NCBI GenBank assembly: GCA_022842935.1
Contig: JALHOP010000008.1
Coordinates: forward strand, 1-64,000
Direction: 5' to 3'
DNA: 64,000 bases
DNA from: Myxococcota bacterium
Lineage (GTDB): Bacteria > Myxococcota > XYA12-FULL-58-9 > JALHOP01
Part shown: positions 1-64,000 of the stretch, one piece after another
How the letters are laid out: every line of letters begins with the position of its first letter
Position numbering within the stretch: position 1 is the first letter of the stretch
Position numbers and translations under genes: made by a program
Notes under the pieces: model-generated
The model's database searches: none
Told to the model about the DNA's origin: nothing
The model's input: only the letters and a program-made list of their open reading frames with translations

Positions 1-243
1 CGCGGGCGCCGACGTTGGCCCACGTGGCCGAGTCACGCAGCCCGGCGTCGTGCCCCGCGCGAAGGGCCACAGGCGCGCCCGGGCGCAACGTCGTCGCAGC
101 CCATCGCCGTGTAGGCAGCCGGCCTCCAAGTGGCTGAAAGAACATCAAGAATCGACATCCGCCGGCCTTGCTATGGGTCGAAACGGAAGCCTGTATGTCC
201 TCACGCGACGGGCACTTCGCACGACGCGCCACGGAGGACGACG
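1..243. other. No gene recognised
   Basis: I read all frames on both strands here. The open frames are arginine/proline-rich and look like GC-driven shadows, and no frame shows a domain I recognise. A fragment of a gene that continues to the left cannot be excluded. No tRNA or repeat is visible. Confidence 0.4.
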
Positions 244-544
244 ATGAGCACGACGACGACGAACACGCTGGCGACGAAGACGGTGAGCCAGGGCGAGAGC
301 CGCTACGGAACGCCGGAGCCGCAGATCGCGCTCCGCTTCCCCAAGGGCACCAGCTACCGCGTCGTAAAGGCCACGCTGCACAAGCTCGCCGCCGAGATCG
401 AGCTGGCCACGCCCGCGAGCGAGCGCTGGTGCGTGAAACACCGAGGACTTCAACGAGAGCGGGCGCGTGTACCTCGAGCTCGCCGACGCGACGCCCGCCG
501 AGGCCGAGCGGGGGATGGCGCTACTCCGGAAGCTCGCGGGCTGA
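244..544 (+). pseudogene. Small hypothetical protein split by a one-base frameshift
   Basis: The frame opens with ATG at 244 and reads MSTTTTNTLATKTVSQGESR and onward as a plausible small protein to about residue 64 (CV at 430-435). Beyond that the open frame becomes an arginine-rich shadow. The +1-shifted frame from 436 gives a natural acidic/hydrophobic tail, EDFNESGRVYLELADATPAE, ending at TGA 542-544. Dropping one A from the AAA at 436-438 joins the halves into a product of about 99 residues. I do not recognise the family. The cause may be a real inactivating indel, a programmed slip or a sequencing error in the short homopolymer. Confidence 0.55.
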
Positions 545-566
545 ACGAGGAAGGCGCCCCGGGTGG

Positions 567-600
567 CGAATAGCCGCTTTTCTCCGGAAGCGGCTATTCG
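567..600 (+). terminator. Strong hairpin after the frameshifted gene
   Basis: A perfect 13-bp inverted repeat (567-579 pairs with 588-600, 8-base loop) starts 22 bases after the stop at 544. It has no clear T-tract, so a rho-independent terminator is only likely. It separates the small gene from the operon promoter at 666. Confidence 0.5.
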
Positions 601-665
601 ACCCTCGCCTACGAGGCTTGGCTGCGCGGCAATGTAGTTCGATTTCCTGACATACGCTCCGGGCC

Positions 666-694
666 TTGACGTACCGGCCATGCTTTGCTAACTT
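666..694 (+). promoter_or_regulatory. Candidate sigma-70 promoter for the ubiquitin-like island operon
   Basis: TTGACG at 666-671 and TAACTT at 689-694 are separated by 17 bp, about 22 bases before the ATG at 717. An alternative -10 is TATGAT at 694-699, but its spacing to this -35 is too long. A strong Shine-Dalgarno, GGAGGA, follows at 707-712. All genes from 717 to 6854 run in the same direction with small gaps, so this could drive the whole island. Confidence 0.4.
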
Positions 695-716
695 ATGATG
701 GCAAACGGAGGACTCA

Positions 717-1169
717 ATGTCAGACGGAAGAACCCATCGAGCTATCGGCACCCTCGTCGGAGGGGGCTTCGCCCTCGCCAAGGCCCAGCAGCAGCGCCCC
801 GAGCATCTCCTCCTGGAGGTCCTTGGCGGGCTGATCGCCGGCAACCTGGGGGCCCGTCTGCCCGACGTGTTCGATCCGCCGATGCACCCGGGGCACCGGA
901 GCGTCGCGCACGGGATCGCGCCTGTCGCGGCTGTGGGCCGCGCGGCCGTTCGCGGGCTCGATGGTGCTCAAGTCCGGCTTCGCGCTGAAGCCGATCGTCG
1001 TACAGCGCTTCGCGCGTCCGCCACCACGCCCCTGCAGCGTCTCTGGCAGGCGGTCCTCGAGATCCTCTGCCGGCTTGGTGCCGGCGCGCTGGCCGGGCTC
1101 CTCGGCGGTTACGGCTCGCACGTCGCGCTCGATGCGCTCACCCCCGCCGGCCTACCTCTTCTCGCGTGA
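717..1169 (+). CDS. YdjM-like (DUF457) membrane metal-dependent hydrolase
   Basis: The 150-residue product resembles the YdjM/DUF457 family of inner-membrane 'metal-dependent hydrolases'. It has an early histidine (THRAIGT, residues 6-12), the HPGHRSVAHG cluster and a late GYGSHVALDALTPAG motif, matching the family's HR..T/SH and G.lSH..lD..TP.G signatures, with hydrophobic stretches near residues 11-45 and 112-132. It is shorter than typical members. Start choice is supported by GGAGGA six bases upstream. It is the first gene of the island and lies 8 bp before the regulator gene. E. coli YdjM is LexA-controlled, but no LexA box was seen here. Its role in the island is unknown. Confidence 0.65.
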   Translation: MSDGRTHRAIGTLVGGGFALAKAQQQRPEHLLLEVLGGLIAGNLGARLPDVFDPPMHPGHRSVAHGIAPVAAVGRAAVRGLDGAQVRLRAEADRRTALRASATTPLQRLWQAVLEILCRLGAGALAGLLGGYGSHVALDALTPAGLPLLA

Positions 1170-1177
1170 GGCCATCG

Positions 1178-2425
1178 ATGACTGTCACCCAGGAAGAACT
1201 CGGACGCCGAATTCGCGCCGCACGTGAAGCGTGCCGCATGACCCAAGACGACGCCGCGAAGCACATCGGCGTCTCCCGACCGACCTTTGTCCAGATCGAG
1301 GCGGGCAAGCGCTCGGTCTCCAGCCTTGAGCTCGACAAGCTCGCGTACCTGTTCGGCCGCGACATCCGCGAGTTCGTGGCAAACGAGTTCCAGCAGGAAG
1401 ACTCGCTCACCGCACTGTTCCGCGCGCAGGCCTCCGTCGTTGGCGAGCCCGAGGTTCTCGACAAGCTTCGCGAGTGCATGGCGCTCGGGCGCGAGCTGAC
1501 GAACCTCGAGCGGCTCGTCGGCATCGACCGCGATCTGTCGGCGGTCGCCTCGTACCCGTTCCCGGTGCCGAAGGCGCGCTGGGAGGCGGTGCAGCAGGGC
1601 CAACGCCTCGCTGAGGAGGAACGTCGTCGTCTAGGCTTGGGCTTCGCGCCGCTCCCCGACATGACCGAGCTACTCGAGTCGCAGGGCGTCCGCACGGCGA
1701 TGGTCGAGCTGCCGAACGACGTCTCGGGCCTGACGCTCAGCGACCGGAAGGTGGGCCTCTTCGTCGTCGCGAACGACGTGCATCACTACCTGCGTCGCCG
1801 CTTCTCGTTTGCACACGAGTACGCCCACGTCGTCGCCGATCGTGATCGCTCCGGGCTCATCAGCCAGACCTCGGCGCGCGACGATCTCATCGAGGTTCGC
1901 GCCAACGCGTTCGCCGCGAACTTCCTCATGCCGGAGGACGGCGTCCGTCAGTTCGTCAGTGGCCTTGGCAAGGGCAAGCCGAGCCGCGTCTTCGCTGAAG
2001 TGTTCGACGAGGAAGCGGCGCTCAACGTCGAAGGGCGCTCGGAGCCAGGCACCCAGACGATCCAGCTCTACGACGTCGTGCTGCTCGCGCACCATTTCGG
2101 CGTGAGCCGGATCTCCGCGCTGTACCGGCTGCGCAACCTGCGCCTGCTCTCCGAGGCCGAGTTCAACCACCTCAAGGCGCTCGATGACGAGGGCAAGGGT
2201 AAGCCACTCGCGATGGCGCTCGGTCTCTCCGAGCCCGATCACGCGGAGATGCGCAGTGAGTTCAAGCACCGCTTCCTCGGGCTGGCGCTCGAGGCCTACC
2301 GTCGCGACGAGATCTCACGCGGCAAGCTCCGCGAGCTCGTGGCGATGGTCGGCCTTAGCGTCGACGACCTGGACCAACTCCTCGATGACGCCGGTCTCGA
2401 CGGCGAGGACGACCCCGCGCCGTGA
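1178..2425 (+). CDS. XRE-family HTH regulator with ImmA/IrrE metalloprotease domain
   Basis: The N-terminal XRE helix-turn-helix (about residues 5-60, containing MTQDDAAKHIGVSRPTFVQI) is followed by a zinc-peptidase domain with HEYAH at residues 213-217 and a downstream EVRANAFAANFLMP helix carrying the third ligand, typical of ImmA/IrrE. Such proteins bind DNA and cleave a repressor or antitoxin partner in response to stress or phage signals. ATG 1178 is chosen; an in-frame GTG at 1166 would overlap the previous stop. The stop overlaps the PIN gene's GTG start, so the two are translationally coupled, suggesting a toxin-antitoxin-like or sensor unit attached to the ubiquitin-like cassette. 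Confidence 0.85.
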   Translation: MTVTQEELGRRIRAAREACRMTQDDAAKHIGVSRPTFVQIEAGKRSVSSLELDKLAYLFGRDIREFVANEFQQEDSLTALFRAQASVVGEPEVLDKLRECMALGRELTNLERLVGIDRDLSAVASYPFPVPKARWEAVQQGQRLAEEERRRLGLGFAPLPDMTELLESQGVRTAMVELPNDVSGLTLSDRKVGLFVVANDVHHYLRRRFSFAHEYAHVVADRDRSGLISQTSARDDLIEVRANAFAANFLMPEDGVRQFVSGLGKGKPSRVFAEVFDEEAALNVEGRSEPGTQTIQLYDVVLLAHHFGVSRISALYRLRNLRLLSEAEFNHLKALDDEGKGKPLAMALGLSEPDHAEMRSEFKHRFLGLALEAYRRDEISRGKLRELVAMVGLSVDDLDQLLDDAGLDGEDDPAP

Positions 2426-2931
2426 GCACACCGATCCTCCGCATCGTCGTGACCGACGCCAACGTGCTCATCAACCTGATGCACGTGTCGCGACTTGGCC
2501 TGCTGGCCAAGATCCCCAACCACGAGTTCGTGGTGCCGGAGCACGTGCGCGAGGAGATCACGATCGCCGAGCAGCGGACGACGCTCGACGCCGCGGTCAC
2601 CGCGGGCTGGCTGAAGATCGAGGTCATCGATGACATCGGCGCCATCACGGTCTTCACGGAGCTCATCGCTCACATCGGTCGTGGCGAAGCGGCGTGCATC
2701 GCGATCGCCGCGCAGAAGGGCTGGCTCATCGCCTCCGACGAGAAGAAGCGGTTCCTCCGCGAGGCCACAGCGCGCGTTGGTGTCGGCCACGTCCTCACCA
2801 CCGTCGACGTGTTCGTCCTCGCGATCAAGGCGGGGCTCCTCACCATCGAGGAAGCCGACGCGGACAAGATCACGCTCGAAGGTAGGCGGTTCAAGGTGTC
2901 GTTCGGCTCGTATCGGGAACTCGTGAAGTAG
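2422..2931 (+). CDS. PIN-domain nuclease-like protein
   Basis: The 169-residue protein has the PIN fold pattern: VVTDANVLINL (D12), a central EAACIAIA helix (E89) and WLIASDEK (D106), giving the usual acidic triad for Mg-dependent RNase activity. GTG start; it overlaps the end of the HTH/ImmA-IrrE gene by 4 bp and is followed 28 bp later by the ubiquitin-like gene. PIN proteins are usually VapC-type RNase toxins. The upstream protein could be the antitoxin or regulator, though it is far larger than a VapB. Whether this arm acts as the effector of the ubiquitin-like system is inference. Confidence 0.8.
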   Translation: MSTPILRIVVTDANVLINLMHVSRLGLLAKIPNHEFVVPEHVREEITIAEQRTTLDAAVTAGWLKIEVIDDIGAITVFTELIAHIGRGEAACIAIAAQKGWLIASDEKKRFLREATARVGVGHVLTTVDVFVLAIKAGLLTIEEADADKITLEGRRFKVSFGSYRELVK

Positions 2932-2959
2932 CCCCACCCGGGGAGAAGGAGCAGTCCAC

Positions 2960-3280
2960 ATGTCCACGGAAATGGAAGCTGAAGTCGACGAGATCGAGAT
3001 CGAGGTTCACACCCAGAAGGTCAGCGGGAAGGAGAAGCCGCCCAAGGCGAAGAAGTACATCATCCGCGTCGACAAGACGAAGTTCACCGTCGAGGTCTCG
3101 TCGATGACTGGGCGCGAGATCCTCTCCCTCGCCGGCAAGACGCCGGTCGAGCAGTACAAGCTGACCCAGAAGATGCATGGCGGCGCGGCGAAGACGATCA
3201 ACCTCGACGACCCGGTCGACTTCACGGAGCCCGGCGTTGAGCGCTTCATGACGCTGAAGCGTGACCAGACCGAGGGCTGA
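2960..3280 (+). CDS. Ubiquitin-like protein, multiubiquitin (Bub-type) family
   Basis: The 106-residue product matches the bacterial multiubiquitin family: a single beta-grasp unit reading KYIIRVDKTKFTVEVSSMTG, then GREILSLAGKTPVEQYKL, ending in RFMTLKRDQTEG with a C-terminal glycine. Only one beta-grasp copy is present, preceded by about 28 acidic/lysine-rich residues. It would be adenylated by the E1 encoded two genes downstream. Shine-Dalgarno-like GGAGAAGGAG precedes ATG 2960. It sits directly before the E2-like gene with one base between them, so co-expression is expected. The target of conjugation is unknown. Confidence 0.9.
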   Translation: MSTEMEAEVDEIEIEVHTQKVSGKEKPPKAKKYIIRVDKTKFTVEVSSMTGREILSLAGKTPVEQYKLTQKMHGGAAKTINLDDPVDFTEPGVERFMTLKRDQTEG

Positions 3281-3281
3281 C

Positions 3282-3683
3282 ATGCGCCGGCAGTTCGAGC
3301 TCCCTTCGTTCGACACGCAGTACCTGGAGACGACCGGCCTCGAGTGGGAGACCATCGTCGAGGGCGCGGGGCGGTGGCTGCTTCTCCACGGTCGTCCCCT
3401 ACCCAACGGGTACAACGTCGAGCGCGCCATCGTCGCGCTGCAGATCCCGCCCGGGTATCCCGACGCGCAGATCGACATGGTGTACTTCTTCCCCGCACTC
3501 GCGAGGAAGGACAATCAGGCCATCGGTGCGACCCAAAGCGCGCAGGCTCTCGACGGAAAGTCGTTCCAGCGTTGGTCTCGACACCGCACCGCTGCTGCCC
3601 CGTGGCGGCCGGGCGAGGACGACATCTCGAGCCATCTCGTGCTCGTCGACGACTGGCTCGAACGCGAGTTCAAGATCCGATGA
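3282..3683 (+). CDS. E2-like protein, prokaryotic E2 family E, lacking cysteine
   Basis: The 133-residue protein has the Prok-E2_E pattern: LPNGYNVERAIVALQIPPGYPDAQIDMVYF, then FQRWSRHR, WRPGEDDISSHL and VDDWLEREF. The fold is the UBC/E2 core expected to carry the ubiquitin-like protein from E1. Reading the whole sequence I find no cysteine, so a canonical thioester cannot form on it. Serines and histidine around residues 82-88 (SFQRWSRH) sit near where an E2 active site would lie. It begins one base after the ubiquitin-like stop and overlaps the JAB-E1 gene by 4 bp (ATGA). Confidence 0.85.
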   Translation: MRRQFELPSFDTQYLETTGLEWETIVEGAGRWLLLHGRPLPNGYNVERAIVALQIPPGYPDAQIDMVYFFPALARKDNQAIGATQSAQALDGKSFQRWSRHRTAAAPWRPGEDDISSHLVLVDDWLEREFKIR

Positions 3684-5083
3684 AGAACCGTCCAGCTCAT
3701 CTCCGGCTCGCGGGCGTTCACGCCGAGGAACTTCATCGTCACCTGTTTCCCGGTGACGGCAAGGAAGCCGTGGCGTTCGCGCTCTGCGGTCGTCACCACG
3801 CCACCGAACACGACGTCCTACTCGTGCAGGAAGTGCTTCCGGTCCCCTACGCAGACTGTCCGGTCCGCAAGGCCGACCAAATCACCTGGCGCACGGAGGC
3901 CATCGAACCGCTCCTGCTTCGGGCGTCTCGGGCCACGCCGAAGCTTGGGGTCGTGAAGTTCCACAGCCACCCCACGGGTTACGAAGACTTCTCGCGCACC
4001 GACGACATCTCGGACCGGGACCTCTTCCCCTCGATCTACGGGTGGGTCGACGACGACGGACCTCACGCCAGCGTCGTCATGCTCCCAGACCGCCGCATGT
4101 TCGGTCGCAGCATCGACAGTGAGAATCGCTTCCATCGGCTTCAGCAGATCCTCGTCGCTGACCACGACATCGGCCTCTTTGGGACGATCGCTTCGGCAGC
4201 GCTGCCGGCGCACGCGGAGCGCCACGCGCAGGTCTTTGGCGACAGTACGACCAGCCGCCTTCGGCAGCTCGCCATCGGGGTGGTCGGATGCTCTGGCACG
4301 GGCAGCTTCGTCATCGAGATGCTGGCCCGCCTCGGCGTGAGAAAGCTGGTGTTGGTTGACCCTGACCGAGTCGAGTACAGGAACCTCAACCGGATCGTCG
4401 GCACGACCGCCGCTGACGCGGCGACGAGCAGGAGCAAGGTCGAGGCAATTGGCGAGCACGTGGCCCGCCTCGGCCTCGACACCCGCGTCGAGATCGTGCC
4501 GCGCGAGTTGGCTTCCGTAGAGGCCGTTCGCGCGCTGGCAGGTTGCGACGTGCTCTTCGGCTGCATGGACAGCCACGACGGTCGCCGCACCCTGAACCGG
4601 CTCGCGTCCTTCTACGTGCTGCCGTACTTCGACTGCGGCGTCGGCTTGGCTGCCGACGGCACCGGCAACATCGACGACGTCACAGCGGCGGCGCACTACG
4701 TTCAGCCAGGGCGATCGACTTTGCTCGCGCGCAGAGTGATCTCGCAGAAGCGGGCCGACGCCGAAGCGATGGCCCGCCGCGATCCTGAGCAGTACCGAGC
4801 GCTTCACGCGGAGAAATACATCGAGGGAGCAGAGATCGACAGCCCCGCCGTTATCAGCGTCAACGCGCTCGCAGCCTCTCTGGTAGTGAACGAGTTCCTT
4901 GCGCGACTACACCCGTTCCGCCAGACGGCAAACGCGGACTACGCGTCCGTCCGTCTGAAGTACGACGCGATGCTGCTCGACGTGGAGCAAGAGACGGATG
5001 CCACCCCCCTTCGCAGGGCGCTCGGGAGGGGCGACGTCCAACCGCTGCTCGACTTGCCCGAGCTGTCGTCGGTGGGAGCGTAG
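3680..5083 (+). CDS. JAB/JAMM isopeptidase fused to ThiF-type E1 activating enzyme
   Basis: The 467-residue fusion begins with a JAMM metalloprotease: E29, then HSHPTG (H95, H97), S105 and D108 in exact HxHx7Sx2D spacing, so the zinc site looks intact. From about residue 195 it is a ThiF/E1 adenylation domain: VVGCSGTGSFV nucleotide loop, LVLVDPDRVEYRNLNR, and CMDSHDGR (C295, D297). The HYVQPGRSTLL segment, where ThiF/MoeB-type enzymes usually carry the acceptor cysteine, has S346/T347 instead and no cysteine follows. Predicted roles are activation of the ubiquitin-like protein and its removal or processing. It overlaps the E2 gene by 4 bp. Confidence 0.9.
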   Translation: MKNRPAHLRLAGVHAEELHRHLFPGDGKEAVAFALCGRHHATEHDVLLVQEVLPVPYADCPVRKADQITWRTEAIEPLLLRASRATPKLGVVKFHSHPTGYEDFSRTDDISDRDLFPSIYGWVDDDGPHASVVMLPDRRMFGRSIDSENRFHRLQQILVADHDIGLFGTIASAALPAHAERHAQVFGDSTTSRLRQLAIGVVGCSGTGSFVIEMLARLGVRKLVLVDPDRVEYRNLNRIVGTTAADAATSRSKVEAIGEHVARLGLDTRVEIVPRELASVEAVRALAGCDVLFGCMDSHDGRRTLNRLASFYVLPYFDCGVGLAADGTGNIDDVTAAAHYVQPGRSTLLARRVISQKRADAEAMARRDPEQYRALHAEKYIEGAEIDSPAVISVNALAASLVVNEFLARLHPFRQTANADYASVRLKYDAMLLDVEQETDATPLRRALGRGDVQPLLDLPELSSVGA

Positions 5084-5087
5084 AGAA

Positions 5088-5537
5088 ATGCGTTGGCTGC
5101 GTCGGCTCTGGGCTCGGTTCTCCGAGTGGATTCGCTCCCTGCGCTTGCCGGGAGGAGTGAGCAACGACGACTCGGCTTCCGCGCCCGCGCCGCAGCTACC
5201 ACCGGCGGCACCACCACCCCAGTATCGCGTCGTCCACCTTACCGACGATCCCGACGATCTGCTGCCGGAGACTCTCTACGCCATCGGGGAGAACGGCCAC
5301 CTCTGGCACGTCTCGCTCGTGTGCCCCTGCGGCTGCGGCGCAACGATCGCGCTCAACGTGCTCCCCGACGACTCGCCGCGCTGGCGGCTGTACGAGAGCG
5401 CCGACGGTCCGACGCTGTCTCCGTCGGTCTGGAGAACTACGGGCTGCCGGAGTCACTTCATCCTTCGAAGGGGCCACGTCATTTGGTGCCATGGTCGACG
5501 ACCGGACGACGTGAGCGAGACCGAGTACAGCGCATAG
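5088..5537 (+). CDS. DUF6527 (BubE-type) protein of the ubiquitin-like cassette
   Basis: The 149-residue product has the DUF6527 signature: LVCPCGCGATIALNV, WRLYESADGPTLSPSVW, then CRSHFILRRGHVIWC. This family accompanies multiubiquitin/E2/E1 cassettes; recent work on Bub operons, as I recall, treats it as a peptidase acting on the ubiquitin-like protein. The N terminus (MRWLRRLWARFSEWIRSLR) is a basic amphipathic helix followed by a proline/alanine linker to about residue 47, which could bind membrane or a partner. It starts 4 bases after the E1 stop, completing the cassette. The CPCGCG cluster and conserved Ser/His are the obvious candidates for function. Confidence 0.85.
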   Translation: MRWLRRLWARFSEWIRSLRLPGGVSNDDSASAPAPQLPPAAPPPQYRVVHLTDDPDDLLPETLYAIGENGHLWHVSLVCPCGCGATIALNVLPDDSPRWRLYESADGPTLSPSVWRTTGCRSHFILRRGHVIWCHGRRPDDVSETEYSA

Positions 5538-5588
5538 GACCGAACCGCACCAACTCCAGCCCTGAGCCCCGCCGCGTAGGATGCTCAA

Positions 5589-6854
5589 ATGGCCATCACC
5601 CGCGAGACCCTCTACGAGGAGGTCTGGGCCGAGCCGATGACGAAGGTCGCGGCTCGGTACGCCGTCTCGTCGAGCTTCCTCGCGCGGGTCTGCGAGCGGC
5701 TGAACGTCCCGCGGCCGTCTCGCGGCTACTGGGCGCAACTCGATGTCGGGAAGGCCAGCGCGAAGCCCGCGCTGCCGGAGGCGCGCCCGGGCGACGAGCT
5801 GGAGTGGTCGCGCGAGGGTGAGCCGCGCCGCGTCCCCCGCGCACTGCCGCAGCCGCCTTCCGAGAACGAGCCCCCGCCGCGGCGCCGTCGACGCGAGCGG
5901 CCGTCGCGACACGAACTGATCGTCGGCGCACGCGAGCACTTCGAGGGCGCAAAGGAGTCCGACAGCGGGTACCTGCGGCCGCTCAAGAAGCGGCTCGTCG
6001 ACGCGTTCGTGACGAAGGCGACGCTGGACCACGCGCTGGACGTAGCAAACGCACTGTTCTTGGCGCTCGAGGATCGCGGGCACCGGGTCACCTTTGCGCC
6101 CTTGGACCAGCACCTGCGCCGGCCCGAGGTCGACGAGCGCACCGAGGGAGGAGGCGAGCGGTACAGCTACGGACGCTGGGGCCCGGATCGCCCGACGGTC
6201 GTCTACGTCGGCTCCGTCGCAATCGGCCTGACGATGTTCGAGCTCAGCGAAGAGGTGGAGGTCCGATACGTGGACGGCAAGTACGTTCGCGTCGCCGACG
6301 TCCCGCAGCCAGCCACAAGGCGGCGGCGCTGGGCACCGCCAGAGCACGTCTGGACGCACAAGCGTGACATGCCGAGCGGGCGCCTGTGCCTCCGGGCTTC
6401 ATCCCCGTACGCGCGCGCCAAGTGGGAGAAGCAGTGGCGAGAAGGCAGGGGCTCGGGGGGCTCGGACCTTTCGTCGAAGGTGCCTCAGATCGTCCGCGAG
6501 CTGGAGACCGAGGCTGCAACCATCGCCGCGCTCGTTGCCGAGGGAGAACGGCAAGCCGAGATCGAGCGGCAGAAGTGGGAGGCGCAGCAGGCAAAGTGGC
6601 GTGCAGAGGAAGCGGAGCGTCGGCGCATCCAGAACACGAAGGAGAGCAGGGAGGAGCTCTTCGCCATCATCGAGGCGTGGGGCGTGGCGAAGCAGATCGA
6701 GGGCTTCTTCGAGGACGCACAGCGCCGCGCGGCCGAGCTCGACGAGGACGCAAGGGACGCGATCCGGGACCGGCTCAAGCTAGCACGCGCGCTCCTGGGC
6801 GATGTCGACGCTCTCCGGCGGTTCCGCGCCTGGCGGTCACCCGAAGAGCGGTAG
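5589..6854 (+). CDS. Hypothetical protein with DNA-binding-like N terminus
   Basis: The first 55 residues (ITRETLYEEVWAEPMTKVAA ... VPRPSRGYWAQLDVGKA) match a widespread, poorly named family seen in genomic islands and defence loci, whose N terminus resembles a helix-turn-helix. A proline/arginine linker (about 60-110) follows, then a mixed domain (about 115-290) and a long charged coiled-coil (about 300-410). There are no catalytic motifs I can name. It starts 51 bp after the DUF6527 stop on the same strand, so it may be the last gene of the operon. A role as regulator or scaffold for the island is a guess. Confidence 0.6.
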   Translation: MAITRETLYEEVWAEPMTKVAARYAVSSSFLARVCERLNVPRPSRGYWAQLDVGKASAKPALPEARPGDELEWSREGEPRRVPRALPQPPSENEPPPRRRRRERPSRHELIVGAREHFEGAKESDSGYLRPLKKRLVDAFVTKATLDHALDVANALFLALEDRGHRVTFAPLDQHLRRPEVDERTEGGGERYSYGRWGPDRPTVVYVGSVAIGLTMFELSEEVEVRYVDGKYVRVADVPQPATRRRRWAPPEHVWTHKRDMPSGRLCLRASSPYARAKWEKQWREGRGSGGSDLSSKVPQIVRELETEAATIAALVAEGERQAEIERQKWEAQQAKWRAEEAERRRIQNTKESREELFAIIEAWGVAKQIEGFFEDAQRRAAELDEDARDAIRDRLKLARALLGDVDALRRFRAWRSPEER

Positions 6855-7274
6855 CGTGCGGGGCGGCGCGACGGCCCCAACGAGCGAGGCGCGCATGGCG
6901 CTCCACGCGCGACGCGCGACAGGACGGTGCGAATCACGGAGAGCGTCCCGAGTCGCCGCCCGCAACCTGCCGGATTCGCAAGCGTTCGCATTTTCGGGAC
7001 CGTGCGAGCGGAGCGAACCCGTCCCGCCGAGAGCACTGCGAACGGGTTGGTGAACGGCTCCCAATGCGGAGCTTCCTTCTAGCGAGAAGAGCCGGTTTCC
7101 GGCTCGCACAGCTCCAGCGCGCTCTCGTCTCGCTCGGTCTTCTGCCTCGTGCTCTCCGGCGTGGCGACCGGCACTTCGCCGCGAACGAGTCCGTGATGGC
7201 CCGCACAAGGCTCGTCACCACGTTGGGGTCGACGATGCGGGTGGCGCCCTCATGCCCCAGGTCTGCCAGCTCCC
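6855..7274 (-). other. Gene-poor boundary with a degenerate coding remnant
   Basis: No intact gene is seen. On the minus strand the stretch 7265 to about 7170 reads as protein-like (LGHEGATRIVDPNVVTSLVR), then needs a frame change to continue as VATPESTRQKTERDESALEL and end in a TAG near 7081. That suggests a decayed C-terminal fragment, possibly of an integrase-like or other mobile gene, but I could not confirm the family. It marks the change from the island to conserved ybbP-ybbA-tesA, so it may be a scar of integration or deletion. Confidence 0.3.
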
Positions 7275-9767
7275 CTACTCCTCTCGAAGCAGCGTCGCCG
7301 GCTTCTGGCCCAGAGCCCGCCAAGTTCCGAAAGCGCCGAGCACCAGCGAGGTTGCGGTACCAAGCAGGAGAGTCACCGCCAGTGCCGCTGGCTCAACTTG
7401 CCACGGCATCTTCATGAGTCCTGCGACCACGCCATAAGCGGTGGCCGAGCCCAAGAGGCTCGCAACCAGCGCGGTACCGAAACCAGTGAAGGCGTGTTCG
7501 GCGATGAACGTGAGTGCAGCCGTGGCGCGCGTCGCGCCAACGACCTTGAAGATGACCGCATCATGGACGCGCTGGGTGTGCGCCGCGAGCACGCCACCGA
7601 CGAGCACCAATACGCCCATCAGCAACGTCAATCCCGCCGCCGAGCGCACCGCCGTGGCAATGCCCGCCATGATGGACTGCACGCGCTCGAGAGCATCGCG
7701 CACCCGAACTGTCGAAACGTGCGGGAAGTCCTTGGCGATGCGCGAGAAGACGTTCTCTTCGAACGACGAGTCGACGTGCGCGGTCGCGAGGACGGTGTGC
7801 GGCGCGCCAACGAGCGACGCGGGCGAGAGGATGACCGCGAAGTTGATACTCATGCCGCGCCAATCGATATCGCGAAGACTCGCGACGGTCGCCGTGAGCT
7901 CACGTCCCAAAATGCTAAAGGTGAGAGTGTCACCGCGTACAACGCCGAGGTCACGTGCCAGCTCGGCGTCGAACGAGACGAGCGGAGGTCCGGCGTAGTC
8001 CGCGGCCCACCACGCGCCCTCGGCGATGCGGGTTCCCTCGGGCGGTGTCGCGGCATAAGTGATACCGCGGTCACTCTCGATGGCCGAGCGTGAGCGTTCC
8101 GGAACCTCGAGCGTGTCGACCGACGCGCCGCGTACGGCGACGATGCGACCGCGCAGCATCGGAACGCTGTCGACACGCGCAACGCCAGGAAGAGCGGTGA
8201 GCTCACGCGTAAATGCGTCCGCTTCGGCGGCCTGGACATCGAGAAAGAAGAAGGACGGTGGCTTGAGACTGCGCGCGTCGCCGAGCTCACGGGCTAGGTT
8301 CTTCTCGACAACCGCGATCGCAGATAGAACGGTGAGCGCGAGCCCCAGCGTCAAGACCGTGCGCTGGGTGCCAACCCCGTTTCGGACGATACCAGCGAGC
8401 CCAACTCTGAGCGCCGAGGGCCGCATACGACGGACCAGCAGCGACGCTCCCCGTCGGAAGACCTGCGCGACCAGCGCGAAGACGCCAAACGCAAGAGCGA
8501 CCGCGCCGACGAACTCGATGGCGATGACGAGGTCGCGTGCGCTCGCGAGTACGAGGGCGACCAAGGCGATGACTCCCCCGATGGTTGCCGCGAGCATTCC
8601 CCCAGAAGGCGTCGCGCGGGCCTCCGTCACGCGCGAACGGAATAGCGTCGCTGGCTTCACGGCGGCGACGCGCGCCAGCGGCCAAAGGGCGAACACCAGC
8701 GCGGTCACGACGCCGAAGGCCGCCGCCTGCGCAAGTGGCTCCCAGTACACGCCCGAACGAGCCGCAACGGGCAAGAGCCGCGCGACGAGCGGCAACAGTG
8801 CGGCGGGAGCCAGTGCTCCGACAACCAGGCCGGCCGCGATGCCGGCGAGCCCAAGCACCGCGGTCATCGACAGATAGACGGCGGTCACGGTTCGGGTCGA
8901 CGCGCCAACACACTTGAGCGTCGCGATGGTGGTGAGCTTGCTCTCGATGAAGGTCGACACGGCGTTGCTCACCCCAACGCCACCGACGAGGAGCGCCGTC
9001 AGCCCGACCAGCGTCAGAAACTGCGTGACACGGTCGATGAAGCGCTTCACGCCGGGGGTGGCTTGTCCGTGTGTGACGACACGCACACCGGAGAGCGTCT
9101 CGCGTAGCGATTCTGCCAAATTCTCGGCGTCGACCACCTCAGACAGCCGCAAGCGATAGCTATAGCGGACAAGGCTCCCCGGCTGGATGAGCCCTGTGGC
9201 GCGCACCGCATCATGCGAGACCATGACACGCGGGCCGAGCTCGAAGCCGCGAATGCCGCGATCTGGTTCGCGGGCAAGGACGCCGCGTACAGTGAGCGTC
9301 GCGTCTCCGACCACGAGGGCGTCGCCAGGCCCTACCCCAAGCCGCGCTGCCAGCGTCGGGTCGATGAGAGCGCCGCCAAGCTCGACCGTGTCGCGCAGGG
9401 CCCCCGCAGGCTCGGTCTCGACGTCGCCGTAGAGCGGATAAGCCCCATCGACGCCCTTCAGCTCAACGAGGGCGCTAGTTTCCCCGTGGCGCGCCATAGC
9501 GCGAAGGTCAACCGTGTGTGACAGAACACGGCCGGTGGCGATGTTCGTAAGCAGCGTGCCGTCGAGTGGCGTGGTGGTGGAGGAGATCTCGAGGTCCCCG
9601 CCGAGAAGAGCGCGCGCGTCCGCGCGAAGACCAGCGATGAGAGCCGCGCGCGTCGAGCCAATTGCGGCTATCGCGGCCACTCCCAGCGCCAGGCAGATCA
9701 CCAATAGGCGAAACGGTCGCACGCCGCCGCGCAGCTCCCGAAGCGTGAGTCGCCAGACGACGCTCAC
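7275..9767 (-). CDS. ybbP: ABC transporter permease, YbbP family
   Basis: The 830-residue protein has an N-terminal transmembrane helix (LLVICLALGVAAIAAI) followed by a periplasmic MacB-like region that includes ARLGVGPGDALVVGDATLTV, then two FtsX-type membrane blocks (around residues 260-480 and 700-825), as in YbbP. With YbbA it forms an ABC complex of the lipid/peptide-export type; the exact substrate is not established. Its GTG start overlaps the ybbA stop (GTGA), so translation is coupled. The ybbA-ybbP pair with tesA divergent is an arrangement also known from E. coli. Confidence 0.85.
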   Translation of the reverse strand: MSVVWRLTLRELRGGVRPFRLLVICLALGVAAIAAIGSTRAALIAGLRADARALLGGDLEISSTTTPLDGTLLTNIATGRVLSHTVDLRAMARHGETSALVELKGVDGAYPLYGDVETEPAGALRDTVELGGALIDPTLAARLGVGPGDALVVGDATLTVRGVLAREPDRGIRGFELGPRVMVSHDAVRATGLIQPGSLVRYSYRLRLSEVVDAENLAESLRETLSGVRVVTHGQATPGVKRFIDRVTQFLTLVGLTALLVGGVGVSNAVSTFIESKLTTIATLKCVGASTRTVTAVYLSMTAVLGLAGIAAGLVVGALAPAALLPLVARLLPVAARSGVYWEPLAQAAAFGVVTALVFALWPLARVAAVKPATLFRSRVTEARATPSGGMLAATIGGVIALVALVLASARDLVIAIEFVGAVALAFGVFALVAQVFRRGASLLVRRMRPSALRVGLAGIVRNGVGTQRTVLTLGLALTVLSAIAVVEKNLARELGDARSLKPPSFFFLDVQAAEADAFTRELTALPGVARVDSVPMLRGRIVAVRGASVDTLEVPERSRSAIESDRGITYAATPPEGTRIAEGAWWAADYAGPPLVSFDAELARDLGVVRGDTLTFSILGRELTATVASLRDIDWRGMSINFAVILSPASLVGAPHTVLATAHVDSSFEENVFSRIAKDFPHVSTVRVRDALERVQSIMAGIATAVRSAAGLTLLMGVLVLVGGVLAAHTQRVHDAVIFKVVGATRATAALTFIAEHAFTGFGTALVASLLGSATAYGVVAGLMKMPWQVEPAALAVTLLLGTATSLVLGAFGTWRALGQKPATLLREE

Positions 9768-10468
9768 GCGCCACCGTGAGCGACCAGGGGGCTCGTAACC
9801 AGGCGGCCGTCGTGCATGGTCACCGACCGGTCACAACGCCGAGCCAACTCGGGGTCATGCGTGACCAACACCAGCGTCGTTCCGCGCTCCGCGCGCAACG
9901 TGAAGAGCGTCTCGATGATGCGTCGACCGGTGGCGCCATCGAGGTTACCGGTGGGCTCGTCCGCGAGGAGCAACGCGGGCTCGGCCACCACCGCGCGGGC
10001 AAGGGCCACGCGTTGCTGCTCGCCACCCGATAGCTCACTTGGGTGATGCCCGAGACGCTCGCCCAAGCCCACCGAGGCCAGCGCTCTCTCTGCCCTCTCC
10101 CAGGCATCGGCTCGGCCCGCGAGCTCGAGTGGAAGGGCCACGTTTTCGTGCGCGGTCATCGTCGGCACTAGACGAAACGACTGGAAAACGATGCCGACAT
10201 TGCGACCGCGAAAGCGGGCAAGCTCGTCCTCGTTCGCGTCGGTGATCTCGACACCCGCGACGCGAACACGACCCCTGGTGACACGCTCGAGTCCAGCCGT
10301 TACCATCATGAGCGTCGACTTGCCGGCGCCCGATGGACCTACGATGCTGACACTTTCACCACGGGCAATGGCGAGGTTGACCCCGCGCAAGACGTCGACG
10401 GCGTGCGATGCGCTGCCGAGCGTTACGTGGACGTCAGTCAGCTCGACCACATTTTCGGTATCAGTCAT
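9764..10468 (-). CDS. ybbA: ABC transporter ATP-binding protein, YbbA family
   Basis: This 234-residue ATPase carries Walker A GPSGAGKS (about 43-50), Q-loop VFQSFRL, signature LSGGEQQR, Walker B LLLADEPTGNLD and the switch histidine in LVTHD. It is of the LolD/MacB type, powering mechanotransmission through the YbbP permease rather than substrate import. ATG 10468 is only 15 bp from the divergent tesA start, so the two promoters must overlap each other or the coding sequences. Confidence 0.9.
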   Translation of the reverse strand: MTDTENVVELTDVHVTLGSASHAVDVLRGVNLAIARGESVSIVGPSGAGKSTLMMVTAGLERVTRGRVRVAGVEITDANEDELARFRGRNVGIVFQSFRLVPTMTAHENVALPLELAGRADAWERAERALASVGLGERLGHHPSELSGGEQQRVALARAVVAEPALLLADEPTGNLDGATGRRIIETLFTLRAERGTTLVLVTHDPELARRCDRSVTMHDGRLVTSPLVAHGGA

Positions 10469-10483
10469 CTTGGAGGGGGCACC

Positions 10484-11119
10484 TTGGGGCGATTTGCTTT
10501 GTGTATCCTAAGCGTCGCGCTGCTCGCCGCAAGCACGCAACGTAAGGCCAAACCCGGCGAGCCCGTGCGAATCGTCGTCCTTGGTGACAGTCTGAGCGCC
10601 GGCTACGAGCTCAAGGCGAGCGAAGCGTTTCCTGCGCAGCTCGAGAGAGCCCTCAACGCGCGCGGTACCAGCGTTAAGGTCGTTAACGCCGGGGTGTCGG
10701 GCGACACCGCGAGCGGCGGCGCGGCCCGCTTGGCCTGGGCCATCGCCGACGATCCGCACGTGGTCATCGTCGAGCTGGGCGCCAATGATGGACTTCGCGG
10801 AATCGAACCAGCTGTCACCCACGCGAAGCTCGACGAGATCCTGACCGCTCTCGAGGCCAAAGGCATCGCCGTGTTGTTCACGGGCATGCGCATGCCACCC
10901 AACATGGGTGACTATACAAAGCGATACGCGGAGACCTTCGATAAGCTCGCCAAGGCACACCCCGGCGTCGTCTACTATCCCTTCTTTCTCGAGGGCGTCG
11001 CGCGCGATCCCAAGCTCTCCCTTCCCGACGGCGTTCACCCTAACGCAGAAGGTGTCCGCCGGATCGTCGAGCGTATCTTGCCCTCCGTCGAGAGAGTCCT
11101 GGAGCGTGCGCGTGGCTAG
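10484..11119 (+). CDS. tesA: SGNH/GDSL arylesterase or acyl-CoA thioesterase I
   Basis: The product is a TesA-type SGNH hydrolase: block I GDSLSAGYEL (Ser nucleophile), GVSGDTASGG (Gly), GANDGLRGI (Asn) and DGVHPNAEG (Asp/His). A TTG start at 10484 is preferred: it gives a signal-peptide-like MGRFALCILSVALLAAS and has GGAGGGGG five bases upstream. The upstream in-frame ATG at 10403 would lie inside ybbA. The protein should be periplasmic and hydrolyse acyl esters or thioesters. Length is 211 residues, normal for the family. Confidence 0.88.
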   Translation: MGRFALCILSVALLAASTQRKAKPGEPVRIVVLGDSLSAGYELKASEAFPAQLERALNARGTSVKVVNAGVSGDTASGGAARLAWAIADDPHVVIVELGANDGLRGIEPAVTHAKLDEILTALEAKGIAVLFTGMRMPPNMGDYTKRYAETFDKLAKAHPGVVYYPFFLEGVARDPKLSLPDGVHPNAEGVRRIVERILPSVERVLERARG

Positions 11120-11145
11120 CGGCATCTCCTGAAAGCAACCTCGTT

Positions 11146-12129
11146 TTAGGGCGCAAGAAGCCGGTCCATGAGCCATGTTTTGAAGCCCGCCAGAGGCGTT
11201 GCGTAGTACGTGACCGCGCGTCCTTGTTTGGGTTCAACGATAAGGTAGGGCTTCTCGGCCCTCTCTTCCCCCTGCATGCGCTCCTCGGTGACGTCGTCCG
11301 GCAGCACCTGGATCGACACCGAGAGGTCCTCGGCCACGAGGAGCTCGGGGCGCGCGGCAACCGCTATGGCGAGCGTGTCGAAGGGGTTGAAGCCCGAAAC
11401 AGCAAAGACATCGCGCCAGAGCGTGAGCCACTCGCGTGCGGGCGCCAGCAACGAGCGGACCACGGGAGGCCCCGCCTCGAGGCGCGCAAGGTCGTCCTCC
11501 GTGATCCACACCTGCGACGACACTTCGAACGGCGCGAGGAGCAAGGGGACACGCGCCGCGAGGATGACTCGAAACGCTTCCGGGTCGAGCTCGAAGTTGA
11601 AGTCGCGATGACCTTTGCGATTGTGCGTCCCCGTCGTGAACCGCTGTCCGGGACGGCGGCCGGCTACGGCGATGACCGCGCGGATGCGCGGTGTAAGGTC
11701 GGGACGCAGCATGAGCACACTCGCGACGTTGGTCGCCGGGCCAAGCGCAAGCACCGTGAGCTCCTCGCGCTCGAGCGCCGCAATGAGTGCCGCCGTCGCA
11801 GGTGTCGCGATACCGAGATCCGCTGCGCTACTTGCCCCGCGCGAGACCCGGATGTCGTCACGTCCGGCCTGCGCAACGAGCGAGCGAGCGATCGGCTCGC
11901 CCTGATCGAGCTCAGCATTGCCGAACACCACGCTCACACCACGGACGAGGAGATCGGGGCCTTGCAACGCCAGCGCTAGCGCCAATCCGTCGTCGACGTC
12001 GCGCTTGGGAACGCCAACTGCGGGATCGGTGTCTATCCATACCGCGCTGGCCGTCCCACGGGGGTCGCGAGGCTGCGAACCCGCATGCGCGCAGCTCACC
12101 AAGACGAGTGCAAGACAAGCTCGTCTCAT
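11146..12129 (-). CDS. Lipoprotein nucleoside hydrolase (IunH family)
   Basis: The 327-residue product begins with a lipoprotein signal (LALVLVSC, lipobox Cys about residue 13). It then shows the nucleoside-hydrolase calcium site WIDTDPAVGVPKRDVDDGLA, the central LALGPATNVA, and the late FNPFDTLAIA aspartate. These enzymes cleave the N-glycosidic bond of ribonucleosides to base and ribose. A membrane-anchored, extracytoplasmic version suggests salvage of external nucleosides. The stop side ends at 11146; the start overlaps the stop of the upstream kinase gene by 4 bp, so the two form an operon. Confidence 0.82.
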   Translation of the reverse strand: MRRACLALVLVSCAHAGSQPRDPRGTASAVWIDTDPAVGVPKRDVDDGLALALALQGPDLLVRGVSVVFGNAELDQGEPIARSLVAQAGRDDIRVSRGASSAADLGIATPATAALIAALEREELTVLALGPATNVASVLMLRPDLTPRIRAVIAVAGRRPGQRFTTGTHNRKGHRDFNFELDPEAFRVILAARVPLLLAPFEVSSQVWITEDDLARLEAGPPVVRSLLAPAREWLTLWRDVFAVSGFNPFDTLAIAVAARPELLVAEDLSVSIQVLPDDVTEERMQGEERAEKPYLIVEPKQGRAVTYYATPLAGFKTWLMDRLLAP

Positions 12130-13202
12130 GCGTCGCCAGCCACGACCAACGCCCGCGCTCTGCGAACGAGCTCGGTCTTGCGCTTCAGGTCGGCCTCAAG
12201 CGGGAGCTGCGCGACCCCTAGCAGTCGCCGCAAGATCTCAACGCCCGCAAAGCGCATCGCCAGCTCGCGCGAGGTGCTGCGCGAACCTTGGTAGCCATCA
12301 AAGAAGTGCTGCAGCTCCGCGGCGGAACGGTCGGCGAGGATGAGATGCGCGCTCGCCACCCCGAGGTCAAACTCAGTCGGCCCGAGGAAACAAAACTCCG
12401 GGTCGATCACCCGAATGCCCTGGTCGGTTCGCAACCAGCTCCCCGGATAGTAGTCACCGTGCAAAAGGCACGGGCCAGCGCCGAGGTAGAGGCTCCCAAG
12501 CTCAGTGACCTTGGCAACGAGCGACCGATCATCGGCGACTTCGCGGGCCAAGCCAGCGAGCCCCGGGGTAAGCGCTTCGAGATTCAGACCGTTATCGTGG
12601 ACGAACGGAAGCACGAAGATGTGCTCGTGGTTGAGCCGTCGCATGCTGTGGTTCGCGAACGTCTCGCGCTCGCCATCCGCGACGGGCAGCGCATGTAACC
12701 GGCACAGAAATTCCGCGAGCTGCGCGAGATCCACGAGCCGCAGCGCATCGCCTGCGTAGAGCGTCGTAAGGTCGGAGACCTCGCCGAGATCGTCGAGCGC
12801 GAGCATACGGGCCTCGGCGTCGAGGCCAAGCAAGGCCGGCATGCGGCCAGCGAGCGACGGGTCGCGCCCCACTGCCCGGTAGAACGCGCCTTCAGTCAAC
12901 GTGCGGGCCTCCGGCGCGGCGATCGATGGGTACTTCTCGACCCACCCTCGGCCCTGCTTGACGATGAACGTACGCTCGCCAGTCGATGCGCGCAGCGTGA
13001 GGTTCATGTTTCCGGCGCCGGCCGGCGTGAGCGTCATCAAGTCCTCGGTCGCGCGCAGCCAGCCTAGGGCGCGAAATCGCTCTTGCGCCTCGCGCAGGCG
13101 CGCAGCGTCCAAATGGAAGGTGTCGGGTCCTGGGGTCTTCAAGAACACTCTCGATGGGCGAGTTCCGTGCACGCGCGCATGAAAATCGGCACGAACACAC
13201 AT
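12126..13202 (-). CDS. APH/ChoK-family kinase resembling 5-methylthioribose kinase
   Basis: The sequence has a phosphotransferase layout: N-lobe TFIVKQGRGWVEKYPS (lysine and loop), LALDDLGE, catalytic LLHGDYYPGSWL and metal-binding IDPEFCFLGP. The HGDYYPGS and DPEF motifs and the VKQ...R.WVEK loop resemble 5-methylthioribose kinase, though it is shorter. ATG 13202 is taken; a TTG at 13226 is in frame. Coupled to the nucleoside hydrolase, a combined route (nucleoside cleavage then sugar phosphorylation) is plausible, for example in methylthioadenosine or nucleoside salvage. That pathway link is inference. Confidence 0.7.
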   Translation of the reverse strand: MCVRADFHARVHGTRPSRVFLKTPGPDTFHLDAARLREAQERFRALGWLRATEDLMTLTPAGAGNMNLTLRASTGERTFIVKQGRGWVEKYPSIAAPEARTLTEGAFYRAVGRDPSLAGRMPALLGLDAEARMLALDDLGEVSDLTTLYAGDALRLVDLAQLAEFLCRLHALPVADGERETFANHSMRRLNHEHIFVLPFVHDNGLNLEALTPGLAGLAREVADDRSLVAKVTELGSLYLGAGPCLLHGDYYPGSWLRTDQGIRVIDPEFCFLGPTEFDLGVASAHLILADRSAAELQHFFDGYQGSRSTSRELAMRFAGVEILRRLLGVAQLPLEADLKRKTELVRRARALVVAGDA

Positions 13203-13288
13203 CAAATACGCTCTAGACCAATCCAATACGCCACCTGATATTCACGGTCACGCGGCAGTGTGAGCGCGACACATCAAAAGCGAGGTAG

Positions 13289-13576
13289 ATGGTGGCAAGA
13301 GCAGTCTGGAACGGCGCGACAATCGCCGAAAGCGACGACGTCGTGGTGGTCGAGGGCAACACTTACTTCCCAGCCTCATCTGTCAAATCGGCACATATGA
13401 AACCAAGTGCGCATCAGACGGTCTGCGGCTGGAAGGGCAACTGCTCGTATTACGATGTGGTCGTCGGAGCCGAGACCAATCGCGACGCGGCGTGGGAGTA
13501 CAAAGATCCGAAGCCAGCTGCCTCCAACATTCGCGGCAGAGTCGCGTTCTGGCGCGGGGTGAAGGTCGAGGGTTAA
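13289..13576 (+). CDS. DUF427 domain protein
   Basis: This 95-residue protein matches DUF427 along its whole length: VARAVWNGATIAESDDVVVV, the FPASSV region, TVCGWKGNCSYYDVVV, and the terminal RGRVAFWRGVKVEG. The family forms a small beta-tent fold of unknown biochemical role. GAGGT lies about five bases before ATG 13289. It is a single-domain form and may share a transcript with the glycosyltransferase gene 61 bp downstream. Confidence 0.85.
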   Translation: MVARAVWNGATIAESDDVVVVEGNTYFPASSVKSAHMKPSAHQTVCGWKGNCSYYDVVVGAETNRDAAWEYKDPKPAASNIRGRVAFWRGVKVEG

Positions 13577-13637
13577 CCATCGCGGCGCGGGCACCGGGAT
13601 CGCTCCGAGCCTTCACCCTTCTAGGAGGTTTTGTTTC

Positions 13638-14375
13638 GTGGAGAAGGACGAACCAGTACGGTCGCCGCGCGTGCGCAGCAGGCCGCGGAATGGGCTTTCG
13701 ATCTCGGCGATCATCCCGACGTGGCGGGAGGCCAATGCGATCGCTGAAGCAGTCCACATGGCGCACGCAATCGCGGACGAGGTGATCGTCGTCGATGCGG
13801 CGAGTCCCGATCGAACCGCCGAGTTGGCGACGCGCGCGGGAGCGCATGTCGTCCATGCTCCCAAAGGTCGCGGCGTCCAGCTCGACGCTGGGGCGCGGGT
13901 CGCCACCGGCGACGTCCTCTTGTTCCTCCATGCCGACGCACACCTGCCACCCGAAGCGCGCGGGGCGATGGAGACGGCGCTCGCATCTCCTCGTATCGCG
14001 GGGGGCAACTTCCGCATCGGGTTCGCTTGCGAAGGGCTCACGGCCCGCGCCTTCGACTGGGCTTATCACCAGCGTAGTAAGTGGCTTCGCATCTACTACG
14101 GTGACTCTGCCCTATTCCTACGCAGAAGCGCCTACGTCGCGCTCGGAGGCTTTCGTCCCCTACCGATCTTCGAAGACTATGAGCTCGTCCGACGGCTGGA
14201 ACGCACGTTCGAAACCGAATACGTCGACAGTGTGACCGTCCGCGTCAGCGCACGCCGTTTCGCCCGAACGCCGCTACGAACACTGCTCTTGTGGACAGGG
14301 ATCCAGATGCTCTTCTCCTCCGGGGTAAGCGCTCACAAGCTGTCACGCTTCTACGCGGATGTGCGCGATGCTTGA
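13638..14375 (+). CDS. Family 2 glycosyltransferase, TIGR04283-like
   Basis: The sequence shows a GT-A fold: ISAIIPTWREANAIAEAV, IADEVIVVDAASPDRTAELA, LLFLHADAHLPPEA (DXD-like DAD/H) and the acceptor-side YYGDSALFLRRSAYVALGGF followed by IFEDYELVRRLE. It resembles the rSAM/selenodomain-associated transferase 2 family (TIGR04283). The GTG start at 13638 has a very good AGGAGGT eight bases upstream. The end overlaps the DUF547 gene by 8 bp; this pairing recurs in other genomes. A terminal hydrophobic helix may tether it to the membrane. The sugar donor is unknown. Confidence 0.8.
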   Translation: MEKDEPVRSPRVRSRPRNGLSISAIIPTWREANAIAEAVHMAHAIADEVIVVDAASPDRTAELATRAGAHVVHAPKGRGVQLDAGARVATGDVLLFLHADAHLPPEARGAMETALASPRIAGGNFRIGFACEGLTARAFDWAYHQRSKWLRIYYGDSALFLRRSAYVALGGFRPLPIFEDYELVRRLERTFETEYVDSVTVRVSARRFARTPLRTLLLWTGIQMLFSSGVSAHKLSRFYADVRDA

Positions 14376-15192
14376 ACGCTGCGTACTCAGCCTCGTCCTG
14401 CTAGTCGCGGGCGTTGCATGGAACCCTCGGGCACAAGCCGCCGAGAGACCAAGCGGCGCGACCGGCCAGGCCAGTGACGCGTGCGCCCGGTTCGACCACG
14501 GACACGCCGCGTGGACGACGATTCTTGGACGCTACGTGCGGAACGGCTCGGTCGACTACGCGGCGCTGAAGCGCGTGGGACAAGCTGAACTCAGGGAGTA
14601 CCTGCGAGCGCTCGAGTCGGTTGAACGTAGCTGTCACGACGGATGGTCGCGCCCCCAGAAGCTCGCATACTGGATAAACGCATACAACGCCTACACGCTG
14701 CGGCTGATCCTCGACCACTATCCGCTCACGAGCATCCGCTCGATCGGCGTGCTTCCCGGCGCCGCTTTCCGAACGGAGTTCATCCCGTCCGAGCGTCTGC
14801 GTGGGCGCATACTCGCGCTCAACGATATCGAACATGAGATCTTGCGCAAGGAGCTCCAAGAGGCGCGCATTCACTTTGCCATCGTCTGCGCCTCCAAGAG
14901 CTGTCCGACCCTCCGAGGCGAGGCCTATCGAGCGACAGATCTCGAGAACCAACTCGACGACGCGGCGCGGACTTTCGTCGCCGACACCAGCAAGAACCGC
15001 TTTGACGCGGCAACTCGGATTCTGTCGCTCTCCTCGATCTTCAAGTGGTTTCACGAAGACTTCGAGCGTGGTGGGCGCACGATCCCCGAGTTCGTCGCAC
15101 GCTACAGTGACGAAGCGACAGCTAACGCGCTGCGCAAAGCCGAGGTCGAGGTGAAGTTCCTCGACTACGATTGGTCGCTGAACGGGACGTAA
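14368..15192 (+). CDS. Exported DUF547 protein
   Basis: The product has a signal peptide (MLERCVLSLVLLVAGVAWNP ... AQAA) followed by a DUF547 domain: WINAYNAYTLRLILDHYP, then FRTEFIP, LNDIEHEILR and HFAIVCASKSCPTLR. The invariant asparagines, His and Cys of the family are present, resembling a papain-like arrangement, but activity is unproven. ATG 14368 is chosen over 14359 because it begins a clean signal peptide; it overlaps the preceding gene by 8 bp. Confidence 0.8.
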   Translation: MLERCVLSLVLLVAGVAWNPRAQAAERPSGATGQASDACARFDHGHAAWTTILGRYVRNGSVDYAALKRVGQAELREYLRALESVERSCHDGWSRPQKLAYWINAYNAYTLRLILDHYPLTSIRSIGVLPGAAFRTEFIPSERLRGRILALNDIEHEILRKELQEARIHFAIVCASKSCPTLRGEAYRATDLENQLDDAARTFVADTSKNRFDAATRILSLSSIFKWFHEDFERGGRTIPEFVARYSDEATANALRKAEVEVKFLDYDWSLNGT

Positions 15193-15248
15193 GGTCGGCG
15201 ACGGGCGGCTGTCGTCGACGAGCGGTTCGCCCCGTTGCGGTCGGTCGG

Positions 15249-16646
15249 CTAAGGCGCGGTCGCCTGCTGCGGAACCGACTCCGTTTCGTGAAGGCCCCTC
15301 GGCTCGAAGAACCGTCGCAGCACGAAATACAGCACGAGCGCACTCAAGACACCCGTGAGGAAATCGGTCAGGGGCACCATCACCGCCGTGTAGACCATGA
15401 GCGTCGTGTGGAACCAACCTGTGTGGGCAACCTCACGAATCTCTGCCGGCTTCACCATGTTCGTGGCGACCCACAACAAGATGCCGGCGATGCAGGCGAC
15501 CGGGATGAGCTCGAGCTGGCGCGCGAGGAAATACGCAAGGCCGAGCTTGAGCACTGCCTTGAAGTAGCCTGCGAGCGGCGTCATGGCGCCCGCTTTGATG
15601 CTGGTGGCGGTGCGCGCGAGAGCGCCGGTGCAGGGGAAGCCGTTGACCATGGGAGTGATCACCTGCACGAGGCCCTGCCCCCAGAACTCACGGTCGGGGC
15701 TGAACGGCGTCTTCTTGTTGTTCGCAAGACGGTCCGCCATCGAGGAGCACAGGAGACTCTCGACGCCGGAAACGAAGATGATCGCTGCGGCGAAATACGC
15801 GAGGTCAAGGAACACCTGCGGGGTGACGGCGGGGAGCGCGGGCGGCGTGAACATGAAGAAGTGCGTCGGAATCGAGCCGTATTCGTCGCGTACAATCGTG
15901 ATGCCCTTGTCCGAAAGCACAGTCGCGGTGAGCAACGAGCAGACGCCGAGGGCGACCAGTGGGGCTGGGATGAAGATCGATATCTTCAGAAGTACACGGG
16001 TCATCAGGAACGTGGACAGGGCGAGCCCGAGGGCCCAGAGATTCGCCTGGCCGATGTTCGCGACGATGGTTTGCAGCTGATGAATCAGCCGGCCTTCAGC
16101 AGGGATGCCAAGGGCTTCACTGGCGTTAGTGAGCGCGATGGCGCAGGCAATACCGACCGTGAAGCCGACGACGATGGAGGCTGGCACGTGGCGCGCGAGC
16201 CGCCCGAGCCCGAACAGGCCGCAAACCATGAGAACAACGCCGGCGACGAGAGAGCAAAGTACGAGAAAGCCGTGCGCCTGCGCGAACGAGCCGCCGTTCG
16301 CCTCGCCGTACTTCAACATCACCCCCGCGATGACGGGGATGAACGCAGCCGTCGGGCCGTAGACCTGATACTTCGATCCGCCAAAGGTGCGGCCGATAGC
16401 ACACGCAAGCGCGCCCGCGATGATGCCCTGCTCGGGACGCAGACCGCTCGCCATTGCGAAGCCCATAGCCATCGGGATCGCGGTCAGGGCGACGACGAGG
16501 CCGGCGCTGAAGTCCCGATAGACGGTGCGCTTCCAGTTGGCGTGCGTGAGGTCCTCGTAGCGCGAGTCGATGAAGGTCATGAAGCTCTTGAAGCGGCTCC
16601 ATGGGGTGGTGGGGAACGTCTCGATAGCGCTGCTGCTGGAAGTCAT
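15249..16646 (-). CDS. SulP-family anion transporter without STAS domain
   Basis: The 465-residue membrane protein has the SulP core: YRDFSAGLVVALTAIPMAMG near the N terminus, GGSKYQVYGPTAAFIPVIAG, a central FVSGVESLLCSSMADR and GLVQVITPMVNGFPCTGALARTATSIKAGA. About 11-12 hydrophobic helices are visible. The usual C-terminal cytoplasmic STAS domain is missing; the protein ends soon after the last helix. Substrate could be sulfate, bicarbonate or another anion. ATG 16646 is preferred to the upstream start at 16664. It lies tail to tail with the DUF547 gene. Confidence 0.85.
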   Translation of the reverse strand: MTSSSSAIETFPTTPWSRFKSFMTFIDSRYEDLTHANWKRTVYRDFSAGLVVALTAIPMAMGFAMASGLRPEQGIIAGALACAIGRTFGGSKYQVYGPTAAFIPVIAGVMLKYGEANGGSFAQAHGFLVLCSLVAGVVLMVCGLFGLGRLARHVPASIVVGFTVGIACAIALTNASEALGIPAEGRLIHQLQTIVANIGQANLWALGLALSTFLMTRVLLKISIFIPAPLVALGVCSLLTATVLSDKGITIVRDEYGSIPTHFFMFTPPALPAVTPQVFLDLAYFAAAIIFVSGVESLLCSSMADRLANNKKTPFSPDREFWGQGLVQVITPMVNGFPCTGALARTATSIKAGAMTPLAGYFKAVLKLGLAYFLARQLELIPVACIAGILLWVATNMVKPAEIREVAHTGWFHTTLMVYTAVMVPLTDFLTGVLSALVLYFVLRRFFEPRGLHETESVPQQATAP

Positions 16647-16878
16647 CACGGCTCGCCATAGCAATGCCGGTGCAACCCTGAAACGACGCGTTGGGGCACC
16701 GACAGCTCAACGAGTGTCTGCTTTTGCCGTCACCTGGTGGTGACTGACGACACTCTAGCGGCTTCCTTACGCCGACAGCTTCGCCTGCGCTAGTGGCCAC
16801 GACTTGGCGCACACTCCGGCTGCCGCAGCTGTGGCGCGAGCTCGCCCGATCCCGTCGGACATGCATCGGACCGCTCGC

Positions 16879-17601
16879 CTAGCCGCGATATTCGGCAACC
16901 CAGGCGTCAAAGACTTTGGCGAACGCGACGGGATCGGTTCCGAGTCCGCGCCACGCTTGGTCGGCTGAGCTCCCCGTCGCGATCGCGCGGTAGAAACCGA
17001 TCACCTTGGCGCGCCCATGCCTCTGCATGAGGAGCGTGACCGCGGCGAAGCTCTGGAGGTAGCGACTGGCGTCGAGGGGCGCCCGCACGCTGGTAAGCAG
17101 GCCGATCTCGCCATTGCGACGCGCGTCCTTCAAGAACAACCGTTGGACGTCATCGACCTCTCCCACCCCCATGGCCTCGTGCTCGAAGACCTCGGCGAGA
17201 CCTTCGTTGAGCCAGGTATCGAAGTTACCCGCTTTGCCCGCAGCGTCGAGTACCGCGTGTGTCATCTCGTGGACCAACATGCCTGAGAACTCGCCGTCGA
17301 TGGCGATGCCACCGTTGATGTGGACCTGCCCACCTTGATAGTGGGCCCACCAGCGCTGCGCCGCGGCGGCGCCGAAGTTGCGCTCGTACGAACGCGGTGC
17401 GTGCACGGTTGCGACAATGGCACGAGGGAGCGTCAGTCCGATATTGCGGACCACATGATTGGTCGCGCCAGTTAGTGCCTGGGTGACCGCGACGTCGTAG
17501 CCCCCACGCTTGATGTCATCGGCGAGCTCCGCGTCCCAGTTGACGATCACCGGGCCCGGGGAGCTCCCCAGAAGCGCCAGAGCAGCGAGCGCGCCGAGCA
17601 T
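16879..17601 (-). CDS. Exported gluzincin metalloprotease
   Basis: The 240-residue protein starts with a hydrophobic leader (MLGALAALALLGSSPGP) and contains HEMTHAVLD followed about 25 residues later by NEGLAEVFEH, the HExxH...E zinc site of gluzincins (peptidase MA-like). It should act in the periplasm or at the surface. ATG 17601 shares one base with the stop of the giant surface protein (TGATG), so translation is coupled and the protease may process or mature that protein. An in-frame TTG at 17604 is less likely. Confidence 0.75.
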   Translation of the reverse strand: MLGALAALALLGSSPGPVIVNWDAELADDIKRGGYDVAVTQALTGATNHVVRNIGLTLPRAIVATVHAPRSYERNFGAAAAQRWWAHYQGGQVHINGGIAIDGEFSGMLVHEMTHAVLDAAGKAGNFDTWLNEGLAEVFEHEAMGVGEVDDVQRLFLKDARRNGEIGLLTSVRAPLDASRYLQSFAAVTLLMQRHGRAKVIGFYRAIATGSSADQAWRGLGTDPVAFAKVFDAWVAEYRG

Positions 17602-20600
17602 CAACGTTTCTCCAGCGGTTCCTCGATGATGCGGAACTCGACGCGCCGGTTCGCGGCGCGCCCCTGCTCCGTCGCATTGTCAGCGATTGGCTTGTCCTGC
17701 CCAAAGCCGTGCGACTCGAGACGCTCGGCGCCGATACCGTGCTCGATGAGCCAGGTCATTGCGGCTCTCGCGCGGCGCTCCGAGAGCTCCTGGTTCTTCT
17801 CCGCCTTGCCCTTACTGTCCGTATGGCCCTCGACCGAGATGCGCTCGATGTCGGGATGCAACACAAGAGCGTTCACCACCGCCTGCAAAACAGGGAAGCT
17901 CTTTGCGAGGATCTTGTCCTTGCCCGTCTCGAAGAAGATCGGTTGGGTAATGACGATCTGGTTGTTCTTGATCTGAACGAGGCCTGGGCAGCCATTCTTC
18001 TTGGGGTCCGGATCGGGAGCGCCGGGCTGATCGGGGCATGCGTCCACCGCATCGACGATCTGGTCCATGTCACGGTCCGGAAGCGGGCAACCTTCCCGCG
18101 TCGCATCCGGTTGTCGACCCTTGGGCTCGTTCGGACATACGTCGAACGAGTCGAACACCTGGTCACCGTCCGCGTCCGTATCGGGGCAACCGGCCTTGTC
18201 CTTGTCCGGGTGCGGGCCCTGCGGCACCTCGATGCACTGATCGACGCGGTCATAATAGCCATCGCCGTCGGTGTCGCGCTCGGGGCAGCCGAGCTGGTCC
18301 GGGTCTGGACGGTCGCCCTTGTGCTCGTCGGGGCATTTGTCGTCGACGTCGATGACGCCGTCTTTGTCGCGGTCGGATGGGGGCGGCGCTGGCGGCGGCG
18401 CCTTCTTCTCTTGCATGGGCGCGAATGCGAACCGCACAAGAACACGCAGATCGGGCGTACCAGGCTGACGCGAGACGCCTGTGCCCACAGCGGCGCCGAG
18501 GTTGAACATGCGAGCGATGTTGTAGTGGCCGCCAAGCAGTGCCTCGAAGCTGGTAAATCGTTGTTCGAAGAAATGTCCGTCATTGAGGACAGTGGCAACT
18601 GTGGCCTCGGGGCCGACGGCGAAGCGCTTGTCGAGATCGGCATAGTAGATTGCGGCGCCCACAGAGAGCTCGGAACCCGCGGTGTTGCCAGGATACGGCG
18701 CGCGGTCGCCAATGGTCGCCTCGGGGCGGTACTGAAAGGCGCCCACGGCTGACCACCAGATATGGTTCTTGAAGCCGGCGGCGACCAGCTTTGGCATGAA
18801 TCGCACACCGCTATCCCCGACGTTCTTGCCCTGATCGAGCGGGATCCACAGCAACGCTCCAGCGGACAGTGAAAACGCGTCGCGATCTGGATGATTGTAG
18901 AGCCGCACCATGGCGCCGAGGCGCGGGTCGCCGAGGGCGGCTCCCGCCAGGGGTCCCGTGCCATCGGCATTCTCCCCTTCTTCGAGCAGCACCGCCGGCA
19001 AGCTCGCGCTCACCGTCAGCCGGTCGGCGAACGAGAGAGCAACGTCGGCGTGCACCAGCAGCTGATGCTCGATGACGCTACGAAGCGTGTCGAAGTCGTC
19101 GCCCGAGGGGCTCGCAAGGCCGTAGACCAATGGGTCGTGGGCATAGTTGAGGGTCAGCCCCGCCGCGAGGAAACGTGTCGACGAGTACCACGGATGGTCC
19201 ACCATAAAGGACCATTCGCCTGCCGGTGTTGGCTCGTAACGATTGATCGTGAAACCGCGATTCTGCGCGAAGCCGCTTGCGGGCAAGAGCATCACCAACG
19301 CTGCGATAGCAACGCCCCTGCGGCGACGCGCGAGCCAAATCCCCGCCACGAGCGCGAAGCCCAAGACCCCGTCGGCCGCGCCGGTGCTCGAACATGAGAG
19401 ACCTCCACCATCGAGTCGATAGCGTTGGTCGTCCCCCGGGTCGGTGGGGTCGGTACCATTGTCTACTTCAGTACCGTCATCGATGCCGCCCCCGTCCGTG
19501 TCGGGGTTTCGCGGGTCGGTCTCACCCGGGTCAAGAGTGCCGTTCTGATTCGCATCCTCGACGCCGTCCAGAATGCCGTCGTCGTCAGTGTCTGGATCCA
19601 GCGGGTCGGTGCCGCCATCTACTTCGGCGCCATCAGGCAACCCGTCGTCGTCGCTGTCCGGGTCGTTCGGGTCGGTCCCGTTGTCGGCCTCTTGGCCGTT
19701 GGTGAGTCCATCGCCATCGTCGTCGAGGATAGCGTCCAAGGGGTCGTTCACCGGCAACACAGTCACCGCGATGACGTCGGTGTCGGTCTGCGGACCACCG
19801 GCGCCAGTGTTGCCGAGGTCGTCGGCCACGACGGTGATGGTCGCTTCCCCGCTGTAGCCTGCCGTGGGGGTGTAAACGACACTCGCGAGGGTCGCGAGCA
19901 CGTCGGGGAAGGAACCTTCGATGATGATCGACGACGAGCCATTGTCGAGCACGGTCACGGTATTGACGCCAGTCGCGGTCAGCACACCGTCGGTCGCGGT
20001 GAGGGTCACACGCAGATCCCCACTCCCAACGTCGACGTCTTCGATGGATAGGCTGTTGGCCCGTTCGGCGTTGAATGGCAGCGACGTATCCTGAGGGATG
20101 GTCTGCTGCGCTGGAACGCGGTTGACCGGCGGAGCGTTGTTGCCCGACGCCACCACTGTCACGGAGACCGTCGCGGTTGCAGTCCCACCGTTGCCGTCGC
20201 TGACGGTGTACGTGAAGGTGTCGACACCCACGAAGCCCGGCGCGGGTGAATAGCTCACGAGTGAGCCAACGATGGTTGCGACTCCGTTCGTCGGCGCCGT
20301 CACAGCAACGATAGTCAACGCTTCGCCTCGGTCCGGCGCGACGGTGTCATTCGCGAGCACCGAAAGGAGGACCGCTCCGCCATCTTGCGTCACCGCCGCC
20401 GCGTCATCGTTCGCTGTCGGGTCATCGTTGACCGGCACCACGGCGATAGTGAGCGTCTGAAGGTCGTAGGCCGGGCCACCCGTGCCGCTGTTACCTTGGT
20501 CATCAACCAGGACATCCACCCGCAGAGGCCCGAAGTAGTCGGCTGCCGGGGTCACAGTGGCACCGTCGAGTGCCCTGTTGAGATCGGCGATGGTGCCGCG

Positions 20601-23600
20601 CACGACAACAAATCTATCGTCAGCGCCGTCACCGAGGATGAACGTGATGCCCGCGAGCGTCGCGAACGTGAACGTGCCGTGGTCGAGAGCGATGCGCAGC
20701 TCGACGACCGCGCTCCCGGCGTCCGCATCACCCACTTGAATGGACGGAGTGAGCGCGACCGGAACGTCCTCGGTCGTCGAAGGCGGCTCAGGCAGCGCCA
20801 CGCGTGGCGCCTGGTTGCTCCCCCCGGCGACCGAGGTCACGAGGACAGTGGCGGTGGCGGTGCCGCCATTACCGTCATCGACCGTGTACGTGAACGAATC
20901 GGGCCCAACGTGGCTCGGGTCCGGCGTGTAGACTAGGGTGTTGTCGACCTGAGTCACGGTGCCGTGCGTAGGCGAAGAGAACCCAGTGACAGTCAGGGTC
21001 TCGCTTCCGTCGGGACGTGACGAGTCGTTGGCAAGCACAACGATGGCCACCTCGCCTCCGTCGTTCGGCACAGACACCCGGTCATCAACGAGAGTTGGCG
21101 GATCATTGACGGCGTTCACGGTGATGGCGATGACGTCGTTGTCCGACTGCGCTCCACCGATACCGAACCCACCCAGATCGTTGGTGTTGACGCTTACCTG
21201 CGCTGGCCCGTTGAAGTTCGCCGCGGGCAGGAAGGTCAGTGACGCGAACGCCATGTTCACGTCGGCAATGGTGCCGCGGAAACGAAGGACCGCGTCATCG
21301 ACGCCGTTGCCAACGCTGAACGTGAGGCCACTCGTAACGCCGAGGGTCAGCGCGCCGTTCGTCGCGACCAAGGTGACCTCGAGCGCGTCGGTTCCAATGT
21401 CGGGGTCGGCAACCGAGATGCCCCCTACAACGAGGGGGACGTCTTCGTCTGTCGCGAGCGGACCGGGTACCGCGTTGGTCGGCCCGTCGTTGATGGCAAG
21501 CGTAAAGCCGTTCGTATTGGAGACTGGCGAGACGTTGCCGCCAACATCGGTGACCGTGGCGTTCACGGAATGACTTTCGGTGGTCAGCGCCGCGACCGGC
21601 GTACACGACCAGTTGCCGCTGCCATCTGCGATTGCCGTGCACGCCACGTCGCCGTCGACGCGCACCGTCACGGTGCCGAAGGCCTCGGCGGTGCCACGAT
21701 ACGTCGGAGTCGCGTCGAGAATCGTGCTGCCGTCGGCGGGGCTCACCACAGTCGGAGCAGCAGGAGGTGTCGCGTCAACAGTGAAGGTGTTGACGTTCGA
21801 ATCGGGGCTCGGGTTGCCCGCCTGATCGGTCGCGGTGGCGACCACCGCATGAGCGCCTTCGGTGAGCGTCGTTGCTGAGGTGCAACTCCAGTTACCCGCC
21901 CCATCGGCCAGCGCCGTGCACACCACGTTCCCGTCGACGCGGACGGTCACCGTGCTGTTCGCTTCAGCGGTGCCCGTGATTGTCGGCGTGGTGTCGCTCG
22001 TACCCCCACCGTTTGCGGGGAACACAACGACAGGGGCAGAGGGCGCCGTCGTATCGATCGTAAAGGTGTTGGTATTGGAGCTCGCCGAGACGTTTAGCCC
22101 TGCGTCGGTCGCCGTGGCGTCCGCGACTATGGTCCCGGGTGCAAGTGGTGACCCCGGTGTGCAGCTAAACGTACCCGCGCCTGTCGCCAACACCGTGCAC
22201 ACGGGGGTGCCGCCAACCCGGACAACGACCGTGCTATACGGTTCGGCGGTCCCAGTGAATGTCGGGGTCGTATCGTTCGTCGCGGACCCGTTGGCTGGGG
22301 CGATCAAGACCGGCGCGGCCGGCGCCGCGTTGTCGACCACGAACGTGCCGGTCACCACGTGGCTCGTCGTCACGTTGCTCAGCACGTAGGTCGGGCCTTG
22401 CACCAAGCTTGTGACGTCGACCGCCGCATCAGGCGGAACCTGATCGGTCAACGTCCCGAGCGCGAAGCCAGGACTCGGCGTGATCGTGCACGTGACACTC
22501 TCGCCCTGCAGCACTGGGCTCGGCGAGCAGCTCACGACTCCGTTGCCCCCCGAGTTGCTGCTCACGGTTGGACCGGAAAACGACGCGGTCACGCTCGTCG
22601 CGGCCGCGATCAAGACAGTGCAGCTCCCCGTGCCGCTGCAGCCCGCTCCCGACCAACCCACGAAGGTGTCACCGCTACGGGCAACCGCGGTCAGGACCAC
22701 GCTCGTGCCCTGCGCGAAGCTCGCGCTCTGCGACGTACATGCCTCGCCGCAGCCGATCGCAGCGGGCGCCGAGGCGACCGAACCACGCCCTGTGTCTCCC
22801 GCGCCCTTTTGTACCGTGAGGGACGAGAGTGGATTGACGTTGTCGATATCGGTGTCGCTGTTGTTCAGCGAGTTGGTATCGGTGACACCGCCAGGGACGG
22901 TGGCGGTCGCCGTTGCGCTCACCTGGGACCCGTTGGCTGCAACGATGGTGGTGTTGACGCGGAAGGTCGCCGTCGCACCAGGTCCGAGCGACACCAAGCT
23001 GGCGACGATATCGCCGCTGCCGCTCGCCGTCGTGCACGTGCCAGCGCCGGTGACCGAGCAGGTCCAGCTTCCGGGCGAAATACCGGCGGGAAAGACCGCA
23101 TCGATCTGCGCGTCGGTGACGCCCGAAGGTCCGTTATTACGGACAACGACATCGTAGACCGAGGCGCTGCCCGAGGCGACCGCGGGAACCCCGTTACTCA
23201 CCGTCATGGCGAGGTCGACGAGAGTTGCGCCAGTGGTCAAGATCGTCTCCGCTGGCGGGCCGAGCAAACGCGAGCTGGTGTCGCTACGCACGCTATAGTT
23301 GCCGTTGACCAGCGTTCCGATGGGGTAGTTGATGGCGTAGCGGGTTGTGTTGTTGGGATTGGTCGTCCACGCTGGGCTCACGCTCAGCGTGGTGGCGGAG
23401 TTGGCCAAGATCGTGCGGCTTTGACCGGCGCCCTGCCCGGTGAGCAACGTCACCGTCCAGCCGGTCCATTGATTGACCGACCAGCCGAGGTTGTCGGTGA
23501 GTGAGCTGCCACCTCCACTGCTCGCCTGATCAGACACCGCTGGGGCATTGAGGACCAGGTAGTTGCTCGTATTGTCTGGAGTCGTCGTCCATGCCTGGGC

Positions 23601-25055
23601 CACCGTGATCACCCCACCCGCGGTGTTCGAGGCGATGGCGCGCTGTTGGCCCGCGCCGGTGCCACTCGCAATGTAGAGCGTGTAACCTCGCCATTGATCG
23701 ACGCTGAAGCTTTGGCTCGAATCGGTAAGCGTGGTCGCAGAGCTAGCGGTGGCGGTGCCGCTCGCGGAAGGTGCGTTCTGGTGAAGGGTTAGTGAGAACG
23801 TGCGCGACTCGCCGTCGTTGAGGGCGCCGAAGTTGCACTCAACCGTGCCAATGCTGCCGACCGGCGGATTGATACAACTAACCGAGGGCGGCACAGCGAC
23901 CGACACGAAGGTCGTGTTGCGCGGCAAGACGTCTTCGACACGTACGTTGCGCTGCAAGCCGCCAGAATTGTTCGTCACCGTGAAGTCGTAGGTGACATCC
24001 GTGTCCAAGTTCGCGGTCTGTGGGGCGACCTTCTTCGCGGACAGGCCGGGAAACTTTGCACCGAAACCGTCGACGTAAACCTCGCCCCAGTGTCCGCCCA
24101 ACGAGCAGCCACCCGCGAACACCTCGACTTCGACCTCGTCACCCGGCGGCAGAAGACCGTTGCCGGGCGCCACGTCGTAGATTTGCCAGTTGGTGTAAGC
24201 GACAGCGCTTCCCCCCGAGCCTTGGACGAGCCAAGGGACACCAGGCTGGTTCGAGAAGTTGAAATCGGTGAAGAGCACCGTATTCGTCGTGACGTTGCGG
24301 ACTTGCACGAAGAAGTAGGGCTGCTGGGTTGGTACATGGCCTGGATTCTGAAGGACGGGTGCGAGGGCCCAGCGCACGTGGATCTTGTTGTCAGTCGTGT
24401 CGACGTCGGCGAACGAGCTCACGAAGCTCTGCTTGAGCGAGTTGACGTTGTGGTTAAAGCCGCGGGTCGATTCGTTGACGACCGCAGACGTCAAGCCGAA
24501 CTGCGGATAGAACGGCGGACCGGACGATAGACCCGAGAGATTCGCGCTCTGGGTCGTGAGCTGGCTGCGCGCGAACGTGCTCGTCGGCGCACGCACGACC
24601 GAACCGACCGTGTGCAAAGCAGATGCGGTGCCGACCTGAGCACGGCTTACGCCAGTGAACTGGGTTGCGTTGCGCGCTGTGTAAACGAAGAGCTCGTCAT
24701 CGATCTGCAGGAACGCGTCGGGAGAGAATGATGCGGTGGACGCTACGGTGATCGTAATCGTACCGGTGGTCGACGCGGGGATCTGAGCGCCGAGCGTCGT
24801 CTGCGCTGAGAGGAGCTGGAGCTGGCCAACGCTCGTCGGCGAATCGGTGCCGAGCCCGGTGTTCTGGAAACTGCTCGTTGTCCAATTGGAAAGGCTCCCC
24901 GCTTCGAAGCCCCCGTTGTCGAAAAGGGGCTGCACGAGTGTGCGCGGATCGACGGGTGCGGTCATACGCGATGGCGGGTCCGCTTGCGTTTCTGACTGAT
25001 CGCAGCCGACCACAAAAACAACGCAGAGTAGCGCGGCGTTACGGCGAAACATCAT
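17601..25055 (-). CDS. Giant surface lipoprotein with MYXO-CTERM-like tail fused to OmpA outer-membrane module
   Basis: 2484 residues in one open frame. Order: lipoprotein signal (VVFVVGC, Cys 18); unknown N-terminal region; DUF11-like domains (about 340-430 and 610-745); a bacterial repeat (about 760-835); three Ig-like units (about 908-1188); five alternating cadherin/tandem-95 units (about 1190-1770); thrombospondin-3 repeats (about 1770-1880). A MYXO-CTERM-like tail follows: LSCSS (Cys 1888), a hydrophobic helix and RRRR at 1910-1913. Directly after comes a signal-peptide-like stretch ending ASGFAQ (1931), an outer-membrane beta-barrel-like region, four TSP3 repeats (about 2221-2357) and an OmpA peptidoglycan-binding domain (about 2365-2484, VEGHTDSKGKAE). 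It could be a genuine two-part protein or two genes fused by loss of a stop. Confidence 0.85.
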   Translation of the reverse strand: MMFRRNAALLCVVFVVGCDQSETQADPPSRMTAPVDPRTLVQPLFDNGGFEAGSLSNWTTSSFQNTGLGTDSPTSVGQLQLLSAQTTLGAQIPASTTGTITITVASTASFSPDAFLQIDDELFVYTARNATQFTGVSRAQVGTASALHTVGSVVRAPTSTFARSQLTTQSANLSGLSSGPPFYPQFGLTSAVVNESTRGFNHNVNSLKQSFVSSFADVDTTDNKIHVRWALAPVLQNPGHVPTQQPYFFVQVRNVTTNTVLFTDFNFSNQPGVPWLVQGSGGSAVAYTNWQIYDVAPGNGLLPPGDEVEVEVFAGGCSLGGHWGEVYVDGFGAKFPGLSAKKVAPQTANLDTDVTYDFTVTNNSGGLQRNVRVEDVLPRNTTFVSVAVPPSVSCINPPVGSIGTVECNFGALNDGESRTFSLTLHQNAPSASGTATASSATTLTDSSQSFSVDQWRGYTLYIASGTGAGQQRAIASNTAGGVITVAQAWTTTPDNTSNYLVLNAPAVSDQASSGGGSSLTDNLGWSVNQWTGWTVTLLTGQGAGQSRTILANSATTLSVSPAWTTNPNNTTRYAINYPIGTLVNGNYSVRSDTSSRLLGPPAETILTTGATLVDLAMTVSNGVPAVASGSASVYDVVVRNNGPSGVTDAQIDAVFPAGISPGSWTCSVTGAGTCTTASGSGDIVASLVSLGPGATATFRVNTTIVAANGSQVSATATATVPGGVTDTNSLNNSDTDIDNVNPLSSLTVQKGAGDTGRGSVASAPAAIGCGEACTSQSASFAQGTSVVLTAVARSGDTFVGWSGAGCSGTGSCTVLIAAATSVTASFSGPTVSSNSGGNGVVSCSPSPVLQGESVTCTITPSPGFALGTLTDQVPPDAAVDVTSLVQGPTYVLSNVTTSHVVTGTFVVDNAAPAAPVLIAPANGSATNDTTPTFTGTAEPYSTVVVRVGGTPVCTVLATGAGTFSCTPGSPLAPGTIVADATATDAGLNVSASSNTNTFTIDTTAPSAPVVVFPANGGGTSDTTPTITGTAEANSTVTVRVDGNVVCTALADGAGNWSCTSATTLTEGAHAVVATATDQAGNPSPDSNVNTFTVDATPPAAPTVVSPADGSTILDATPTYRGTAEAFGTVTVRVDGDVACTAIADGSGNWSCTPVAALTTESHSVNATVTDVGGNVSPVSNTNGFTLAINDGPTNAVPGPLATDEDVPLVVGGISVADPDIGTDALEVTLVATNGALTLGVTSGLTFSVGNGVDDAVLRFRGTIADVNMAFASLTFLPAANFNGPAQVSVNTNDLGGFGIGGAQSDNDVIAITVNAVNDPPTLVDDRVSVPNDGGEVAIVVLANDSSRPDGSETLTVTGFSSPTHGTVTQVDNTLVYTPDPSHVGPDSFTYTVDDGNGGTATATVLVTSVAGGSNQAPRVALPEPPSTTEDVPVALTPSIQVGDADAGSAVVELRIALDHGTFTFATLAGITFILGDGADDRFVVVRGTIADLNRALDGATVTPAADYFGPLRVDVLVDDQGNSGTGGPAYDLQTLTIAVVPVNDDPTANDDAAAVTQDGGAVLLSVLANDTVAPDRGEALTIVAVTAPTNGVATIVGSLVSYSPAPGFVGVDTFTYTVSDGNGGTATATVSVTVVASGNNAPPVNRVPAQQTIPQDTSLPFNAERANSLSIEDVDVGSGDLRVTLTATDGVLTATGVNTVTVLDNGSSSIIIEGSFPDVLATLASVVYTPTAGYSGEATITVVADDLGNTGAGGPQTDTDVIAVTVLPVNDPLDAILDDDGDGLTNGQEADNGTDPNDPDSDDDGLPDGAEVDGGTDPLDPDTDDDGILDGVEDANQNGTLDPGETDPRNPDTDGGGIDDGTEVDNGTDPTDPGDDQRYRLDGGGLSCSSTGAADGVLGFALVAGIWLARRRRGVAIAALVMLLPASGFAQNRGFTINRYEPTPAGEWSFMVDHPWYSSTRFLAAGLTLNYAHDPLVYGLASPSGDDFDTLRSVIEHQLLVHADVALSFADRLTVSASLPAVLLEEGENADGTGPLAGAALGDPRLGAMVRLYNHPDRDAFSLSAGALLWIPLDQGKNVGDSGVRFMPKLVAAGFKNHIWWSAVGAFQYRPEATIGDRAPYPGNTAGSELSVGAAIYYADLDKRFAVGPEATVATVLNDGHFFEQRFTSFEALLGGHYNIARMFNLGAAVGTGVSRQPGTPDLRVLVRFAFAPMQEKKAPPPAPPPSDRDKDGVIDVDDKCPDEHKGDRPDPDQLGCPERDTDGDGYYDRVDQCIEVPQGPHPDKDKAGCPDTDADGDQVFDSFDVCPNEPKGRQPDATREGCPLPDRDMDQIVDAVDACPDQPGAPDPDPKKNGCPGLVQIKNNQIVITQPIFFETGKDKILAKSFPVLQAVVNALVLHPDIERISVEGHTDSKGKAEKNQELSERRARAAMTWLIEHGIGAERLESHGFGQDKPIADNATEQGRAANRRVEFRIIEEPLEKR
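17985..18390 (-). repeat. Four thrombospondin type-3 repeats before the OmpA domain
   Basis: Repeats of the pattern DxDxDGxxDxxDxCP, each ending in a GCP or similar cysteine, occur four times between the barrel-like region and the OmpA domain. They are calcium-binding linkers common in OmpA/OprF-type proteins. A second, different TSP3-like block lies earlier, about 19420-19745. Confidence 0.8.
19260..19397 (-). other. MYXO-CTERM-like sorting tail joined to an internal signal peptide
   Basis: Reading on the minus strand: Cys codon at 19392-19394, a hydrophobic helix, four arginine codons at 19317-19328, then GVAIAALVMLLPASGFAQ with an AxQ-type cleavage site at about 19263. No stop codon separates the two. 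This is the joint between the adhesin half and the OmpA half of the giant protein. Confidence 0.75.
19745..21490 (-). repeat. Five alternating cadherin-like/tandem-95 coding repeats
   Basis: Two unit types alternate: one with a TED.P or ..D.SL opening and a VADPD/VGDAD/IEDVD calcium-type motif, and one with NDGG....VLANDS and a terminal SFTYTVDDGNGGTATATV strand. Repeated VND.P linkers mark the joints. They resemble calcium-dependent VCBS/cadherin-like stalk domains. Confidence 0.7.
21490..22331 (-). repeat. Three tandem Ig-like coding repeats
   Basis: Three units of about 281 bp (93-94 residues) begin near 22331, 22051 and 21770. Each carries AP..P....PA.G, a D.TPT..GTAE block, a TV.VRV.G...C.A..DG.G.WSC core and a final NTFT.D strand. 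The second and third units are closest. They are bacterial Ig-like adhesin modules inside the giant gene. Confidence 0.8.
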
Positions 25056-25196
25056 TCAAGTCGCTCTCTATTTTGCTCCGCGCGGACGAAAACCGACTGC
25101 AGGGGTGCGCGGGGCACGCCCTATGGTTGCCACGCTCCCCCGCACAATTCACTGAATTGTTAGTGAGTTACGCGCACCCTGTAGGGCTACGTGCGA

Positions 25197-25559
25197 TCAT
25201 TGGGGGCTGTTGACCGCTGAAGCGTCCGCCGACGTTAGCTTCAAACCGATGATAGCCGTGATTAGTAGGACAATGAAGAACGCGCGTGCGGGTGAAATCG
25301 GCTCGTCGAACAGAAACGCCCCGAGCACCGTTGCCCCAAGGGCGCCAATGCCAACCCATATTGAGTAAGCCGTTCCGATCGGCAGCGAGCGCGCCGCGAT
25401 GCCGAGGAGCCACATGCTCGCTATGACGGACGAAGCGGTGATGAGAGTCGGCACCAACTTGGTGAAACCGGCGCTATACTTCAGGCCAATCGTCCAGGTG
25501 GTTTCGAGCAAGCCGGCGATGAGGAGAATGACCCAGGGCACGGCCTCGGAACGTACCAT
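25197..25559 (-). CDS. Small multidrug resistance family exporter, SugE/Gdx-like
   Basis: The 120-residue protein has four transmembrane helices and SMR motifs: WVILLIAGLLETTWTIGLKY with the essential membrane glutamate in helix 1, IGTAYSIWVGIGALGATVLG in helix 3 and the LF.EP.S..R entry to helix 4. The GLKY and W-rich helix 1 are closer to SugE/Gdx (guanidinium exporters) than to EmrE. ATG 25559 is taken; a GTG at 25568 is in frame. I looked upstream for guanidine riboswitch motifs and saw none. The last residues are a short polar tail. Confidence 0.85.
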   Translation of the reverse strand: MVRSEAVPWVILLIAGLLETTWTIGLKYSAGFTKLVPTLITASSVIASMWLLGIAARSLPIGTAYSIWVGIGALGATVLGAFLFDEPISPARAFFIVLLITAIIGLKLTSADASAVNSPQ

Positions 25560-25641
25560 GACGGACACCCGAATGCTGCCTTCATGTCCGCTATCAATTC
25601 CCTCGGAGCTAGACGCGGAAAGACGATAGCATCCGAAAACG

Positions 25642-27636
25642 ATGGGTCATTTGCCCCTGCTCGACGAGCTCGCGGTCGTCGCGGCGCTCGCAGTCGCGGT
25701 GACAGTCGTCTTGTCGCGCTTGAAGCTGCCTGCGGTGGCCGGGCTCCTCGCCGCGGGCGCCCTGCTCGGCCCCTATGGATTGCACCTGGCGACGAAGGTC
25801 GAGGCCATCGAGGTGCTCGCCGAGGTCGGCGTCGTCCTCTTGCTGTTCTCGATTGGCCTCGAGTTCTCGTTCGGCCGCATGCGCGACGTGATGAAACAGG
25901 GCGCGGTGGGTGGCCTGCTGCAGGTGGTACTCACCACGGCCGTCACCGTGGTGGTCGCATTGGCCTTAGGTCAGAGCCTCGGCCGCGGCGTGTTCTTCGG
26001 TTTCGCTTTCGCTCTTTCGAGCACGGCGATCGTCCTACGCGCGCTGAACGAACGGCGCGAGCTCGACGCACCGCACGGTCGCTTCATCGTCGGTACTCTC
26101 ATCTTCCAGGATCTGTGTGTGGTCCCCATGGTGCTCATCGTGCCGTTGCTGAACGCGCCCGACGGCGCCGACCACGCTGCGGTGAATATCGGCGTCGCAC
26201 TGTTCAAAGCTGCGGTCGTCGTCGTCGGCACCATCGCGGTGTCGCGTTTCGTGGTGCCGCGTGTCTTGCGCTGGGTGGACGCGAGTCGCAGCCGCGAGAT
26301 CTTCCTGCTCGCGATTCTCGGCTTGTGCATCGGCACGGCGTGGCTCACGTCGCTTGCTGGCCTATCGCTCGCCCTGGGCGCGTTCCTCGGCGGCATGGTC
26401 GTCGCGGACACTGAATATGGTCATCGCGCTCTTGGAGACATCTTGCCGCTGCGCGATGCCTTCGTGTCGATCTTCTTCATCTCGCTTGGGATGCTCTTCG
26501 ACCTTCGCGTGGTGCTCGATAACCTGGCGCTGGTTGCCGCGCTCTTGGGTGGCTTCCTCATCGCCAAGGGCCTCCTCGCGTCGGTCGCCGCGATGGCCAT
26601 GCGCTTTCCATCCCGCGTCGCGTGGCTCGCGGGTGTCGGTCTCGCGCAGTTCGGCGAGTTTGGCTTCGTCTTGACGGGCCTCGCCCAATCCAATGGCGTG
26701 ATCGACGATAGCATCGCGGCACCGCTGCTCGCCGCGGGCATCATCTCGATGTTCCTGACGCCGCTCTTGGTCCGCGCCGCACCGCACGTCAAGGCGGGAG
26801 AGAGGCTTCTTGCGCCGCTCGAGCGGATGATTGGCGTTCGCGGTATCGACGCCGCGGACGAGGACAAAGTTCAGCTCGACAACCACGTTGTCGTCGTCGG
26901 CTTTGGCCTCGCGGGACGTTTCTCGGCGCAAGCCCTCCATGAATGCGGCGTCCCGTTCGTCTGTCTCGAGCTAAACGCCGAGAACGTGCGTAGGGCACGG
27001 CTACTCGATCTCCCCGTCTTCTACGGCGATGCGACGAGCGAGGAAGCGCTTCATCACGCGGGCATCGAGCGCGCCCGGCTGGTGGTCCTGCTCATGAACG
27101 ACGCCCTCGCCGCCGAGCGGGTCTGTGACACCATTCGGCGGGTCTCCCCTGGGACAGCGATTCTCATGCGTACACGCTACCTCGCCGAAAGGCATTCGCT
27201 GTTCGCGCTCGGCGCCACCGATGTCGTCGCCGAGGAGGTCGAGAGCGCTGTCGAGGTCATTGCACGGATGCTGCGTTTCATCGACGTCCCGCGCAATGTC
27301 ATCGACGCGAGCATCCGCCATGTGCGCGCCGAGTCACAGACAAGCGAGCGCAAACACACCATGCCACGCAGCAAGCTCGGCGATGTTCGTGCTCTGGCGG
27401 ACATGAAAATCGAAACAGCACTCGTCCACATGAATAGCCCTCTCGCGGGCGCGTCGTTGGTCAGCCTGCGACTGCGCAACGAAACTGGCGCACTGGTCGT
27501 TGGCGTCCGCCGGGGCGAGACGCTTCTCGACAACCCCGATCCCACGGTCCCGTTCGAGCCAGGTGACGTCGTCTATCTCGCCGGCACCCGCGACGCCTTG
27601 GGCAAGGCGCTACAACTCTTCGCTCCCGCGGAGTGA
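25642..27636 (+). CDS. CPA2 cation:proton antiporter with RCK/TrkA domains (KefB/RosB type)
   Basis: The 664-residue protein has 12-13 membrane helices (about 5-395) with the CPA2 pattern VAGLLAAGALLGPYGL, LLFSIGLEFSFGRM, FALSSTAIVLRAL and SLALGAFLGGMVVADTEY. A TrkA-N Rossmann domain follows (VVVVGFGLAGRFSAQALHE, about 413-530), then a TrkA-C domain to the C terminus. It should exchange K+ or Na+ for H+, gated by nucleotide or ligand binding to the RCK domain. It is divergent from the SMR gene with about 80 bp between them. Confidence 0.9.
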   Translation: MGHLPLLDELAVVAALAVAVTVVLSRLKLPAVAGLLAAGALLGPYGLHLATKVEAIEVLAEVGVVLLLFSIGLEFSFGRMRDVMKQGAVGGLLQVVLTTAVTVVVALALGQSLGRGVFFGFAFALSSTAIVLRALNERRELDAPHGRFIVGTLIFQDLCVVPMVLIVPLLNAPDGADHAAVNIGVALFKAAVVVVGTIAVSRFVVPRVLRWVDASRSREIFLLAILGLCIGTAWLTSLAGLSLALGAFLGGMVVADTEYGHRALGDILPLRDAFVSIFFISLGMLFDLRVVLDNLALVAALLGGFLIAKGLLASVAAMAMRFPSRVAWLAGVGLAQFGEFGFVLTGLAQSNGVIDDSIAAPLLAAGIISMFLTPLLVRAAPHVKAGERLLAPLERMIGVRGIDAADEDKVQLDNHVVVVGFGLAGRFSAQALHECGVPFVCLELNAENVRRARLLDLPVFYGDATSEEALHHAGIERARLVVLLMNDALAAERVCDTIRRVSPGTAILMRTRYLAERHSLFALGATDVVAEEVESAVEVIARMLRFIDVPRNVIDASIRHVRAESQTSERKHTMPRSKLGDVRALADMKIETALVHMNSPLAGASLVSLRLRNETGALVVGVRRGETLLDNPDPTVPFEPGDVVYLAGTRDALGKALQLFAPAE

Positions 27637-27677
27637 AGCGCTTGGCCCTGCCGTTCTCATCGTGTAGTGCCGCAGGC

Positions 27678-27875
27678 ATGAGGTTTGGTGAAGTGTTCTG
27701 GAAGACCTGGAACGCGACCGGCGGGGCGCTCCTCGTCACGCTCTTCCTCACGACGACGACGCTCGCCTTGTTGCCAACGCCGCCAGAGCTCGCGTTCGCG
27801 TTAGTCGCGCATGCCGTGATTCCTCTCTGGGTGCTTCTTGCGTGTCTCTTTCCGCTCGCCGTACGAAGTCGTTGA
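27678..27875 (+). CDS. Small two-helix membrane protein preceding a PepSY protein
   Basis: A 65-residue protein with two hydrophobic helices (TGGALLVTLFLTTTTLALL and LVAHAVIPLWVLLACLFPLA). The ATG at 27678 is preferred to 27633, which would overlap the antiporter stop. Its end overlaps the PepSY gene by 34 bp in another frame, so the two are translated together. Small membrane partners of PepSY_TM proteins are common in siderophore/iron gene sets, but I cannot assign a family. Confidence 0.6.
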   Translation: MRFGEVFWKTWNATGGALLVTLFLTTTTLALLPTPPELAFALVAHAVIPLWVLLACLFPLAVRSR

Positions 27876-29311
27876 AGCTCTCAGCACATGCGTTCCGTGT
27901 CGAATGGGAGCTGCACGCTTGGGCTGGCGTGATCATCAGCGTTTGGGCCTTCGTCGTCTTCTACTGCGGAATCTTTTCCCTCTTTCGACGCGAGCTCGCG
28001 GTCTGGCAGGAGCCGGCGTTGTACGCTGTGGCCGACAAGTCGCCCTCCTTCGAACAAGCGCGTGTCGCACTTCGCAACGCGGCGCTCCTCCCCGAGGGTG
28101 CGTACCTCTCCATGGTCCCGTACGCGGACACGCGCTTCGTTGCGACCTACGTGAAGTTGGGCGACGCGCCAACCCGCATGGCCTGGGTCGACCCCACCTC
28201 TGGGCGGGTCATCCCGGAGCGCACGCGGCTATCGCACGAACTCTACCACCTGCATCACCTCCAGCAGCTACCGTGGGGTGAGGAGGCGAGTGGGTTCGCG
28301 GCGGTCTTCTTGATGGTCACACTCCTCACGGGTGTGGTCATCCATCTCAAAGACTTGCCCGAGCAACTCGTTCGCATGCGCCTGACGCTGAGGCCGCGCT
28401 TCGCCATGTCAGATGTCCACAAAGTGTTCGGGATTTTCGGCCTACCCTTCATGACGCTCGTCGCTTGGTCGGGCGCCGTCTTCGTGCTCGGCGGCATGTA
28501 CGGGGCCGGTGTGCGTAAAGTTCTCAGAGATGGACCGGCGCTCGAAGTATTGATGGGCGACGCCAAGCTCGACCGTCCCAAACATGGGGTCCCCGCACCG
28601 ACGCTCGACTTCGACACCTTGGTGCGACGCGCCCAAGAATCCATCGGCGACGGCGCCACTCCGACCTACCTGCAGCTCTTCAATGGAGGAGACCGGGCCG
28701 CGTGGATGCGTATCTACTTCCGAGGGGCGCCTTTTGCCGGCGAACGCGTGATGCATCTCGACGCAGTCGACGGAACCATTATCGAGCAGTCGACACCGCC
28801 TTACGCCGTCGTCGCCCATGCTCTACATGATTTCCACTTCGCACGCTATGGCGGACGATCCGTGCGCGTCATCCACGCCATTCTAGCCCTCGCCTGTGCA
28901 ATCGTCGTCATCACGGGCAACGTCGTATGGGTGACGCGCAGAGACCCGAACCGGACGCGCCTCGCCCACCGCCTCATCGAAGCGACGACCGTCGGCGTAT
29001 GTTGTGGTCTGGTTCTGGCCTCCGCGTTCTACGCCGCCGCCAACCGTCTCGGGATGCCCTATGAGCGTGGGGTATTCTATGGCACCTGGCTCGCCGCAGC
29101 GTCAGTCGTGGTCATGGTCCGTCCAAGCGCCCGCGCAAGCATCGCATGGCTCCTGGGTGGGGCCGCGGTCCTCTTTGCGTGCGTGGTCGCGAGTGACGTC
29201 ATGTTCGCTGTCCCCTTACCGTCAGTCGTGGTTAGTGACCTCCTCTTTGCGACGCTTGCGGTATGCTCAGCTGCCGCGGCCGGCGCATCACTGCGAGCGT
29301 TTCGGCGCTGA
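27842..29311 (+). CDS. PepSY-associated transmembrane protein
   Basis: The 489-residue protein matches PepSY_TM: VEWELHAWAGVIISVWAFVVFYCGIFSLFRRE at the N terminus, YHLHHLQQLPWGEEASGFAA, DVHKVFGIFGLPFMTLVAWSGA, and HALHDFHFARYGGRSVRVIH before the last helices. Histidines in the helices suggest heme or quinone contact, as proposed for the ferric-siderophore reductases in this family. Four extra C-terminal helices follow. GTG start at 27842, inside the upstream small gene. Function in iron reduction is inference from the family. Confidence 0.8.
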   Translation: MSLSARRTKSLKLSAHAFRVEWELHAWAGVIISVWAFVVFYCGIFSLFRRELAVWQEPALYAVADKSPSFEQARVALRNAALLPEGAYLSMVPYADTRFVATYVKLGDAPTRMAWVDPTSGRVIPERTRLSHELYHLHHLQQLPWGEEASGFAAVFLMVTLLTGVVIHLKDLPEQLVRMRLTLRPRFAMSDVHKVFGIFGLPFMTLVAWSGAVFVLGGMYGAGVRKVLRDGPALEVLMGDAKLDRPKHGVPAPTLDFDTLVRRAQESIGDGATPTYLQLFNGGDRAAWMRIYFRGAPFAGERVMHLDAVDGTIIEQSTPPYAVVAHALHDFHFARYGGRSVRVIHAILALACAIVVITGNVVWVTRRDPNRTRLAHRLIEATTVGVCCGLVLASAFYAAANRLGMPYERGVFYGTWLAAASVVVMVRPSARASIAWLLGGAAVLFACVVASDVMFAVPLPSVVVSDLLFATLAVCSAAAAGASLRAFRR

Positions 29312-29407
29312 GGCTGAGACACCAAACGCTCTCTAAGGCGCGATCGGAAGGGGCCTCATCGACCGACACCCGTCGGCGCAGGGACTCAGGCTGCGGCCTT
29401 CCCGCCT

Positions 29408-29441
29408 GGTATAGCCGGTGCTATATTAGATAGCTCATACC
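29408..29441 (+). promoter_or_regulatory. AT-rich inverted repeat abutting a start codon
   Basis: An AT-rich island sits directly before ATG 29442. A 15-base inverted repeat with 5-bp arms (29420-29434, GCTAT and ATAGC) is enclosed by an outer GGTAT/ATACC pair (29408-29412 and 29437-29441). It contains TATATT, a -10-like hexamer, leaving no room for a Shine-Dalgarno. It may be an operator and/or a promoter for a leaderless transcript of the redox operon. Confidence 0.35.
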
Positions 29442-30647
29442 ATGAGAGTCCTTGGCCTTGTCGTGATCGTGCTCACCGCCTGTTTCCCTGGCACCCCCGA
29501 CGACACTACTCTGCTCGACGGTCCCCTCGACGGATTGACGCCTCCAGAGACGGCTGCATTTCTCAGGGGCGACGCTCAGTTCGCGCGCCGCTTCTCGGTC
29601 GCCGAAGGCCTGGGTCCTACGTTCGTCGCCACGTCCTGCGACACCTGCCATCCCGGCGACGGGCGGTCCCACCCTGAGCTCGCCCTGGTCAGATTCGGAC
29701 GCCTGGTGGAGGGTGGCGCCTTCGACCCCATGACCGAGCAAGGTGGTCCGCAGCTACAGTCTCGAGCCGTTCCTGGCCAAGCCCCCGAGCGCGTGCCTGA
29801 GGACGCGACCGGCGTCACGCGCTTCCTCGCGCCGCAGGTGAGTGGTCTCGGCCTCGTGGAGGCCGTACCGGACGCGACGCTGCTAGCGCTCGCGGATCCG
29901 AACGATGCGGACGGCGATGGCATCTCCGGCCGGCCCCAAGAGATCGTGCCGACCGTTGCGCTCGCCGACATGTTTGCCCGCGACGTGGCGCTTCCAACCG
30001 GCGTCGGCACCTCGACACCCTATGTCGGACGCTTTGGCCGCAAAGCTTCGGCAACAACCCTGTTGCATCAAACACTCACCGCCTACGTGCAGGACATGGG
30101 GATCACGACCCCTTTCAATGGCGTAAGCCTACTGGCGGGCTCCGAGGTCCTCGACGCTGGCTTCGAGATCGATGCGGCAGAAGTCGCGGACGTGACGGTC
30201 TACTTGCGTACTCTGAAGGCGCCGCCCAGACGTAATGCGGGCGACACGCGGGTGACAGAGGGTGAGCGCGTCTTCGGCGAGTTGGGCTGTTCTACCTGCC
30301 ACACAGCGAGCATGGTGACGGGTCCGTCCGTCATTGCGGTCCTCGCTCATGTAACCTTCGCTCCCTATTCCGACTTCTTGCTTCACGACATGGGTCCGGA
30401 GCTCGACGACGGCTACACCGAAGGAATTGCCCTGCCGTCCGAATGGCGCACGACACCGCTCTGGGGACTAGGTCTCGCGGCGCAATCCCAGGGAGGGCAA
30501 GGCTTCTACTTGCACGACGGACGCGCCCATTCGTTCGCAGAGGCGATTGGATATCACGGCGGCGAGGCCGCGGCCTCCCGGTCTCGCTTCGACGCGCTGG
30601 CTGAAGACGATCGCCGCGCGCTCTACGCTTTCCTGGAGTCCCTATGA
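29442..30647 (+). CDS. Di-heme oxidoreductase lipoprotein (DUF1111 family)
   Basis: The 401-residue product starts with a lipoprotein signal (VIVLTAC, Cys about residue 14). Two c-type heme motifs are present, SCDTCHPGDGRSHPE near residue 66 and CSTCHTASM near residue 287, in the layout of DUF1111 'thiol oxidoreductase'/DHOR proteins. Other family landmarks are GRFGRKASATTLLHQ, YVQDMGIT and the final FYLHDGRAHSFAEAIGYHGG. It is an envelope-anchored redox enzyme. It overlaps the Rieske gene by 4 bp, so electrons may pass between the two. Confidence 0.88.
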   Translation: MRVLGLVVIVLTACFPGTPDDTTLLDGPLDGLTPPETAAFLRGDAQFARRFSVAEGLGPTFVATSCDTCHPGDGRSHPELALVRFGRLVEGGAFDPMTEQGGPQLQSRAVPGQAPERVPEDATGVTRFLAPQVSGLGLVEAVPDATLLALADPNDADGDGISGRPQEIVPTVALADMFARDVALPTGVGTSTPYVGRFGRKASATTLLHQTLTAYVQDMGITTPFNGVSLLAGSEVLDAGFEIDAAEVADVTVYLRTLKAPPRRNAGDTRVTEGERVFGELGCSTCHTASMVTGPSVIAVLAHVTFAPYSDFLLHDMGPELDDGYTEGIALPSEWRTTPLWGLGLAAQSQGGQGFYLHDGRAHSFAEAIGYHGGEAAASRSRFDALAEDDRRALYAFLESL

Positions 30648-31042
30648 CATCGCTGTGCCGGCGCACGGTGCTTCTCGCGCCGCTCGGTTACCTCGTCGCC
30701 TGCTCTACAGCCCGATGGTATCGCCCGCCGCCAAGCAAAGACGGTGTGGTCCGTGTACCGCTCGTCGAGCTCGAGCCAGACGGCTTCGTCCAGGTAGAGC
30801 TCGGGCACGACGCGTTCTTGCTACAACGCGAGCCGAACGGGGACCTGTCCGCTGTAACGCTCACCTGTTCCCATCAAGGCTGCGCGGTCAGCAAGCGGCG
30901 TGATGAGCTCGTGTGCCCGTGCCACGGCAGCCGCTTCGACCTCCACGGGGCGGTGCTCAATGGCCCCGCAACCGAGCCGCTGACAAGGTATCGAGTGGTG
31001 GTCGATGGCACGACTGCGCTGGTCTACAGGGAGCGTGCGTGA
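30644..31042 (+). CDS. Rieske [2Fe-2S] lipoprotein
   Basis: The 132-residue protein has a leader with a twin-arginine-like CRRTVLLAPLGYLVAC, which also ends in a lipobox cysteine, so a Tat-exported lipoprotein is likely. The Rieske cluster motifs CSHQGC and CPCHGSRFD are complete with two Cys/His pairs. The domain is minimal and has no catalytic partner domain, so it is an electron carrier. ATG 30644 overlaps the di-heme gene stop, and the outer-membrane barrel gene starts inside its stop, making a three-gene operon. Confidence 0.88.
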   Translation: MTSLCRRTVLLAPLGYLVACSTARWYRPPPSKDGVVRVPLVELEPDGFVQVELGHDAFLLQREPNGDLSAVTLTCSHQGCAVSKRRDELVCPCHGSRFDLHGAVLNGPATEPLTRYRVVVDGTTALVYRERA

Positions 31043-32253
31043 ACGCCGCGCTTCTGCTGCTCACATTGCTCTCGGCCGAGTCACCGCAAGACGTTCTCGA
31101 CGAGACACCCGAGCAAACGCATCAGTCGCCCAATCCCATCAGCGGCACTGCCAAGCAGGACGCCGTGTTTTCGCGCCCGTTCATGCTTTCAGGCGCCAAG
31201 GCTTCGCTCGGTGGCTACACGGAGTTTAGCCTCAACTACGCCCGCACCGATGGTATCGACGCCGGGCCATCGTTCGAGTTCCGGCGCTTCAATCTATTCA
31301 TCTACTCGCCGATCACACGCTTCATCCGCTTTGTCGCCGAGGTCGAGTTCGAGCACGGCACGCGGGAGATCAAGCTCGAGACCGCGACGGTCGACGTCGA
31401 AGCCATGCCCGAGCTCATCTTTCGCGCTGGCATCATCCTGACACCGCTCGGGGCTTTCAATCAGGCGCACGATGGCCCCTTGTGGGATTTCGTCGAACGG
31501 CCGCTGGTATCGACCACCATCGTTCCATCGACGTTCTCCGAGGTCGGCGCTGGCGCCCATGGCACTCTCCTCCTAGGCCCCCTGGACCTCGACTATCAGG
31601 CTTACGTCACCCAGGGACTCGGTGACGGTATCCTCGACAACCCGCTAGGGCGGACGGACATCGCTGCCGGCCGTAACAACGCGCTCTTCGCGCAGGACAA
31701 CAACAGAAGCCCAGCGGTCACGGGTCGCGCGGCACTGCGCTATCGGCGACTCGCCGAGCTCGGGATGTCAGCGTACTACGGGGCGTTCAACACATACGCT
31801 GTCGACGGCCTGCGCATCGACGACCGTCGCGATGTGTCCATCGTCGCGATCGACTATCGACTCTCGCTCGCTTGGCTCGAGCTTCGGGGCGAGGCAGCGC
31901 ACGCCGCGGTGGATGTACCGGCAAACCTCCGGTCGACATTCGGCAACCGCCAGTGGGGAACCCACACCGACGTCGTGGCGCCGGTCTGGTCGTTCGCGGC
32001 GCTTGGCTACGATGCGACACAGCTCGAGCTTGGCGGACGCTTCGAGTACGTCGACTACAATGCAGGCGAGCTGCCAGCCACTGGGACGTCAGCCGCGCAG
32101 GACATCACGCGTCTCACCTCCTCGGTAGCATGGCGATGGTCGGCTAGTACGGTGCTGCGGTTCAACTATGGCTACACGTGGTCTCGCGACCTAGTGCGCT
32201 CGGCCACGGCACGCACCGGAACGGCCCAGCTAGGTTTCTCCACGTATTTCTGA
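31039..32253 (+). CDS. Outer-membrane beta-barrel (porin-like) protein
   Basis: The 404-residue protein (GTG 31039, overlapping the Rieske stop) has a signal peptide and then alternating amphipathic strands: GGYTEFSLNYARTD, FRRFNLFIYSPITRFIRFVAEVEFEHG, RAALRYRRLAEL, and a C-terminal aromatic FSTYF, the usual end of an outer-membrane barrel. It resembles porin/OprO-P-like or DcaP-type beta-barrels, but I cannot name a specific family. Coupling to a di-heme enzyme and a Rieske protein suggests a transenvelope redox or metal uptake role. Confidence 0.7.
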   Translation: MNAALLLLTLLSAESPQDVLDETPEQTHQSPNPISGTAKQDAVFSRPFMLSGAKASLGGYTEFSLNYARTDGIDAGPSFEFRRFNLFIYSPITRFIRFVAEVEFEHGTREIKLETATVDVEAMPELIFRAGIILTPLGAFNQAHDGPLWDFVERPLVSTTIVPSTFSEVGAGAHGTLLLGPLDLDYQAYVTQGLGDGILDNPLGRTDIAAGRNNALFAQDNNRSPAVTGRAALRYRRLAELGMSAYYGAFNTYAVDGLRIDDRRDVSIVAIDYRLSLAWLELRGEAAHAAVDVPANLRSTFGNRQWGTHTDVVAPVWSFAALGYDATQLELGGRFEYVDYNAGELPATGTSAAQDITRLTSSVAWRWSASTVLRFNYGYTWSRDLVRSATARTGTAQLGFSTYF

Positions 32254-32303
32254 GTATCGCGCCCGCTCGCCCCATCGTGCGCCGAGCCCGCCCGCGTCAA
32301 CCC

Positions 32304-33518
32304 TCAAGTCTTCCGGCCGCGCTGCTCCGCGGCCATGGCCACCCACTTGTCGACCTCGCTCGCGTAACCTGCGCCTTCAAGGAAGTTTCGGTCGAGCAAG
32401 GCGTCGCGACTCTCCAGGTGACCATCCCGCATCATCGCGTCGACGGCGTGCATGATCGCGAGCACCTCGTTGCCGACCACGGCTCGCGCGGGCTCGTGGT
32501 GATACGCAACCGCTTCCACGAGCTCGAATGGCAGTCCCCAGACCCCGATGAGGTAGGCGCTGACCTCGGCGTGTGAAGCACCGAACAACTCGCGTTCGAC
32601 AACATGGAACGGCCGTCTACTGGCGCGCGCGACTCGGACCATCTCAGCAAGCTTGTCCGGGAAAGCGGACGCAAGCGCCATATAGAAGACATCGTGAACG
32701 ATGGAGGCAGTGAAAGCGGCGTCACCCACTTTACGGTCGCGCGCGAACCGACGCGCTAGCCCGGCCGCCTCGAGCGACGCGCGTCGCATTGCTTCGAGTG
32801 AGAATCCCTCGATCGCAGGTCCCTCGCCCATCGCGAACACGTGGACTCCAAGCGCCATACCCTTGAGCAGGTCGGCGCCCAGATAAACGACCGCCTGCTG
32901 GATTGAGCCCACGCGCCGGGCAAGTCCGAAGAAGGCGGAGTTGCAAACCTGCAGGATTTTCATCGACATGGCAGGGTCGCGCTCGACGATCGAGGCGAGC
33001 CCCGCAACCGAAACGGACCTGTCGTTGATAGCGGAGCAGAGCTCGAGGTAGGCTGCCGGTGGCGTCGGCAACTTGTCGATGTTCGACATCATGGCTCGAA
33101 TCGCCGGGTTGGCCAGCAAGACGTTGAGCTTACACGTGCGGTCGATCACGTTGCGAAGCTCCGCCATGTCGGCGGGCTTGCCGAGAAACTGGTGAGCGAC
33201 TGGCAGCGTGCGCGCGGCTGTCTCGCGGTCCGCGTGCCCAGACAGGATGATGCGCGCCGCCGTTGGACAGAGCTCCTTTACGCGCGAGAGTAGCTCGGCG
33301 CCGTCCATGCCGGGCATCCGCATGTCAGAAACGACCACGTCGAAGGCGCTCTGGGCGATCTCACGGAGCGCCTCCTCGCCACTGGTCACAAACACCATCT
33401 CCCAGAGGTAGCGCTGGCCGGAAAGAGTCTTGCGTAGCGCGCTCAGGATACTCGGCTCGTCGTCGACGAAGAGAATGCGCCGTTTGACGGTCTCTTCGCG
33501 CGGAACGTCCGTGATCAT
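32304..33518 (-). CDS. Response regulator with HDOD output domain
   Basis: The 404-residue protein has an N-terminal receiver domain (RRILFVDDEPSILSALR; phospho-Asp in VVVSDMRMPGMDG; FLGKPADM lysine) followed by an HDOD domain from about residue 150: MSNIDKLPTPPAAYLELCSA, IVERDPAMSMKILQVCNSAF and the later FTASIVHDVFYMALA. HDOD proteins often control motility, c-di-GMP or stress programmes. ATG 33518 has GGAAGG just upstream; the ORF extends further but without support. No kinase gene is adjacent. It faces the barrel gene tail to tail. Confidence 0.88.
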   Translation of the reverse strand: MITDVPREETVKRRILFVDDEPSILSALRKTLSGQRYLWEMVFVTSGEEALREIAQSAFDVVVSDMRMPGMDGAELLSRVKELCPTAARIILSGHADRETAARTLPVAHQFLGKPADMAELRNVIDRTCKLNVLLANPAIRAMMSNIDKLPTPPAAYLELCSAINDRSVSVAGLASIVERDPAMSMKILQVCNSAFFGLARRVGSIQQAVVYLGADLLKGMALGVHVFAMGEGPAIEGFSLEAMRRASLEAAGLARRFARDRKVGDAAFTASIVHDVFYMALASAFPDKLAEMVRVARASRRPFHVVERELFGASHAEVSAYLIGVWGLPFELVEAVAYHHEPARAVVGNEVLAIMHAVDAMMRDGHLESRDALLDRNFLEGAGYASEVDKWVAMAAEQRGRKT

Positions 33519-33724
33519 GCGACGACCGCCTTCCCGACCGCTGAGCGAGCCTGGGTGCCGGGTGTGCTCATGTAGCGCGCGTTCCCACCCCTGCGCTGAC
33601 ACGGCTCCACTCCGCGTGTGATGGGCCACCGAGGTAGCTTTGGTGTGGTGTCGCGTCTTGAAATGACTTCCAGAGATCGTTCCTCGATGGAGTGTAACGA
33701 CGCGCGGAGCTCAGAACTTAAGGC

Positions 33725-34981
33725 TCACCCTGACCCACATGCGGCCGCCCGATCGCGGAGGAGCTTCTTCTCGCGTTCATTCAGCGCAAGCTCGGCGCCC
33801 CGCAGCAGCTCGGCGCGCGCCTCGTCGATGCGCCCCAGCTTCGTCAGGAAATCACCGCGGACGGCAGGCAGAAGGTGATAACCCGTCAAGGCGGACATGT
33901 CGCTCCCGTCGAGGTGAGCGAGGCCGGCGGCCGGGCCGTTGACCATGCCGATCGCAACGCTCCGGTTGAGCTCGACCACAGGGGACTCCATGACCGCCGC
34001 GAGCTCTGCGTACAGATCTGCGATGCGCGGCCAGTCGGTAGCTTCAGCGGTAGTCGCCCGAGCATGGCAAGCCGCGAGAGCCGCCTGAAGCGCATAAGGC
34101 CCACGAGCGCCCCCGAGTCGCTCGGCGGTCTCGAGGGCGCGCAAGCCGTGGCCTATAAGCGTGTAGTCCCAGCGTGCGCGATTCTGCTCGGCGAGCAACA
34201 CCGGCGCACCACTGGCGTCGATGCGCGCTGCAGTGCGTGACGCCTGCAACGCCATCAAGGCCGTGAGTCCATGCACCTCCGGCTCGTCGGGCATCAGACC
34301 CGACAAGATGCGGGCCAACCGCAGCGCGTCTTGGCACAGCTCTGGACGAACCCAATCGTCACCGATCGTCGCCGAGTACCCTTCGTTGAAAATGAGATAG
34401 ATAACCGCCAAAACGGACATCAAACGAGCTCTGCGTTCCTCACCACGTGGCAGCTCGAAAGGAACTTTCTTTTCGCTCAGGGTCCGCTTGGCGCGGACGA
34501 TGCGCTGGCTGATGGTGGGCTCGGGCACCAAGAAGGCTCGCGCAATCTCGCTGGTCGTGAGGCCAGCCAGCAGCCTCAAGGTCAACGCGACCTGAGCCTC
34601 GGTCGATAGCACTGGGTGACAGGAGATGAACACGAGGCGCAGCAGGTCGTCGCCAACGTCATCGTCCGCTGCTGTCTCCATGTCCGGCCCGGCTCTCGCA
34701 AGCTCAGTCGCGTAGCCGAGCTCGCGCTGTTTTTTTTCGCGAACCTTGAGGTGTCGCGTGGCGTCGATCGCGCGCCGCTTGGCCGTCTGCATGAGCCAAG
34801 CGGCGGGGTTGTCGGGCACACCGCTCGCGGGCCATTGCTCGAGAGCCGCGAGTAAGGCCGTTTGGGCGAGCTCCTCGGCTGATCCAACATCGCGCGTGAA
34901 TCGGGTGAGGCGCGCGATGAGCTTCGCCGACTCCATACGGTAGACGGCTTCGATGGTGCGCTGCGTGGCCGAAGTGCTCAC
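33725..34981 (-). CDS. ECF42-like RNA polymerase sigma factor with DUF6596 C-terminal region
   Basis: The 418-residue protein has sigma region 2 (RLTRFTRDVGSAEELAQTAL ... NPAAWLMQTAKRRAIDATR) and region 4 (TLRLLAGLTTSEIARAFLVPEPTISQRIVRAKRTL). A long C-terminal extension (VLAVIYLIFNEGYSATIGDD to the end, TPR-like) is typical of ECF42 sigma factors. Such factors have no classical anti-sigma; the extension and a DGPF partner are thought to control them. The DGPF gene lies 43 bp upstream on the same strand, as expected. GTG start. Confidence 0.88.
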   Translation of the reverse strand: MSTSATQRTIEAVYRMESAKLIARLTRFTRDVGSAEELAQTALLAALEQWPASGVPDNPAAWLMQTAKRRAIDATRHLKVREKKQRELGYATELARAGPDMETAADDDVGDDLLRLVFISCHPVLSTEAQVALTLRLLAGLTTSEIARAFLVPEPTISQRIVRAKRTLSEKKVPFELPRGEERRARLMSVLAVIYLIFNEGYSATIGDDWVRPELCQDALRLARILSGLMPDEPEVHGLTALMALQASRTAARIDASGAPVLLAEQNRARWDYTLIGHGLRALETAERLGGARGPYALQAALAACHARATTAEATDWPRIADLYAELAAVMESPVVELNRSVAIGMVNGPAAGLAHLDGSDMSALTGYHLLPAVRGDFLTKLGRIDEARAELLRGAELALNEREKKLLRDRAAACGSG

Positions 34982-35024
34982 CTTTCGGCCTTACGCACTC
35001 AGCCTCCACCAAGGCAAGCCAACG

Positions 35025-35453
35025 TCAGCTTTCGCGAGACTCGATCTGCTTGCGCAGCTTGTCCTCATTGGCGCGAAGCTCTGGCGTGTATTCAGCGCCG
35101 AAGTCCGACGCCTCGAAAAGCGGTCGAAGCTCGAGCTGCCCCATGGCGCCCGTCGGATTCGGGCAGCGCTTGCCCCACTCGATGGCCTCTTCGAGCGACT
35201 TCACCTGCCAGATCCAGAAGCCAGCGATCAGCTCTTTGCTCTCGGCGAAGGGACCGTCGACGACGACGCGCTTGTCACCGTTGAACTGAATGCGCGCCGC
35301 CCGCTTCGTGGGATGCAGGCCGTCGCCCGCCAGCATGATGCCGGCCTTCACCAGCTCTTCGTTGTACTTGCCCATCGCCGCCAGCTCGTCGGTGGTGGGC
35401 ATGACGCCAGCTTCGGTTGCCTTGGTTGCGTTGACGATGACCATGACGCGCAT
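35025..35453 (-). CDS. YCII-related (DGPF) protein, partner of the ECF sigma factor
   Basis: The 142-residue protein has the DGPF/YCII pattern: RVMVIVNATKATEAGVMPTT, LVKAGIMLAGDGLHPTK, VVDGPFAESKELIAGFWIWQ and WGKRCPNP. ATG 35453 follows GAGG by about seven bases; the longer open frame from 35576 lacks support. DGPF proteins are the genomic partners of ECF42 sigma factors and have a ferredoxin-like dimeric fold, possibly binding a small ligand. Confidence 0.88.
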   Translation of the reverse strand: MRVMVIVNATKATEAGVMPTTDELAAMGKYNEELVKAGIMLAGDGLHPTKRAARIQFNGDKRVVVDGPFAESKELIAGFWIWQVKSLEEAIEWGKRCPNPTGAMGQLELRPLFEASDFGAEYTPELRANEDKLRKQIESRES

Positions 35454-35544
35454 TTCGGTTGTCCTCTTTGTTGGAGCCGAACCTCGACTCACGGGGATGT
35501 CGATCGAGACGGGCTGCGATCGACACAAGCCATCGATTTTTTTC

Positions 35545-35922
35545 TCAAGGGGCTTTGAGGGTTTCCAAATAGCCAATGACGGCGGCGCGTTGGGCTGGGT
35601 CCCGCAGGCCGGTGACCATCATGCTGCCGGGGACCTTGCCCATGGGGTTCGCTAGAAACGCGTCGAGTGTCGCGACGTCCCAGGTGAGCCCGCTCTCGCG
35701 CAGTGCCTTGGTATAGGCAAATCCCGCTGAGCTCGCCGCTGCCCTGCCAACCACTCCCTTCAGCGAAGGGCCAGTCGAGCGGCTGCCGTCGACGGTGTGG
35801 CAAAGCGCGCATTGTTGCTGAAACACGGCTTTCCCGGGGTGCGGGGCATCGGCGACTTGCGTGTCAGAGTTGCAGGCAGCAAAGGCCATGAAGGCAAAGA
35901 TAGGCAAAGCTCTCATCATCAC
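35545..35922 (-). CDS. Class I cytochrome c lipoprotein
   Basis: The 125-residue product has a lipoprotein signal (FAFMAFAAC), one heme motif CALCH near residue 38, TGPSLKGVVGR and a distal methionine in PGSMM, typical of a small high-potential cytochrome c. It is the first gene before the DGPF/sigma pair on the same strand but 91 bp away, so it is probably separately expressed. Role: an envelope electron carrier, partner unknown. Confidence 0.85.
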   Translation of the reverse strand: MMMRALPIFAFMAFAACNSDTQVADAPHPGKAVFQQQCALCHTVDGSRSTGPSLKGVVGRAAASSAGFAYTKALRESGLTWDVATLDAFLANPMGKVPGSMMVTGLRDPAQRAAVIGYLETLKAP

Positions 35923-36000
35923 TGCACGTGCCTACCAAACATGGGCAAGCCTCTGCCATGGGTTGCGCCCCGCCGCCGTGAACGTTAGCTGTGGAGACGC

Positions 36001-37056
36001 ATGGAGTCCGTCGCGCGTTCACCCCTTTGGCTGGTCGCCGAAGAGCCGCTCATCGAGGAGCTGGTGCTCGCGCTCGACGCATCGCGCAAACGCATCATGG
36101 ACGAGCCACAGACGGAGCACTCTCTGCTCTTCTCGCGCGCCAAGCTCGAGTCGTGCCGCAACGCTTTCGCGGCCATGATCCGCCGCGGCGAGGCCAAGCT
36201 GCACAAGATCTGCGAGCTCCTGGGCGAGCGTTTCCTAGGCGAGACCTTCGACATGGACAGCATCGTGGTTGGCGAGGTGCCCAGCACACGTGAGCGTTTC
36301 ACCTTGAGCCACCGCATCAACGCCGCAGATTTGTACTCGCACACCGACCTCGATCTCGGCACTCGGCAGCTCCAGCGTTTCCGCGTGCACGACGGCACGC
36401 GCTTTCAAGCACCGGTGCTCGTGGCCAACGTCGTCGAGTATCAGCCGCGCAGCATGGGTCGCTTCTCGGTTCACAAGCTGGTGTCGCGCATCAAGGCGGA
36501 AGAAGAGATCTGGAATAAAGTCGTCGATGAGATCTTCGGGCTCGACACCCTCGTCAACCGCGACAAGCAGCTCCGTGAGCTGTCACGCTTCGTCAAAGAC
36601 GTCTTCGGCATCAAGTTCGTCGTCGACGAAGCGGCAGATGTCTTGCGGCTGCAGGAGTCCCTCGCGACCTTGCGCTTCGATGACGCAGAGCTCAGCCGCT
36701 ACGAGGTCCCAGCCAGCCCCGCCACCCACCGACTCGACCTCGTTGAGGTCAAAAGCTACATGGAAGACGACAAGAAACGCAGCGGCTGGGGTGCCGTGAA
36801 GAGCGTCGCCTCCTGGTGGGAGAAGCTCTTCGAGATCCAGATTCTGACCCTCGCGACTCACCACAACGAGCGCGAGCACCTGACTCGCGAAAGCCACACC
36901 GGTCACAAAAGCCGCCGCGAGAGCGTCCGCGACGCCGTTGCCGAGCGCATCCCGCTCTTCGGGTTTTACCGCGACCTCTTGCGCTGGTTGTTCATCGCGC
37001 AGCCCGACGAGCCGGCGCCCTCTTTTCCTAAGGTCTCTATCGTCGTGGATGCTTAG
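36001..37056 (+). CDS. Divergent RelA/SpoT-like protein
   Basis: The 351-residue protein is unannotated by eye at first, but its middle (about residues 155-305) follows the RelA/SpoT synthetase pattern. HKLVSRIKAEEEIWNKVVDE resembles the RxKS...K loop, ELSRFVKDVFGIKFVVDEA resembles the DLxGIRI strand with its Asp, and SGWGAVKSVASWWEKLFEIQ ILT resembles NGYqSLH...EIQIRT with the Glu. The usual stacking Tyr is replaced by Trp. The N-terminal 120 residues are helical and unknown; the last 40 (GFYRDLLRWLFIAQP) look amphipathic. A nucleotide-alarmone or NTase-type role is inference. Confidence 0.5.
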   Translation: MESVARSPLWLVAEEPLIEELVLALDASRKRIMDEPQTEHSLLFSRAKLESCRNAFAAMIRRGEAKLHKICELLGERFLGETFDMDSIVVGEVPSTRERFTLSHRINAADLYSHTDLDLGTRQLQRFRVHDGTRFQAPVLVANVVEYQPRSMGRFSVHKLVSRIKAEEEIWNKVVDEIFGLDTLVNRDKQLRELSRFVKDVFGIKFVVDEAADVLRLQESLATLRFDDAELSRYEVPASPATHRLDLVEVKSYMEDDKKRSGWGAVKSVASWWEKLFEIQILTLATHHNEREHLTRESHTGHKSRRESVRDAVAERIPLFGFYRDLLRWLFIAQPDEPAPSFPKVSIVVDA

Positions 37057-37093
37057 ACTGTAGACACGTTTGAAAATACGCCAGGAGAGACCG

Positions 37094-37696
37094 ATGAACC
37101 CAACGAAGAACGATATGAGCCGTGATCTGCGCGGCAAGATGGTGAAGCTCTTGAACGACCGTTTGGTCGACACCATCGATGTGTTCAATCAGCTCAAGCA
37201 GGCGCATTGGAACGTCAAGGGCCCGAGCTTCATCGCCATTCATGAGCTCTTCGACCAGATCGCCGAGCACGCCGAAGAATGGAGCGACGACATAGCCGAA
37301 CGCGCCGTCCAAATGGGCGGCGTCGTCGACGGTACGTCGCAGAACGTGGCGCAGCGCAGCACCCTCGAGCCCTACGACGTCACCATCACCGATGGTCTGG
37401 CCCACATCGACGCCATTGCTGCGGCGCTTGCCCGCTACGGGCAGCAAATCCGCCGCGCTATCGACGCAGCCGACAAGGCCGGAGATGCCGGGACGGCCGA
37501 TCTCTTCACGCAGGTGAGCCGAGCAGTCGACAAAGATCTCTGGTTCGTCGAAGCGCACCTCCAGAACGCAGAGCCGGACACCGCCCACGCGAGCGACAAG
37601 AGCAGCAACAACGGCAAGCACCCGGCCGCGAGCAAAGTCAGCGCGAAGCAGGCGGCGTCTGCAAGCCGCGCAAAGAATAGGCACGCGCTGTCGTAA
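37094..37696 (+). CDS. dps: Dps family DNA-binding ferritin
   Basis: The 200-residue protein has the Dps core: AHWNVKGPSFIAIHELFDQI and the following EHAEEWSDDIAERAVQMGG, carrying the His, Asp and Glu ferroxidase ligands shared between subunits. It forms a dodecamer that oxidises and stores iron and protects DNA. The C-terminal tail (about residue 165 onward) is rich in Lys/Ser/Ala (ASKVSAKQAASASRAKNRHA), as in tails that bind DNA. GGAGAG precedes ATG 37094. The last 59 bases overlap the end of the convergent glycerate kinase gene. Confidence 0.9.
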   Translation: MNPTKNDMSRDLRGKMVKLLNDRLVDTIDVFNQLKQAHWNVKGPSFIAIHELFDQIAEHAEEWSDDIAERAVQMGGVVDGTSQNVAQRSTLEPYDVTITDGLAHIDAIAAALARYGQQIRRAIDAADKAGDAGTADLFTQVSRAVDKDLWFVEAHLQNAEPDTAHASDKSSNNGKHPAASKVSAKQAASASRAKNRHALS

Positions 37697-38738
37697 CCAG
37701 TTGGTGGTAGGCCTCGTCGCGGCTCATGGGCTCGCGGCTCCCCGTCGTCACGACGTCCGTGAAAGCGGTGCGCCAGATCTCGGGCGCAAGGCTCGACGAG
37801 CCGGTCATCACGACAACCGGCCGTCCGGCTGCCCTCGCCCGCCTCGCCAGCTCCCAAGTGCCCTTACCCTGCGTCGATTGAGCGTCGAGCCGTCCCTCGG
37901 CGGTGATGACGATGCTGCAGCTCTCGAGCGCTTGTGTGAGGCCGACCGCTTCAGCGACTGCATCGAAGCCCGAGCGCGCCTTGGCGCCGCACAAGACGCG
38001 CAGCCCCCAGCCGAGACCACCGCCCGCGCCGTCGCTTGGAACGCCCGGAGCTATGGCGCGGGTGAGTCGCTCGGCTTCGTGCTCGAGGCTGACCATCTCG
38101 GCCGCGCCAAGCCCCTTCTGTCCGCCATAACGATACACGAATCCATCTGGCCCTAGGAGCGGCGCTTGGACGTCACACCAGGTCGCCAAGCGCACACCGA
38201 TGAGCGCGTCTGTGACGGCCTCGCGGTGCATGACACAGATGCGTGCGAAGTCGCGGGGCACTGGCAGGACCTCACGGCCGCCGGCATCCAAGCAACGCGC
38301 CCCGAGCGCCGTGGCGCAACCAAGCCCGAGGTCGACCGTTGCGGTTCCCCCAATGCCGACAGCGACTTCACGCGCACCGCGCTCGAGCGCGGCCGCGATG
38401 AGCTCCCCAACGCCGCGGCTCGTGTAGTCGAGCGCCCTTCGTCCGGGAAAGCGCGTCATGCCGATCGCTTCAGCCGACTCGATGATGGCGAGGCCTCCGT
38501 CGACGAGCCAGCGCGCCGAGGTTTGCGAGCCATCGGCGCCGGTGACCTTCGTGGTCTCCACGCGTGCTGCGCGCGCGCGAGTGAGCGCGGCCAACGTGCC
38601 GGGACCACCGTCGGCAAGTGGTAAGAGCTCGATGGCAGCGCTCTGGTTGGCGGCGCGAAGCCCCTCAGCGATCGCCTGCGCCGCTTCGCTGGCGTCGAGG
38701 GTCCCCTTGAGCTCGAGCGGTGCCACCAAAACGCGCAT
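37638..38738 (-). CDS. Glycerate kinase
   Basis: The 366-residue protein matches the GarK/GlxK family: VLVAPLELKGTLDASEAAQA, LPLADGGPGTLAAL, GVGELIAAALERGAREVAVG IGGTATVDLG, and GGGLGWGLRVL, ITAEGRLDAQSTQGKG. The reaction is phosphorylation of D-glycerate to 2- or 3-phosphoglycerate. The catalytic lysine position (EL.GT/L) and the D-rich motifs are kept. Its 3' end overlaps dps by 59 bp. No glyoxylate genes are adjacent. Confidence 0.85.
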   Translation of the reverse strand: MRVLVAPLELKGTLDASEAAQAIAEGLRAANQSAAIELLPLADGGPGTLAALTRARAARVETTKVTGADGSQTSARWLVDGGLAIIESAEAIGMTRFPGRRALDYTSRGVGELIAAALERGAREVAVGIGGTATVDLGLGCATALGARCLDAGGREVLPVPRDFARICVMHREAVTDALIGVRLATWCDVQAPLLGPDGFVYRYGGQKGLGAAEMVSLEHEAERLTRAIAPGVPSDGAGGGLGWGLRVLCGAKARSGFDAVAEAVGLTQALESCSIVITAEGRLDAQSTQGKGTWELARRARAAGRPVVVMTGSSSLAPEIWRTAFTDVVTTGSREPMSRDEAYHQLVTTARAYSLRGLQTPPASR

Positions 38739-38796
38739 GATGTCGGTGCAGTATGCAGTCGCTTGGCGCTCCCGTCATCTGCTATGCACGCGGTCT

Positions 38797-39552
38797 ATGA
38801 AGTCCTCGTGCGTGCTTCTCTTGTCGCTGGTCGCCGCCTGCGCTCATCCCGCGCCGGCGACTCCGGACGCAGCGGCAGCCAGCTACACGGCGATGGTTGC
38901 CGAGAGCGATCGCGCGGATGCCGACAAGGCCCTCGACGAGGGTCGGCGTCCTGTCCAGTTCTTGGAGTTCGCGCGCGTTCAGCCGGGCATGAGAGTCGCA
39001 GAGCTCGCAGCCGGCAGCGGCTACACCACGGAGCTCTTGGCCCGCGCTGTCGCGCCGACCGGCAAGGTGTACGCGCAGAACCCGGAGCTGTTCGTCAAAT
39101 TCGTCGGGGAAAGCTGGCCACAACGTCTCGCACGCCCGGTCAACCAGAACGTCGTCCGCGTCGACCGCGAGATGGAGTCACCAATGCCGCCCGAGGCCAA
39201 GGACCTCGACGTCGTGATCGCGAACCTGGTCTACCACGACTTCGTTTGGATGGGTGTCGACCGAACGACGATGAACCGCGCGGTCTTCGCAAGCCTCAAG
39301 CAGGGCGGCACGTTCCTCGTGATTGACCACTCCGCTGCCAAGGGTCACGGGGTCGACGATGTGAAGACGCTGCACCGCATCGAAGACGAGACCATCATCG
39401 CCGAGCTCACTCAGGCAGGGTTCAAGCTCGAGAATCGTGGTGAGTTCCTTCGCAATCCCGAAGACATCCGCGATTGGAGCACGTCACCGAGTGCCGCGGG
39501 CGAGAAGCGGGGACGCAGCGACCGCTTTGCGCTGCGCTTCACGCGCCCCTAG
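38797..39552 (+). CDS. Lipoprotein with SAM-dependent methyltransferase fold
   Basis: The 251-residue protein starts with a lipoprotein signal (VLLLSLVAAC, Cys 15) and then has a class I methyltransferase fold: VQPGMRVAELAAGSGYTTEL (motif I), GKVYAQNPE, LDVVIANLVYHD (motif IV-like) and LKQGGTFLVIDHSAAKGHG. Exported methyltransferase-fold proteins of this type are known in proteobacteria, yet SAM is not expected outside the cytoplasm, so the function is unclear. ATG 38797 gives the shortest sensible signal peptide. The neighbouring kinase gene is divergent by 58 bp. Confidence 0.75.
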   Translation: MKSSCVLLLSLVAACAHPAPATPDAAAASYTAMVAESDRADADKALDEGRRPVQFLEFARVQPGMRVAELAAGSGYTTELLARAVAPTGKVYAQNPELFVKFVGESWPQRLARPVNQNVVRVDREMESPMPPEAKDLDVVIANLVYHDFVWMGVDRTTMNRAVFASLKQGGTFLVIDHSAAKGHGVDDVKTLHRIEDETIIAELTQAGFKLENRGEFLRNPEDIRDWSTSPSAAGEKRGRSDRFALRFTRP

Positions 39553-39559
39553 TCGCACC

Positions 39560-39844
39560 ATGGCACGCATCGACGACATCCGGCGCGAGCGCGACGAGCT
39601 CGACAGCAAGCTGCAAGGGTTGGCTGGCGAGCAAAGGCGCGTGTTGTGGGGCAGCGTACTGGGCATCGCCGCGATCCCTGTCGGCTTGGTTTGGGGCGGA
39701 CTCGCCGCGCTGGCCGCCCTGGGCCTGACCCTCGGCGTCGTAGGCGTCGCGCTCTACATCATCCACGGGCACCGCTACGAATACGAAACACGTCTGAAGA
39801 TCATCGACGAGGAGCTGAAAAAACCAGGCCACGCGGGCAGTTGA
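39560..39844 (+). CDS. Small membrane protein with coiled-coil ends
   Basis: A 94-residue protein: an N-terminal charged coiled coil (RIDDIRRERDELDSKLQGLA), two hydrophobic helices (VLGIAAIPVGLVWGGLAAL and LGLTLGVVGVALYIIHG), and a C-terminal charged helix. It begins 7 bp after the methyltransferase-fold lipoprotein and likely shares its transcript. No family recognised. Confidence 0.6.
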   Translation: MARIDDIRRERDELDSKLQGLAGEQRRVLWGSVLGIAAIPVGLVWGGLAALAALGLTLGVVGVALYIIHGHRYEYETRLKIIDEELKKPGHAGS

Positions 39845-39886
39845 GTACCCCGCAACCGGCTTCGGGCAGCGACCGATAAGTCATCC

Positions 39887-41863
39887 ATGACGTGGGCGCT
39901 CGGAGGCGGCTCTTTTGGCCGTCGTTTCGCCTTTCTGGCCGCTGTAGCCGCATGCGCTCATCCGGGCTGCGGAGGCACCTCCGTCGACCCTCTGCAACGC
40001 GGCGGGGGCGATAGCCGCGCGCAGGGGGACGGTGACGGGGATGCCGACGCGAGCAACCAGCTCCTCGACGCCCCGGAAAAGACGCACAGCTCGGGCGGCA
40101 CGTCGTGGACCGTCCTCGTGTACATGGTTGCCGACAACGACCTCGAGCCCTTTGCCCTCCTCGACCTCGCGGAGATGATGCAGGTGGGGCGCAACGACGA
40201 CTTCACCATCGTCCTGCAGATCGACCGCGCCATCGGCTTCACCGACGCCCCCATTGGCATGATGCCGAATTGGACGGGCACCCTGCGTGTGCGGGTCGAC
40301 AGCGGCAAGCTCATCGAGCTCGACGACCTCGGCGAGAAGAACATGGGCGACCCCATGGTGCTTGCGGATTTTCTGACCTGGGGCATCGACACATTCCCCG
40401 CAGACAAGATCGCCCTCGTGTTCTGGGACCATGGAAGCGCCTGGCCAGGCTTCGGCGCCGACGCGTCTGCGGCGTACGACGGCCTGACGATGGCAGAGCT
40501 CGCGACCGGCATGGCTGCCGGTCTCGCGGGCGCGCAGCGCGAACGTATTGCCCTCGTCGGCTTCGATGCGTGTCTAATGGGCTCGCTCGAGACCGCGCTG
40601 GTCATGCGCGACTACGCCGAATACATGCTCGCCTCCCAGGAGCTCGAGCCCGGTCACGGTTGGGACTACGCGTCGTTTGCGTCAGCGCTCGACGACCCGA
40701 CGATCGACCCTGTCGAGCTCTCGCAAGATGTGATGCAGGGCTTTCGAGCTCAGGCCATTCTCGAGAACACAAGCGCCAACATCACGCTGTCCTTGGTCGA
40801 CCTCTACAACCTCAAAGCCGTCGAGCGCGCCTTGAACGCGATGACGCGCGTCTTCGACCCCCAGATCGCAAGTCTCGTGACTCTCTTTGGACGTGCCCGC
40901 GCCGGGGCCCTCGAGTTCGGCAGACAGGCATCCGAAGCCGATTCAGCCCTGATGGTCGACCTCGCTGGTGCTGCCTCCACGATAGCGGACGCGGGTGGCC
41001 CCATCGCGGTCGCGGCAGACGCGCTGATCGACGCCGTGGATGCCGCCGTTCTCAACCGCACGAGTGGGAGCGCGACCGCGAGCGCTACGGGCATTTCCGT
41101 CTATTGGCCTCCCTACCGCACTTTGTATGACGAAGCCTACGATCGCGTCCCTGCCATCGGCGTATGGCGTGACCTTTTGACCGTCGTTCAAGACGCCAGC
41201 ACGAGCAACAGCAACGCGCCGAGGTTTAGCAGCCAGAGCGCCACGATGAGCTCGGCCGGCGCAGGCGTACGTCTCACCGCAAATCTCGTGAGCGGAACGC
41301 AAGCCAGCGTTGTCGCCGAAGGCATGTACTACGGGCTGAAGCTCGACGACCAATACATCGTCCTCGGCGACACCTTCGGGAGCCTCGCGGGCGTGACCGT
41401 TTCAGCGGACTGGGACGCCACCGCGCTCGTCGTGCGTCAAGGTGGTTTGGCCGAGTATACGTATTTCAGCTACCAACCCGGCACCAACGGGACGTTCGTC
41501 GCCACCATTCCGTTCGGCTACGCGGCGAACGCCTCTCAGCAAAATCTCGATACCGCGCTACTTGTCATCGTCTACGACGCTGGTGGCAATGTGCAGCAGC
41601 AAACATTCTATCTTTCGACGGCGGCCGGGTACGGGCAGCTGACGCCAGCCCCCGGCTCACAGCTGTTTGCGGTGTTCGCCGAACGCGACGGGGACGCCAT
41701 GATATGGGCGGCGAACGACACCATTTTCAATGCGGCCCAGGACTTCTCGCTCGAGCTCGAGCCACTCTCGACGTCGCCCGCAAACACCACCGCCTTCGGC
41801 CTGCTCTACGCGCAAGACTATGCGGGACAAGAAGCGAAATGTGTTTGGGAAGGTGAGCTCTAG
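39887..41863 (+). CDS. Clostripain-family (C11) cysteine protease, exported
   Basis: The 658-residue protein has a lipoprotein-like or signal leader ([15 protein letters not shown]), a low-complexity D/G linker, then a C11 domain from about residue 73: [31 protein letters not shown] (His182) and [15 protein letters not shown] (Cys229), the His-Cys dyad. The next segment [19 protein letters not shown] is also typical. C11 enzymes cleave after Arg/Lys and are calcium-dependent. The C-terminal half (about 440-658) is beta-rich with no match. Located between a membrane protein gene and a convergent gene, overlapping by 4 bp. Confidence 0.85.
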
Positions 41864-42717
41864 CGGCAAACGAAGTCCGATGGATTCCTCGAGAGCACAC
41901 CGCTGGCTGCGACATTCTTCAACACTTGCGGGTGCACAGCCCCCGCGATGAGGGGATGCTCGATGTCGTAGGCTCCCGCGTAGACCAGGTCCTTGCCGCG
42001 CACGAATGGTGCGTCGACGAGACGAAAGTGGGGTCCGAGACGCGGAGGAAGAGTGGGCCCGAGGTTGAAAAGCTCGAGCTCGGGTTTGCTGATGTCCATC
42101 TCGGGACTGACCGCCCACCAGGCGCCATCTTTCTTGTACGCGATCATGGTGTGAACGACCGGCCGTGGCTCTTGGGCACGCTCGCCCGAACCGCCTCGCG
42201 GGCACATCGTGCCGTAGGCAGCGAAATCCATGAGCACGAAGAAACGCAGGTCGGCGCTCGGGTCGATGCGGTACGCGCGGTAGGCGACGGCTTTGGTGTA
42301 GTCGAAGCAGTTCAAGAACCACTGGGCTTCGTAGGCGGCGCGTCCGGTGCGAGCGAGCTGATTGCCCGGCAGGTCAGGCATCGCAGAAGTGACACGTGCC
42401 GCAAGCACCGCCTCGACGTACGGCGCGAGACCCCGAGGGGAGAGCACGACGCGCACGTCGACCCCGCGGTCGACGAGCGTCTTGCGAAGGGCCGCGAGCT
42501 CCTTCGCGCGCGCGGGCTGCGGCGTGAAGAGCGAGTGATAGGCGTAGGCATAAGCTTCACGCACCGCGAGCCGGTTCCCTGCGGTGCGCTCGCGGACCTC
42601 GGTAAGCGCGCGCAAGAGCGCGGGGGTAAGCTTTGCAGCGGAGGTGGCGCCAATGGGCACGGCGGCGAAAGCTTGTGCTTGCGGCGTCGTGGCCGAGCGA
42701 GCGTGCGATACGAACAT
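41860..42717 (-). CDS. Hypothetical protein, possible Cys/His/Asp catalytic core
   Basis: The 285-residue protein has no recognised family. Its C-terminal half contains WFLNCFDYTKAVAYRAYRID, then PVVHTMIAYKKDGAWWAVSP EMD, an order (Cys on a helix, His on a strand, acidic residue soon after) that resembles papain-like or protein-glutaminase folds. It has no signal peptide in the chosen start, though the region near the N terminus is Ala-rich. Its stop overlaps the convergent protease stop by 4 bp. Confidence 0.5.
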   Translation of the reverse strand: MFVSHARSATTPQAQAFAAVPIGATSAAKLTPALLRALTEVRERTAGNRLAVREAYAYAYHSLFTPQPARAKELAALRKTLVDRGVDVRVVLSPRGLAPYVEAVLAARVTSAMPDLPGNQLARTGRAAYEAQWFLNCFDYTKAVAYRAYRIDPSADLRFFVLMDFAAYGTMCPRGGSGERAQEPRPVVHTMIAYKKDGAWWAVSPEMDISKPELELFNLGPTLPPRLGPHFRLVDAPFVRGKDLVYAGAYDIEHPLIAGAVHPQVLKNVAASGVLSRNPSDFVCR

Positions 42718-42845
42718 GCCGGCTTATCGGCGACGCACGGTCGGGGTCGCCCTGTCAGAGTGGCAGCGCGTCGCCTAACGCTTCGGACCCGCAGTGCTCC
42801 GCGGAGCTCGGGCGCTTCGAGCCGATCGGAACAGCAACCTCGTGT

Positions 42846-43190
42846 CTAGCCGCGCGCCAATAGACCCGAGACAATCCACACCACCGCAAGCACGGCTGCG
42901 AGAATCGACCACCACTCCATCTTGATGAAAAACAAGCTGTGCGAGCGCCGGAGCCTGACGACCTCACCGTTCGCCGGATCGACGAGGTCGCGACCGGGGG
43001 CGCTGTTGAGCTTGCGGCCCACAACCCAGTTCAGCGCGGCGCCCCCAAGCAAGCCGAAACCTAGCGGGACTGTTCCTCCGGGCTGGCCGTTCAATGCCCG
43101 CATGAGAGCCTCGATGCCGAGAGTAACCGGAACCGTGCCGAGAATGAAAATGAGCGGGGTCAAGATACCCCAGCCACTCCAAATGATCAT
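42846..43190 (-). CDS. Small three-helix membrane protein
   Basis: A 114-residue product from ATG 43190 (GGAG about eight bases upstream; the longer frame to 43259 is unsupported). Helices: WGILTPLIFILGTVPVTLGI, VPLGFGLLGGAALNWVVG and WWSILAAVLAVVWIVSGLL, with a short polar loop between the second and third. No family recognised; similar small hypothetical membrane proteins are common in many bacteria. Confidence 0.6.
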   Translation of the reverse strand: MIIWSGWGILTPLIFILGTVPVTLGIEALMRALNGQPGGTVPLGFGLLGGAALNWVVGRKLNSAPGRDLVDPANGEVVRLRRSHSLFFIKMEWWSILAAVLAVVWIVSGLLARG

Positions 43191-43396
43191 GGTGACGCTC
43201 CACGCGCTGCGCGAATCGAAATTGCACGGCATGGTTGGCTGGGACAAGGCCGAACGCACGACAAGACGACGCGCTGACCTGCCGCCCGGGCATGACCCAC
43301 GCGCGCGTGCATCGAGGCGGGTCCGCGACCCAAGCTCTCGACGCCATCGGACCTGACGACTGGCTCTACTCGCTGAGCCGCCCCGACAGGTAAGCT

Positions 43397-46225
43397 CTAG
43401 CGCGCGAACACCTGATCGACAGGCGTGACCGTGACCGCCGAAGCGGACAAGCCGAGCTTCATCGCACCGATCTTGGCATCTTCCGCCATCAGCTCGTCCG
43501 GCTTCGGCGCGTCGTAAATGACGGCGCTCGGCGCATCCTTGAGGAGAGTACCGCGCAGACCGTTCGCGTCTTTGGTGACCATGACGACCCGCAGATCCCT
43601 CGGCTTGATGTGCTTCTTCAGCGCCGCGTTGACCTTGTCGAGCGTCAGCGCCGCGAGCCCGTCGCGCATGAACTGCACGAAGTCGGGTGTGCCGTGCCAG
43701 CGCGCGTCGAGAGCGTACCCCAACGCCTGGTCTTGCCGCGCCGTCATCACCAACACGTTCTTCATCAAATATGCACGCGTCGCGTCGAGCTGCTCTTGCG
43801 TGAGACCTTCGCTCACGAGTCGCTCGAGCTCGTAGAGAGCGATACGCAGGGCCATCTGTGCGTTCTTTGGCTGCACGGGGCGAATCCAGACCTCGAAGAG
43901 CTGCCGATGGCGCGGGCGGTTCGGGGACGGCAGCAGTTGGAACATGCCGTTCGGAAACGCCTCGATATAGGCGTAGTCACCGTAGTTCAGGCCACGCACC
44001 TCGCGAATGCGCTGGTAAAGACGCGACATGGGCGAGCGGTGTTCCCCAAGCCAGGTGCGCGCCAGATAGAGCGCAACGAAATCCGGATGCGAGCGCGTCA
44101 CCTCGATGGGGTGACCAAGTGAGATGGATGTTGCTCGCGTATCCTTGGCGATAATCTCGACGCTCAGACCTTTGGCCGGCGCGTCCTTCACCGACGGTGC
44201 TGCGGCGTGCTCACCCGCCGGTAGCGCTGCGAGCTCCGAGCGTACACGCTCGATGATCTGTTCTGTCGCCTTACCCGTAAGGCCGACGACGAGGTTCGCG
44301 CGCGTGTAATTCTTGGCGACGAAGTCGCGTACGTCGTCCAGGGTGATGGCCTTGAGACCCGCGATAGTGCCCAAGGTCGGATGCGCGTACGACGTGCCCT
44401 TCCAGGTATTCGCTTGCAGCCTCTCCTTGGCAAGCTCCTCGTCGTTCGAGACGCGCAAGTCTTCGGTCAGCGCAACCAGCTGCGCATCCCGCAGGCGCGT
44501 GAAGTCTTCGGCGCGCATGCCCGGTGCAGTGAGGAGTGGGAACACCACGTCCGCGAAAGACGACCAGACATCGACATGAGAGATGCCCGTGAGCGTCGTC
44601 AACTCTTTGTCGACCTGCGCCTCGAAAGTCGCCGCAAGCGGATAAAGCGCGGCCGCAACCTCATCGGTGCGAGCAAGCTGCGAGCCCGCCTCGGAGACCA
44701 TGGCCGCCGCCAGAGCCGCAAGGCCCTCCTTGCCCTTCGGATCGTGGGCCGAGCCAACGGCGAACGTGAGCTTCATGTCGATGGTGAGGAGACTCGAAGG
44801 TCGCACTAGCAGCTCGAGGCTCGTCTGTTTGTCGCGCGTGGTGTCGAAAGTCTTGAGTTTCGACGGGCGACCGCAATCGGGGCTCATGGGCTCGTGCGAC
44901 AGCGTCGCCAGCACGAGATTCTCGTCCGTGAAAACCGCGCGCGCGGCGTCGCGGAGTTGCTCGGCCGTAATGGCCGCCATGGTCCGGTAGTACTGGTTGG
45001 TGGTGCCGAAGCGGCGTTCGAAGCGGGCGCTCTCGGCCACGCGGGCGGCGATCGACGAGGTGCTATCGAGGGCCTTGGCGAAGTGGTAACGTGCCGCGGA
45101 TTTGGCAGCCGTCAAGCGCTGCGCGGGCACCAGCGCGCTGCGCGCCTCACCGACGGCCTTCAAAATCGCGTCCCGCACCTCGACTGCGTCACCCACTCTC
45201 TTCAACCGCGCCGCGATGAGGATGAGGCCGGGATCCACACTCTCCGGGATCTCTGTATAAAGTGTGTCGATCTTCTGCTCGCGCTCTACCAGACGCTTGT
45301 GGAGCTCGCTGGTTGGGCCCGCATAAACATCGAGCGCCAAGCGCATGGCGGCGTGACGCTGGTTGGTGGGCGAATACGCCGGGCCGTGAAAAGCCACCCA
45401 AACGAGCGGCGCAGTCGGGGTTGGCCAGTCCAGATGCGTGTAAGCCGGTCCCTTGGCTTGCGGCTCCACTGGGATATCGACGCGGCCCTCGGCTGGCTTC
45501 ACCTTCCACGCGCCGAAATACTTGTCCGCTAAAGCGATGGCCTTGTCGGCCTCGACGTCACCCGCGATGACGAGAGTCGTAAGCTCCGGACGATACCAAC
45601 GCGAGAAGAACGTCTTGGCGTAGGAGAAATTGTCCGGCATCGCCTGGATATCGGCGATGAACCCCATGGTCGTGTGCTTGTATGGATGCGCAACGAAGGC
45701 AGCGTCGCGCAGACGCTCGTAGAGCTTGTTGGTGGGGTCAGCACTGTTCTTGTCGTATTCGCCGAGGACGGCGCGCGTCTCGGTGATGAACGTGTTCTCG
45801 GTAAACGAAAGGTTAGCGAAGCGGTCCGCCTCGAGCGCCAAAACCTCCTCGAGGTCCTCCTTGGCGAAGGTCAGGAAGTAGTTGGTGTAGTCATCGCTGG
45901 TGTAGGCGTTCTGACGAGCGCCAACGCGATTCATGACCGCCTGGTACTGCTCGGGGGGATTCGCCGGTGTCCCGCGGAACATCATATGCTCGAACAGGTG
46001 GGCAAAGCCCGTCTTCCCCGGTTCGACTTCGTTGCGCGAGCCGGTCTGTACCGGAATCTGGATAGAGACGAGCCCCGGGAAGCCTGTGGGGACCACGATG
46101 ACCCTCAGGCCGTTGGCCAGGGACTTCTCCGTGACCGTGAGCGGCATGACGTCGGTGTTGGTCGTTGGGGCAGCGATGGCCGGATGCGCGAGCGCAATCA
46201 AGCAAGTGGCGATGACGGTCCGCAT
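43397..46225 (-). CDS. Large M16 (pitrilysin-like) zinc protease, exported
   Basis: The 942-residue protein starts with a signal peptide (MRTVIATCLIALAHPAIAAP). The first M16 unit has HLFEH at residues 76-80 (HxxEH) with the downstream ETRAVLGEYDKN glutamate, so the zinc site is intact. A second, non-catalytic unit follows from about residue 490 (KLTFAVGSAHDPKGKEGLAA). This is the two-unit architecture of the longer periplasmic M16 enzymes. The ORF reads further upstream to 46777, but that part overlaps the ThiF gene antisense and is a shadow; ATG 46225 is used. It is divergent from the TcdA gene. Confidence 0.88.
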   Translation of the reverse strand: MRTVIATCLIALAHPAIAAPTTNTDVMPLTVTEKSLANGLRVIVVPTGFPGLVSIQIPVQTGSRNEVEPGKTGFAHLFEHMMFRGTPANPPEQYQAVMNRVGARQNAYTSDDYTNYFLTFAKEDLEEVLALEADRFANLSFTENTFITETRAVLGEYDKNSADPTNKLYERLRDAAFVAHPYKHTTMGFIADIQAMPDNFSYAKTFFSRWYRPELTTLVIAGDVEADKAIALADKYFGAWKVKPAEGRVDIPVEPQAKGPAYTHLDWPTPTAPLVWVAFHGPAYSPTNQRHAAMRLALDVYAGPTSELHKRLVEREQKIDTLYTEIPESVDPGLILIAARLKRVGDAVEVRDAILKAVGEARSALVPAQRLTAAKSAARYHFAKALDSTSSIAARVAESARFERRFGTTNQYYRTMAAITAEQLRDAARAVFTDENLVLATLSHEPMSPDCGRPSKLKTFDTTRDKQTSLELLVRPSSLLTIDMKLTFAVGSAHDPKGKEGLAALAAAMVSEAGSQLARTDEVAAALYPLAATFEAQVDKELTTLTGISHVDVWSSFADVVFPLLTAPGMRAEDFTRLRDAQLVALTEDLRVSNDEELAKERLQANTWKGTSYAHPTLGTIAGLKAITLDDVRDFVAKNYTRANLVVGLTGKATEQIIERVRSELAALPAGEHAAAPSVKDAPAKGLSVEIIAKDTRATSISLGHPIEVTRSHPDFVALYLARTWLGEHRSPMSRLYQRIREVRGLNYGDYAYIEAFPNGMFQLLPSPNRPRHRQLFEVWIRPVQPKNAQMALRIALYELERLVSEGLTQEQLDATRAYLMKNVLVMTARQDQALGYALDARWHGTPDFVQFMRDGLAALTLDKVNAALKKHIKPRDLRVVMVTKDANGLRGTLLKDAPSAVIYDAPKPDELMAEDAKIGAMKLGLSASAVTVTPVDQVFAR

Positions 46226-46297
46226 ACAGGCACCCTTCTTCCAGATCGCGGCCCGCCTGTCGACAAGCGATGTGTCGACTCGGTATATGCGCCGCCG

Positions 46298-47071
46298 ATG
46301 GAACCAAGCGAGGGCTCCGTCCGCTTTGGCGGTATTGAACGACTCTACGGCCCCGAGGCCGCAGCACGTATCGCCCGGGGCCACGTTTGCGTCATTGGCC
46401 TTGGTGGGGTCGGTTCGTGGGTCGTCGAGGCCTTGGCCCGAACCGGCGTCGGTACGTTGACTCTCGTCGACCTCGACGAGATCTGCGCGAGCAACGTCAA
46501 CCGCCAGCTCCACGCCCTCTCGCAAACCATCGGCAAAGGCAAAGCATCGACGCTCGGCGAGCGCGTCCGCGCCATCAACCCCGAGGTCCGCGTCAACGTC
46601 ATCGAGGACTTCTTCACCGAGTCGACGGCGGAGGACATCCTTGCCCCTGGCTACGATGTGGTGATCGACTGCATCGACAACTTCACCAACAAGCTCATCA
46701 TGATCAAGGCGTGCCGCCGCAAACGCCAGCGCCTCATCGTGGTGGGTGGCGCCGGCGGTCGACGGGACCCAACGCAAATCAAGGTCACCGACATCACCAA
46801 GGCGCAGGGCGACAAGATGCTCGCGATGCTACGCAAGAAGCTCCGGCAGAAACACGACTTCCCACGCAAAGGCACCTGGAGCATTCGCTGCGTCTACAGC
46901 GACGAGGTCCCGGTGCTACCCGAGGGGATGGCCTGCTCACCCGATGGCCTCGATTGCGAGACCGGGTACGGTGCGGTCACCTATGTGACCGGCACCTTCG
47001 GATTCCTGGCGAGTGCCGCGGCCGTCGAGTGGATGCTCATCCCGAAGACCGCAGCACCAGGGCAACCGTAG
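46298..47071 (+). CDS. tcdA: tRNA threonylcarbamoyladenosine dehydratase (TcdA/CsdL)
   Basis: The 257-residue ThiF-like protein has RFGGIERLYGPEAAARIARG, VIGLGGVGSWVVEALARTGV, LVDLDEICASNVNRQLHALS, VVIDCIDNFTNKL and SDEVPVLPEG, diagnostic of TcdA, which dehydrates t6A37 in tRNA to cyclic ct6A. It should not be confused with the E1 of the ubiquitin-like cassette, although both share the ThiF fold. ATG 46298 lies about 70 bp from the divergent M16 start. Confidence 0.9.
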   Translation: MEPSEGSVRFGGIERLYGPEAAARIARGHVCVIGLGGVGSWVVEALARTGVGTLTLVDLDEICASNVNRQLHALSQTIGKGKASTLGERVRAINPEVRVNVIEDFFTESTAEDILAPGYDVVIDCIDNFTNKLIMIKACRRKRQRLIVVGGAGGRRDPTQIKVTDITKAQGDKMLAMLRKKLRQKHDFPRKGTWSIRCVYSDEVPVLPEGMACSPDGLDCETGYGAVTYVTGTFGFLASAAAVEWMLIPKTAAPGQP

Positions 47072-47092
47072 CCGCCAGCGCGGCACGTGACC

Positions 47093-47680
47093 CTACTTCT
47101 TGTAAGTGAGCGAGTACTTGAGCGGAATCGGCAGCTGCTCGCTGACCAAGACAACGTCCATGGTCAACGTCTGGCCGTCGGCGCCGAGTGTGAACGTCGC
47201 CTCGCGCTTGCCTTCCTTGGTGGTGAACACCTGAGTCAGCTTGTTGCCCGAGATTTTCTGGGTGAGCTTTGCGTCGTCGCCAGTGGACGTCTTCACGTCA
47301 GCGGGGGAGCCATTCTCCGGGCTCGACCAAGTCATGATGCCCTCGGCGGCCGACTTGATCTGCCCGCCAGCCACAGTGAACGTCCAAGCGCTCGCGACCT
47401 TGTTGCGGTCCTTGAGGCGACCGCGCGCGATCGGACGCTTGAGGAAGAGCATTTCTTGGACGACCTTCTCAATCGCTTCTTCGACGCCCTTGTTCTCCTT
47501 GTCGCCGCCGACGAAGCGATACTTGCCATCGATGGTGGGGGCAGGCGGAGGTGTCGGTGCCGCAGGCGTGTCACTGGCGGGCTGAGCCGCGGGCGGCGTG
47601 GTCTTGGCAGGTTCCTGGTCCGCGTGCGCGGTGGCGAGCGGAGCAAGAAGCAAGGCGGCAACGGCAATGGATTTCAACAT
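47093..47680 (-). CDS. Exported hypothetical protein
   Basis: The 195-residue protein has a clear signal peptide (SIAVAALLLAPLATAHA|D), a Pro/Ala/Thr-rich linker to about residue 50, and a beta-rich domain starting GKYRFVGGDKENKGVEEAIE and continuing WTFTVAGGQIKSAAEGIM to a final PLKYSLTYKK strand, a lipocalin-like or beta-sandwich pattern. No family recognised. Convergent with tcdA, 21 bp apart. Confidence 0.6.
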   Translation of the reverse strand: MLKSIAVAALLLAPLATAHADQEPAKTTPPAAQPASDTPAAPTPPPAPTIDGKYRFVGGDKENKGVEEAIEKVVQEMLFLKRPIARGRLKDRNKVASAWTFTVAGGQIKSAAEGIMTWSSPENGSPADVKTSTGDDAKLTQKISGNKLTQVFTTKEGKREATFTLGADGQTLTMDVVLVSEQLPIPLKYSLTYKK

Positions 47681-47705
47681 GATCTCAATTTTCCTCAGTG
47701 TAAGG

Positions 47706-48503
47706 TCAGGTGACGCGCACGCGGCGAATGATGCGTGCGAATGTCGCGGGTGAAGCGCGTTTCACGAAGCCAGCGAGCTTTTCAGGCGCCCTGGCCACGT
47801 AGACTTCGACGGCGTTGCGCCTTACGGCCTTCACGATGCCGCGGGCGCAGGCCTCGGGAGTTATCCCTGATTGCGGATCCCGATCGCTCTTCCCCAACGG
47901 CGAGCCGTCAGGGGTGAGCGCATGGGCAGAGATACCCGTCCGCACGAAGCCGGGGCAAGCGATGGTCACTGGCACGCCTTGATCGGCCACTTCGGCCCGT
48001 AGCGATTCGCACCACCCGTGCATGGCATGCTTGGCGGCTGCGTAGCCGGACCGCCATGGCGTACCAAAGACACCCAGCAGACTCGTCACCACCACGATAT
48101 GGCCGCTTTTGCGTTCGAGCATCTCTGGCAAGACCAAGCGCGTAAGCTCGACCGGTCCGAAGAAGTCGACCTCCATAAGTCGACGCAGAACATCTACGCT
48201 CGTGTCTACCGCCCGTCCGCGCTGGGAAACTCCCGCGTTGTTGATAAGGACGTCGACGCGGCCAAAGTGCTTCACGACCCGAGCATATGCGGCTTGGCGA
48301 CTGGATGCGTCGGTGACGTCCATCTGCGCAACCAGTGTCGATTCCGTCTTGCCAACCTCGCGGGCAACCCGCTCGAGCTCCCCTTCGCGGCGAGCCGACA
48401 GCACAACCTGGGAGCCCGCCTCGACGAGCGCATGAACGAGCGCCTCGCCAATGCCAGACGAAGCACCAGTTACCCAGACGACTTTGTCTTGTAGGCGGGT
48501 CAT
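47706..48503 (-). CDS. Short-chain dehydrogenase/reductase
   Basis: The 265-residue protein is a classical SDR: TGASSGIGEAL nucleotide loop, VDVLINNAGVSQRG, the catalytic SGYAAAKHAMHGW Tyr-Lys pair, and CPGFVRTGI. The C-terminal extension (AVRRNAVEVYVARAPEKLAG ...) is as in DHRS7-like SDRs that act on lipids or steroids. NADPH use is suggested by a basic residue after strand 2 (SARREGEL). Substrate unknown. Confidence 0.85.
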   Translation of the reverse strand: MTRLQDKVVWVTGASSGIGEALVHALVEAGSQVVLSARREGELERVAREVGKTESTLVAQMDVTDASSRQAAYARVVKHFGRVDVLINNAGVSQRGRAVDTSVDVLRRLMEVDFFGPVELTRLVLPEMLERKSGHIVVVTSLLGVFGTPWRSGYAAAKHAMHGWCESLRAEVADQGVPVTIACPGFVRTGISAHALTPDGSPLGKSDRDPQSGITPEACARGIVKAVRRNAVEVYVARAPEKLAGFVKRASPATFARIIRRVRVT

Positions 48504-48639
48504 CTCAGTGCGCGCTATCGCATCAACGCGCGATGCGCAAACCGGTGAACACGCAGCTCACCTGAAAACAGGGCGTTCAGGTGACACTCGCGGACCCTGT
48601 GGATGTCGACGGTGCCCCCCCGCATCGACTCGACCATGC

Positions 48640-49353
48640 TCAGTCGCGGCGGGTGCCGAAGAGTCGCAACAAGAACAAGAACAGGTTGATGAAATCGAGG
48701 TAGAGCGTGAGCGCTCCGCGCAACGCGAGGTTGCCGGCCTCCCCCCGCTCCGCATAGATCGTTTTGAGCTTCTGCGTGTCGTATGCGGTGAGACCAGCGA
48801 AGATGAGGACGCCCGCACAGGACATGACGAACTCGAAGGCGCTGTTGTGCCAGAACCAGTTGACCACCATCGCGATGACGAGGCCGAAAAGACCCATCAT
48901 CATGAAACGGCCGACCGGCGTCAGATCGCGCTTCGTCGTCGCCCCTGCCAGCGATAGGCCGCCGAAAGCTCCTGCGGTGACGAAGAACATCCGGGCAACC
49001 GAGCCCTCGGTGTACAGCATGAAAATGGAAGAGAGCGTCAAGCCGACCGTCGCGGCATAACCCGTAAACATGAGTGCGGCGGTCGTCCCGCTCACCCGGT
49101 GCGCTGTCGCCGCGAACGCCCAGACCAGCGCGATCTGGCCGAAGAGCAGGCCCCAAACCACGGCGCGGTTACCATAGATGAGGTTCATCATGGTCTCGGA
49201 GTTAGCGACCGCGACGGCCACGCAGCCCGTCATGGCAAGCCCGAGACCCATCCACGCGTAGGTCTTCGCGAAGAAGGCCGAAAGCTCCGATGAAACGTGC
49301 GAGCGGTCGGCTGCGCTAATGGAGCGGCGGTAGAGGTCGTTTGCCGGATTCAT
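48640..49353 (-). CDS. Bax inhibitor-1/YccA family membrane protein
   Basis: The 237-residue protein has seven hydrophobic helices: FFAKTYAWMGLGLAMTGCVA, RVSGTTAALMFTGYAATVGL and FVMSCAGVLIFAGLTAYDTQKLK, followed by the family's LYLDFINLFLFLLRLFG end with its aspartates. BI-1/TMBIM proteins are pH-gated calcium leak channels. The N-terminal 25 residues are a hydrophilic extension. Gene is single, upstream of the SDR by 136 bp. Confidence 0.88.
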   Translation of the reverse strand: MNPANDLYRRSISAADRSHVSSELSAFFAKTYAWMGLGLAMTGCVAVAVANSETMMNLIYGNRAVVWGLLFGQIALVWAFAATAHRVSGTTAALMFTGYAATVGLTLSSIFMLYTEGSVARMFFVTAGAFGGLSLAGATTKRDLTPVGRFMMMGLFGLVIAMVVNWFWHNSAFEFVMSCAGVLIFAGLTAYDTQKLKTIYAERGEAGNLALRGALTLYLDFINLFLFLLRLFGTRRD

Positions 49354-49606
49354 GCAATCATCCTTTTGGCGTCGAAAGCCCGAGACAAGGTCGCCCTACA
49401 AGCTGGGATGCGGCGAAATATGGCCTGCGGGGGCCCAAGCGCAAGGCACAACGCGTCTCGAGCTATACAAGGTAAGGACCGAAGTGCCACAGCGCAACAA
49501 CGCCCGAGCGAGGCACGTTCATGCCCAGAAAAGCGAAATCTCCGGCGAGCACGAGGTGCCGCAGGCTAGTCCCAAGAGGCAACACACGCACGACGCCACC
49601 GTCATC

Positions 49607-50158
49607 TCAACGCCGCTTGGATTCCATGCTGCATAACACGTCGAAGTTCATGTGCATCCTGACCGCGCGCGTAAGCAACGCATAGGCGCTCTCGTACGCA
49701 AAAGCGGCCTGACGTAAGTCGTGATGTTCACCGACGAGGGTCATCTTGGCGATCGAGCCCTTCGCGCATTGCGTGCAAGCCGCGACGATGGCGCGAAGGC
49801 GCGTGCGGGTCGCGAGGCGTAGCTCGCTCCAGCGCTCAGCGACGACTGCCCGCAGGTCGAGGTCTTCGAGATCCATGAGCGACGGAATGTCGCGAGCAAG
49901 CGCCAAGGTTAGGGAGACCTCGTGCATCACCACGGGGTCTTGCACCGTGGCGCGTGCCTCTTCGAGGAGCCCCACGGCGTGGGTGAGCGTGCGGACGTTG
50001 GCCCGGTTCATCACCTGAGCACGGGTGACCAGGCAATTGACCGGATCGGGAGGCTCGCTGCCAACGGGCACACGTCGGGCCCGAACCAGCTCGCGAATGA
50101 CTAGGCGCGCCATCTCGCTGCGTTGACGCAAATCGAGATTACGTACCGACGCGGTCAT
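49607..50158 (-). CDS. Hypothetical all-helical cytoplasmic protein
   Basis: About 183 residues from ATG 50158, chosen over 50293 because the upstream part lacks support. It is predicted helical throughout: RNLDLRQRSEMARLVIRELV, THAVGLLEEARATVQDP and EVSLTLALARDIPSLMD, with two cysteines near residue 146 (CTQC). There are no motifs I recognise. It resembles four-helix-type regulators in composition only. Confidence 0.5.
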   Translation of the reverse strand: MTASVRNLDLRQRSEMARLVIRELVRARRVPVGSEPPDPVNCLVTRAQVMNRANVRTLTHAVGLLEEARATVQDPVVMHEVSLTLALARDIPSLMDLEDLDLRAVVAERWSELRLATRTRLRAIVAACTQCAKGSIAKMTLVGEHHDLRQAAFAYESAYALLTRAVRMHMNFDVLCSMESKRR

Positions 50159-50403
50159 GCCCACGTCATACCTCCGTACTGCAACGAACTTTTCTGAATT
50201 GGATTGTGCCACGAGCGCGAGAACCGCGCCGCAGCAAGACACGAGGAAAGCAAGACGAGTATCGGCTTGCCCGATCACAAGTTGCGAGCCCACGTACGCG
50301 CTGCGTCAAGATGGAAAGTGACGCGCGATCGGGGGGGGCCCGGTCGTCAATACCCCGAATACGTTGCTTGATTTCGGCCCCTGGCTGGGTCACGACAAGG
50401 GCC

Positions 50404-51252
50404 ATGAAACGCTCGATTGCAGTATTTGCCCACACGTCGGCGCTGCTGCTCGTGTGCGCGTGTGGCCCCAAGCCCGAAGAGATCGCCGCCAAGCTCGAGT
50501 CCACCTTCAACGGCAACGAGCCGGACGCCATCATGGCGCTCTTCGCCGAAGAGCCGTTCGTGAAGGTGGATGGCGAGAGCATGTTGAACAACGATGAGAT
50601 CGTCTCCTGGCTGGGCCGCGTCCTGCCCAAGAAACCGCAGATGAAAGCCACCAGCGAAAAGACGGGGTCGCACGGCAAGCTTTCTTGGAGCCTGACCATC
50701 GAGCGCACCGATTGGAAGTCGCTCGGGCTCGACCCCCTGCCCTTCAAGGCAGAGGCGGTCATCGACCGCGACAAGGTAAAGCTCCTCACGCTCACGATGG
50801 ATGAGACCGCCAAACAGACGCTCGTCTCCACCATCACCAACCGCAACGATCGGTGGCTCGCGGCCATCCAAGACGCCATCAAGACCAGAAACGGGCCGGC
50901 GGTCCTCCAACTCGTCACCGACGACTTCACGATGACCGCACCCGACTTCAAGTCCCCCGTGAAGAAGGCAGGAGTCGCGAGCTTCGTAAAGGAGCTCGAG
51001 AAGCAAAACATCGAGCTGGTCTGCTGCTCGAAAAAGAACGGCGACGGTACGTGGAACGGCACCTTCGGGAGTGACCACTATCGCAACGATCTGCGCTTGG
51101 AGAGCCTCGAGGTCATCTCCACGCCGACCTTCGCCGACGACGGTCATATCCGCACCTTGCACATGGCATGGTCAGCAGCAGCGAAGACGAAAATCGAGAC
51201 CGCTTTGGCGGACACTCAGACCACCGCCGCCGCGACCAAGAAGCGTCGCTAG
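50404..51252 (+). CDS. Lipoprotein with two NTF2-like domains, first gene of the lipid-transport operon
   Basis: The 282-residue protein has a lipoprotein signal (HTSALLLVCAC) and appears to carry two NTF2/SnoaL-like units: residues about 20-135 (ESTFNGNEPDAIMALFAEEP, then VDGESMLNNDEIVSWLGR) and about 150-265 (AIQDAIKTRNGPAVLQLVTD and DHYRNDLRLE). Several SCFR-type enzymes share the fold, but here it may be only a binding module. It overlaps the next gene by one base and starts the operon that ends with the Mla genes. Confidence 0.6.
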   Translation: MKRSIAVFAHTSALLLVCACGPKPEEIAAKLESTFNGNEPDAIMALFAEEPFVKVDGESMLNNDEIVSWLGRVLPKKPQMKATSEKTGSHGKLSWSLTIERTDWKSLGLDPLPFKAEAVIDRDKVKLLTLTMDETAKQTLVSTITNRNDRWLAAIQDAIKTRNGPAVLQLVTDDFTMTAPDFKSPVKKAGVASFVKELEKQNIELVCCSKKNGDGTWNGTFGSDHYRNDLRLESLEVISTPTFADDGHIRTLHMAWSAAAKTKIETALADTQTTAAATKKRR

Positions 51253-52859
51253 TGGTCCTACGCGCCTGGCTGTTTCTGGCGCTCGGCACTCCGCTGTTCG
51301 CCATGATGGACGCAAAGGCACAGGAGGAAGAGCCGGCGCCCCCGAACATCGACGTCGCGGTGAACGCCGTGATCGGTCAAGGAGGCGAATGGCCGGCCGG
51401 GACGGTGCGCTCTCAGCTCGAGCGCGACCCGACGCTCGTGCCTTTCGGAAAGGGAGCGATCTTCGTACCCTCGATGACCACCGGGCTCGACGAACCGCCG
51501 GTCACCGTCTATTTCGGTCCTCGGGTCATCGCCGAATCGACGACTGGCAAGCGCATCGTGGTCTCGCCGGGTAAGTACCGTGTGCAGGTGGGCTCAGGCG
51601 CCATTCAGCAGCAGCTGGCCTACGACGTCGACGTGCGCGAACAGAACACAACGGTCATTCCGGTCGCTTGGTCGGGCCTGTCCGTTCACGTCGTAGCTCA
51701 GACCTACGCGAGCTTGCGCGCCTCTTACGAGCTCATTCGCATGGAGGACCGCCAATACATTGGCATCGGCTTCGGCACGGACGAGCAAGCGGGCGAACCG
51801 GTGCAGACCTGGGTATTGAAGCCCGGCCTCTACAAAGTCGTCCGCGTCGGCGAGAACTATCGCGCACGCACCGATTTCTCGACGGTCCGCCTCCTCCCCG
51901 GACAGCACACCCACTACATCCTCGTGCTCGATGAGAACACCAACGCGTTCCAAGGGGCGGGCGAGATCAGCGAGTCCGAGCTTTTCAAACCACGCGACGC
52001 CGTTGCGGGCTTGCTCGTGTTAGGTGGCAACGCCTCGTTGACCTCGCGAAGCAACGTGCTCAATCAACCCGCCGGCGAGAGTTACGCGGCGAGCGCCTTC
52101 GTCGACGGACGCGTGAACTTCTTGATCGCGAAGAACCCACTCTTGCTGCGTCTCCAAGTCGAGGAGGGTCAGGGGAAGCTCCCGAACCTGCCATGGCAGA
52201 AAACCCGCGACCGCCTCGCCTTGGACGCGCTCTACATCTATCGCTGGCAACCTTGGATTGGCCCCTACGTACGCTTTGGCGGAGAGACGAACCTCTTCGA
52301 CACGTATCGTTACTTCGATGAAGACGACCCGCCCATCTACCGTGTTTTCAACAGAGCCGGGCAGCAACTCGCCGAACAGTCGGTCGATGAGCGTTTGAAA
52401 ACCGCGCCACCGTTCGGCTTTACAACTCTGCGCGAAGGCATCGGGGTCAATACGCGCGTGCTGAAAACACTGTTCGCCGAGATGAATTTCCGCGTCGGGC
52501 CGGGCGCACGCCAAACGATTACGCGCGATCTCTTGGTCGAAGACAACGCCAATGACAACGACCGTAGCACGGCCGATTTCAGTCGCGTGGCGTCAGACAC
52601 GACCTTTGGTGTCGAAGCGACGGTGCTCGCGATCGCGCGTATCACGAACTACGTGATCATCAATCTGGAGCTGGATACGCTGACGCCGTTCTCGCGCAAC
52701 GATGCACTCATCATCGACATGAGCTCGACCATCGCCTTGAAGCTCACTCAGTTCGCCAGCATCAACTACGTCATCGATTTCCTGCGCAATCGGAACGTGT
52801 CGGCACGCGACCAGATCGAGCACGACTTGTTGTTGCGCTTCAGCGTGGCGGTGCCATGA
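51252..52859 (+). CDS. Exported beta-rich protein, probably outer-membrane associated
   Basis: The 535-residue protein has a signal peptide (LFLALGTPLFAMMDAKA|Q) and beta-rich sequence throughout: TVYFGPRVIAESTTGKRIVV, SGKYRVQVGSGAIQQQLAYD-type strands, then DALYIYRWQPWIGPYVRFGG and a terminal LLRFSVAVP strand. The second half looks like an outer-membrane beta-barrel, the first like a carboxypeptidase-regulatory-type domain. GTG start at 51252 overlaps the previous stop; its end overlaps the permease gene by 4 bp. Its place between lipoprotein and MlaE genes suggests a lipid export or acceptor role. Confidence 0.6.
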   Translation: MVLRAWLFLALGTPLFAMMDAKAQEEEPAPPNIDVAVNAVIGQGGEWPAGTVRSQLERDPTLVPFGKGAIFVPSMTTGLDEPPVTVYFGPRVIAESTTGKRIVVSPGKYRVQVGSGAIQQQLAYDVDVREQNTTVIPVAWSGLSVHVVAQTYASLRASYELIRMEDRQYIGIGFGTDEQAGEPVQTWVLKPGLYKVVRVGENYRARTDFSTVRLLPGQHTHYILVLDENTNAFQGAGEISESELFKPRDAVAGLLVLGGNASLTSRSNVLNQPAGESYAASAFVDGRVNFLIAKNPLLLRLQVEEGQGKLPNLPWQKTRDRLALDALYIYRWQPWIGPYVRFGGETNLFDTYRYFDEDDPPIYRVFNRAGQQLAEQSVDERLKTAPPFGFTTLREGIGVNTRVLKTLFAEMNFRVGPGARQTITRDLLVEDNANDNDRSTADFSRVASDTTFGVEATVLAIARITNYVIINLELDTLTPFSRNDALIIDMSSTIALKLTQFASINYVIDFLRNRNVSARDQIEHDLLLRFSVAVP

Positions 52860-53920
52860 ACGAACGACACGTTTTGGAAGGAAATCTGACGCGCGATCGC
52901 GCCGCGGACGTAGCGTCGGAGCTACGAGCGCTCGAGCTTGGCCCGGCGCTCACCCTCGACATGTCCAAGGTCGTGACCATCGACACCGCGGGCGTCGCCA
53001 TCGTCGCTGCCTTTGCCCGCCGCGCACGTGAACATGGGACCAAGCTCGACGTCGTTGGCGCGTCCGAAAACGTGGCACGCACGCTCGATCTGTTTCCACT
53101 GCCCGACCCGTCGCGTATCGAGAAGGTAGCACCACAGGGCATGCTCGAGGACCTCGCCGACACCATCGCGACGGCCCGCGAAGTCGGTATGGCCTACCTG
53201 CTGCTGTGCGCCGACATCGTTTGGTTCACCGTCCAAGCGATTGTCACGCGGACGGTGCGCGCTCGCGACGTGGCGATGCAGATGGCGTTCATGGGGTCGC
53301 AAGCCCTCGGTGTCGTCGGCCTCATGTCGTTTCTCATCGGCGCGGTCATGGCGTTGCAAGGGGCGGCACAGCTACGGCAGTTCGGCGCGAGCATTTTCAT
53401 CGCGGATCTCGTCGGCGTATCGCTTGCACGCGAGCTTGGCCCGCTGCTCACCGCGATCATGGTGGCTGGGCGAACGGGATCTGCGGTCGCCGCCGAGATC
53501 GGCACGATGGTGATCACAGAAGAAGTCGACGCGCTGCACACGATGGGGTTGAACCCCACGCGCTTCCTCATCGTGCCCAAGACCATGTCGATCACCATCA
53601 CCCAGCCTCTGCTTACGATGTACGCCGACATCATCGCGATCTTCGGTGGCTTCCTGGTGGCGGTCTTCTACCTGGACATCGGCCCGGGAGCTTTCTGGAA
53701 CCGCCTGCGCGAGGCCGTCCTCTTGAAAGACATCCTCACGGGGCTCTTCAAGAGCGTGGTTTTCGCGAACATCATCGTGAGTATCGGGGCGCTGTGCGGT
53801 CTGCGAACAGGGGGCGGCGCCGACGCGGTAGGCAGAAGTACGACGACGAGCGTCGTCGCTGGCATCTTCATGGTCATCGTCGCCGATGCGGGCTTTAGCC
53901 TCCTGTTTTACTTCGACTGA
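52856..53920 (+). CDS. MlaE-type ABC permease fused to an N-terminal STAS domain
   Basis: The 354-residue protein begins with a STAS domain (about 1-95: LTLDMSKVVTIDTAGVAIVA), which in E. coli is the separate protein MlaB, and continues as MlaE (about 100-354: QMAFMGSQALGVVGLMSFLI, LARELGPLLTAIMVAGRTGS AVAAEIGTM, ALHTMGLNPTRFLIVPK). It moves phospholipids between membranes with MlaF and MlaD. The STAS-permease fusion is common outside Enterobacteria. It overlaps the barrel gene by 4 bp. Confidence 0.9.
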   Translation: MNERHVLEGNLTRDRAADVASELRALELGPALTLDMSKVVTIDTAGVAIVAAFARRAREHGTKLDVVGASENVARTLDLFPLPDPSRIEKVAPQGMLEDLADTIATAREVGMAYLLLCADIVWFTVQAIVTRTVRARDVAMQMAFMGSQALGVVGLMSFLIGAVMALQGAAQLRQFGASIFIADLVGVSLARELGPLLTAIMVAGRTGSAVAAEIGTMVITEEVDALHTMGLNPTRFLIVPKTMSITITQPLLTMYADIIAIFGGFLVAVFYLDIGPGAFWNRLREAVLLKDILTGLFKSVVFANIIVSIGALCGLRTGGGADAVGRSTTTSVVAGIFMVIVADAGFSLLFYFD

Positions 53921-53925
53921 ACCCC

Positions 53926-54738
53926 ATGCCAAACACCACTCACCCTCTCGAGGTTCGCAAGCTCATCGCCAAGTATGGCGAGCGCGTGGTCCTGAACCAG
54001 ATCGACATGCACGTTCGGCGCGGCACCATCCACGTCATCCTCGGCGGCTCCGGATCTGGCAAAAGCACGCTCCTCAAGCACGTGGTGGGCCTCAAGGAGC
54101 CGGCGGGCGGCGAAGTCTGGCTACTCGATACCAACATCGCGCAAGCGGACGAGCCGGAGTACGAAGCGGTCATGAGCCGCGTCGGCATGCTCTTCCAAGG
54201 CGGCGCCCTGCTCAATTCGCTGACGCTTCATGACAACGTGGCTCTCCCGCTGCAGGAGAAGACCTCGCTGCCGCAGTCCGTCATCGACGACATCGTGGGT
54301 ATGAAGCTCGACCAGGTGAGCCTGCTACACGCGGCCCAACGCTTTCCGCCGGAGCTGTCGGGCGGTATGAAGAAGCGCGCCGCCTTGGCGCGGGCCATGG
54401 CACTCGACCCCGAAATCTTGTTCTGCGACGAGCCGTCGGCTGGGCTCGATCCAATCACTGCCGTCGAGCTGGACGACCTGCTCATCGAGCTACGCGACCG
54501 ATTCGGCATGACCATCGTCGTGGTCACCCACGAGCTCGCGAGCATCGACAAGATCGCGGACGACGTCACCATGCTCGGAAAAGGCAATGTGGTTGCGAGC
54601 GGTCCCCTGGCCGACGTGCGACAGTACGATGTGCCTTTGATCCGCTCGTTCTTCGATCGCATCGCTGGAAAGAGCGGTGGCGGTAGCGAATCGGTGCTGC
54701 ACGCGCTCGGGGGTCATCTGCCCGGAGACCCGTCATGA
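53926..54738 (+). CDS. MlaF-type ABC ATPase
   Basis: The 270-residue ATPase carries Walker A GGSGSGKST (about 42-50), SRVGMLFQGGALLNSLTLHD Q-loop, LSGGMKKRAALARAMALDPE, Walker B FCDEPSAGLDP and VVTHELASI, all typical of MlaF/Ttg2A. It starts 5 bp after the permease and overlaps the MCE gene by 4 bp. The C-terminal 35 residues are a short extension (SGGGSESVLHALGGH). Drives lipid transport across the periplasm together with the permease. Confidence 0.92.
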   Translation: MPNTTHPLEVRKLIAKYGERVVLNQIDMHVRRGTIHVILGGSGSGKSTLLKHVVGLKEPAGGEVWLLDTNIAQADEPEYEAVMSRVGMLFQGGALLNSLTLHDNVALPLQEKTSLPQSVIDDIVGMKLDQVSLLHAAQRFPPELSGGMKKRAALARAMALDPEILFCDEPSAGLDPITAVELDDLLIELRDRFGMTIVVVTHELASIDKIADDVTMLGKGNVVASGPLADVRQYDVPLIRSFFDRIAGKSGGGSESVLHALGGHLPGDPS

Positions 54739-55748
54739 AGCTCACACCCGCTCAGAAACTTCGCCTCTCCGTGTTCCTGTTCGTCGGGGTCGGCCTGATG
54801 GTCGCGGCCATCCTATGGGTCGGTGGCACACTCGTGTTCGAGGAGCGGGCGCACTACGTCGTGCGCTTCACCGACGACGTGTCGGGCCTCGAGACGGCGG
54901 CGACAGTCAAATATCGCGGTCTGCGCGTCGGCCGTGTGGAGCGCATCCGCATCGCGCCCGATGACCCGTTGATCATCGAGGTCATTCTCTCGCTCAACCC
55001 AGAAGTCCCTCTCTTCGAGGGCGTGAAGGCCCAGCTCGATATGAGCGGCCTCACGGGTCTGCGGACCGTGAACCTCGTGGGCGGAGATCCGAGCTCGCCA
55101 CGTCTTGGCGAATACGCGCACATCCCACCCGATCTTTCGTTCATCGGCCAGATCGTCGACCAGGCGACGATGGTCGCGGCGCGGGTCAACGAGATCGCAA
55201 ACAACGTGAACGCCTGGACGAGCCTCGAGAATCGCAAGCGCTTCGAGAGCATCCTCGTGTCGCTCGACAATACGCTGCGCACGACCGACAAGATGATGGC
55301 GCGCAATCAAGAGCCACTAGCACAGGCGCTTGGCGCCGTAACCAAGGCGAGCGAGCAAATCGCGGTGCTCTCGAGCGAAAGCACACTGACCATTCGCCAG
55401 CTCCGCGATGACGTTCACGCCTCGGTCATCGCGGTGCGCCGTCCGCTAGAGCGGATCGACCCTGACGCGCTCGCCGGGACGCTAAAGGCGACCCGTGGCG
55501 TTATGGCGGCCTTGGAGCAACGCCTGTCTCCCGAAGAGGGGGGCGTCGCCATCCGCAACCTGGGCATCGCCATGACCGAAGTCGCGAAGATCCTCCAAGA
55601 AGCCGATATCGCCTTCCGCGCCAGCCGCGAGGACTTCACGGCCACGATGGCGTCGATGCGGGAGGCAGCTGACAACTTCCGCGAGTTCAGTCGCATTTTG
55701 GCGCAGGATCCATCGGCGCTGCTGCGTGGACGGGAGCTGCGTGAATGA
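54735..55748 (+). CDS. MCE/MlaD-type substrate-binding protein
   Basis: The 337-residue protein has one N-terminal membrane helix (LRLSVFLFVGVGLMVAAILW) and one MCE domain (about 40-120): VRFTDDVSGLETAATVKYRG LRVGRVERI ... GLTGLRTVNLVGG. A long alpha-helical coiled region follows (about 140-330), longer than in E. coli MlaD and closer to the MCE proteins with extended helices that can bridge the periplasm. It overlaps its neighbours by 4 bp on both sides. Confidence 0.88.
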   Translation: MKLTPAQKLRLSVFLFVGVGLMVAAILWVGGTLVFEERAHYVVRFTDDVSGLETAATVKYRGLRVGRVERIRIAPDDPLIIEVILSLNPEVPLFEGVKAQLDMSGLTGLRTVNLVGGDPSSPRLGEYAHIPPDLSFIGQIVDQATMVAARVNEIANNVNAWTSLENRKRFESILVSLDNTLRTTDKMMARNQEPLAQALGAVTKASEQIAVLSSESTLTIRQLRDDVHASVIAVRRPLERIDPDALAGTLKATRGVMAALEQRLSPEEGGVAIRNLGIAMTEVAKILQEADIAFRASREDFTATMASMREAADNFREFSRILAQDPSALLRGRELRE

Positions 55749-56539
55749 AACGCTTGGGATTTTGCATCATGCTGCTCGCGTTGCAGAGCGCGGCGTGCGG
55801 GCTCTTTGGTCGGGCGCAGCAGCCGCGCAACTTCTACGTTCTCGCTGTCGATCCGCTCGAGAAGGGCACGGGACGTGTCCTGCCGGGACTCGTGCGCGTG
55901 TCGAGCATGGACACCGCGAGTACCTACGACAAGTTTCAGATCGTCGTGCGCGAGAGTCCCTACCAGCTGCAGTACAGCGACCTGAACGTTTGGGCGGTCA
56001 AGCCCGGCCGCATGGTCAGCGACGTGATGGCCGCTGCACTGCGTGATGCGGGGGCCTTCGATGCGGTGACGCGCGAGCTAGGTGAGCGTCGCCCAGACTA
56101 CACCATGGCGGGCGACCTTCTCTCGATCGAAGTCTACAATAGCGGAGACGCGTGGTTTGCTCACCTCGCCTTGTCGTTGGCTTTTACCCGCTTCAGCGAC
56201 GGACAGGTGCTGTGGACGTACAGCTTCGATCGTCGTAAGCAGGTTCCCGCTGGCGATTTTGCAGCCGCCATTCGTGGCATCTCGGAGCTGCTCTCGGCTG
56301 CGACCCAGGAAGCGATCGGCCAATTGGGCGCGTCCCTCACGGGCAATCTCGATCAGTCCCCACGAGGCGGCGCGCTCGCGACCCCGATGTGGCCGGTCGG
56401 GCGCGACCCAGGCCCGATGCGCGAGCGACGCGACGTAGACGTCGCAACCGATCCGACGAACACGAAACCAGCTGTTCCCGCGACGCCGGTGCAGGTCCCA
56501 GAGGTCAAACCGCGCACGAAGTCGTCGACCGCGCCGTAG
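55745..56539 (+). CDS. ABC transport auxiliary lipoprotein (PqiC-like)
   Basis: The 264-residue protein has a lipoprotein signal (LLALQSAAC, Cys about 18) followed by an ABC-type transport auxiliary domain: RNFYVLAVDPLEK, QIVVRESPYQLQYSDLNVWA, DYTMAGDLLSIEVYNSGDAW, FAAAIRGISELLS, as in PqiC/LetC-type partners of MCE systems. A disordered proline-rich tail (about 205-264) ends the protein. No MlaC or MlaA gene is visible nearby, so this lipoprotein and the barrel gene may do that work. Confidence 0.8.
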   Translation: MKRLGFCIMLLALQSAACGLFGRAQQPRNFYVLAVDPLEKGTGRVLPGLVRVSSMDTASTYDKFQIVVRESPYQLQYSDLNVWAVKPGRMVSDVMAAALRDAGAFDAVTRELGERRPDYTMAGDLLSIEVYNSGDAWFAHLALSLAFTRFSDGQVLWTYSFDRRKQVPAGDFAAAIRGISELLSAATQEAIGQLGASLTGNLDQSPRGGALATPMWPVGRDPGPMRERRDVDVATDPTNTKPAVPATPVQVPEVKPRTKSSTAP

Positions 56540-56573
56540 CAACCCCGAGCGAGCACTGCGAGCTGAAAAGGCT

Positions 56574-57713
56574 CTATGGCCGAAGTCCGTTGAGTCCGCG
56601 GCGCACCACAGCGACGGCGTCTTCACTGGTCTCGGCGCTCGCCGTCAGGTGCCCCATCTTTCGCCCTGGCCTCGGCTTCTTGCCATAGAGCGACAGCTTC
56701 AGATTCGGAATGGCGAGCGCACGCTCGAACTTTGGCTCTCCCTTCTCCCATACGTCGCCGAGGATGTTTGCTATAGCCGACGGACGCACGGTCGCAACCG
56801 ACCCCAGCGGCAACCCGCAAACAGCGCGTATGACCTGTTCGAACTGTGAAGTAACGCAGGCCGAGTCGCTCGCGTGATACGAATTGTGAGGGCGTGGCGC
56901 GAGCTCGTTGACCAGGAGCTCGCCGGTCTTGGTGACGAACATCTCGACGGCGAGGAGCCCGACGACCTTCAAGCCATCGGCGATGCCGCGCGCTAGGTCC
57001 TTGGCCTTGGTCGCAAGCTCTTCGGAGATCTCGGCCGGGATGACCGACCAGGCGAGGATGCGCTTCTCGTGATGGTTGTGGGCCACCGGGTAGACGGCGA
57101 TTTCTCCACTGGCGCTGCGCGCTACCAGTACCGAGATCTCCTTGTCGAGATCGAGCGCGAACTCGCAGACAACCGAGTCTGCCTTAAGCTCCTCCCACGC
57201 GGCCGGGGCCTCCTCGGCGGAGGCGAGCTCCATCTGGCCGCGGCCGTCGTAGCCACCATGGGCCGCCTTCACGAAGCAACGGCCTCCGAGCTGCTCTGCC
57301 GCGCGCTTGAGCTGAGCCGGGGTCGCGGCCTCCATGTAGGGACCAATGGGGATGGCGTGCCCCTTGAGCCAGCGCTTTTGCAAGGCACGGTCCTGAATGG
57401 TTTCGAGAATCGTGGCGTCCGGTCGACACGGCGCATGCTCCGCAGCTGCGGTGAGGGCCGCGAGTCCGATCTTTTCGATCTCGAGCGTCACCACGTCGAC
57501 GCCCTTTGCCAGGGCGCGCGCCGCGTCGACGTCGTCGAACGACGCGGCGATCACCTTCTCGACGACCGGCTTCGCCGCGCAATCGGGATCGGGGTCGAGG
57601 ACGTGCACGCGGTAGCCCATGGGCCGCGCCGCGAGCGCCATCATGCGGGCGAGCTGACCGCCGCCGAAGATTCCAATCGTTTTTCCGGGAGGGAGAACTG
57701 CACCCTTGATCAT
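56574..57713 (-). CDS. purK: N5-carboxyaminoimidazole ribonucleotide synthetase (PurK)
   Basis: The 379-residue ATP-grasp enzyme has [77 protein letters not shown] and NILGDVW. It converts AIR, ATP and bicarbonate to N5-CAIR in purine synthesis. It overlaps purE by 4 bp, forming the usual purEK pair, here with purE upstream. Length is normal for the family. Confidence 0.93.
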
Positions 57714-58201
57714 GTCAACGTCTGCGCCAGAACGAGGTCGCGCTGCTTGTCGCGGTAAGCTTTCAAGGCAACGCGCACGGTGGGATGGGAATTAGCAACG
57801 ATCTGGGCGGCGAGGATACCGGCGTTCGCCGCTCCCGGTTTGCCGATGGCCACGGTGGCAACAGGCACACCTTTGGGCATCTGAACGATCGACATCAACG
57901 CGTCGACGCCGTTCAGCAGCGTTGCCGGCACCGGCACGCCAATCACCGGCAAAGTCGTCTTCGCAGCGACCATGCCGGGCAAGTGCGCCGCTCCGCCTGC
58001 CCCAGCAATGACGACCAAGAGTCCGCGCTCCTCTGCCGCCTCGGCAAAGGCAAACATGGCATCGGGCGTGCGGTGAGCCGACACGACCTTCGCTTCGTAC
58101 GGCACCCCAAGCTCGCCCAAGATCTCACAGGCGTGCCGCATGGTGTCGTAGTCAGACTGGCTGCCCATGATCACGGCCACCAGGGGCGTCGCTGAATCCA
58201 T
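57710..58201 (-). CDS. purE: N5-CAIR mutase (PurE)
   Basis: The 163-residue protein shows the class I PurE signature: [68 protein letters not shown] and [22 protein letters not shown]. It converts N5-CAIR to CAIR, the step after PurK, whose gene it overlaps. Residues GSQSD, SAHRT and [11 protein letters not shown] form the active site. Confidence 0.95.
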
Positions 58202-58279
58202 GGGACGTCATTTGCGCGAGCGGCGCGAGCTGGTCAAGCGCGCTTGCGGCTTACCATGCAGATGGGTAGACCGGCCGCC

Positions 58280-60268
58280 ATGTTGCAGGTCACGCGCGTC
58301 GCCAAGAGCTTTGGCGGGCGAACCCTGTTCAGCGACGTCAGCTGGACGGTGAACGAGGGGGAACGGGTCGGCTTGGTGGGGCCCAACGGCGCCGGGAAGA
58401 CCACCCTGCTCAAGATCATCGCAGGCGACGAGCCGCGCGACGGCGGCGCGGTCGCGCTCGGCAAGGACGTTCGACTCGGCTACCTACCCCAGGAGGTCAC
58501 GCGGACTACCAGCGGCACCATCCTCGAGCACGTCCTCGAAGGCAGCGCCGACATCATGCGGGCGCGACGACGACTCGACGACGTCGAAGCCAAGCTAACC
58601 CGAGGTGACCTGACGAACGCCGCCGACCTCGCCCACGAGCAGATCGAGCTCATCGAGTCACTTGCGCGGATGGGTTCGCACAGCCTCGAAGCGCGTGCTC
58701 ACCGCATCCTCGAAGGGTTGGGCTTCGCGCCCGAGCAGCTATCGGGAGCCATGGCGGCGCTGTCGGGTGGTTGGGCAATGCGCGCCGAGCTCGCGCGCTT
58801 GCTGCTGTCGGCGCCGCAGGTCTTGCTCCTCGACGAGCCAACCAACCATCTCGATCTCGCAAGCCTCGCTTGGCTCGAGAGCTTCCTCGCTGACTATGAA
58901 GGGGCTTGGGTCGTCGTCAGCCACGACCGTTGGTTCTTGAACCGCATGGTGACCAGCATCGCTGAGCTAACGCCAGACGGCGTCCTGGTCTTTCCCGGCA
59001 CGTACGACGACTACGTAGAAGGTCGCGACGAGCTCGATGCGCAACTGGCCGCGCAGGCGATGGACCGCGAGCGCCGCATCGCGCACCTCAAGTCATTCGT
59101 CGAACGCTTCGGCGCCAAAGCGAGCAAGGCAACGCAAGCTCAGAGCAAGCAGAAGGCGCTGGACAAATTGTCCGCTGAAGCGTCAAGCGCTGGCCGGCCC
59201 AAGCGGAAGCACCGCTCGTTGAAGCTCACACTGCCACAACCGATTCGCTCGGGTGACATTGTGGCGCGCCTCACCGGCGTGAAGAAGGCTTACGGGCACA
59301 ACGTGGTGTACGACGGCGTCGACTTGCAGATCCGGCGCGGCGACCGCATCGCCCTCGTTGGAGACAACGGCGCCGGTAAATCGACTCTCCTCAAGATGTT
59401 GGCGGGTAGTCTGCCCATCGACGCCGGAACGCGGGACATCGGGCACAACGTGGCCACGTATTATTTCGCGCAGCATCAGATGGACGCACTCGAGTTCGGG
59501 CAGAGCGTTCTGCAGCACATGCGCGCCGCCATGCCCGATGCCGCCGAATCGACCGTCCGCGGCATTCTCGGCGCTTTCTTGTTCAGCGGCGACGACGTCG
59601 ACAAACTCGTCGACGTGCTGTCGGGTGGCGAGAAGAGCAGACTCGTTCTTGCGATGATGCTCGCTCGCCCCGGAAACTTCCTCTTGCTCGACGAACCGAC
59701 GAACCACCTCGACCTAGCGAGCCGCGCCGTACTCGAGGATGCTCTCTCGGCCTTCACGGGCACGGTTGTCTTCATTAGCCACGACCGTTACTTCATCGAC
59801 CGCGTCGCCACCAAGCTCATCGAGGTCCGGCCTGGCCCGGAAAAGCACGCGGCTCCCACCTCCCCGGGGACGACGACTTCCAGCTCCTCCTTACGTGGCG
59901 CTCGCGCGTCGATACTCACGGAGTTCGTGGGTGATTATGATTACTACTTGTGGAAGCGCCAGGAGCTGATGCCAGCCTCGGCGCCAGCGCCGACCCGCAA
60001 TGACGACGGCGCCGCCTCAAGCAGTCAAATAAGCCGTGAAGAAAAGAAGTCGCAACAACGCGAAGCAACGCGCCGAGCCAAGGAGAGCGCCCGTCTCGAA
60101 GCCGAGATCGGAGCGCACGAGGCTCGGATGCGCGAAATCGACGCGTTGCTCTGTGACCCGAGCGTCTATGCCGATGTGGCTAGGAGCAAGACCTTGCTCG
60201 ACGAACGTCGCGGCCTCGACGAGCAGCTCCCGGCTCTGTACGCGGCTTGGGAAGCGGTCAGCGGCTAA
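58280..60268 (+). CDS. ABC-F ATPase (translation factor/antibiotic-protection type)
   Basis: The 662-residue protein has two ABC domains: [20 protein letters not shown] and [20 protein letters not shown] ... [19 protein letters not shown]; then a charged linker arm (about 235-330) and [55 protein letters not shown]. It lacks membrane helices, as in ABC-F factors acting at the ribosome (Uup/EttA-type). A C-terminal coiled-coil tail (about 575-660, [20 protein letters not shown]) is Uup-like. ATG 58280 is chosen; alternatives at 58244/58256 add 8-12 residues. Confidence 0.88.
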
Positions 60269-60277
60269 GGACACGCC

Positions 60278-63200
60278 GTGAGGGTCATCAAGCGCTTCGT
60301 CAAGGTGGTCTTCTGGGCCATCGCCGGCGTGTTTGCTTTGGCGGTCATGGCCGTCGTTGGTGCAAAGCTCTACCTCTCGGACGAGCGCTTGGCCCAACTC
60401 GTCGAGGACACTCTCAACGACGTGTTCGCTGGTCACTTCGAAGTCGGCGAAGTCCACTGGTCGCTGCCTTTTCATTTCGTCATCGACGATGTCTCCATCG
60501 ACGACCCCGGCGGACGGCCCGCCATCCGGGCTTCGCACGTCGACGCGCGTCTGCGCTGGCGGGCGCTCTTGCACGGCACACTCGCCATCGACGACATCGC
60601 CGCCCACGGTCTCGACATCCGTGTGCTGGCGCTGGCTGAGAACCCCGAGCGCCTCGGCATCGCCGAGGCGTTCACGCCCAAGGCCCCAGCTAAAAAAGCT
60701 GACGAAGACAACGGGCCACCGCTCACGCTCGACTTCCACGGAACGACCCTCGATCGCGTCGAGTTCATCTATGACGACGGGACCACACAACTCATCGTAT
60801 CGGGAGGCCACATCGAGAACGTCACGTTCGGGATGCGGGGTGACATTCTGGACATCGATGGCGATGTCGAAGCGGCACGTTTCACCCTGCGCACGAACGG
60901 TTACGCATACGACGGAGGTCCTGTGCGACTTCACACCGAGGCGTTCGACATCGACCTCGGGGACGCGCTCGGTTTCGCGACGAAAAAGACGCGGGTCATC
61001 GTTGACGGTGTCACCATCGACGTGAGCGGCGACCTGCACTTCCCGCAGGGCTCACTGCCCCGCGGCACGTTAGTCGCCGACGCATTCCTGCCGCTCGACC
61101 ACCCACTTCTCCGTGGCGCTTTGCCCAAGGGGATGACCGGTCGTGGCCAGCTCGCAGTCCATGCCGCGACCGACGGCCGCAAAGTCGACCTGACGGCGCG
61201 CGGCACCGACGCAAGCCTATCGGGCCTCGCCATCGAGCTGGTGACCTTGACCGGCACTGTTGACGGTGACCGCATCGATATCGAGCGCTTGCGCGCGGAG
61301 CTCGAGGGCGGCACCGCCAGCGTGAGCGGCGAGATCGAGCTACGCGCGCCGATGGCCCACGACCTCACCGCTGAGCTCGAACGGTTTCCAGTCGCGGAGA
61401 CGGCGAGGGTCTTCGCGGACTCGAACGCTCTGTTGCCCCAACGCGTAAGCGGACGCCTCAAGGCGCGCGGTAACGGACTGACCGACCTGTCTTCACACGT
61501 CGAGGCCGAGCTGCGCGCCGAGGGCTTGCCGGACGCGTTGTCAGTTGTACCCGACCCGCTCCGCGTCGAGCTCGAGGGAGACCTGACGCCAGCTCATGCG
61601 AACATCGCGCGTCTCGTGGCAATGGGTGATGGCGCCGTGCTCGAAGCGCATGGGCGCATTCCCTTCACCGAAGACGGGCCAATCGACGCGAACCTGACGC
61701 TGACACACAAGCGACCCTCCACGACCCTCGCAAAGGCCAGAGCCCAAGCGCCCGTACAGCTCGAAAGTCTCGTCCTTACCGCCAGGGCGCAAGGCAAGCT
61801 GTCACGCCTCGTGGCCGAAGCGCTCCTCGAAGCGCAGGGCGTCTCCGCCGAAGGTATCGGCCCGGCGAGCGTGCGAGCACCGCTGCGCGTCGAAGGAGGT
61901 GTCTTGACGCTGAGCGCAGCGACCGTTGGCATCGGCGGGGGCGAGATCGTGATCGACGGTACCGTCGGTGTCATGGATCAAAGCGGCCGGGTGCGAGACG
62001 CCATGCCGCTCGCGGCGACGGTTTCGGCGCACAATGTTGCCCTTGCGTCCATCACGAATGGCCACGCAGCGGGCAGGCTCGTCATCGACGGTGAGCTCGG
62101 CGGCACGCTGCAGGCGCCACGCGGGCAGCTCGTCCTCGGTGTCGACGATCTTGCGGCGCGTGGAGTCGTCTTCAGCAGAGCACGCGCGGTCGCGGTCCTC
62201 GAGCCCGAGCATTTGACGGTGCGAGAACTGGCGCTCGACCCGAAAGACGGAGGCGACTTGCAGGCCAAAGGTCGCTACACCTTCGCAAGCGCGAAGGTGG
62301 ATGGAGAGGTCACAATCACGGATCTGCCCCTCGTCGCCGTGCTCGCGCTCAGCGCGCCAGACGTCCCGTTACGTGGCAGCGTCGCGTCACGACTCGCGAT
62401 CAGCGGACCGGTAGCGGCTCCCAGCATCACGGGACAGGTCCGCGTCAGCGAGCTCGCGTCGGGCAACGTCGTGATCGGTACGCTGACCGCCGATATCAGC
62501 GACGCCAAGATTGTGAGCGGCAAGGGGCAGGCTCTGCAGGTCACCGCGCAACTGCGCGGGCCGCTGGGTAAGGCCGACGTCGACGCGGGGTTCGTCCCCG
62601 CGACGGGTCACATCGAAGCGAAGCTCACGGTCGGCGACGTCGGAGTAGCGAACGCCCTGAGCGCGGCGAAGCTCGACCTACCGCTCGATGGTCGATTCGT
62701 CGCGACCGCGGACCTCCAAGGCGAGCTGCCCTACCCGAGCGTCAATGCGAGGCTCGAAGTCGCGGACATCTCGCTCGACGGTGTCGCGCCAGCAACCAAC
62801 GTCATCACGGTCGTCGTCACCACCAATACGGCAGACACGCGCTATGACGCCCGTGTCGACTTCGGTGAGATTCTAACAGCGAGTCTCGAATTCTGGCCCG
62901 CGCGTGGCCCGGTCGCCGAGCTACGAGCAACCTTCGACGACTTCCGCGCCTCGGCCTTCTCGCCCAAGCTGGCAAAGGCTGGATACGAGCTCACGCTCAG
63001 CGGCAACACCCATGTCCGCTACAACGCCCCGAGCGCCGTCGACGGGACTCTGACGCTCGACAGACTGGTCGCGAGCGTCGACAGACATGCCGTGCAGCTT
63101 GCGCGCCCCACGACGATTTCGTTTCAAGGCACGAACGTTGACATCCCCGGCTTCACGCTCGAGGGCGCTGGCAGCACGCTGACCGTAAAGGGAGCACTGC

Positions 63201-64000
63201 GCGACGGGGACATCGACGGAGAGATGGAGGGTGACCTCGACCTCGCCGTCCTCGGACCTTTCGTGACAGCCGTTTCCGAGCCGACCGGCGTCTTGCATGT
63301 GCTCGCCAAAGCAAGCGGCAGGCTCGCTAGCCCCGAGCTAACCGGCGAGGTGAGCATCGCGAAGGAAGTGCGCGGGCGGCCGCGAGGGATCGCGCAGGAG
63401 CTCGTCGTTACCAACGGTCGCGTTACCCTTGACGGCGACAGCATCGTCGTCAGCGACTTCGCGGGGCGCCTCGAGACCGGCAGCTTCGAGGTGCGCGGCC
63501 GCATCGGCCTCCGCGACTGGCGACCCGACAGCTACGACGTACGCTTGCTCGGGAGGAAGCTTGCGTTCCAAAGCCGCGAGGTCCGCGTGGAGGCCGACGC
63601 AGACCTCAGACTCTCGGGGCGTGGTCGCATCCCAGACGTTGCGGGGGAAATCGTCGTTCTCACGGGCCGCTACAGCAAGAAGTTTGCTCTCAGGGACTTC
63701 AACTTCGTTGGCGGTGAGCCAGACACCTCTGCACCGCTATCGCAGACGATGCCGTTTCTCGCGGACATGGAGCTCGACCTTCACGCCACCAGCCGAGAGG
63801 ACGTCGAGGTTGCCGTCGACGCTAGCGCCTTCGCGATCGCCTTGCCGCTGCAGCTCGACCTGCAGGTGCGCGGCACCCCGCTGTCACCCTCGATCGGCGG
63901 CCGCATCACAGCCCAAGCTGGGAGCATCAGATTCCCAGAGGCGACTCTCACCGTTCAAGAGACCCTGGTGAGCTTCACGCCCGGACTATCGCCAGCGGAG
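60278..64000 (+). CDS. TamB/AsmA-like translocation or lipid-transfer protein, truncated by window end
   Basis: A GTG-started frame runs without a stop from 60278 to the last base (1241 codons). It begins with a membrane anchor (VIKRFVKVVFWAIAGVFALA VMAVV), then AsmA-like FEVGEVHWSLPFHFVIDDVS. Very long repeated beta-strand stretches follow (V..G.VDGDRIDIERLRAEL EGGTASVSGEIELRAP-type units), and the DUF490/TamB-type C-terminal part is starting (GRYSKKFALRDFNF, then SPSIGGRITAQAGSIRFPEA). It should form a periplasm-spanning groove that carries lipids or assists outer-membrane assembly. No TamA gene is visible. It starts 9 bp after the ABC-F stop. Confidence 0.85.
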   Translation, partial: MRVIKRFVKVVFWAIAGVFALAVMAVVGAKLYLSDERLAQLVEDTLNDVFAGHFEVGEVHWSLPFHFVIDDVSIDDPGGRPAIRASHVDARLRWRALLHGTLAIDDIAAHGLDIRVLALAENPERLGIAEAFTPKAPAKKADEDNGPPLTLDFHGTTLDRVEFIYDDGTTQLIVSGGHIENVTFGMRGDILDIDGDVEAARFTLRTNGYAYDGGPVRLHTEAFDIDLGDALGFATKKTRVIVDGVTIDVSGDLHFPQGSLPRGTLVADAFLPLDHPLLRGALPKGMTGRGQLAVHAATDGRKVDLTARGTDASLSGLAIELVTLTGTVDGDRIDIERLRAELEGGTASVSGEIELRAPMAHDLTAELERFPVAETARVFADSNALLPQRVSGRLKARGNGLTDLSSHVEAELRAEGLPDALSVVPDPLRVELEGDLTPAHANIARLVAMGDGAVLEAHGRIPFTEDGPIDANLTLTHKRPSTTLAKARAQAPVQLESLVLTARAQGKLSRLVAEALLEAQGVSAEGIGPASVRAPLRVEGGVLTLSAATVGIGGGEIVIDGTVGVMDQSGRVRDAMPLAATVSAHNVALASITNGHAAGRLVIDGELGGTLQAPRGQLVLGVDDLAARGVVFSRARAVAVLEPEHLTVRELALDPKDGGDLQAKGRYTFASAKVDGEVTITDLPLVAVLALSAPDVPLRGSVASRLAISGPVAAPSITGQVRVSELASGNVVIGTLTADISDAKIVSGKGQALQVTAQLRGPLGKADVDAGFVPATGHIEAKLTVGDVGVANALSAAKLDLPLDGRFVATADLQGELPYPSVNARLEVADISLDGVAPATNVITVVVTTNTADTRYDARVDFGEILTASLEFWPARGPVAELRATFDDFRASAFSPKLAKAGYELTLSGNTHVRYNAPSAVDGTLTLDRLVASVDRHAVQLARPTTISFQGTNVDIPGFTLEGAGSTLTVKGALRDGDIDGEMEGDLDLAVLGPFVTAVSEPTGVLHVLAKASGRLASPELTGEVSIAKEVRGRPRGIAQELVVTNGRVTLDGDSIVVSDFAGRLETGSFEVRGRIGLRDWRPDSYDVRLLGRKLAFQSREVRVEADADLRLSGRGRIPDVAGEIVVLTGRYSKKFALRDFNFVGGEPDTSAPLSQTMPFLADMELDLHATSREDVEVAVDASAFAIALPLQLDLQVRGTPLSPSIGGRITAQAGSIRFPEATLTVQETLVSFTPGLSPAE

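Follow-up and report, generated by a model that had tools for sequence, protein, structure and literature searches.

A fused HTH-ImmA/PIN module as the probable controller of a Bub-type operon for ubiquitin-like conjugation in a Myxococcota bacterium

In the Myxococcota genome analyzed here, a module of the toxin-antitoxin type (positions 1178-2931), which consists of a fused HTH-ImmA protein and a PIN-domain protein, appears to have taken over the control of a Bub-type conjugation operon and to release the PIN protein and the Bub proteins together; we assign this reading a rough probability of 0.6. The HTH-ImmA/PIN unit probably switches the ubiquitin-like pathway on, and gene neighborhoods suggest that units of this kind came to lie ahead of Bub pathways several separate times in unrelated bacteria. 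The features of the DNA that point to this reading are the gene order, the tight junctions, the conservation in a Polyangiaceae contig (L053) and the intact active sites, together with a common promoter-like motif, a recurrent linkage to Bub and a common site in divergent relatives.

Results

Gene content and layout of the operon

The window, i.e., the whole 64,000-nucleotide stretch of DNA that was analyzed, forms the start of a 325-kb contig and belongs to a genome of 6.28 Mb. It contains a run of seven genes on the forward strand, encoding YdjM-like, HTH-ImmA, PIN, ubiquitin-like, E2-like, JAB-E1, and DUF6527 proteins, that are separated by small gaps or overlaps (Table 1). Bub-type operons are characterized by a multiubiquitin-family protein, an E2, an E1 together with a JAB domain, and a DUF6527 protein in a single run. 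All four were identified here with Pfam scores over the cut-off, and the same set is present in L053. The JAB-E1 protein is the sole full-length copy in the 6.28-Mb genome. A second ThiF-type stretch in the window (46340-46693), 32% identical to the E1 domain, probably represents an adenylyltransferase gene of its own. Since cysteine is absent from the E2-like protein, an E2 intermediate, if any is formed, would need a different residue.

Table 1. Features of the conserved run and of the region upstream of it
Feature	Position	Strand	Basis or remark
Dyad GAATAGCCGCTT-N8-AAGCGGCTATTC	568..599		Upstream of the promoter-like motif; one occurrence in the 6.28-Mb genome
Promoter-like motif TTGACG-N17-TAACTT, core TTGACN15TGCTAAC (666-692)	666..694	+	Motif search
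YdjM-like protein (PF04307)	717..1169	+	Pfam 3.1e-9, over cut-off
Fused HTH (Xre) + ImmA/IrrE metalloprotease, predicted antitoxin/repressor	1178..2425	+	Pfam, PADLOC, model
PIN-domain protein, predicted nuclease toxin	2422..2931	+	PADLOC, family profile, AlphaFold2 model
Single multiubiquitin-family ubiquitin-like protein	2960..3280	+	PF14452 5.6e-17
E2-like protein, prokaryotic E2 family E	3282..3683	+	PF14462 8.2e-41
JAB peptidase fused to ThiF-type E1	3680..5083	+	ThiF 3.1e-30, Prok-JAB 2.3e-6
DUF6527 protein, closes the conserved run	5088..5537	+	PF20137 1.6e-22

A preliminary description of this DNA had reported a 4-bp overlap between the HTH-ImmA and PIN genes and a distance of 28 bp from PIN to the ubiquitin-like gene. 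Both were confirmed, the overlap at 2422-2425, with a GTG start for PIN, and the gap between the PIN end and the ubiquitin-like ATG at 2960. Of the stretch 717-6854, for which a check for a single transcript was suggested there, the upstream part with the YdjM-like gene does belong to the conserved run; the gene at 5589-6854 has no counterpart in L053 and was rejected as a module member, leaving a conserved run of 717-5537. A GTG at 1166 was also rejected as the HTH-ImmA start, as the aligned start in L053 favors 1178.

The HTH-ImmA and PIN proteins

The HTH-ImmA protein is encoded by a single fused ORF (415 amino acids) with Pfam matches to Peptidase_M78 (8.2e-14) and HTH_31 (2.1e-10). The best PADLOC models were those of RmrA (2.2e-26), matched over profile positions 5-233 of 363, and capP was matched as well (8.2e-16). 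The protease active site, described earlier as intact, was indeed found to be so, since H213-E214-x-x-H217 (HEYAH) and E239 are invariant in a 17-row alignment. The structure model, with a pLDDT of 78 and a low-confidence stretch between the domains (residues 71-88), matches IrrE/PprI (3dti, 3dte), and its first ~60 residues match HTH proteins, including the N-terminal domain of CapH.

In a Pfam scan the PIN protein stayed under the cut-off, and in PADLOC it matched PDC-S70 models only (7.9e-12), with no match to any RmrT model. It was assigned to the PIN fold because the family profile matches solved PIN proteins (3ix7, 4.6e-7; 1o4w, 2.9e-6; VapC 7by2, 0.008) and because the confident AlphaFold2 model (pLDDT 94.1) matches VapC and Nob1 structures. 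The predicted acidic triad (D12, E89, D106) is present, and E45, a fourth acidic residue not named earlier, does not vary in a 15-row alignment.

Conservation in the Polyangiaceae contig

L053 was found to possess the identical seven-gene order, with the YdjM-like gene leading. Identities to the window proteins are 57% for YdjM, 80% for HTH-ImmA, 65% for PIN, 82% (over 79 aligned residues) for the ubiquitin-like protein, 66% for E2, 67% for E1, and 63% for DUF6527. Both 4-bp overlaps (HTH-ImmA/PIN and E2/E1) are equal in the two contigs, and the gap from PIN to the ubiquitin-like gene is 22 bp in L053 versus 28 bp in the window. The pN/pS values for the pair of sequences are 0.47 (YdjM), 0.19 (HTH-ImmA), 0.37 (PIN), 0.36 (ubiquitin-like protein), 0.37 (E2), 0.33 (E1), and 0.42 (DUF6527), so that the purifying selection on PIN resembles that on the Bub genes. 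Given that L053 repeats the order with like junctions and low pN/pS values, the arrangement in the window is not a product of chance.

Among the 107 loci L026-L132, YdjM-like genes at HTH-ImmA or Bub loci were seen in L053, L118 (5383-5829), and L120 (2840-3187). A further one, 47% identical to that of the window, lies directly ahead of HTH-ImmA in a locus without Bub (L276, 2574-3023).

The promoter-like motif and the dyad upstream of the run

The core of the promoter-like motif, TTGACN15TGCTAAC, has a single match in the window (0.01 expected) and a single one in the whole genome. Elsewhere among 296 loci it was found only in L053, L036 (and the overlapping copy L021), and L276, which are the loci of the closest HTH-ImmA relatives of the window, and the form TTGACN14-15TGCTAAC lies upstream of all four nearest relatives in the window subclade, the window counted. 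The -10 element is weak and the generic promoter scan did not pick the motif up. A common operator was sought for the window subclade, and nothing but the promoter-like motif was common. In L036 the motif is directly ahead of HTH-ImmA-PIN, in a locus that ends 253 bases past PIN, and in L276 it precedes YdjM-HTH-ImmA, with no Bub in the 10 kb covered and with PIN represented by a 24-residue end match only. Genome searches gave no multiubiquitin match in the genome of either locus (G005 and G009, respectively), and the motif therefore belongs to the regulator unit. In the window and in L053, the Bub genes sit downstream of the promoter-like motif of this unit.

The dyad upstream of the motif is recognizable in L053 by its right arm and a near-match of its left arm, at a comparable distance ahead of the YdjM start. 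It is a candidate operator, terminator, or attachment site.

Recurrent linkage of the pair to Bub loci

The best 80 of 245 genome-contig relatives of an 11-protein E1 alignment, chosen by E1 similarity alone, served as Bub loci. Within 3.5 kb upstream of E1, 14 of them carry a fused HTH-ImmA, 24 ImmA plus a separate HTH, 11 ImmA only, 1 HTH only, and 30 neither, where the ImmA counts are lower bounds (46/80 by the first profile, which missed L054, and 49/80 by a looser cut). For 9 loci less than 4 kb of upstream sequence is available, and among the 71 with at least 4 kb the same classes number 12 (11 with PIN), 24, 9, 1, and 25. L093 and L117, which looked fused by length, were not counted as such, as the HTH profile did not class either as fused.

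PIN was found in 13 of the 14 fused loci versus none of the 66 other Bub loci (Fisher's test over the 80 loci, 4e-14, a value that ignores the kinship among counted loci such as L040/L078/L089 and L061/L062/L085). Every one of the 13 PIN matches falls inside the 3.5-kb stretches upstream of E1 (269,791 bases in total), and the remaining 903,787 bases contain none, although the profile, iterated on matches from the same loci, may favor those loci. The link between a protease/nuclease pair and ubiquitin-like operons that had been proposed earlier is thus borne out in 13 of 80 Bub loci, and it arose several times. The 14 fused loci span Myxococcota, Pseudomonadota, Cyanobacteriota, Bacillota, and Bacteroidota. 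As to orientation, among the 13 loci with PIN, L053 has the pair in the same direction as Bub, like the window, and the other 12 as well as the plasmid locus L040 are divergent. Starred branches force at least 7 changes of the fused-plus-PIN combination in the E1 tree, which was built from 95 rows by a quick method, and in the HTH-ImmA tree (56 rows after thinning of viral copies from 74) the Bub-plus-PIN label needs at least 6; both trees have long branches and were made without bootstrap. The window PIN and those of the divergent loci share only about 14-22% identity, so that these are parallel pairings rather than one inherited unit.

HExxH is kept and PIN is present in 12 of the fused loci. 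In the remaining two the protease is dead: in L067, CELAH replaces HExxH and PIN lacks the last acidic residue, and L112, without HExxH, is the only fused ORF without PIN. These two fusions count for the main reading. In the cyanobacterial PINs of L061, L062, and L085, D12 is replaced by N and the last acid is lost, and the partner protease has HExxH. At an Abditibacteriota plasmid Bub locus, a sigma-70 region 2 protein is encoded divergently upstream, replacing HTH-ImmA (L042, 3158-3757).

A common site in the divergent loci

GTTTACAA was identified upstream of E1/Bub in 11 of the 12 divergent fused-plus-PIN loci (all except L070) versus 1 of 69 other genome loci, and shuffles gave a mean of 0.69 of 12 and a maximum of 3. 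In alphaproteobacteria and cyanobacteria, the space between the HTH-ImmA and ubiquitin-like genes contains GTTTACAAA...TTTGTAAAC palindromes, and the divergent loci of Bacillota and Bacteroidota have half-sites, single or spaced. Ahead of stand-alone viral HTH-ImmA genes, GTTTACAA was present in 5 of 16 members of the related clade but in none of the 24 members of the window clade and none of the 15 other genes. This restriction implies that the site tracks the HTH-ImmA protein, for which GTTTACAA would look like a candidate operator. The palindrome alone is unspecific, since 63 stretches in viral contigs contain it, none near ImmA, PIN, or E1, and it is therefore meaningful only beside the gene. 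As GTTTACAA is absent from the window, L053, L034, L051, and L067 (the last being among the 69), the operator argument extends to the window by analogy only.

The pair in the absence of Bub

The earlier proposal of a single module is not supported in that form, as the pair is not specific to Bub. Of 80 viral-contig loci found using the HTH-ImmA alignment, 34 have PIN beside HTH-ImmA, and a Bub E1 was found in none; PIN is present in 18 of the 20 best, and the stretches of the other two (L134, L145) end at or just past the HTH-ImmA gene. No close relatives of the window E1, or of the window PIN, were found when viral contigs were searched for them. Relatives of the window PIN occur in 10 plasmid records. 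Four distinct plasmid regions were examined; a divergent ubiquitin-like operon is found nearby in that of Methylomonas (L051) and is lacking in the other three. In the phylum survey, fused HTH-ImmA relatives were detected at 55 places in 43 of 195 genomes (E <= 1e-20), and only two of these places, the window and G056, adjoin multiubiquitin; at 20 further places, PIN was present in 10 and E1 in none within the 3.5-10 kb examined. Since related pairs without Bub are found on phage contigs, plasmids, and genomes, the unit is autonomous, and judged by its neighborhoods HTH-ImmA/PIN is an independent toxin-antitoxin-type module and not Bub-specific.

The preliminary description had also named a conjunction that would speak against its reading, namely, that the pair occurs mostly independently of ubiquitin-like genes, with a terminator or promoter between 2931 and 2960. 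The former holds for the window subfamily, as the close relatives of the window pair are mostly without Bub; the latter does not, since a generic scan found no terminator-like or promoter-like site in 2931-2960.

Several loci contain further genes at or near such pairs. In G009, a second HTH-ImmA/PIN pair is present as fragments (L039, about 7988-8365; L276, 4354-4425), ~15 kb from a whole HTH-ImmA gene, as if a rearrangement had removed PIN. In a genome of the Myxococcota phylum, the ORF that follows a fused HTH-ImmA (L281, 1932-2414) resembles by eye a MazF-type toxin, in keeping with partner swapping. DUF2188/DUF1508 genes are annotated near plasmid HTH-ImmA/PIN pairs (L050, 3366-3590; L052, 5816-6037; L051, 3277-3447), and a short ORF after HTH-ImmA in L276 (about 4450) looks similar by eye. 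The available part of PMC13373217 reports YegP genes beside CapKS.

Discussion

Proposed mechanism

The mechanism that we infer comprises repression, antitoxin activity, a trigger, a cleavage site, PIN toxicity, and an RNA target of PIN. HTH-ImmA would be repressor and antitoxin in one: its dimer would repress the promoter at ~666-694, which would drive the YdjM, HTH-ImmA, PIN, and Bub genes, and it would keep PIN inactive. The zinc protease would be activated by a stress signal, on the CapP analogy single-stranded DNA arising from phage or DNA damage, and would then cut HTH-ImmA, perhaps in the flexible stretch 71-88. This cleavage would free the promoter and PIN together, and RNA cleavage by PIN and ubiquitin-like tagging would form a joint response. 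Control of Bub by HTH-ImmA is proposed because operon and promoter motif are common to both in the window and because the divergent relatives follow rules of site and position.

Damaged yet retained PINs, such as the cyanobacterial ones, fit a purely nucleolytic role poorly and suggest a noncatalytic, perhaps co-repressor, function. This leads to a more tentative extension, to which we give somewhat less than even odds, namely, that fused HTH-ImmA and PIN form a Bub switch of a distinct kind, which was recruited repeatedly and in which PIN is an obligate repressor partner and not only a toxin. PIN binding would then tune repression, and one cleavage would free the nuclease and start ubiquitin-like tagging. 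The damaged PINs kept in the cyanobacterial and Bradyrhizobium Bub loci, as well as the joint loss of protease and PIN, would follow from it.

Alternative explanations

The strongest competitor of joint control, although an unlikely one, is that the pair is a selfish addiction module parked beside Bub, which kills cells that lose the locus and does not regulate Bub. The pair does occur without Bub on viral contigs, on plasmids, and in most Myxococcota genomes, and a transposase-like ORF lies just upstream of the operon in L053, the nearest relative. However, a parked module would not be expected to keep the strict position directly upstream of Bub, with 0 of 13 PINs elsewhere, to have a common site between the divergent genes, or, in the window, to form one operon with Bub; nor would PIN be expected to accompany fused proteins and never the split HTH/ImmA pairs in the equal position.

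Improbable in our view is a guard or fail-safe role, in which the intact Bub pathway holds PIN off and a phage that disables Bub releases it. There is a precedent in CreTA, which guards CRISPR-Cas, and a toxin pair is repeatedly linked here to one defense-like operon, but no Bub RNA or protein is known as an antitoxin in this setting, and the PIN active sites have decayed in several Bub-linked loci, which a guard would not tolerate.

Two further possibilities are highly improbable. HTH-ImmA or PIN might be a substrate of the ubiquitin-like pathway, with tagging setting its level, which is favored by gene proximity only and is opposed by the existence of the pair as a unit in genomes without Bub and by the 67 of 80 Bub loci without the PIN pair; an effect of conjugation on how stable or active the protease or nuclease is, as proposed earlier, found no support, and HTH-based transcription control is better supported. 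Equally remote is a coincidence of two mobile units that gather in the same islands: both are found on plasmids and near other defense-like genes, but the rules of position and architecture (PIN only upstream of E1 and only with fused HTH-ImmA), the minimum of 7 separate changes in the E1 tree, and the conserved seven-gene order argue against it.

Significance

The joint-control reading joins toxin-antitoxin modules and bacterial ubiquitin-like conjugation, two fields that have been kept apart so far. If it is true, a single protease switch releases both protein tagging and a nuclease that stops the cell, and the trigger and purpose of Bub pathways, for which no phage protection has been shown so far according to the available part of PMC13373217, become directly testable. 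Over several phyla in the sample, fused HTH-ImmA is accompanied by PIN and split HTH + ImmA is not, a rule that predicts partner and mechanism from architecture alone. A literature search that covered work other than the papers defining Bub gave no report of the fused-plus-PIN Bub form, of its repeated recruitment, or of the same-direction seven-gene form, and searches for DUF6527 with ubiquitin-like proteins and for PIN beside Bub gave no paper.

Comparison with known systems

The window unit resembles several described systems. ImmA-domain proteins are antitoxins of RosmerTA and are associated with PIN-like domains, as stated in the part of PMC10440598 that was available. Like the window, RosmerTA has an HTH-ImmA antitoxin-type protein beside a toxin-type gene, and RmrA was the best PADLOC model; however, the RmrA match is partial, there is no RmrT toxin match, and the window unit is linked to a ubiquitin-like operon, a word ("ubiquitin") with 0 occurrences in PMC10440598. 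Fusions of COG2856 and Xre beside PIN genes, with 42 and 60 cases in a table, were reported by Makarova 2009 (PMC2701414). They share with the window a fused Xre-Zn protease gene that directly adjoins a PIN gene but, in the accessible sections of that work, are proposed as a separate three-part toxin-antitoxin system, with no mention of ubiquitin-like genes. VapKSC/CapKS, as presented in the available portion of PMC13373217, likewise provides one DNA-damage switch for Bub-type operons or for a PIN toxin. It differs in using a kinase and a STAS protein and in that its PIN form stands alone, whereas in the window a protease would place PIN and Bub under one switch. VapBC shares the predicted PIN toxin fold, VapC structures being among the model matches, but the window has no small VapB-type antitoxin, and the partner of PIN is the 415-residue HTH-ImmA protein, with no gene in between.

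A further parallel is CapH and CapP, which reportedly control CBASS, as is said to have been described by Lau in 2022. Such HTH and ImmA pairs control adjacent immune operons upon DNA damage, and of 544 Bub operons, 219 come with CapW or CapH+CapP (PMC13373217, in its available part). CapH+CapP resemble the window in combining an Xre-type HTH with an ImmA-type HExxH protease ahead of operons of the immune type, among them Bub. Control of Bub by HTH plus ImmA has thus already been published in split form; CapH and CapP are two separate proteins, whereas the window encodes a single polypeptide, paired with PIN and encoded on the same strand as Bub.

What the first reader, a model, noticed from the sequence alone, without database searches (positions are those of the whole stretch)
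2960..5537. Complete compact bacterial ubiquitin-like (Bub-type) cassette
Four adjacent genes encode a single-domain ubiquitin-like protein ending in ...DQTEG, an E2-family-E protein, a JAMM isopeptidase fused to an E1, and a DUF6527 protein, with overlaps or gaps of 1-5 bases. The JAMM zinc site is intact (H95, H97, S105, D108). The set therefore looks functional, not a relic. Families are known from comparative genomics and recent Bub work; the physiological target in this lineage is not.
Basis: partly seen in the sequence, partly recalled or inferred. Interest (0 to 1): 0.8.

Follow-up and report, generated by a model that had tools for sequence, protein, structure and literature searches.

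The report
Bacterial ubiquitin-like (Bub) operon, complete
This is an intact copy, in a myxobacterium, of a known bacterial gene set (Bub) that works like the ubiquitin-tagging machinery of animals and plants; the less expected part is that it ends a seven-gene unit that starts with a likely DNA-damage sensor and a likely RNA-cutting toxin.

Summary
Confirmed. The four genes at 2960-5537 are a Multi_ubiq protein, a Prok-E2_E protein, a Prok-JAB/ThiF fusion and a DUF6527 protein. Closest solved relatives: Citrobacter BubCD (E=3e-67) and BubB (E=7e-27). This is a Bub operon (bubA-bubB-bubCD-bubE), a new member of a family of over 500 operons (PMC13373217). It is under purifying selection (dN/dS 0.16-0.25 against a Polyangiaceae MAG); JAMM and adenylation residues are invariant across 25 loci. 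BubB has no cysteine, as is usual in the family, so a normal E2 thioester is excluded. Bub has not been shown to stop phage (PMC13373217). New here: the cassette is the 3' half of a conserved seven-gene unit (717-5537), behind a YdjM-like gene, an HTH-M78 protease whose model best matches CapP among solved folds, and a PIN gene. A conserved promoter (666-694) and a palindrome unique in the genome (568-599) lie in front. The HTH-M78+PIN pair recurs beside other Ubl operons and other defence genes. Likely reading: a fused CapH/CapP-type, DNA-damage-gated controller-toxin pair leading a Bub operon. Membership is near certain; the control model is inference.

The parts
568..599 (.). Perfect 12-bp inverted repeat GAATAGCCGCTT-N8-AAGCGGCTATTC (candidate operator or RNA hairpin)
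   Evidence: Only occurrence in the 6.28-Mb genome. Same element with one change in an arm 5' of the homologous unit in L002 at 6917-6948. RNA fold z-score -4.5.
666..694 (+). Sigma70-like promoter TTGACG-N17-TAACTT
   Evidence: Expected 0.01 times in the window. Aligned with TTGACG-N16-TAACTT in L002; TTGACA-N17-TAACCT in front of ydjM in L073.
717..1169 (+). YdjM-like inner-membrane protein
   Evidence: Pfam YdjM 37 bits. Also precedes the HTH-M78 gene in L002 and L073.
1166..2425 (+). HTH-M78 (XRE + ImmA/IrrE-type metalloprotease) fusion; candidate fused CapH/CapP-like controller / RmrA-like antitoxin
   Evidence: Pfam HTH_3 and Peptidase_M78; PADLOC RmrA 2e-26 and capP 8e-16. H217, E218, H221, E243 invariant in 13 homologues. 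Best PDB fold match CapP 7t5t, E=1.6e-5.
2422..2931 (+). PIN-domain protein, candidate RNase toxin; 4-nt overlap with the HTH-M78 gene
   Evidence: PADLOC PDC-S70 7e-12. Three of 13 homologues match Pfam PIN weakly. D12 and E45 invariant, D106 in at least 90%.
2960..3280 (+). bubA: single-domain ubiquitin-like protein, ends in ...DQTEG
   Evidence: Pfam Multi_ubiq 62 bits; aligns with BilA and, more weakly, Citrobacter BubA
3282..3683 (+). bubB: E2-like protein (Prok-E2_E), cysteine-free, invariant S99 and H101
   Evidence: Pfam 139 bits; Citrobacter BubB E=7e-27; residue conservation
3680..5083 (+). bubCD: N-terminal JAMM isopeptidase fused to ThiF/E1 adenylation domain
   Evidence: Pfam Prok-JAB + ThiF; Citrobacter BubCD E=3e-67; invariant E29, H95, H97, S105, D108, G203, G206, G208, N235, R238, K253, D297, R302
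5088..5537 (+). bubE: DUF6527 protein with C79-x3-C83...C120-x2-H123 site and invariant P112-S113
   Evidence: Pfam 79.6 bits; alignment of 20. RefSeq names a homologue 'ubiquitination-like system serine protease family protein'.

Best explanation
A complete, selected Bub (bacterial ubiquitination-like) operon, probably transcribed as the last four genes of a seven-gene unit. Shown by sequence: BubA is made with its C-terminal glycine already exposed (...TEG-stop), so it needs no trimming before activation. Inferred from homology to the Citrobacter enzymes: the ThiF half of BubCD adenylates the BubA C-terminus and, with BubB, attaches BubA to target proteins. Because BubB has no cysteine and the E1 has no conserved candidate cysteine, transfer does not use an E2 thioester; the invariant Ser99/His101 of BubB are candidate participants. 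The JAMM half (BubC) and BubE act as the proteases that remove BubA. Inferred, less certain: transcription starts at the conserved promoter 666-694 and is held down by the HTH-M78 protein, a fused counterpart of CapH (repressor) and CapP (ssDNA-activated protease). DNA damage, for example during infection, would trigger the M78 domain to cleave or inactivate the repressor/antitoxin, which would both free the PIN RNase and raise expression of the Bub enzymes.
For: Pfam families above cut-offs. Closest solved relatives are Citrobacter BubCD and BubB. Gene order is conserved in loci of Myxococcota, Alphaproteobacteria, Planctomycetota, Verrucomicrobiota, Bacteroidota and others. Catalytic residues invariant 25/25. 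dN/dS 0.09-0.28 for all seven genes. No Cys column in BubB. DNA homology runs continuously from 981-5489 to L002 7307-11786, with the promoter and inverted repeat conserved further upstream. HTH-M78 model: CapP is the best PDB fold, IrrE/PprI next. HTH + M78 pairs recur as divergent neighbours of Bub operons (with CapH/CapP PADLOC matches). The fused HTH-M78 + PIN pair sits beside Ubl operons in L016, L081 and L084. CapW and CapH+CapP control adjacent pathways on DNA damage, and 219 of 544 Bub operons carry one of them (PMC13373217).
Against: No transcription data: a promoter inside the unit, for example for bubA alone, is not excluded. The inverted repeat is not seen before the more distant HTH-M78 homologues, so its role as operator is a guess; it could be an RNA hairpin. 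The HTH-M78+PIN pair also stands alone (L082) or beside QueC-like, methyltransferase/helicase and other genes, so its link to Bub may be loose. The DUF6527 model found no PDB fold, so BubE's protease role rests on a RefSeq name. The key mechanism paper (Ye et al. 2026, doi 10.1038/s41594-025-01696-1) was not available here.
Confidence: 0.68

Rival explanations
1. Ordinary Bub operon that has merely landed next to an unrelated toxin-antitoxin pair (HTH-M78 + PIN, RosmerTA-like), with no functional link; Bub has its own control or is constitutive.
For: The HTH-M78+PIN pair is found alone or beside unrelated genes; PADLOC RmrA matches; RosmerTA pairs a protease antitoxin with varied toxins (PMC10440598).
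Against: Same order and spacing in the Polyangiaceae MAG L002 despite about 30% DNA divergence, with different flanks. Independent neighbours in L016, L081 and L084, divergent from the Ubl operon. Only 28 nt lie between PIN and bubA, filled largely by a ribosome-binding site.
Confidence: 0.25
2. Bub acts as an anti-phage defence system in this host, tagging phage proteins as Bil does.
For: Relatives lie on mobile plasmids and near defence-type genes; Bub is described as a putative immune pathway and grouped with defence in a review (PMC13373217, PMC12687455).
Against: Published statement that Bub has not been demonstrated to protect against phage (PMC13373217). No phage data here. The right-hand flank reads as housekeeping genes (permease/ATPase and esterase ORFs), not a defence island.
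Confidence: 0.35
3. Decayed or inactive remnant.
For: Cysteine-free BubB would look dead if compared with a canonical E2.
Against: Absence of a conserved Cys is family-wide. No frameshift, invariant sites intact, dN/dS well under 1.
Confidence: 0.02

Closest known systems
Bub operon of Citrobacter (BubA, BubB, BubCD; PDB 9ea4, 9ea5, 9ea8, 9eae, 9eav; Ye et al. 2026)
   Same: Same components and order; E2-like protein without conserved Cys; JAMM fused to E1; DUF6527 last in the plasmid homologue L027
   Different: About 34% identity in BubCD to the Citrobacter plasmid homologue L027. BubA is a separate single-domain protein here; in the Citrobacter and Enterobacter plasmid loci L027 and L028 the Ubl and E2 regions lie in one long ORF. 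The leader here is HTH-M78+PIN; L027/L028 have an ATP-binding or hypothetical protein and a DNA-binding (winged-HTH) gene there, which fits CapK/CapS.
Bil (bacterial ISG15-like) operon
   Same: Ubl, E2, JAMM and E1 in an operon; Ubl related
   Different: By general knowledge Bil uses a cysteine E2 and separate DUB and E1 proteins; this locus has a cysteine-free E2 of family E, a fused JAMM-E1 and DUF6527
CapH + CapP controllers
   Same: HTH DNA-binding domain plus M78 metalloprotease next to a defence-type operon; CapP is the closest PDB fold
   Different: Fused into one chain with an extra C-terminal helical region, on the same strand, followed by a PIN gene; the pairs seen beside other Bub operons are two separate genes, divergent
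RosmerTA (RmrA protease antitoxin + RmrT toxin)
   Same: HTH-M78 protein overlapping a toxin-type gene; RmrA profile match
   Different: The second gene is a PIN/PDC-S70 protein; the pair is followed by a Bub operon
VapKSC
   Same: Logic of a DNA-damage sensor, antitoxin and PIN toxin (PMC13373217)
   Different: VapKSC uses a kinase and a STAS protein; here a protease-HTH fusion

Membership tests
Bub operon | Ubiquitin-like protein of the Multi_ubiq family | tested here: met
   PF14452 62 bits, cut-off 24.5
Bub operon | E2-like protein of family E (BubB) | tested here: met
   PF14462 139 bits; Citrobacter BubB E=7e-27
Bub operon | JAMM-E1 fusion (BubCD) with intact metal and ATP sites | tested here: met
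   Prok-JAB + ThiF, Citrobacter BubCD E=3e-67; invariant residues in 25 loci
Bub operon | DUF6527 protein encoded last | tested here: met
   PF20137 79.6 bits; conserved position in relatives
Bub operon | Conserved gene order A-B-CD-E in independent genomes | tested here: met
Bub operon | Conjugates its Ubl to protein targets | not testable with these tools
   Needs biochemistry
Bil | E2 with catalytic cysteine and separate JAMM and E1 proteins | tested here: not met
   BubB has no Cys; JAMM and E1 are one ORF
CapH+CapP-type controller | HTH domain and M78 protease with HExxH...E, CapP fold | tested here: met
CapH+CapP-type controller | Separate CapH repressor and CapP protease | tested here: not met
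   Single 419-aa ORF; not filed as CapH+CapP, only as a likely functional counterpart
CapH+CapP-type controller | ssDNA-triggered cleavage of the HTH part | not testable with these tools
   Needs protease assay with ssDNA
RosmerTA | RmrA-type protease antitoxin profile | tested here: met
   PADLOC RmrA 2e-26
RosmerTA | Toxin neutralised by RmrA | not testable with these tools
   Needs growth assay; the PIN protein matched PDC-S70 only

The most novel reading that the evidence does not exclude
The seven genes form one composite system: a single HTH-M78 protein, a fused CapH-CapP, is at once the repressor of a Bub operon and the antitoxin of a PIN RNase, so that one DNA-damage signal releases a toxin and switches on protein tagging. 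The PIN RNase or its targets may be partners of the BubA tagging pathway.
Probability: 0.3. Interest if true: 0.65.

Novelty: new member of a known kind. Interest (0 to 1): 0.42.

Why it matters
It adds a well-preserved Bub operon from Myxococcota, where full Bub is rare: Prok-E2_E is in 5 of 195 phylum genomes, and together with DUF6527 in only 2 of them, this one included. Its BubA is free-standing and single-domain with no pre-processing step, which makes it a simple form for reconstituting cysteine-free conjugation. The conserved HTH-M78+PIN leader gives a directly testable idea for how Bub is switched on and what it is coupled to. That bears on the open questions of when Bub acts and on what.

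Tried and rejected
Bil membership: rejected (no Cys in E2, JAMM fused to E1). Relic: rejected. Phage-borne element: tblastn against phages gave only partial E1-domain hits of 28-31% coverage, and the viral-contig scan found none. No tRNA gene in the window. DUF6527 structure: AF2 from 9 sequences, pLDDT 76.7, no PDB fold match below E=1. An operator shared by distant HTH-M78 homologues was not found. An antitoxin-like C-terminal domain in HTH-M78 (UPF0175, 5 of 13 homologues, E down to 7e-5) is a hint only: 18.6 bits in the window protein against a cut-off of 27.9. NCBIfam and PADLOC gave no specific Bub model. Papers by Ye et al. 2026 and Gong et al. 2025 could not be read (for the first; the second was not found); details of the Bub mechanism beyond names, deposited structures and citing papers are not claimed.

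Full report
What was checked. The genes abut: 1-nt gap, 4-nt ATGA overlap, 4-nt gap. Each family model tested on the own genome (Multi_ubiq, Prok-E2_E, DUF6527) is found once, at this place.

Identity. By sequence the closest solved proteins are Citrobacter BubCD (E=3e-67 over residues 17-463) and Citrobacter BubB (E=7e-27). The ubiquitin-like protein aligns with BilA, other multi-ubiquitin proteins and, more weakly, Citrobacter BubA. The operon is therefore bubA-bubB-bubCD-bubE. A published survey counts 544 Bub operons (PMC13373217), so this is a new member, not a new kind.

Integrity and selection. In an alignment of 25 loci the JAMM residues E29, H95, H97, S105 and D108, the adenylation residues (G203, G206, G208, N235, R238, K253, D297, R302) and the BubB residues S99, H101, W108 and P71 are invariant. 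In an alignment of 20 BubE proteins C79, C83, C120, H123 and S113 are invariant. Against the Polyangiaceae MAG L002, dN/dS is 0.25 (BubA), 0.19 (BubB), 0.16 (BubCD) and 0.25 (BubE); synonymous sites are near saturation (dS 0.8-1.7), so the ratios are approximate.

Chemistry. BubB of the window has no cysteine, and no BubB column holds Cys in 6 or more of 25 sequences. The only invariant Cys of BubCD is C295, two residues before the invariant D297 of the adenylation domain. A sister clade (L012-L015, L031, L032) carries Cys at the position of T347, within PG..C..C motifs, where the main clade mostly has Ser or Thr; I read this as loss of the E1-type zinc CxxC in the main clade. A classical E1-E2 thioester relay is thus not supported. 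That Ser99/His101 take part in transfer is inference.

BubA. In the window, L002, L011, L016, L018, L019 and L022 BubA is a separate ORF; in L003, L017, L020, L021 and L023-L031 the Ubl and E2 regions lie in one ORF with junctions such as ..DQTEG|ELRKEF. The free-standing form ends at the glycine, so the JAMM half is not needed to expose it here and would serve removal only (inference).

The unit is larger than the cassette. Upstream lie a YdjM-like gene (717-1169), an HTH-M78 gene (1166-2425) and a PIN gene (2422-2931), then bubA 28 nt on. L002 has the same seven genes in order, and DNA homology runs unbroken from 981 to 5489. The flanks differ: a transposase ORF precedes the unit in L002, and downstream genes are unlike. 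In front of the unit a sigma70-like promoter TTGACG-N17-TAACTT (666-694; expected 0.01 times per window) is conserved in L002 and in related form in L073. A perfect 12-bp inverted repeat (568-599) occurs once in the 6.28-Mb genome and again, with one change, at the same place in L002.

The leader. The HTH-M78 protein matches Pfam HTH_3 and Peptidase_M78, with HExxH and E243 invariant in 13 homologues. Its AF2 model (pLDDT 80.6) has CapP as best PDB fold (7t5t, E=1.6e-5), then, after two HTH regulators, IrrE/PprI, including PprI bound to ssDNA. PADLOC gives RmrA and capP. The PIN gene matches a PADLOC phage-defence candidate (PDC-S70) and has conserved acidic residues. The pair was found at 13 loci besides the window. 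It lies next to Ubl operons in L002, L016, L081 and L084 and on the same short contig in L015; beside QueC-like genes in L083 and L085, with the same gene arrangement annotated in L087-L089; beside a DNA methyltransferase/helicase pair in L080; and alone in L082. In a search made from the HTH-M78 side, 2 of the 10 annotated plasmid regions read (L080-L085, L087-L090) had an adjacent Ubl operon, while only 120 of 72,556 plasmid records hold a BubCD relative at all; the sample is small and not random. Separate HTH and M78 genes, the CapH+CapP arrangement, stand divergently before Bub in L020, L022, L023, L030, L031 and L032. CapP is activated by ssDNA and cleaves CapH (PMC13373217).

Mechanism proposed. 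Shown: gene content, intact sites, selection, conserved promoter and leader. Inferred from homologues: adenylation and conjugation of BubA by BubCD and BubB, removal by JAMM and BubE; RefSeq already names a BubE homologue 'ubiquitination-like system serine protease family protein'. Inferred with moderate confidence: DNA-damage control by the HTH-M78 protein and coupling to the PIN toxin, by analogy with CapH+CapP and VapKSC (PMC13373217) and RosmerTA (PMC10440598).

Phage defence. Not established for Bub operons (PMC13373217), although a review groups Bub with defence (PMC12687455). The nearest flank on the right reads as housekeeping genes by inspection of the ORFs.

Spread. BubCD relatives are on 120 plasmid records, 58 of them predicted conjugative. 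In Myxococcota Prok-E2_E is in 5 of 195 genomes. A BubCD tree places the window with L002 (100/100), then weakly with a planctomycete plasmid, not with the other myxobacterial copies L012-L015, which fits horizontal movement.

Verdict. The finding is real and correctly interpreted; it is a new member of a known family. The part worth following is the conserved controller-toxin leader.

Noticed in passing
L015:164-8350 (G056 contig C17): An 8.7-kb myxobacterial contig carries CapK/CapS-like genes, an extra GHKL-type gene, a diverged Bub-like operon, a QueC-like gene and an HTH-M78+PIN pair in a row.
   Followed up: partly
L083, L085, L087, L088, L089 (rhizobial plasmids): A recurrent set: hypothetical gene, 7-cyano-7-deazaguanine synthase-like (QueC) gene, HTH-M78 gene, PIN-size gene, beside defence-type genes. 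Looks like an uncharacterised defence module.
   Followed up: partly
L012-L015, L031, L032: Sister clade of BubCD with Cys at the position of window T347 and retained CxxC motifs; may differ in chemistry or zinc binding from the main Bub clade.
   Followed up: partly
L081:3936-5367 and L092-L095: Ubl operons without Prok-E2_E. L081 is Multi_ubiq plus a DUF6791-ThiF protein with a DUF6527 gene nearby; the L092-L095 genomes (G037, G130, G124, G048) hold Multi_ubiq and DUF6527 close together.
   Followed up: partly
window 5589-6854: 421-aa ORF just downstream with only a weak RWP-RK-like N-terminus (E=0.03) and no relative in the other Bub loci examined.
   Followed up: no
E. coli genomes: Only 3 of 5,426 complete E. 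coli genomes hold a Bub operon close to the Enterobacter type, all on chromosomes.
   Followed up: no
L026 (Acinetobacter johnsonii plasmid pXBB1-8): Bub-type operon lies directly beside a Tn7-like tnsE gene and ISAba1 copies.
   Followed up: no

Follow-up and report, generated by a model that had tools for sequence, protein, structure and literature searches.

The bacterial Bil and CBASS Cap2 systems share the logic of a ubiquitin-like protein (Ubl), E1, E2 and JAB with the operon described here, and use cysteine-based E2s, unlike the E2 of this operon. The closest described system is Bub, for which mechanistic work by Ye and colleagues in 2026 has reportedly found oxyester instead of thioester intermediates and is also said to describe a family of Ser-His proteases. 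The operon and its cysteine-less E2-like protein have been known since 2006; recognition of Bub as a conjugation pathway came later. As first set out, operon type 6e consists of a Ubl protein, a cysteine-less E2-like domain that was judged inactive, an N-terminal JAB domain fused to an E1 and a cysteine-rich protein resembling metal-binding proteins, and most examples have two to three Ubl repeats, with one solo case tabulated (Iyer et al. 2006, PMC1779556). Fusions of the Ubl to the E2 in some species, and a conserved cysteine in the E2 of the type 6b operon, were noted in the same study. The reference for Bub is the Citrobacter system (PDB 9EAE, 9EAV and 9EA4; Gong et al. 2025; Ye et al. 2026), in which the Ubl and E2 form one 362-aa protein and CapK/CapS-like genes are the regulators.

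Identity and fold of the E2-like protein

The sequence analysed here (the window) is a 64,000-nucleotide stretch from a Myxococcota bacterium. It contains an operon with all of the type 6e components, namely a Ubl, a cysteine-less E2-like protein, a JAB-E1 fusion and a cysteine-rich fourth protein of the DUF6527 type (Table 1). The Citrobacter system has the same partners, and they are kept in the relatives of the window operon, which occupies bases 2960–5537. Here the Ubl is a separate protein with a single domain, in contrast to the repeats of most type 6e examples and to the Citrobacter fusion.

Table 1. Positions of the Bub-type genes and the upstream pair in the window
Feature	Position	Strand	Details
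HTH and ImmA/IrrE-type (M78) metallopeptidase	1166–2425	+	PF06114 8.4e-14; HTH_31 2.1e-10; PADLOC RmrA 2.3e-26, capP 8.4e-16
PIN-like protein paired with regulator	2422–2931	+	weak PIN_6 0.03; PADLOC PDC-S70 6.8e-12
Ubiquitin-like protein (BubA-like), 106 aa, one Ubl domain, ends in Gly106	2960–3280	+	PF14452 Multi_ubiq 5.6e-17
E2-like protein (BubB-like), 133 aa, no Cys	3282–3683	+	PF14462 Prok-E2_E 8.2e-41; BubB 9EAE 7e-27, Z 21.8
SFQRWSRH, residues 94–101 of the E2-like protein	3561–3584	+	Ser99 codon 3576–3578; His101 codon 3582–3584
JAB protease domain fused to E1-like adenylating domain (BubCD-like)	3680–5083	+	ThiF 3.1e-30; Prok-JAB 2.3e-6; Citrobacter BubCD 9EA4 3.2e-67
DUF6527 protein, possible Ubl protease	5088–5537	+	PF20137 1.6e-22; conserved C79, C81, C120, S122, H123

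The E2-like protein belongs to the Prok-E2_E family, matching the whole of the PF14462 profile (model positions 1–123 of 123) with 139.1 bits against a curated cut-off of 25. In the PDB, sequence comparison gave significant matches solely to Citrobacter BubB (9EAE and 9EAV, 7e-27), with which the protein shares 42 % identity and an identical QRWSRHR motif, and the identity to a BubB copy on a Citrobacter plasmid was also 42 %. Judged by the aligned ranges, Ser99 of the window protein corresponds to about residue 333 of Citrobacter BubB. An AlphaFold2 model computed from 19 homologues (pLDDT 92.7) superimposed on chain C of 9EAE with a Z of 21.8 and 1.1 Å over 127 residues, and when Foldseek was used alone BubB was the sole confident match. 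Classical E2s, which made up most of the matches after BubB, and UEV proteins ranked below it, with Z about 8–9 (maximum 9.0) and 3.2–3.8 Å over 105–114 residues, and CBASS Cap2 (7TQD) was matched at Z 7.8. The UBC fold is shared with the eukaryotic E2 and UEV proteins at an identity of only 7–18 %, and is well supported in the model via BubB, the nearest known protein. By sequence, the window E2 is an orthologue of BubB in a Bub-type operon, in agreement with the link to Bub that the initial annotation had drawn.

Absence of cysteine and conservation of Ser99 and His101

Bases 3282–3683 translate into 133 residues followed by a stop, and cysteine is not among them, as the initial annotation had stated, and an alternative 140-aa open reading frame starting at a GTG at base 3261 also lacks cysteine. 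Cysteine accounts for 1.15 % of residues in the long open reading frames of the window, and a random 133-mer would be without it with P ~0.21. Its absence alone is weak evidence because it is expected by composition in ~21 % of cases, about one in five, and it was not used as an argument. The conservation pattern across homologues, which goes beyond chance, provides stronger evidence.

The missing cysteine might also be an artefact of a frameshift or a wrong gene call, but nothing was found to support this. The frame is free of internal stops across the full-length PF14462 match, and the gene junctions are tight at both ends, as the Ubl stop lies at 3278–3280 and the E2 starts with the ATG at 3282, while the E2 stop shares four bases with the start of the JAB-E1 gene (ATG at 3680). 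The independent homologues also have no conserved cysteine. An artefact is thus extremely improbable and for practical purposes refuted, and the frameshift hiding a cysteine-containing segment of which the initial annotation had warned is not evident.

An alignment of 41 E2 homologues, reaching down to 23 % identity, had no conserved cysteine column. In no column was cysteine present in more than three of the 41, and the stray cysteines found in 18 sequences were at unrelated, non-aligned places. Ser99 and His101 were present in all 41, as were Asp65, Pro71 and Trp108, and the other serine positions of the E2 were not conserved. Both Ser99 and His101 lie in the motif SFQRWSRH, which had been placed at about residues 82–88 and is in fact found at residues 94–101. 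In the AlphaFold2 model, Ser99 directly follows a strand that ends at residue 98 and precedes the conserved Trp108-x-Pro and a helix at residues 115–128. In classical E2s a W-x-P and a helix also come after the catalytic cysteine, with nearly the same spacing, and in eukaryotic E2s this cysteine is found in the region that corresponds to Ser99. The suggestion that a serine and a histidine lie near a likely active site therefore held, although not at the residue numbers first given. The alignment and the model together suggest that Ser99 takes the place of the classical catalytic cysteine, with His101 as its likely helper. A canonical E2 thioester, which had been called impossible for this protein, is impossible for the 133-aa product, as there is no cysteine in the protein and none is conserved in the family.

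Partner proteins

The window Ubl already terminates in the glycine that is invariant in its relatives. In 18 of the 38 loci that have both domains, the Ubl and E2 are found in one frame, with a few residues between the conserved glycine of the Ubl and the E2 (L007, L010–L014, L018, L019, L021, L025, L026, L034, L042, L044, L046, L048, L050 and L051). In three further loci they share a frame without a clear junction, and the separate Ubls in a few loci have short tails beyond the conserved glycine. Because the glycine is internal in the fused and tailed forms, they must be cut, and a protease is needed to free the Ubl.

The residues for metal binding and catalysis (E29, H95, H97, S105 and D108) are retained in the JAB domain of the fusion protein, as are the nucleotide-binding residues in the E1 domain. 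In the E1 crossover loop there is no cysteine and no serine or threonine that is conserved across the Bub loci. Residue 347 of the E1, which is serine or threonine in most Bub E1s, was considered as a hydroxyl nucleophile and dropped, as it is asparagine in L034 and glycine in L049; in a second clade this column is the first cysteine of a CxxC motif, which also counts against it. Two groups of Bub E1s can be distinguished. One has CxxC-type pairs that are probably zinc-binding (L003–L006, L040, L041 and L044–L047), and the other, which includes the window E1, has none. The E2 with Ser99 and His101 is common to both groups. Invariant residues of the DUF6527 protein are C79, C81, C120 and the neighbouring pair S122-H123, and C83 is nearly invariant.

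Proposed mechanism and alternatives

By analogy with the characterised Bub system, the window protein is probably a catalytically active Bub E2 in which the Ubl is held by an oxyester bond to Ser99. As in the characterised orthologue, the JAB-E1 protein would adenylate the C-terminal Gly106 of the Ubl, which would then pass to Ser99. His101 may activate Ser99 or the incoming nucleophile, and the Ubl would go from Ser99 to the target. Processing of Ubl precursors, where needed, and removal of the Ubl may fall to the JAB domain, the DUF6527 protein or both. The terminal glycine of the Ubl is co-conserved with an E1 and a JAB domain that have intact motifs, which would be expected if the pathway works. 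As the E1 crossover loop lacks a cysteine or a conserved serine or threonine, the Ubl could conceivably move from the E1 adenylate directly onto Ser99 without being bound covalently to the E1, leaving the E2 as the single ester carrier, though in our view this is unlikely.

Exchange of the two roles, with His101 as the nucleophile and Ser99 in support, would fit the conservation equally well in that His101 is as invariant as Ser99. We know of no E2 that works via a histidine nucleophile, and the oxyester chemistry reported for Bub points to the serine, making this highly unlikely. The E2 might instead be catalytically dead, in the manner of UEV or RWD domains, and only dock the Ubl or a target on the E1 while the E1 or another factor carries out the transfer, as Iyer et al. 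(2006, PMC1779556) understood it. Consistent with this, the structural matches include UEV domains (Tsg101), whose Z of about 8 is no better and no worse than that of active E2s, and the invariant Ser99 and His101 could serve binding instead. A scaffold need not keep these residues, which lie in the active-site region and are among the few that are invariant across very divergent members, and their conservation argues against an inactive E2. As there is also no other candidate E2 protein in the operon, we consider a dead scaffold improbable and favour the active E2 with an oxyester on Ser99.

Upstream genes and regulation

Directly upstream of the Bub-type genes, the HTH-M78 gene overlaps the gene for the PIN-like protein (1166–2931), a pair that differs from the CapK/CapS-like genes of Citrobacter. 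HTH and ImmA/IrrE genes also flank the Bub operons of L041, L045 and L051, ImmA/IrrE genes are found at L040 and L048, and a pair similar to that in the window, an XRE gene with one for a small protein, adjoins the operons in L022 and L027. The HTH-M78 protein is a probable regulator of the cluster, and the pair probably controls expression under stress. CapW, or CapH with CapP, was found at 219 of 544 Bub operons, with DNA damage-dependent control of expression, and the same study states that protection against phage by Bub has not been demonstrated (PMC13373217).

Distribution of the operon

The four parts were found in the same order in 17 of 18 loci, which were from Acidobacteria, Proteobacteria, Bacteroidetes, Planctomycetes, Cyanobacteria and a Prosthecobacter. 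In the remaining locus (L022, bases 4799–5593), DUF6527 follows the JAB domain immediately, with no E1 domain between them, in a Ubl-E2 locus that is otherwise normal; either an in-frame deletion that arose naturally or a misassembly could account for this. The E2 was present in 98 plasmid records. No match was found in phage records, and among viral contigs one locus (L025) contained the E2. Within the phylum of the window the E2 was found in five of 195 genomes, including that of the window, and this sporadic occurrence fits a mobile accessory system.

In one Bub operon, on a Celeribacter plasmid (L040, bases 4469–5740), an annotated IS256-family transposase separates the E2 gene from the E1 gene. 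Five cyanobacterial loci (L035–L039, about 1300–1870 in each) include an E2-like gene adjoining a JAB-E1 gene, and its product has a partial PF14462 match with a conserved cysteine in roughly the same loop. These proteins are perhaps cysteine-using relatives of BubB. They were rejected as proof of a cysteine-to-serine exchange at position 99, as the profile alignment breaks up in that loop.

The Bub family was already recognised, and the window E2 contributes one further, fairly divergent member. The alignment supplies S99, H101, D65 and W108 as candidate residues for mutation. E2 enzymes are the textbook case of thioester chemistry, and a widespread, mobile bacterial family in which a Ser/His pair appears to replace the cysteine suggests that the E2 fold can run on oxygen chemistry.
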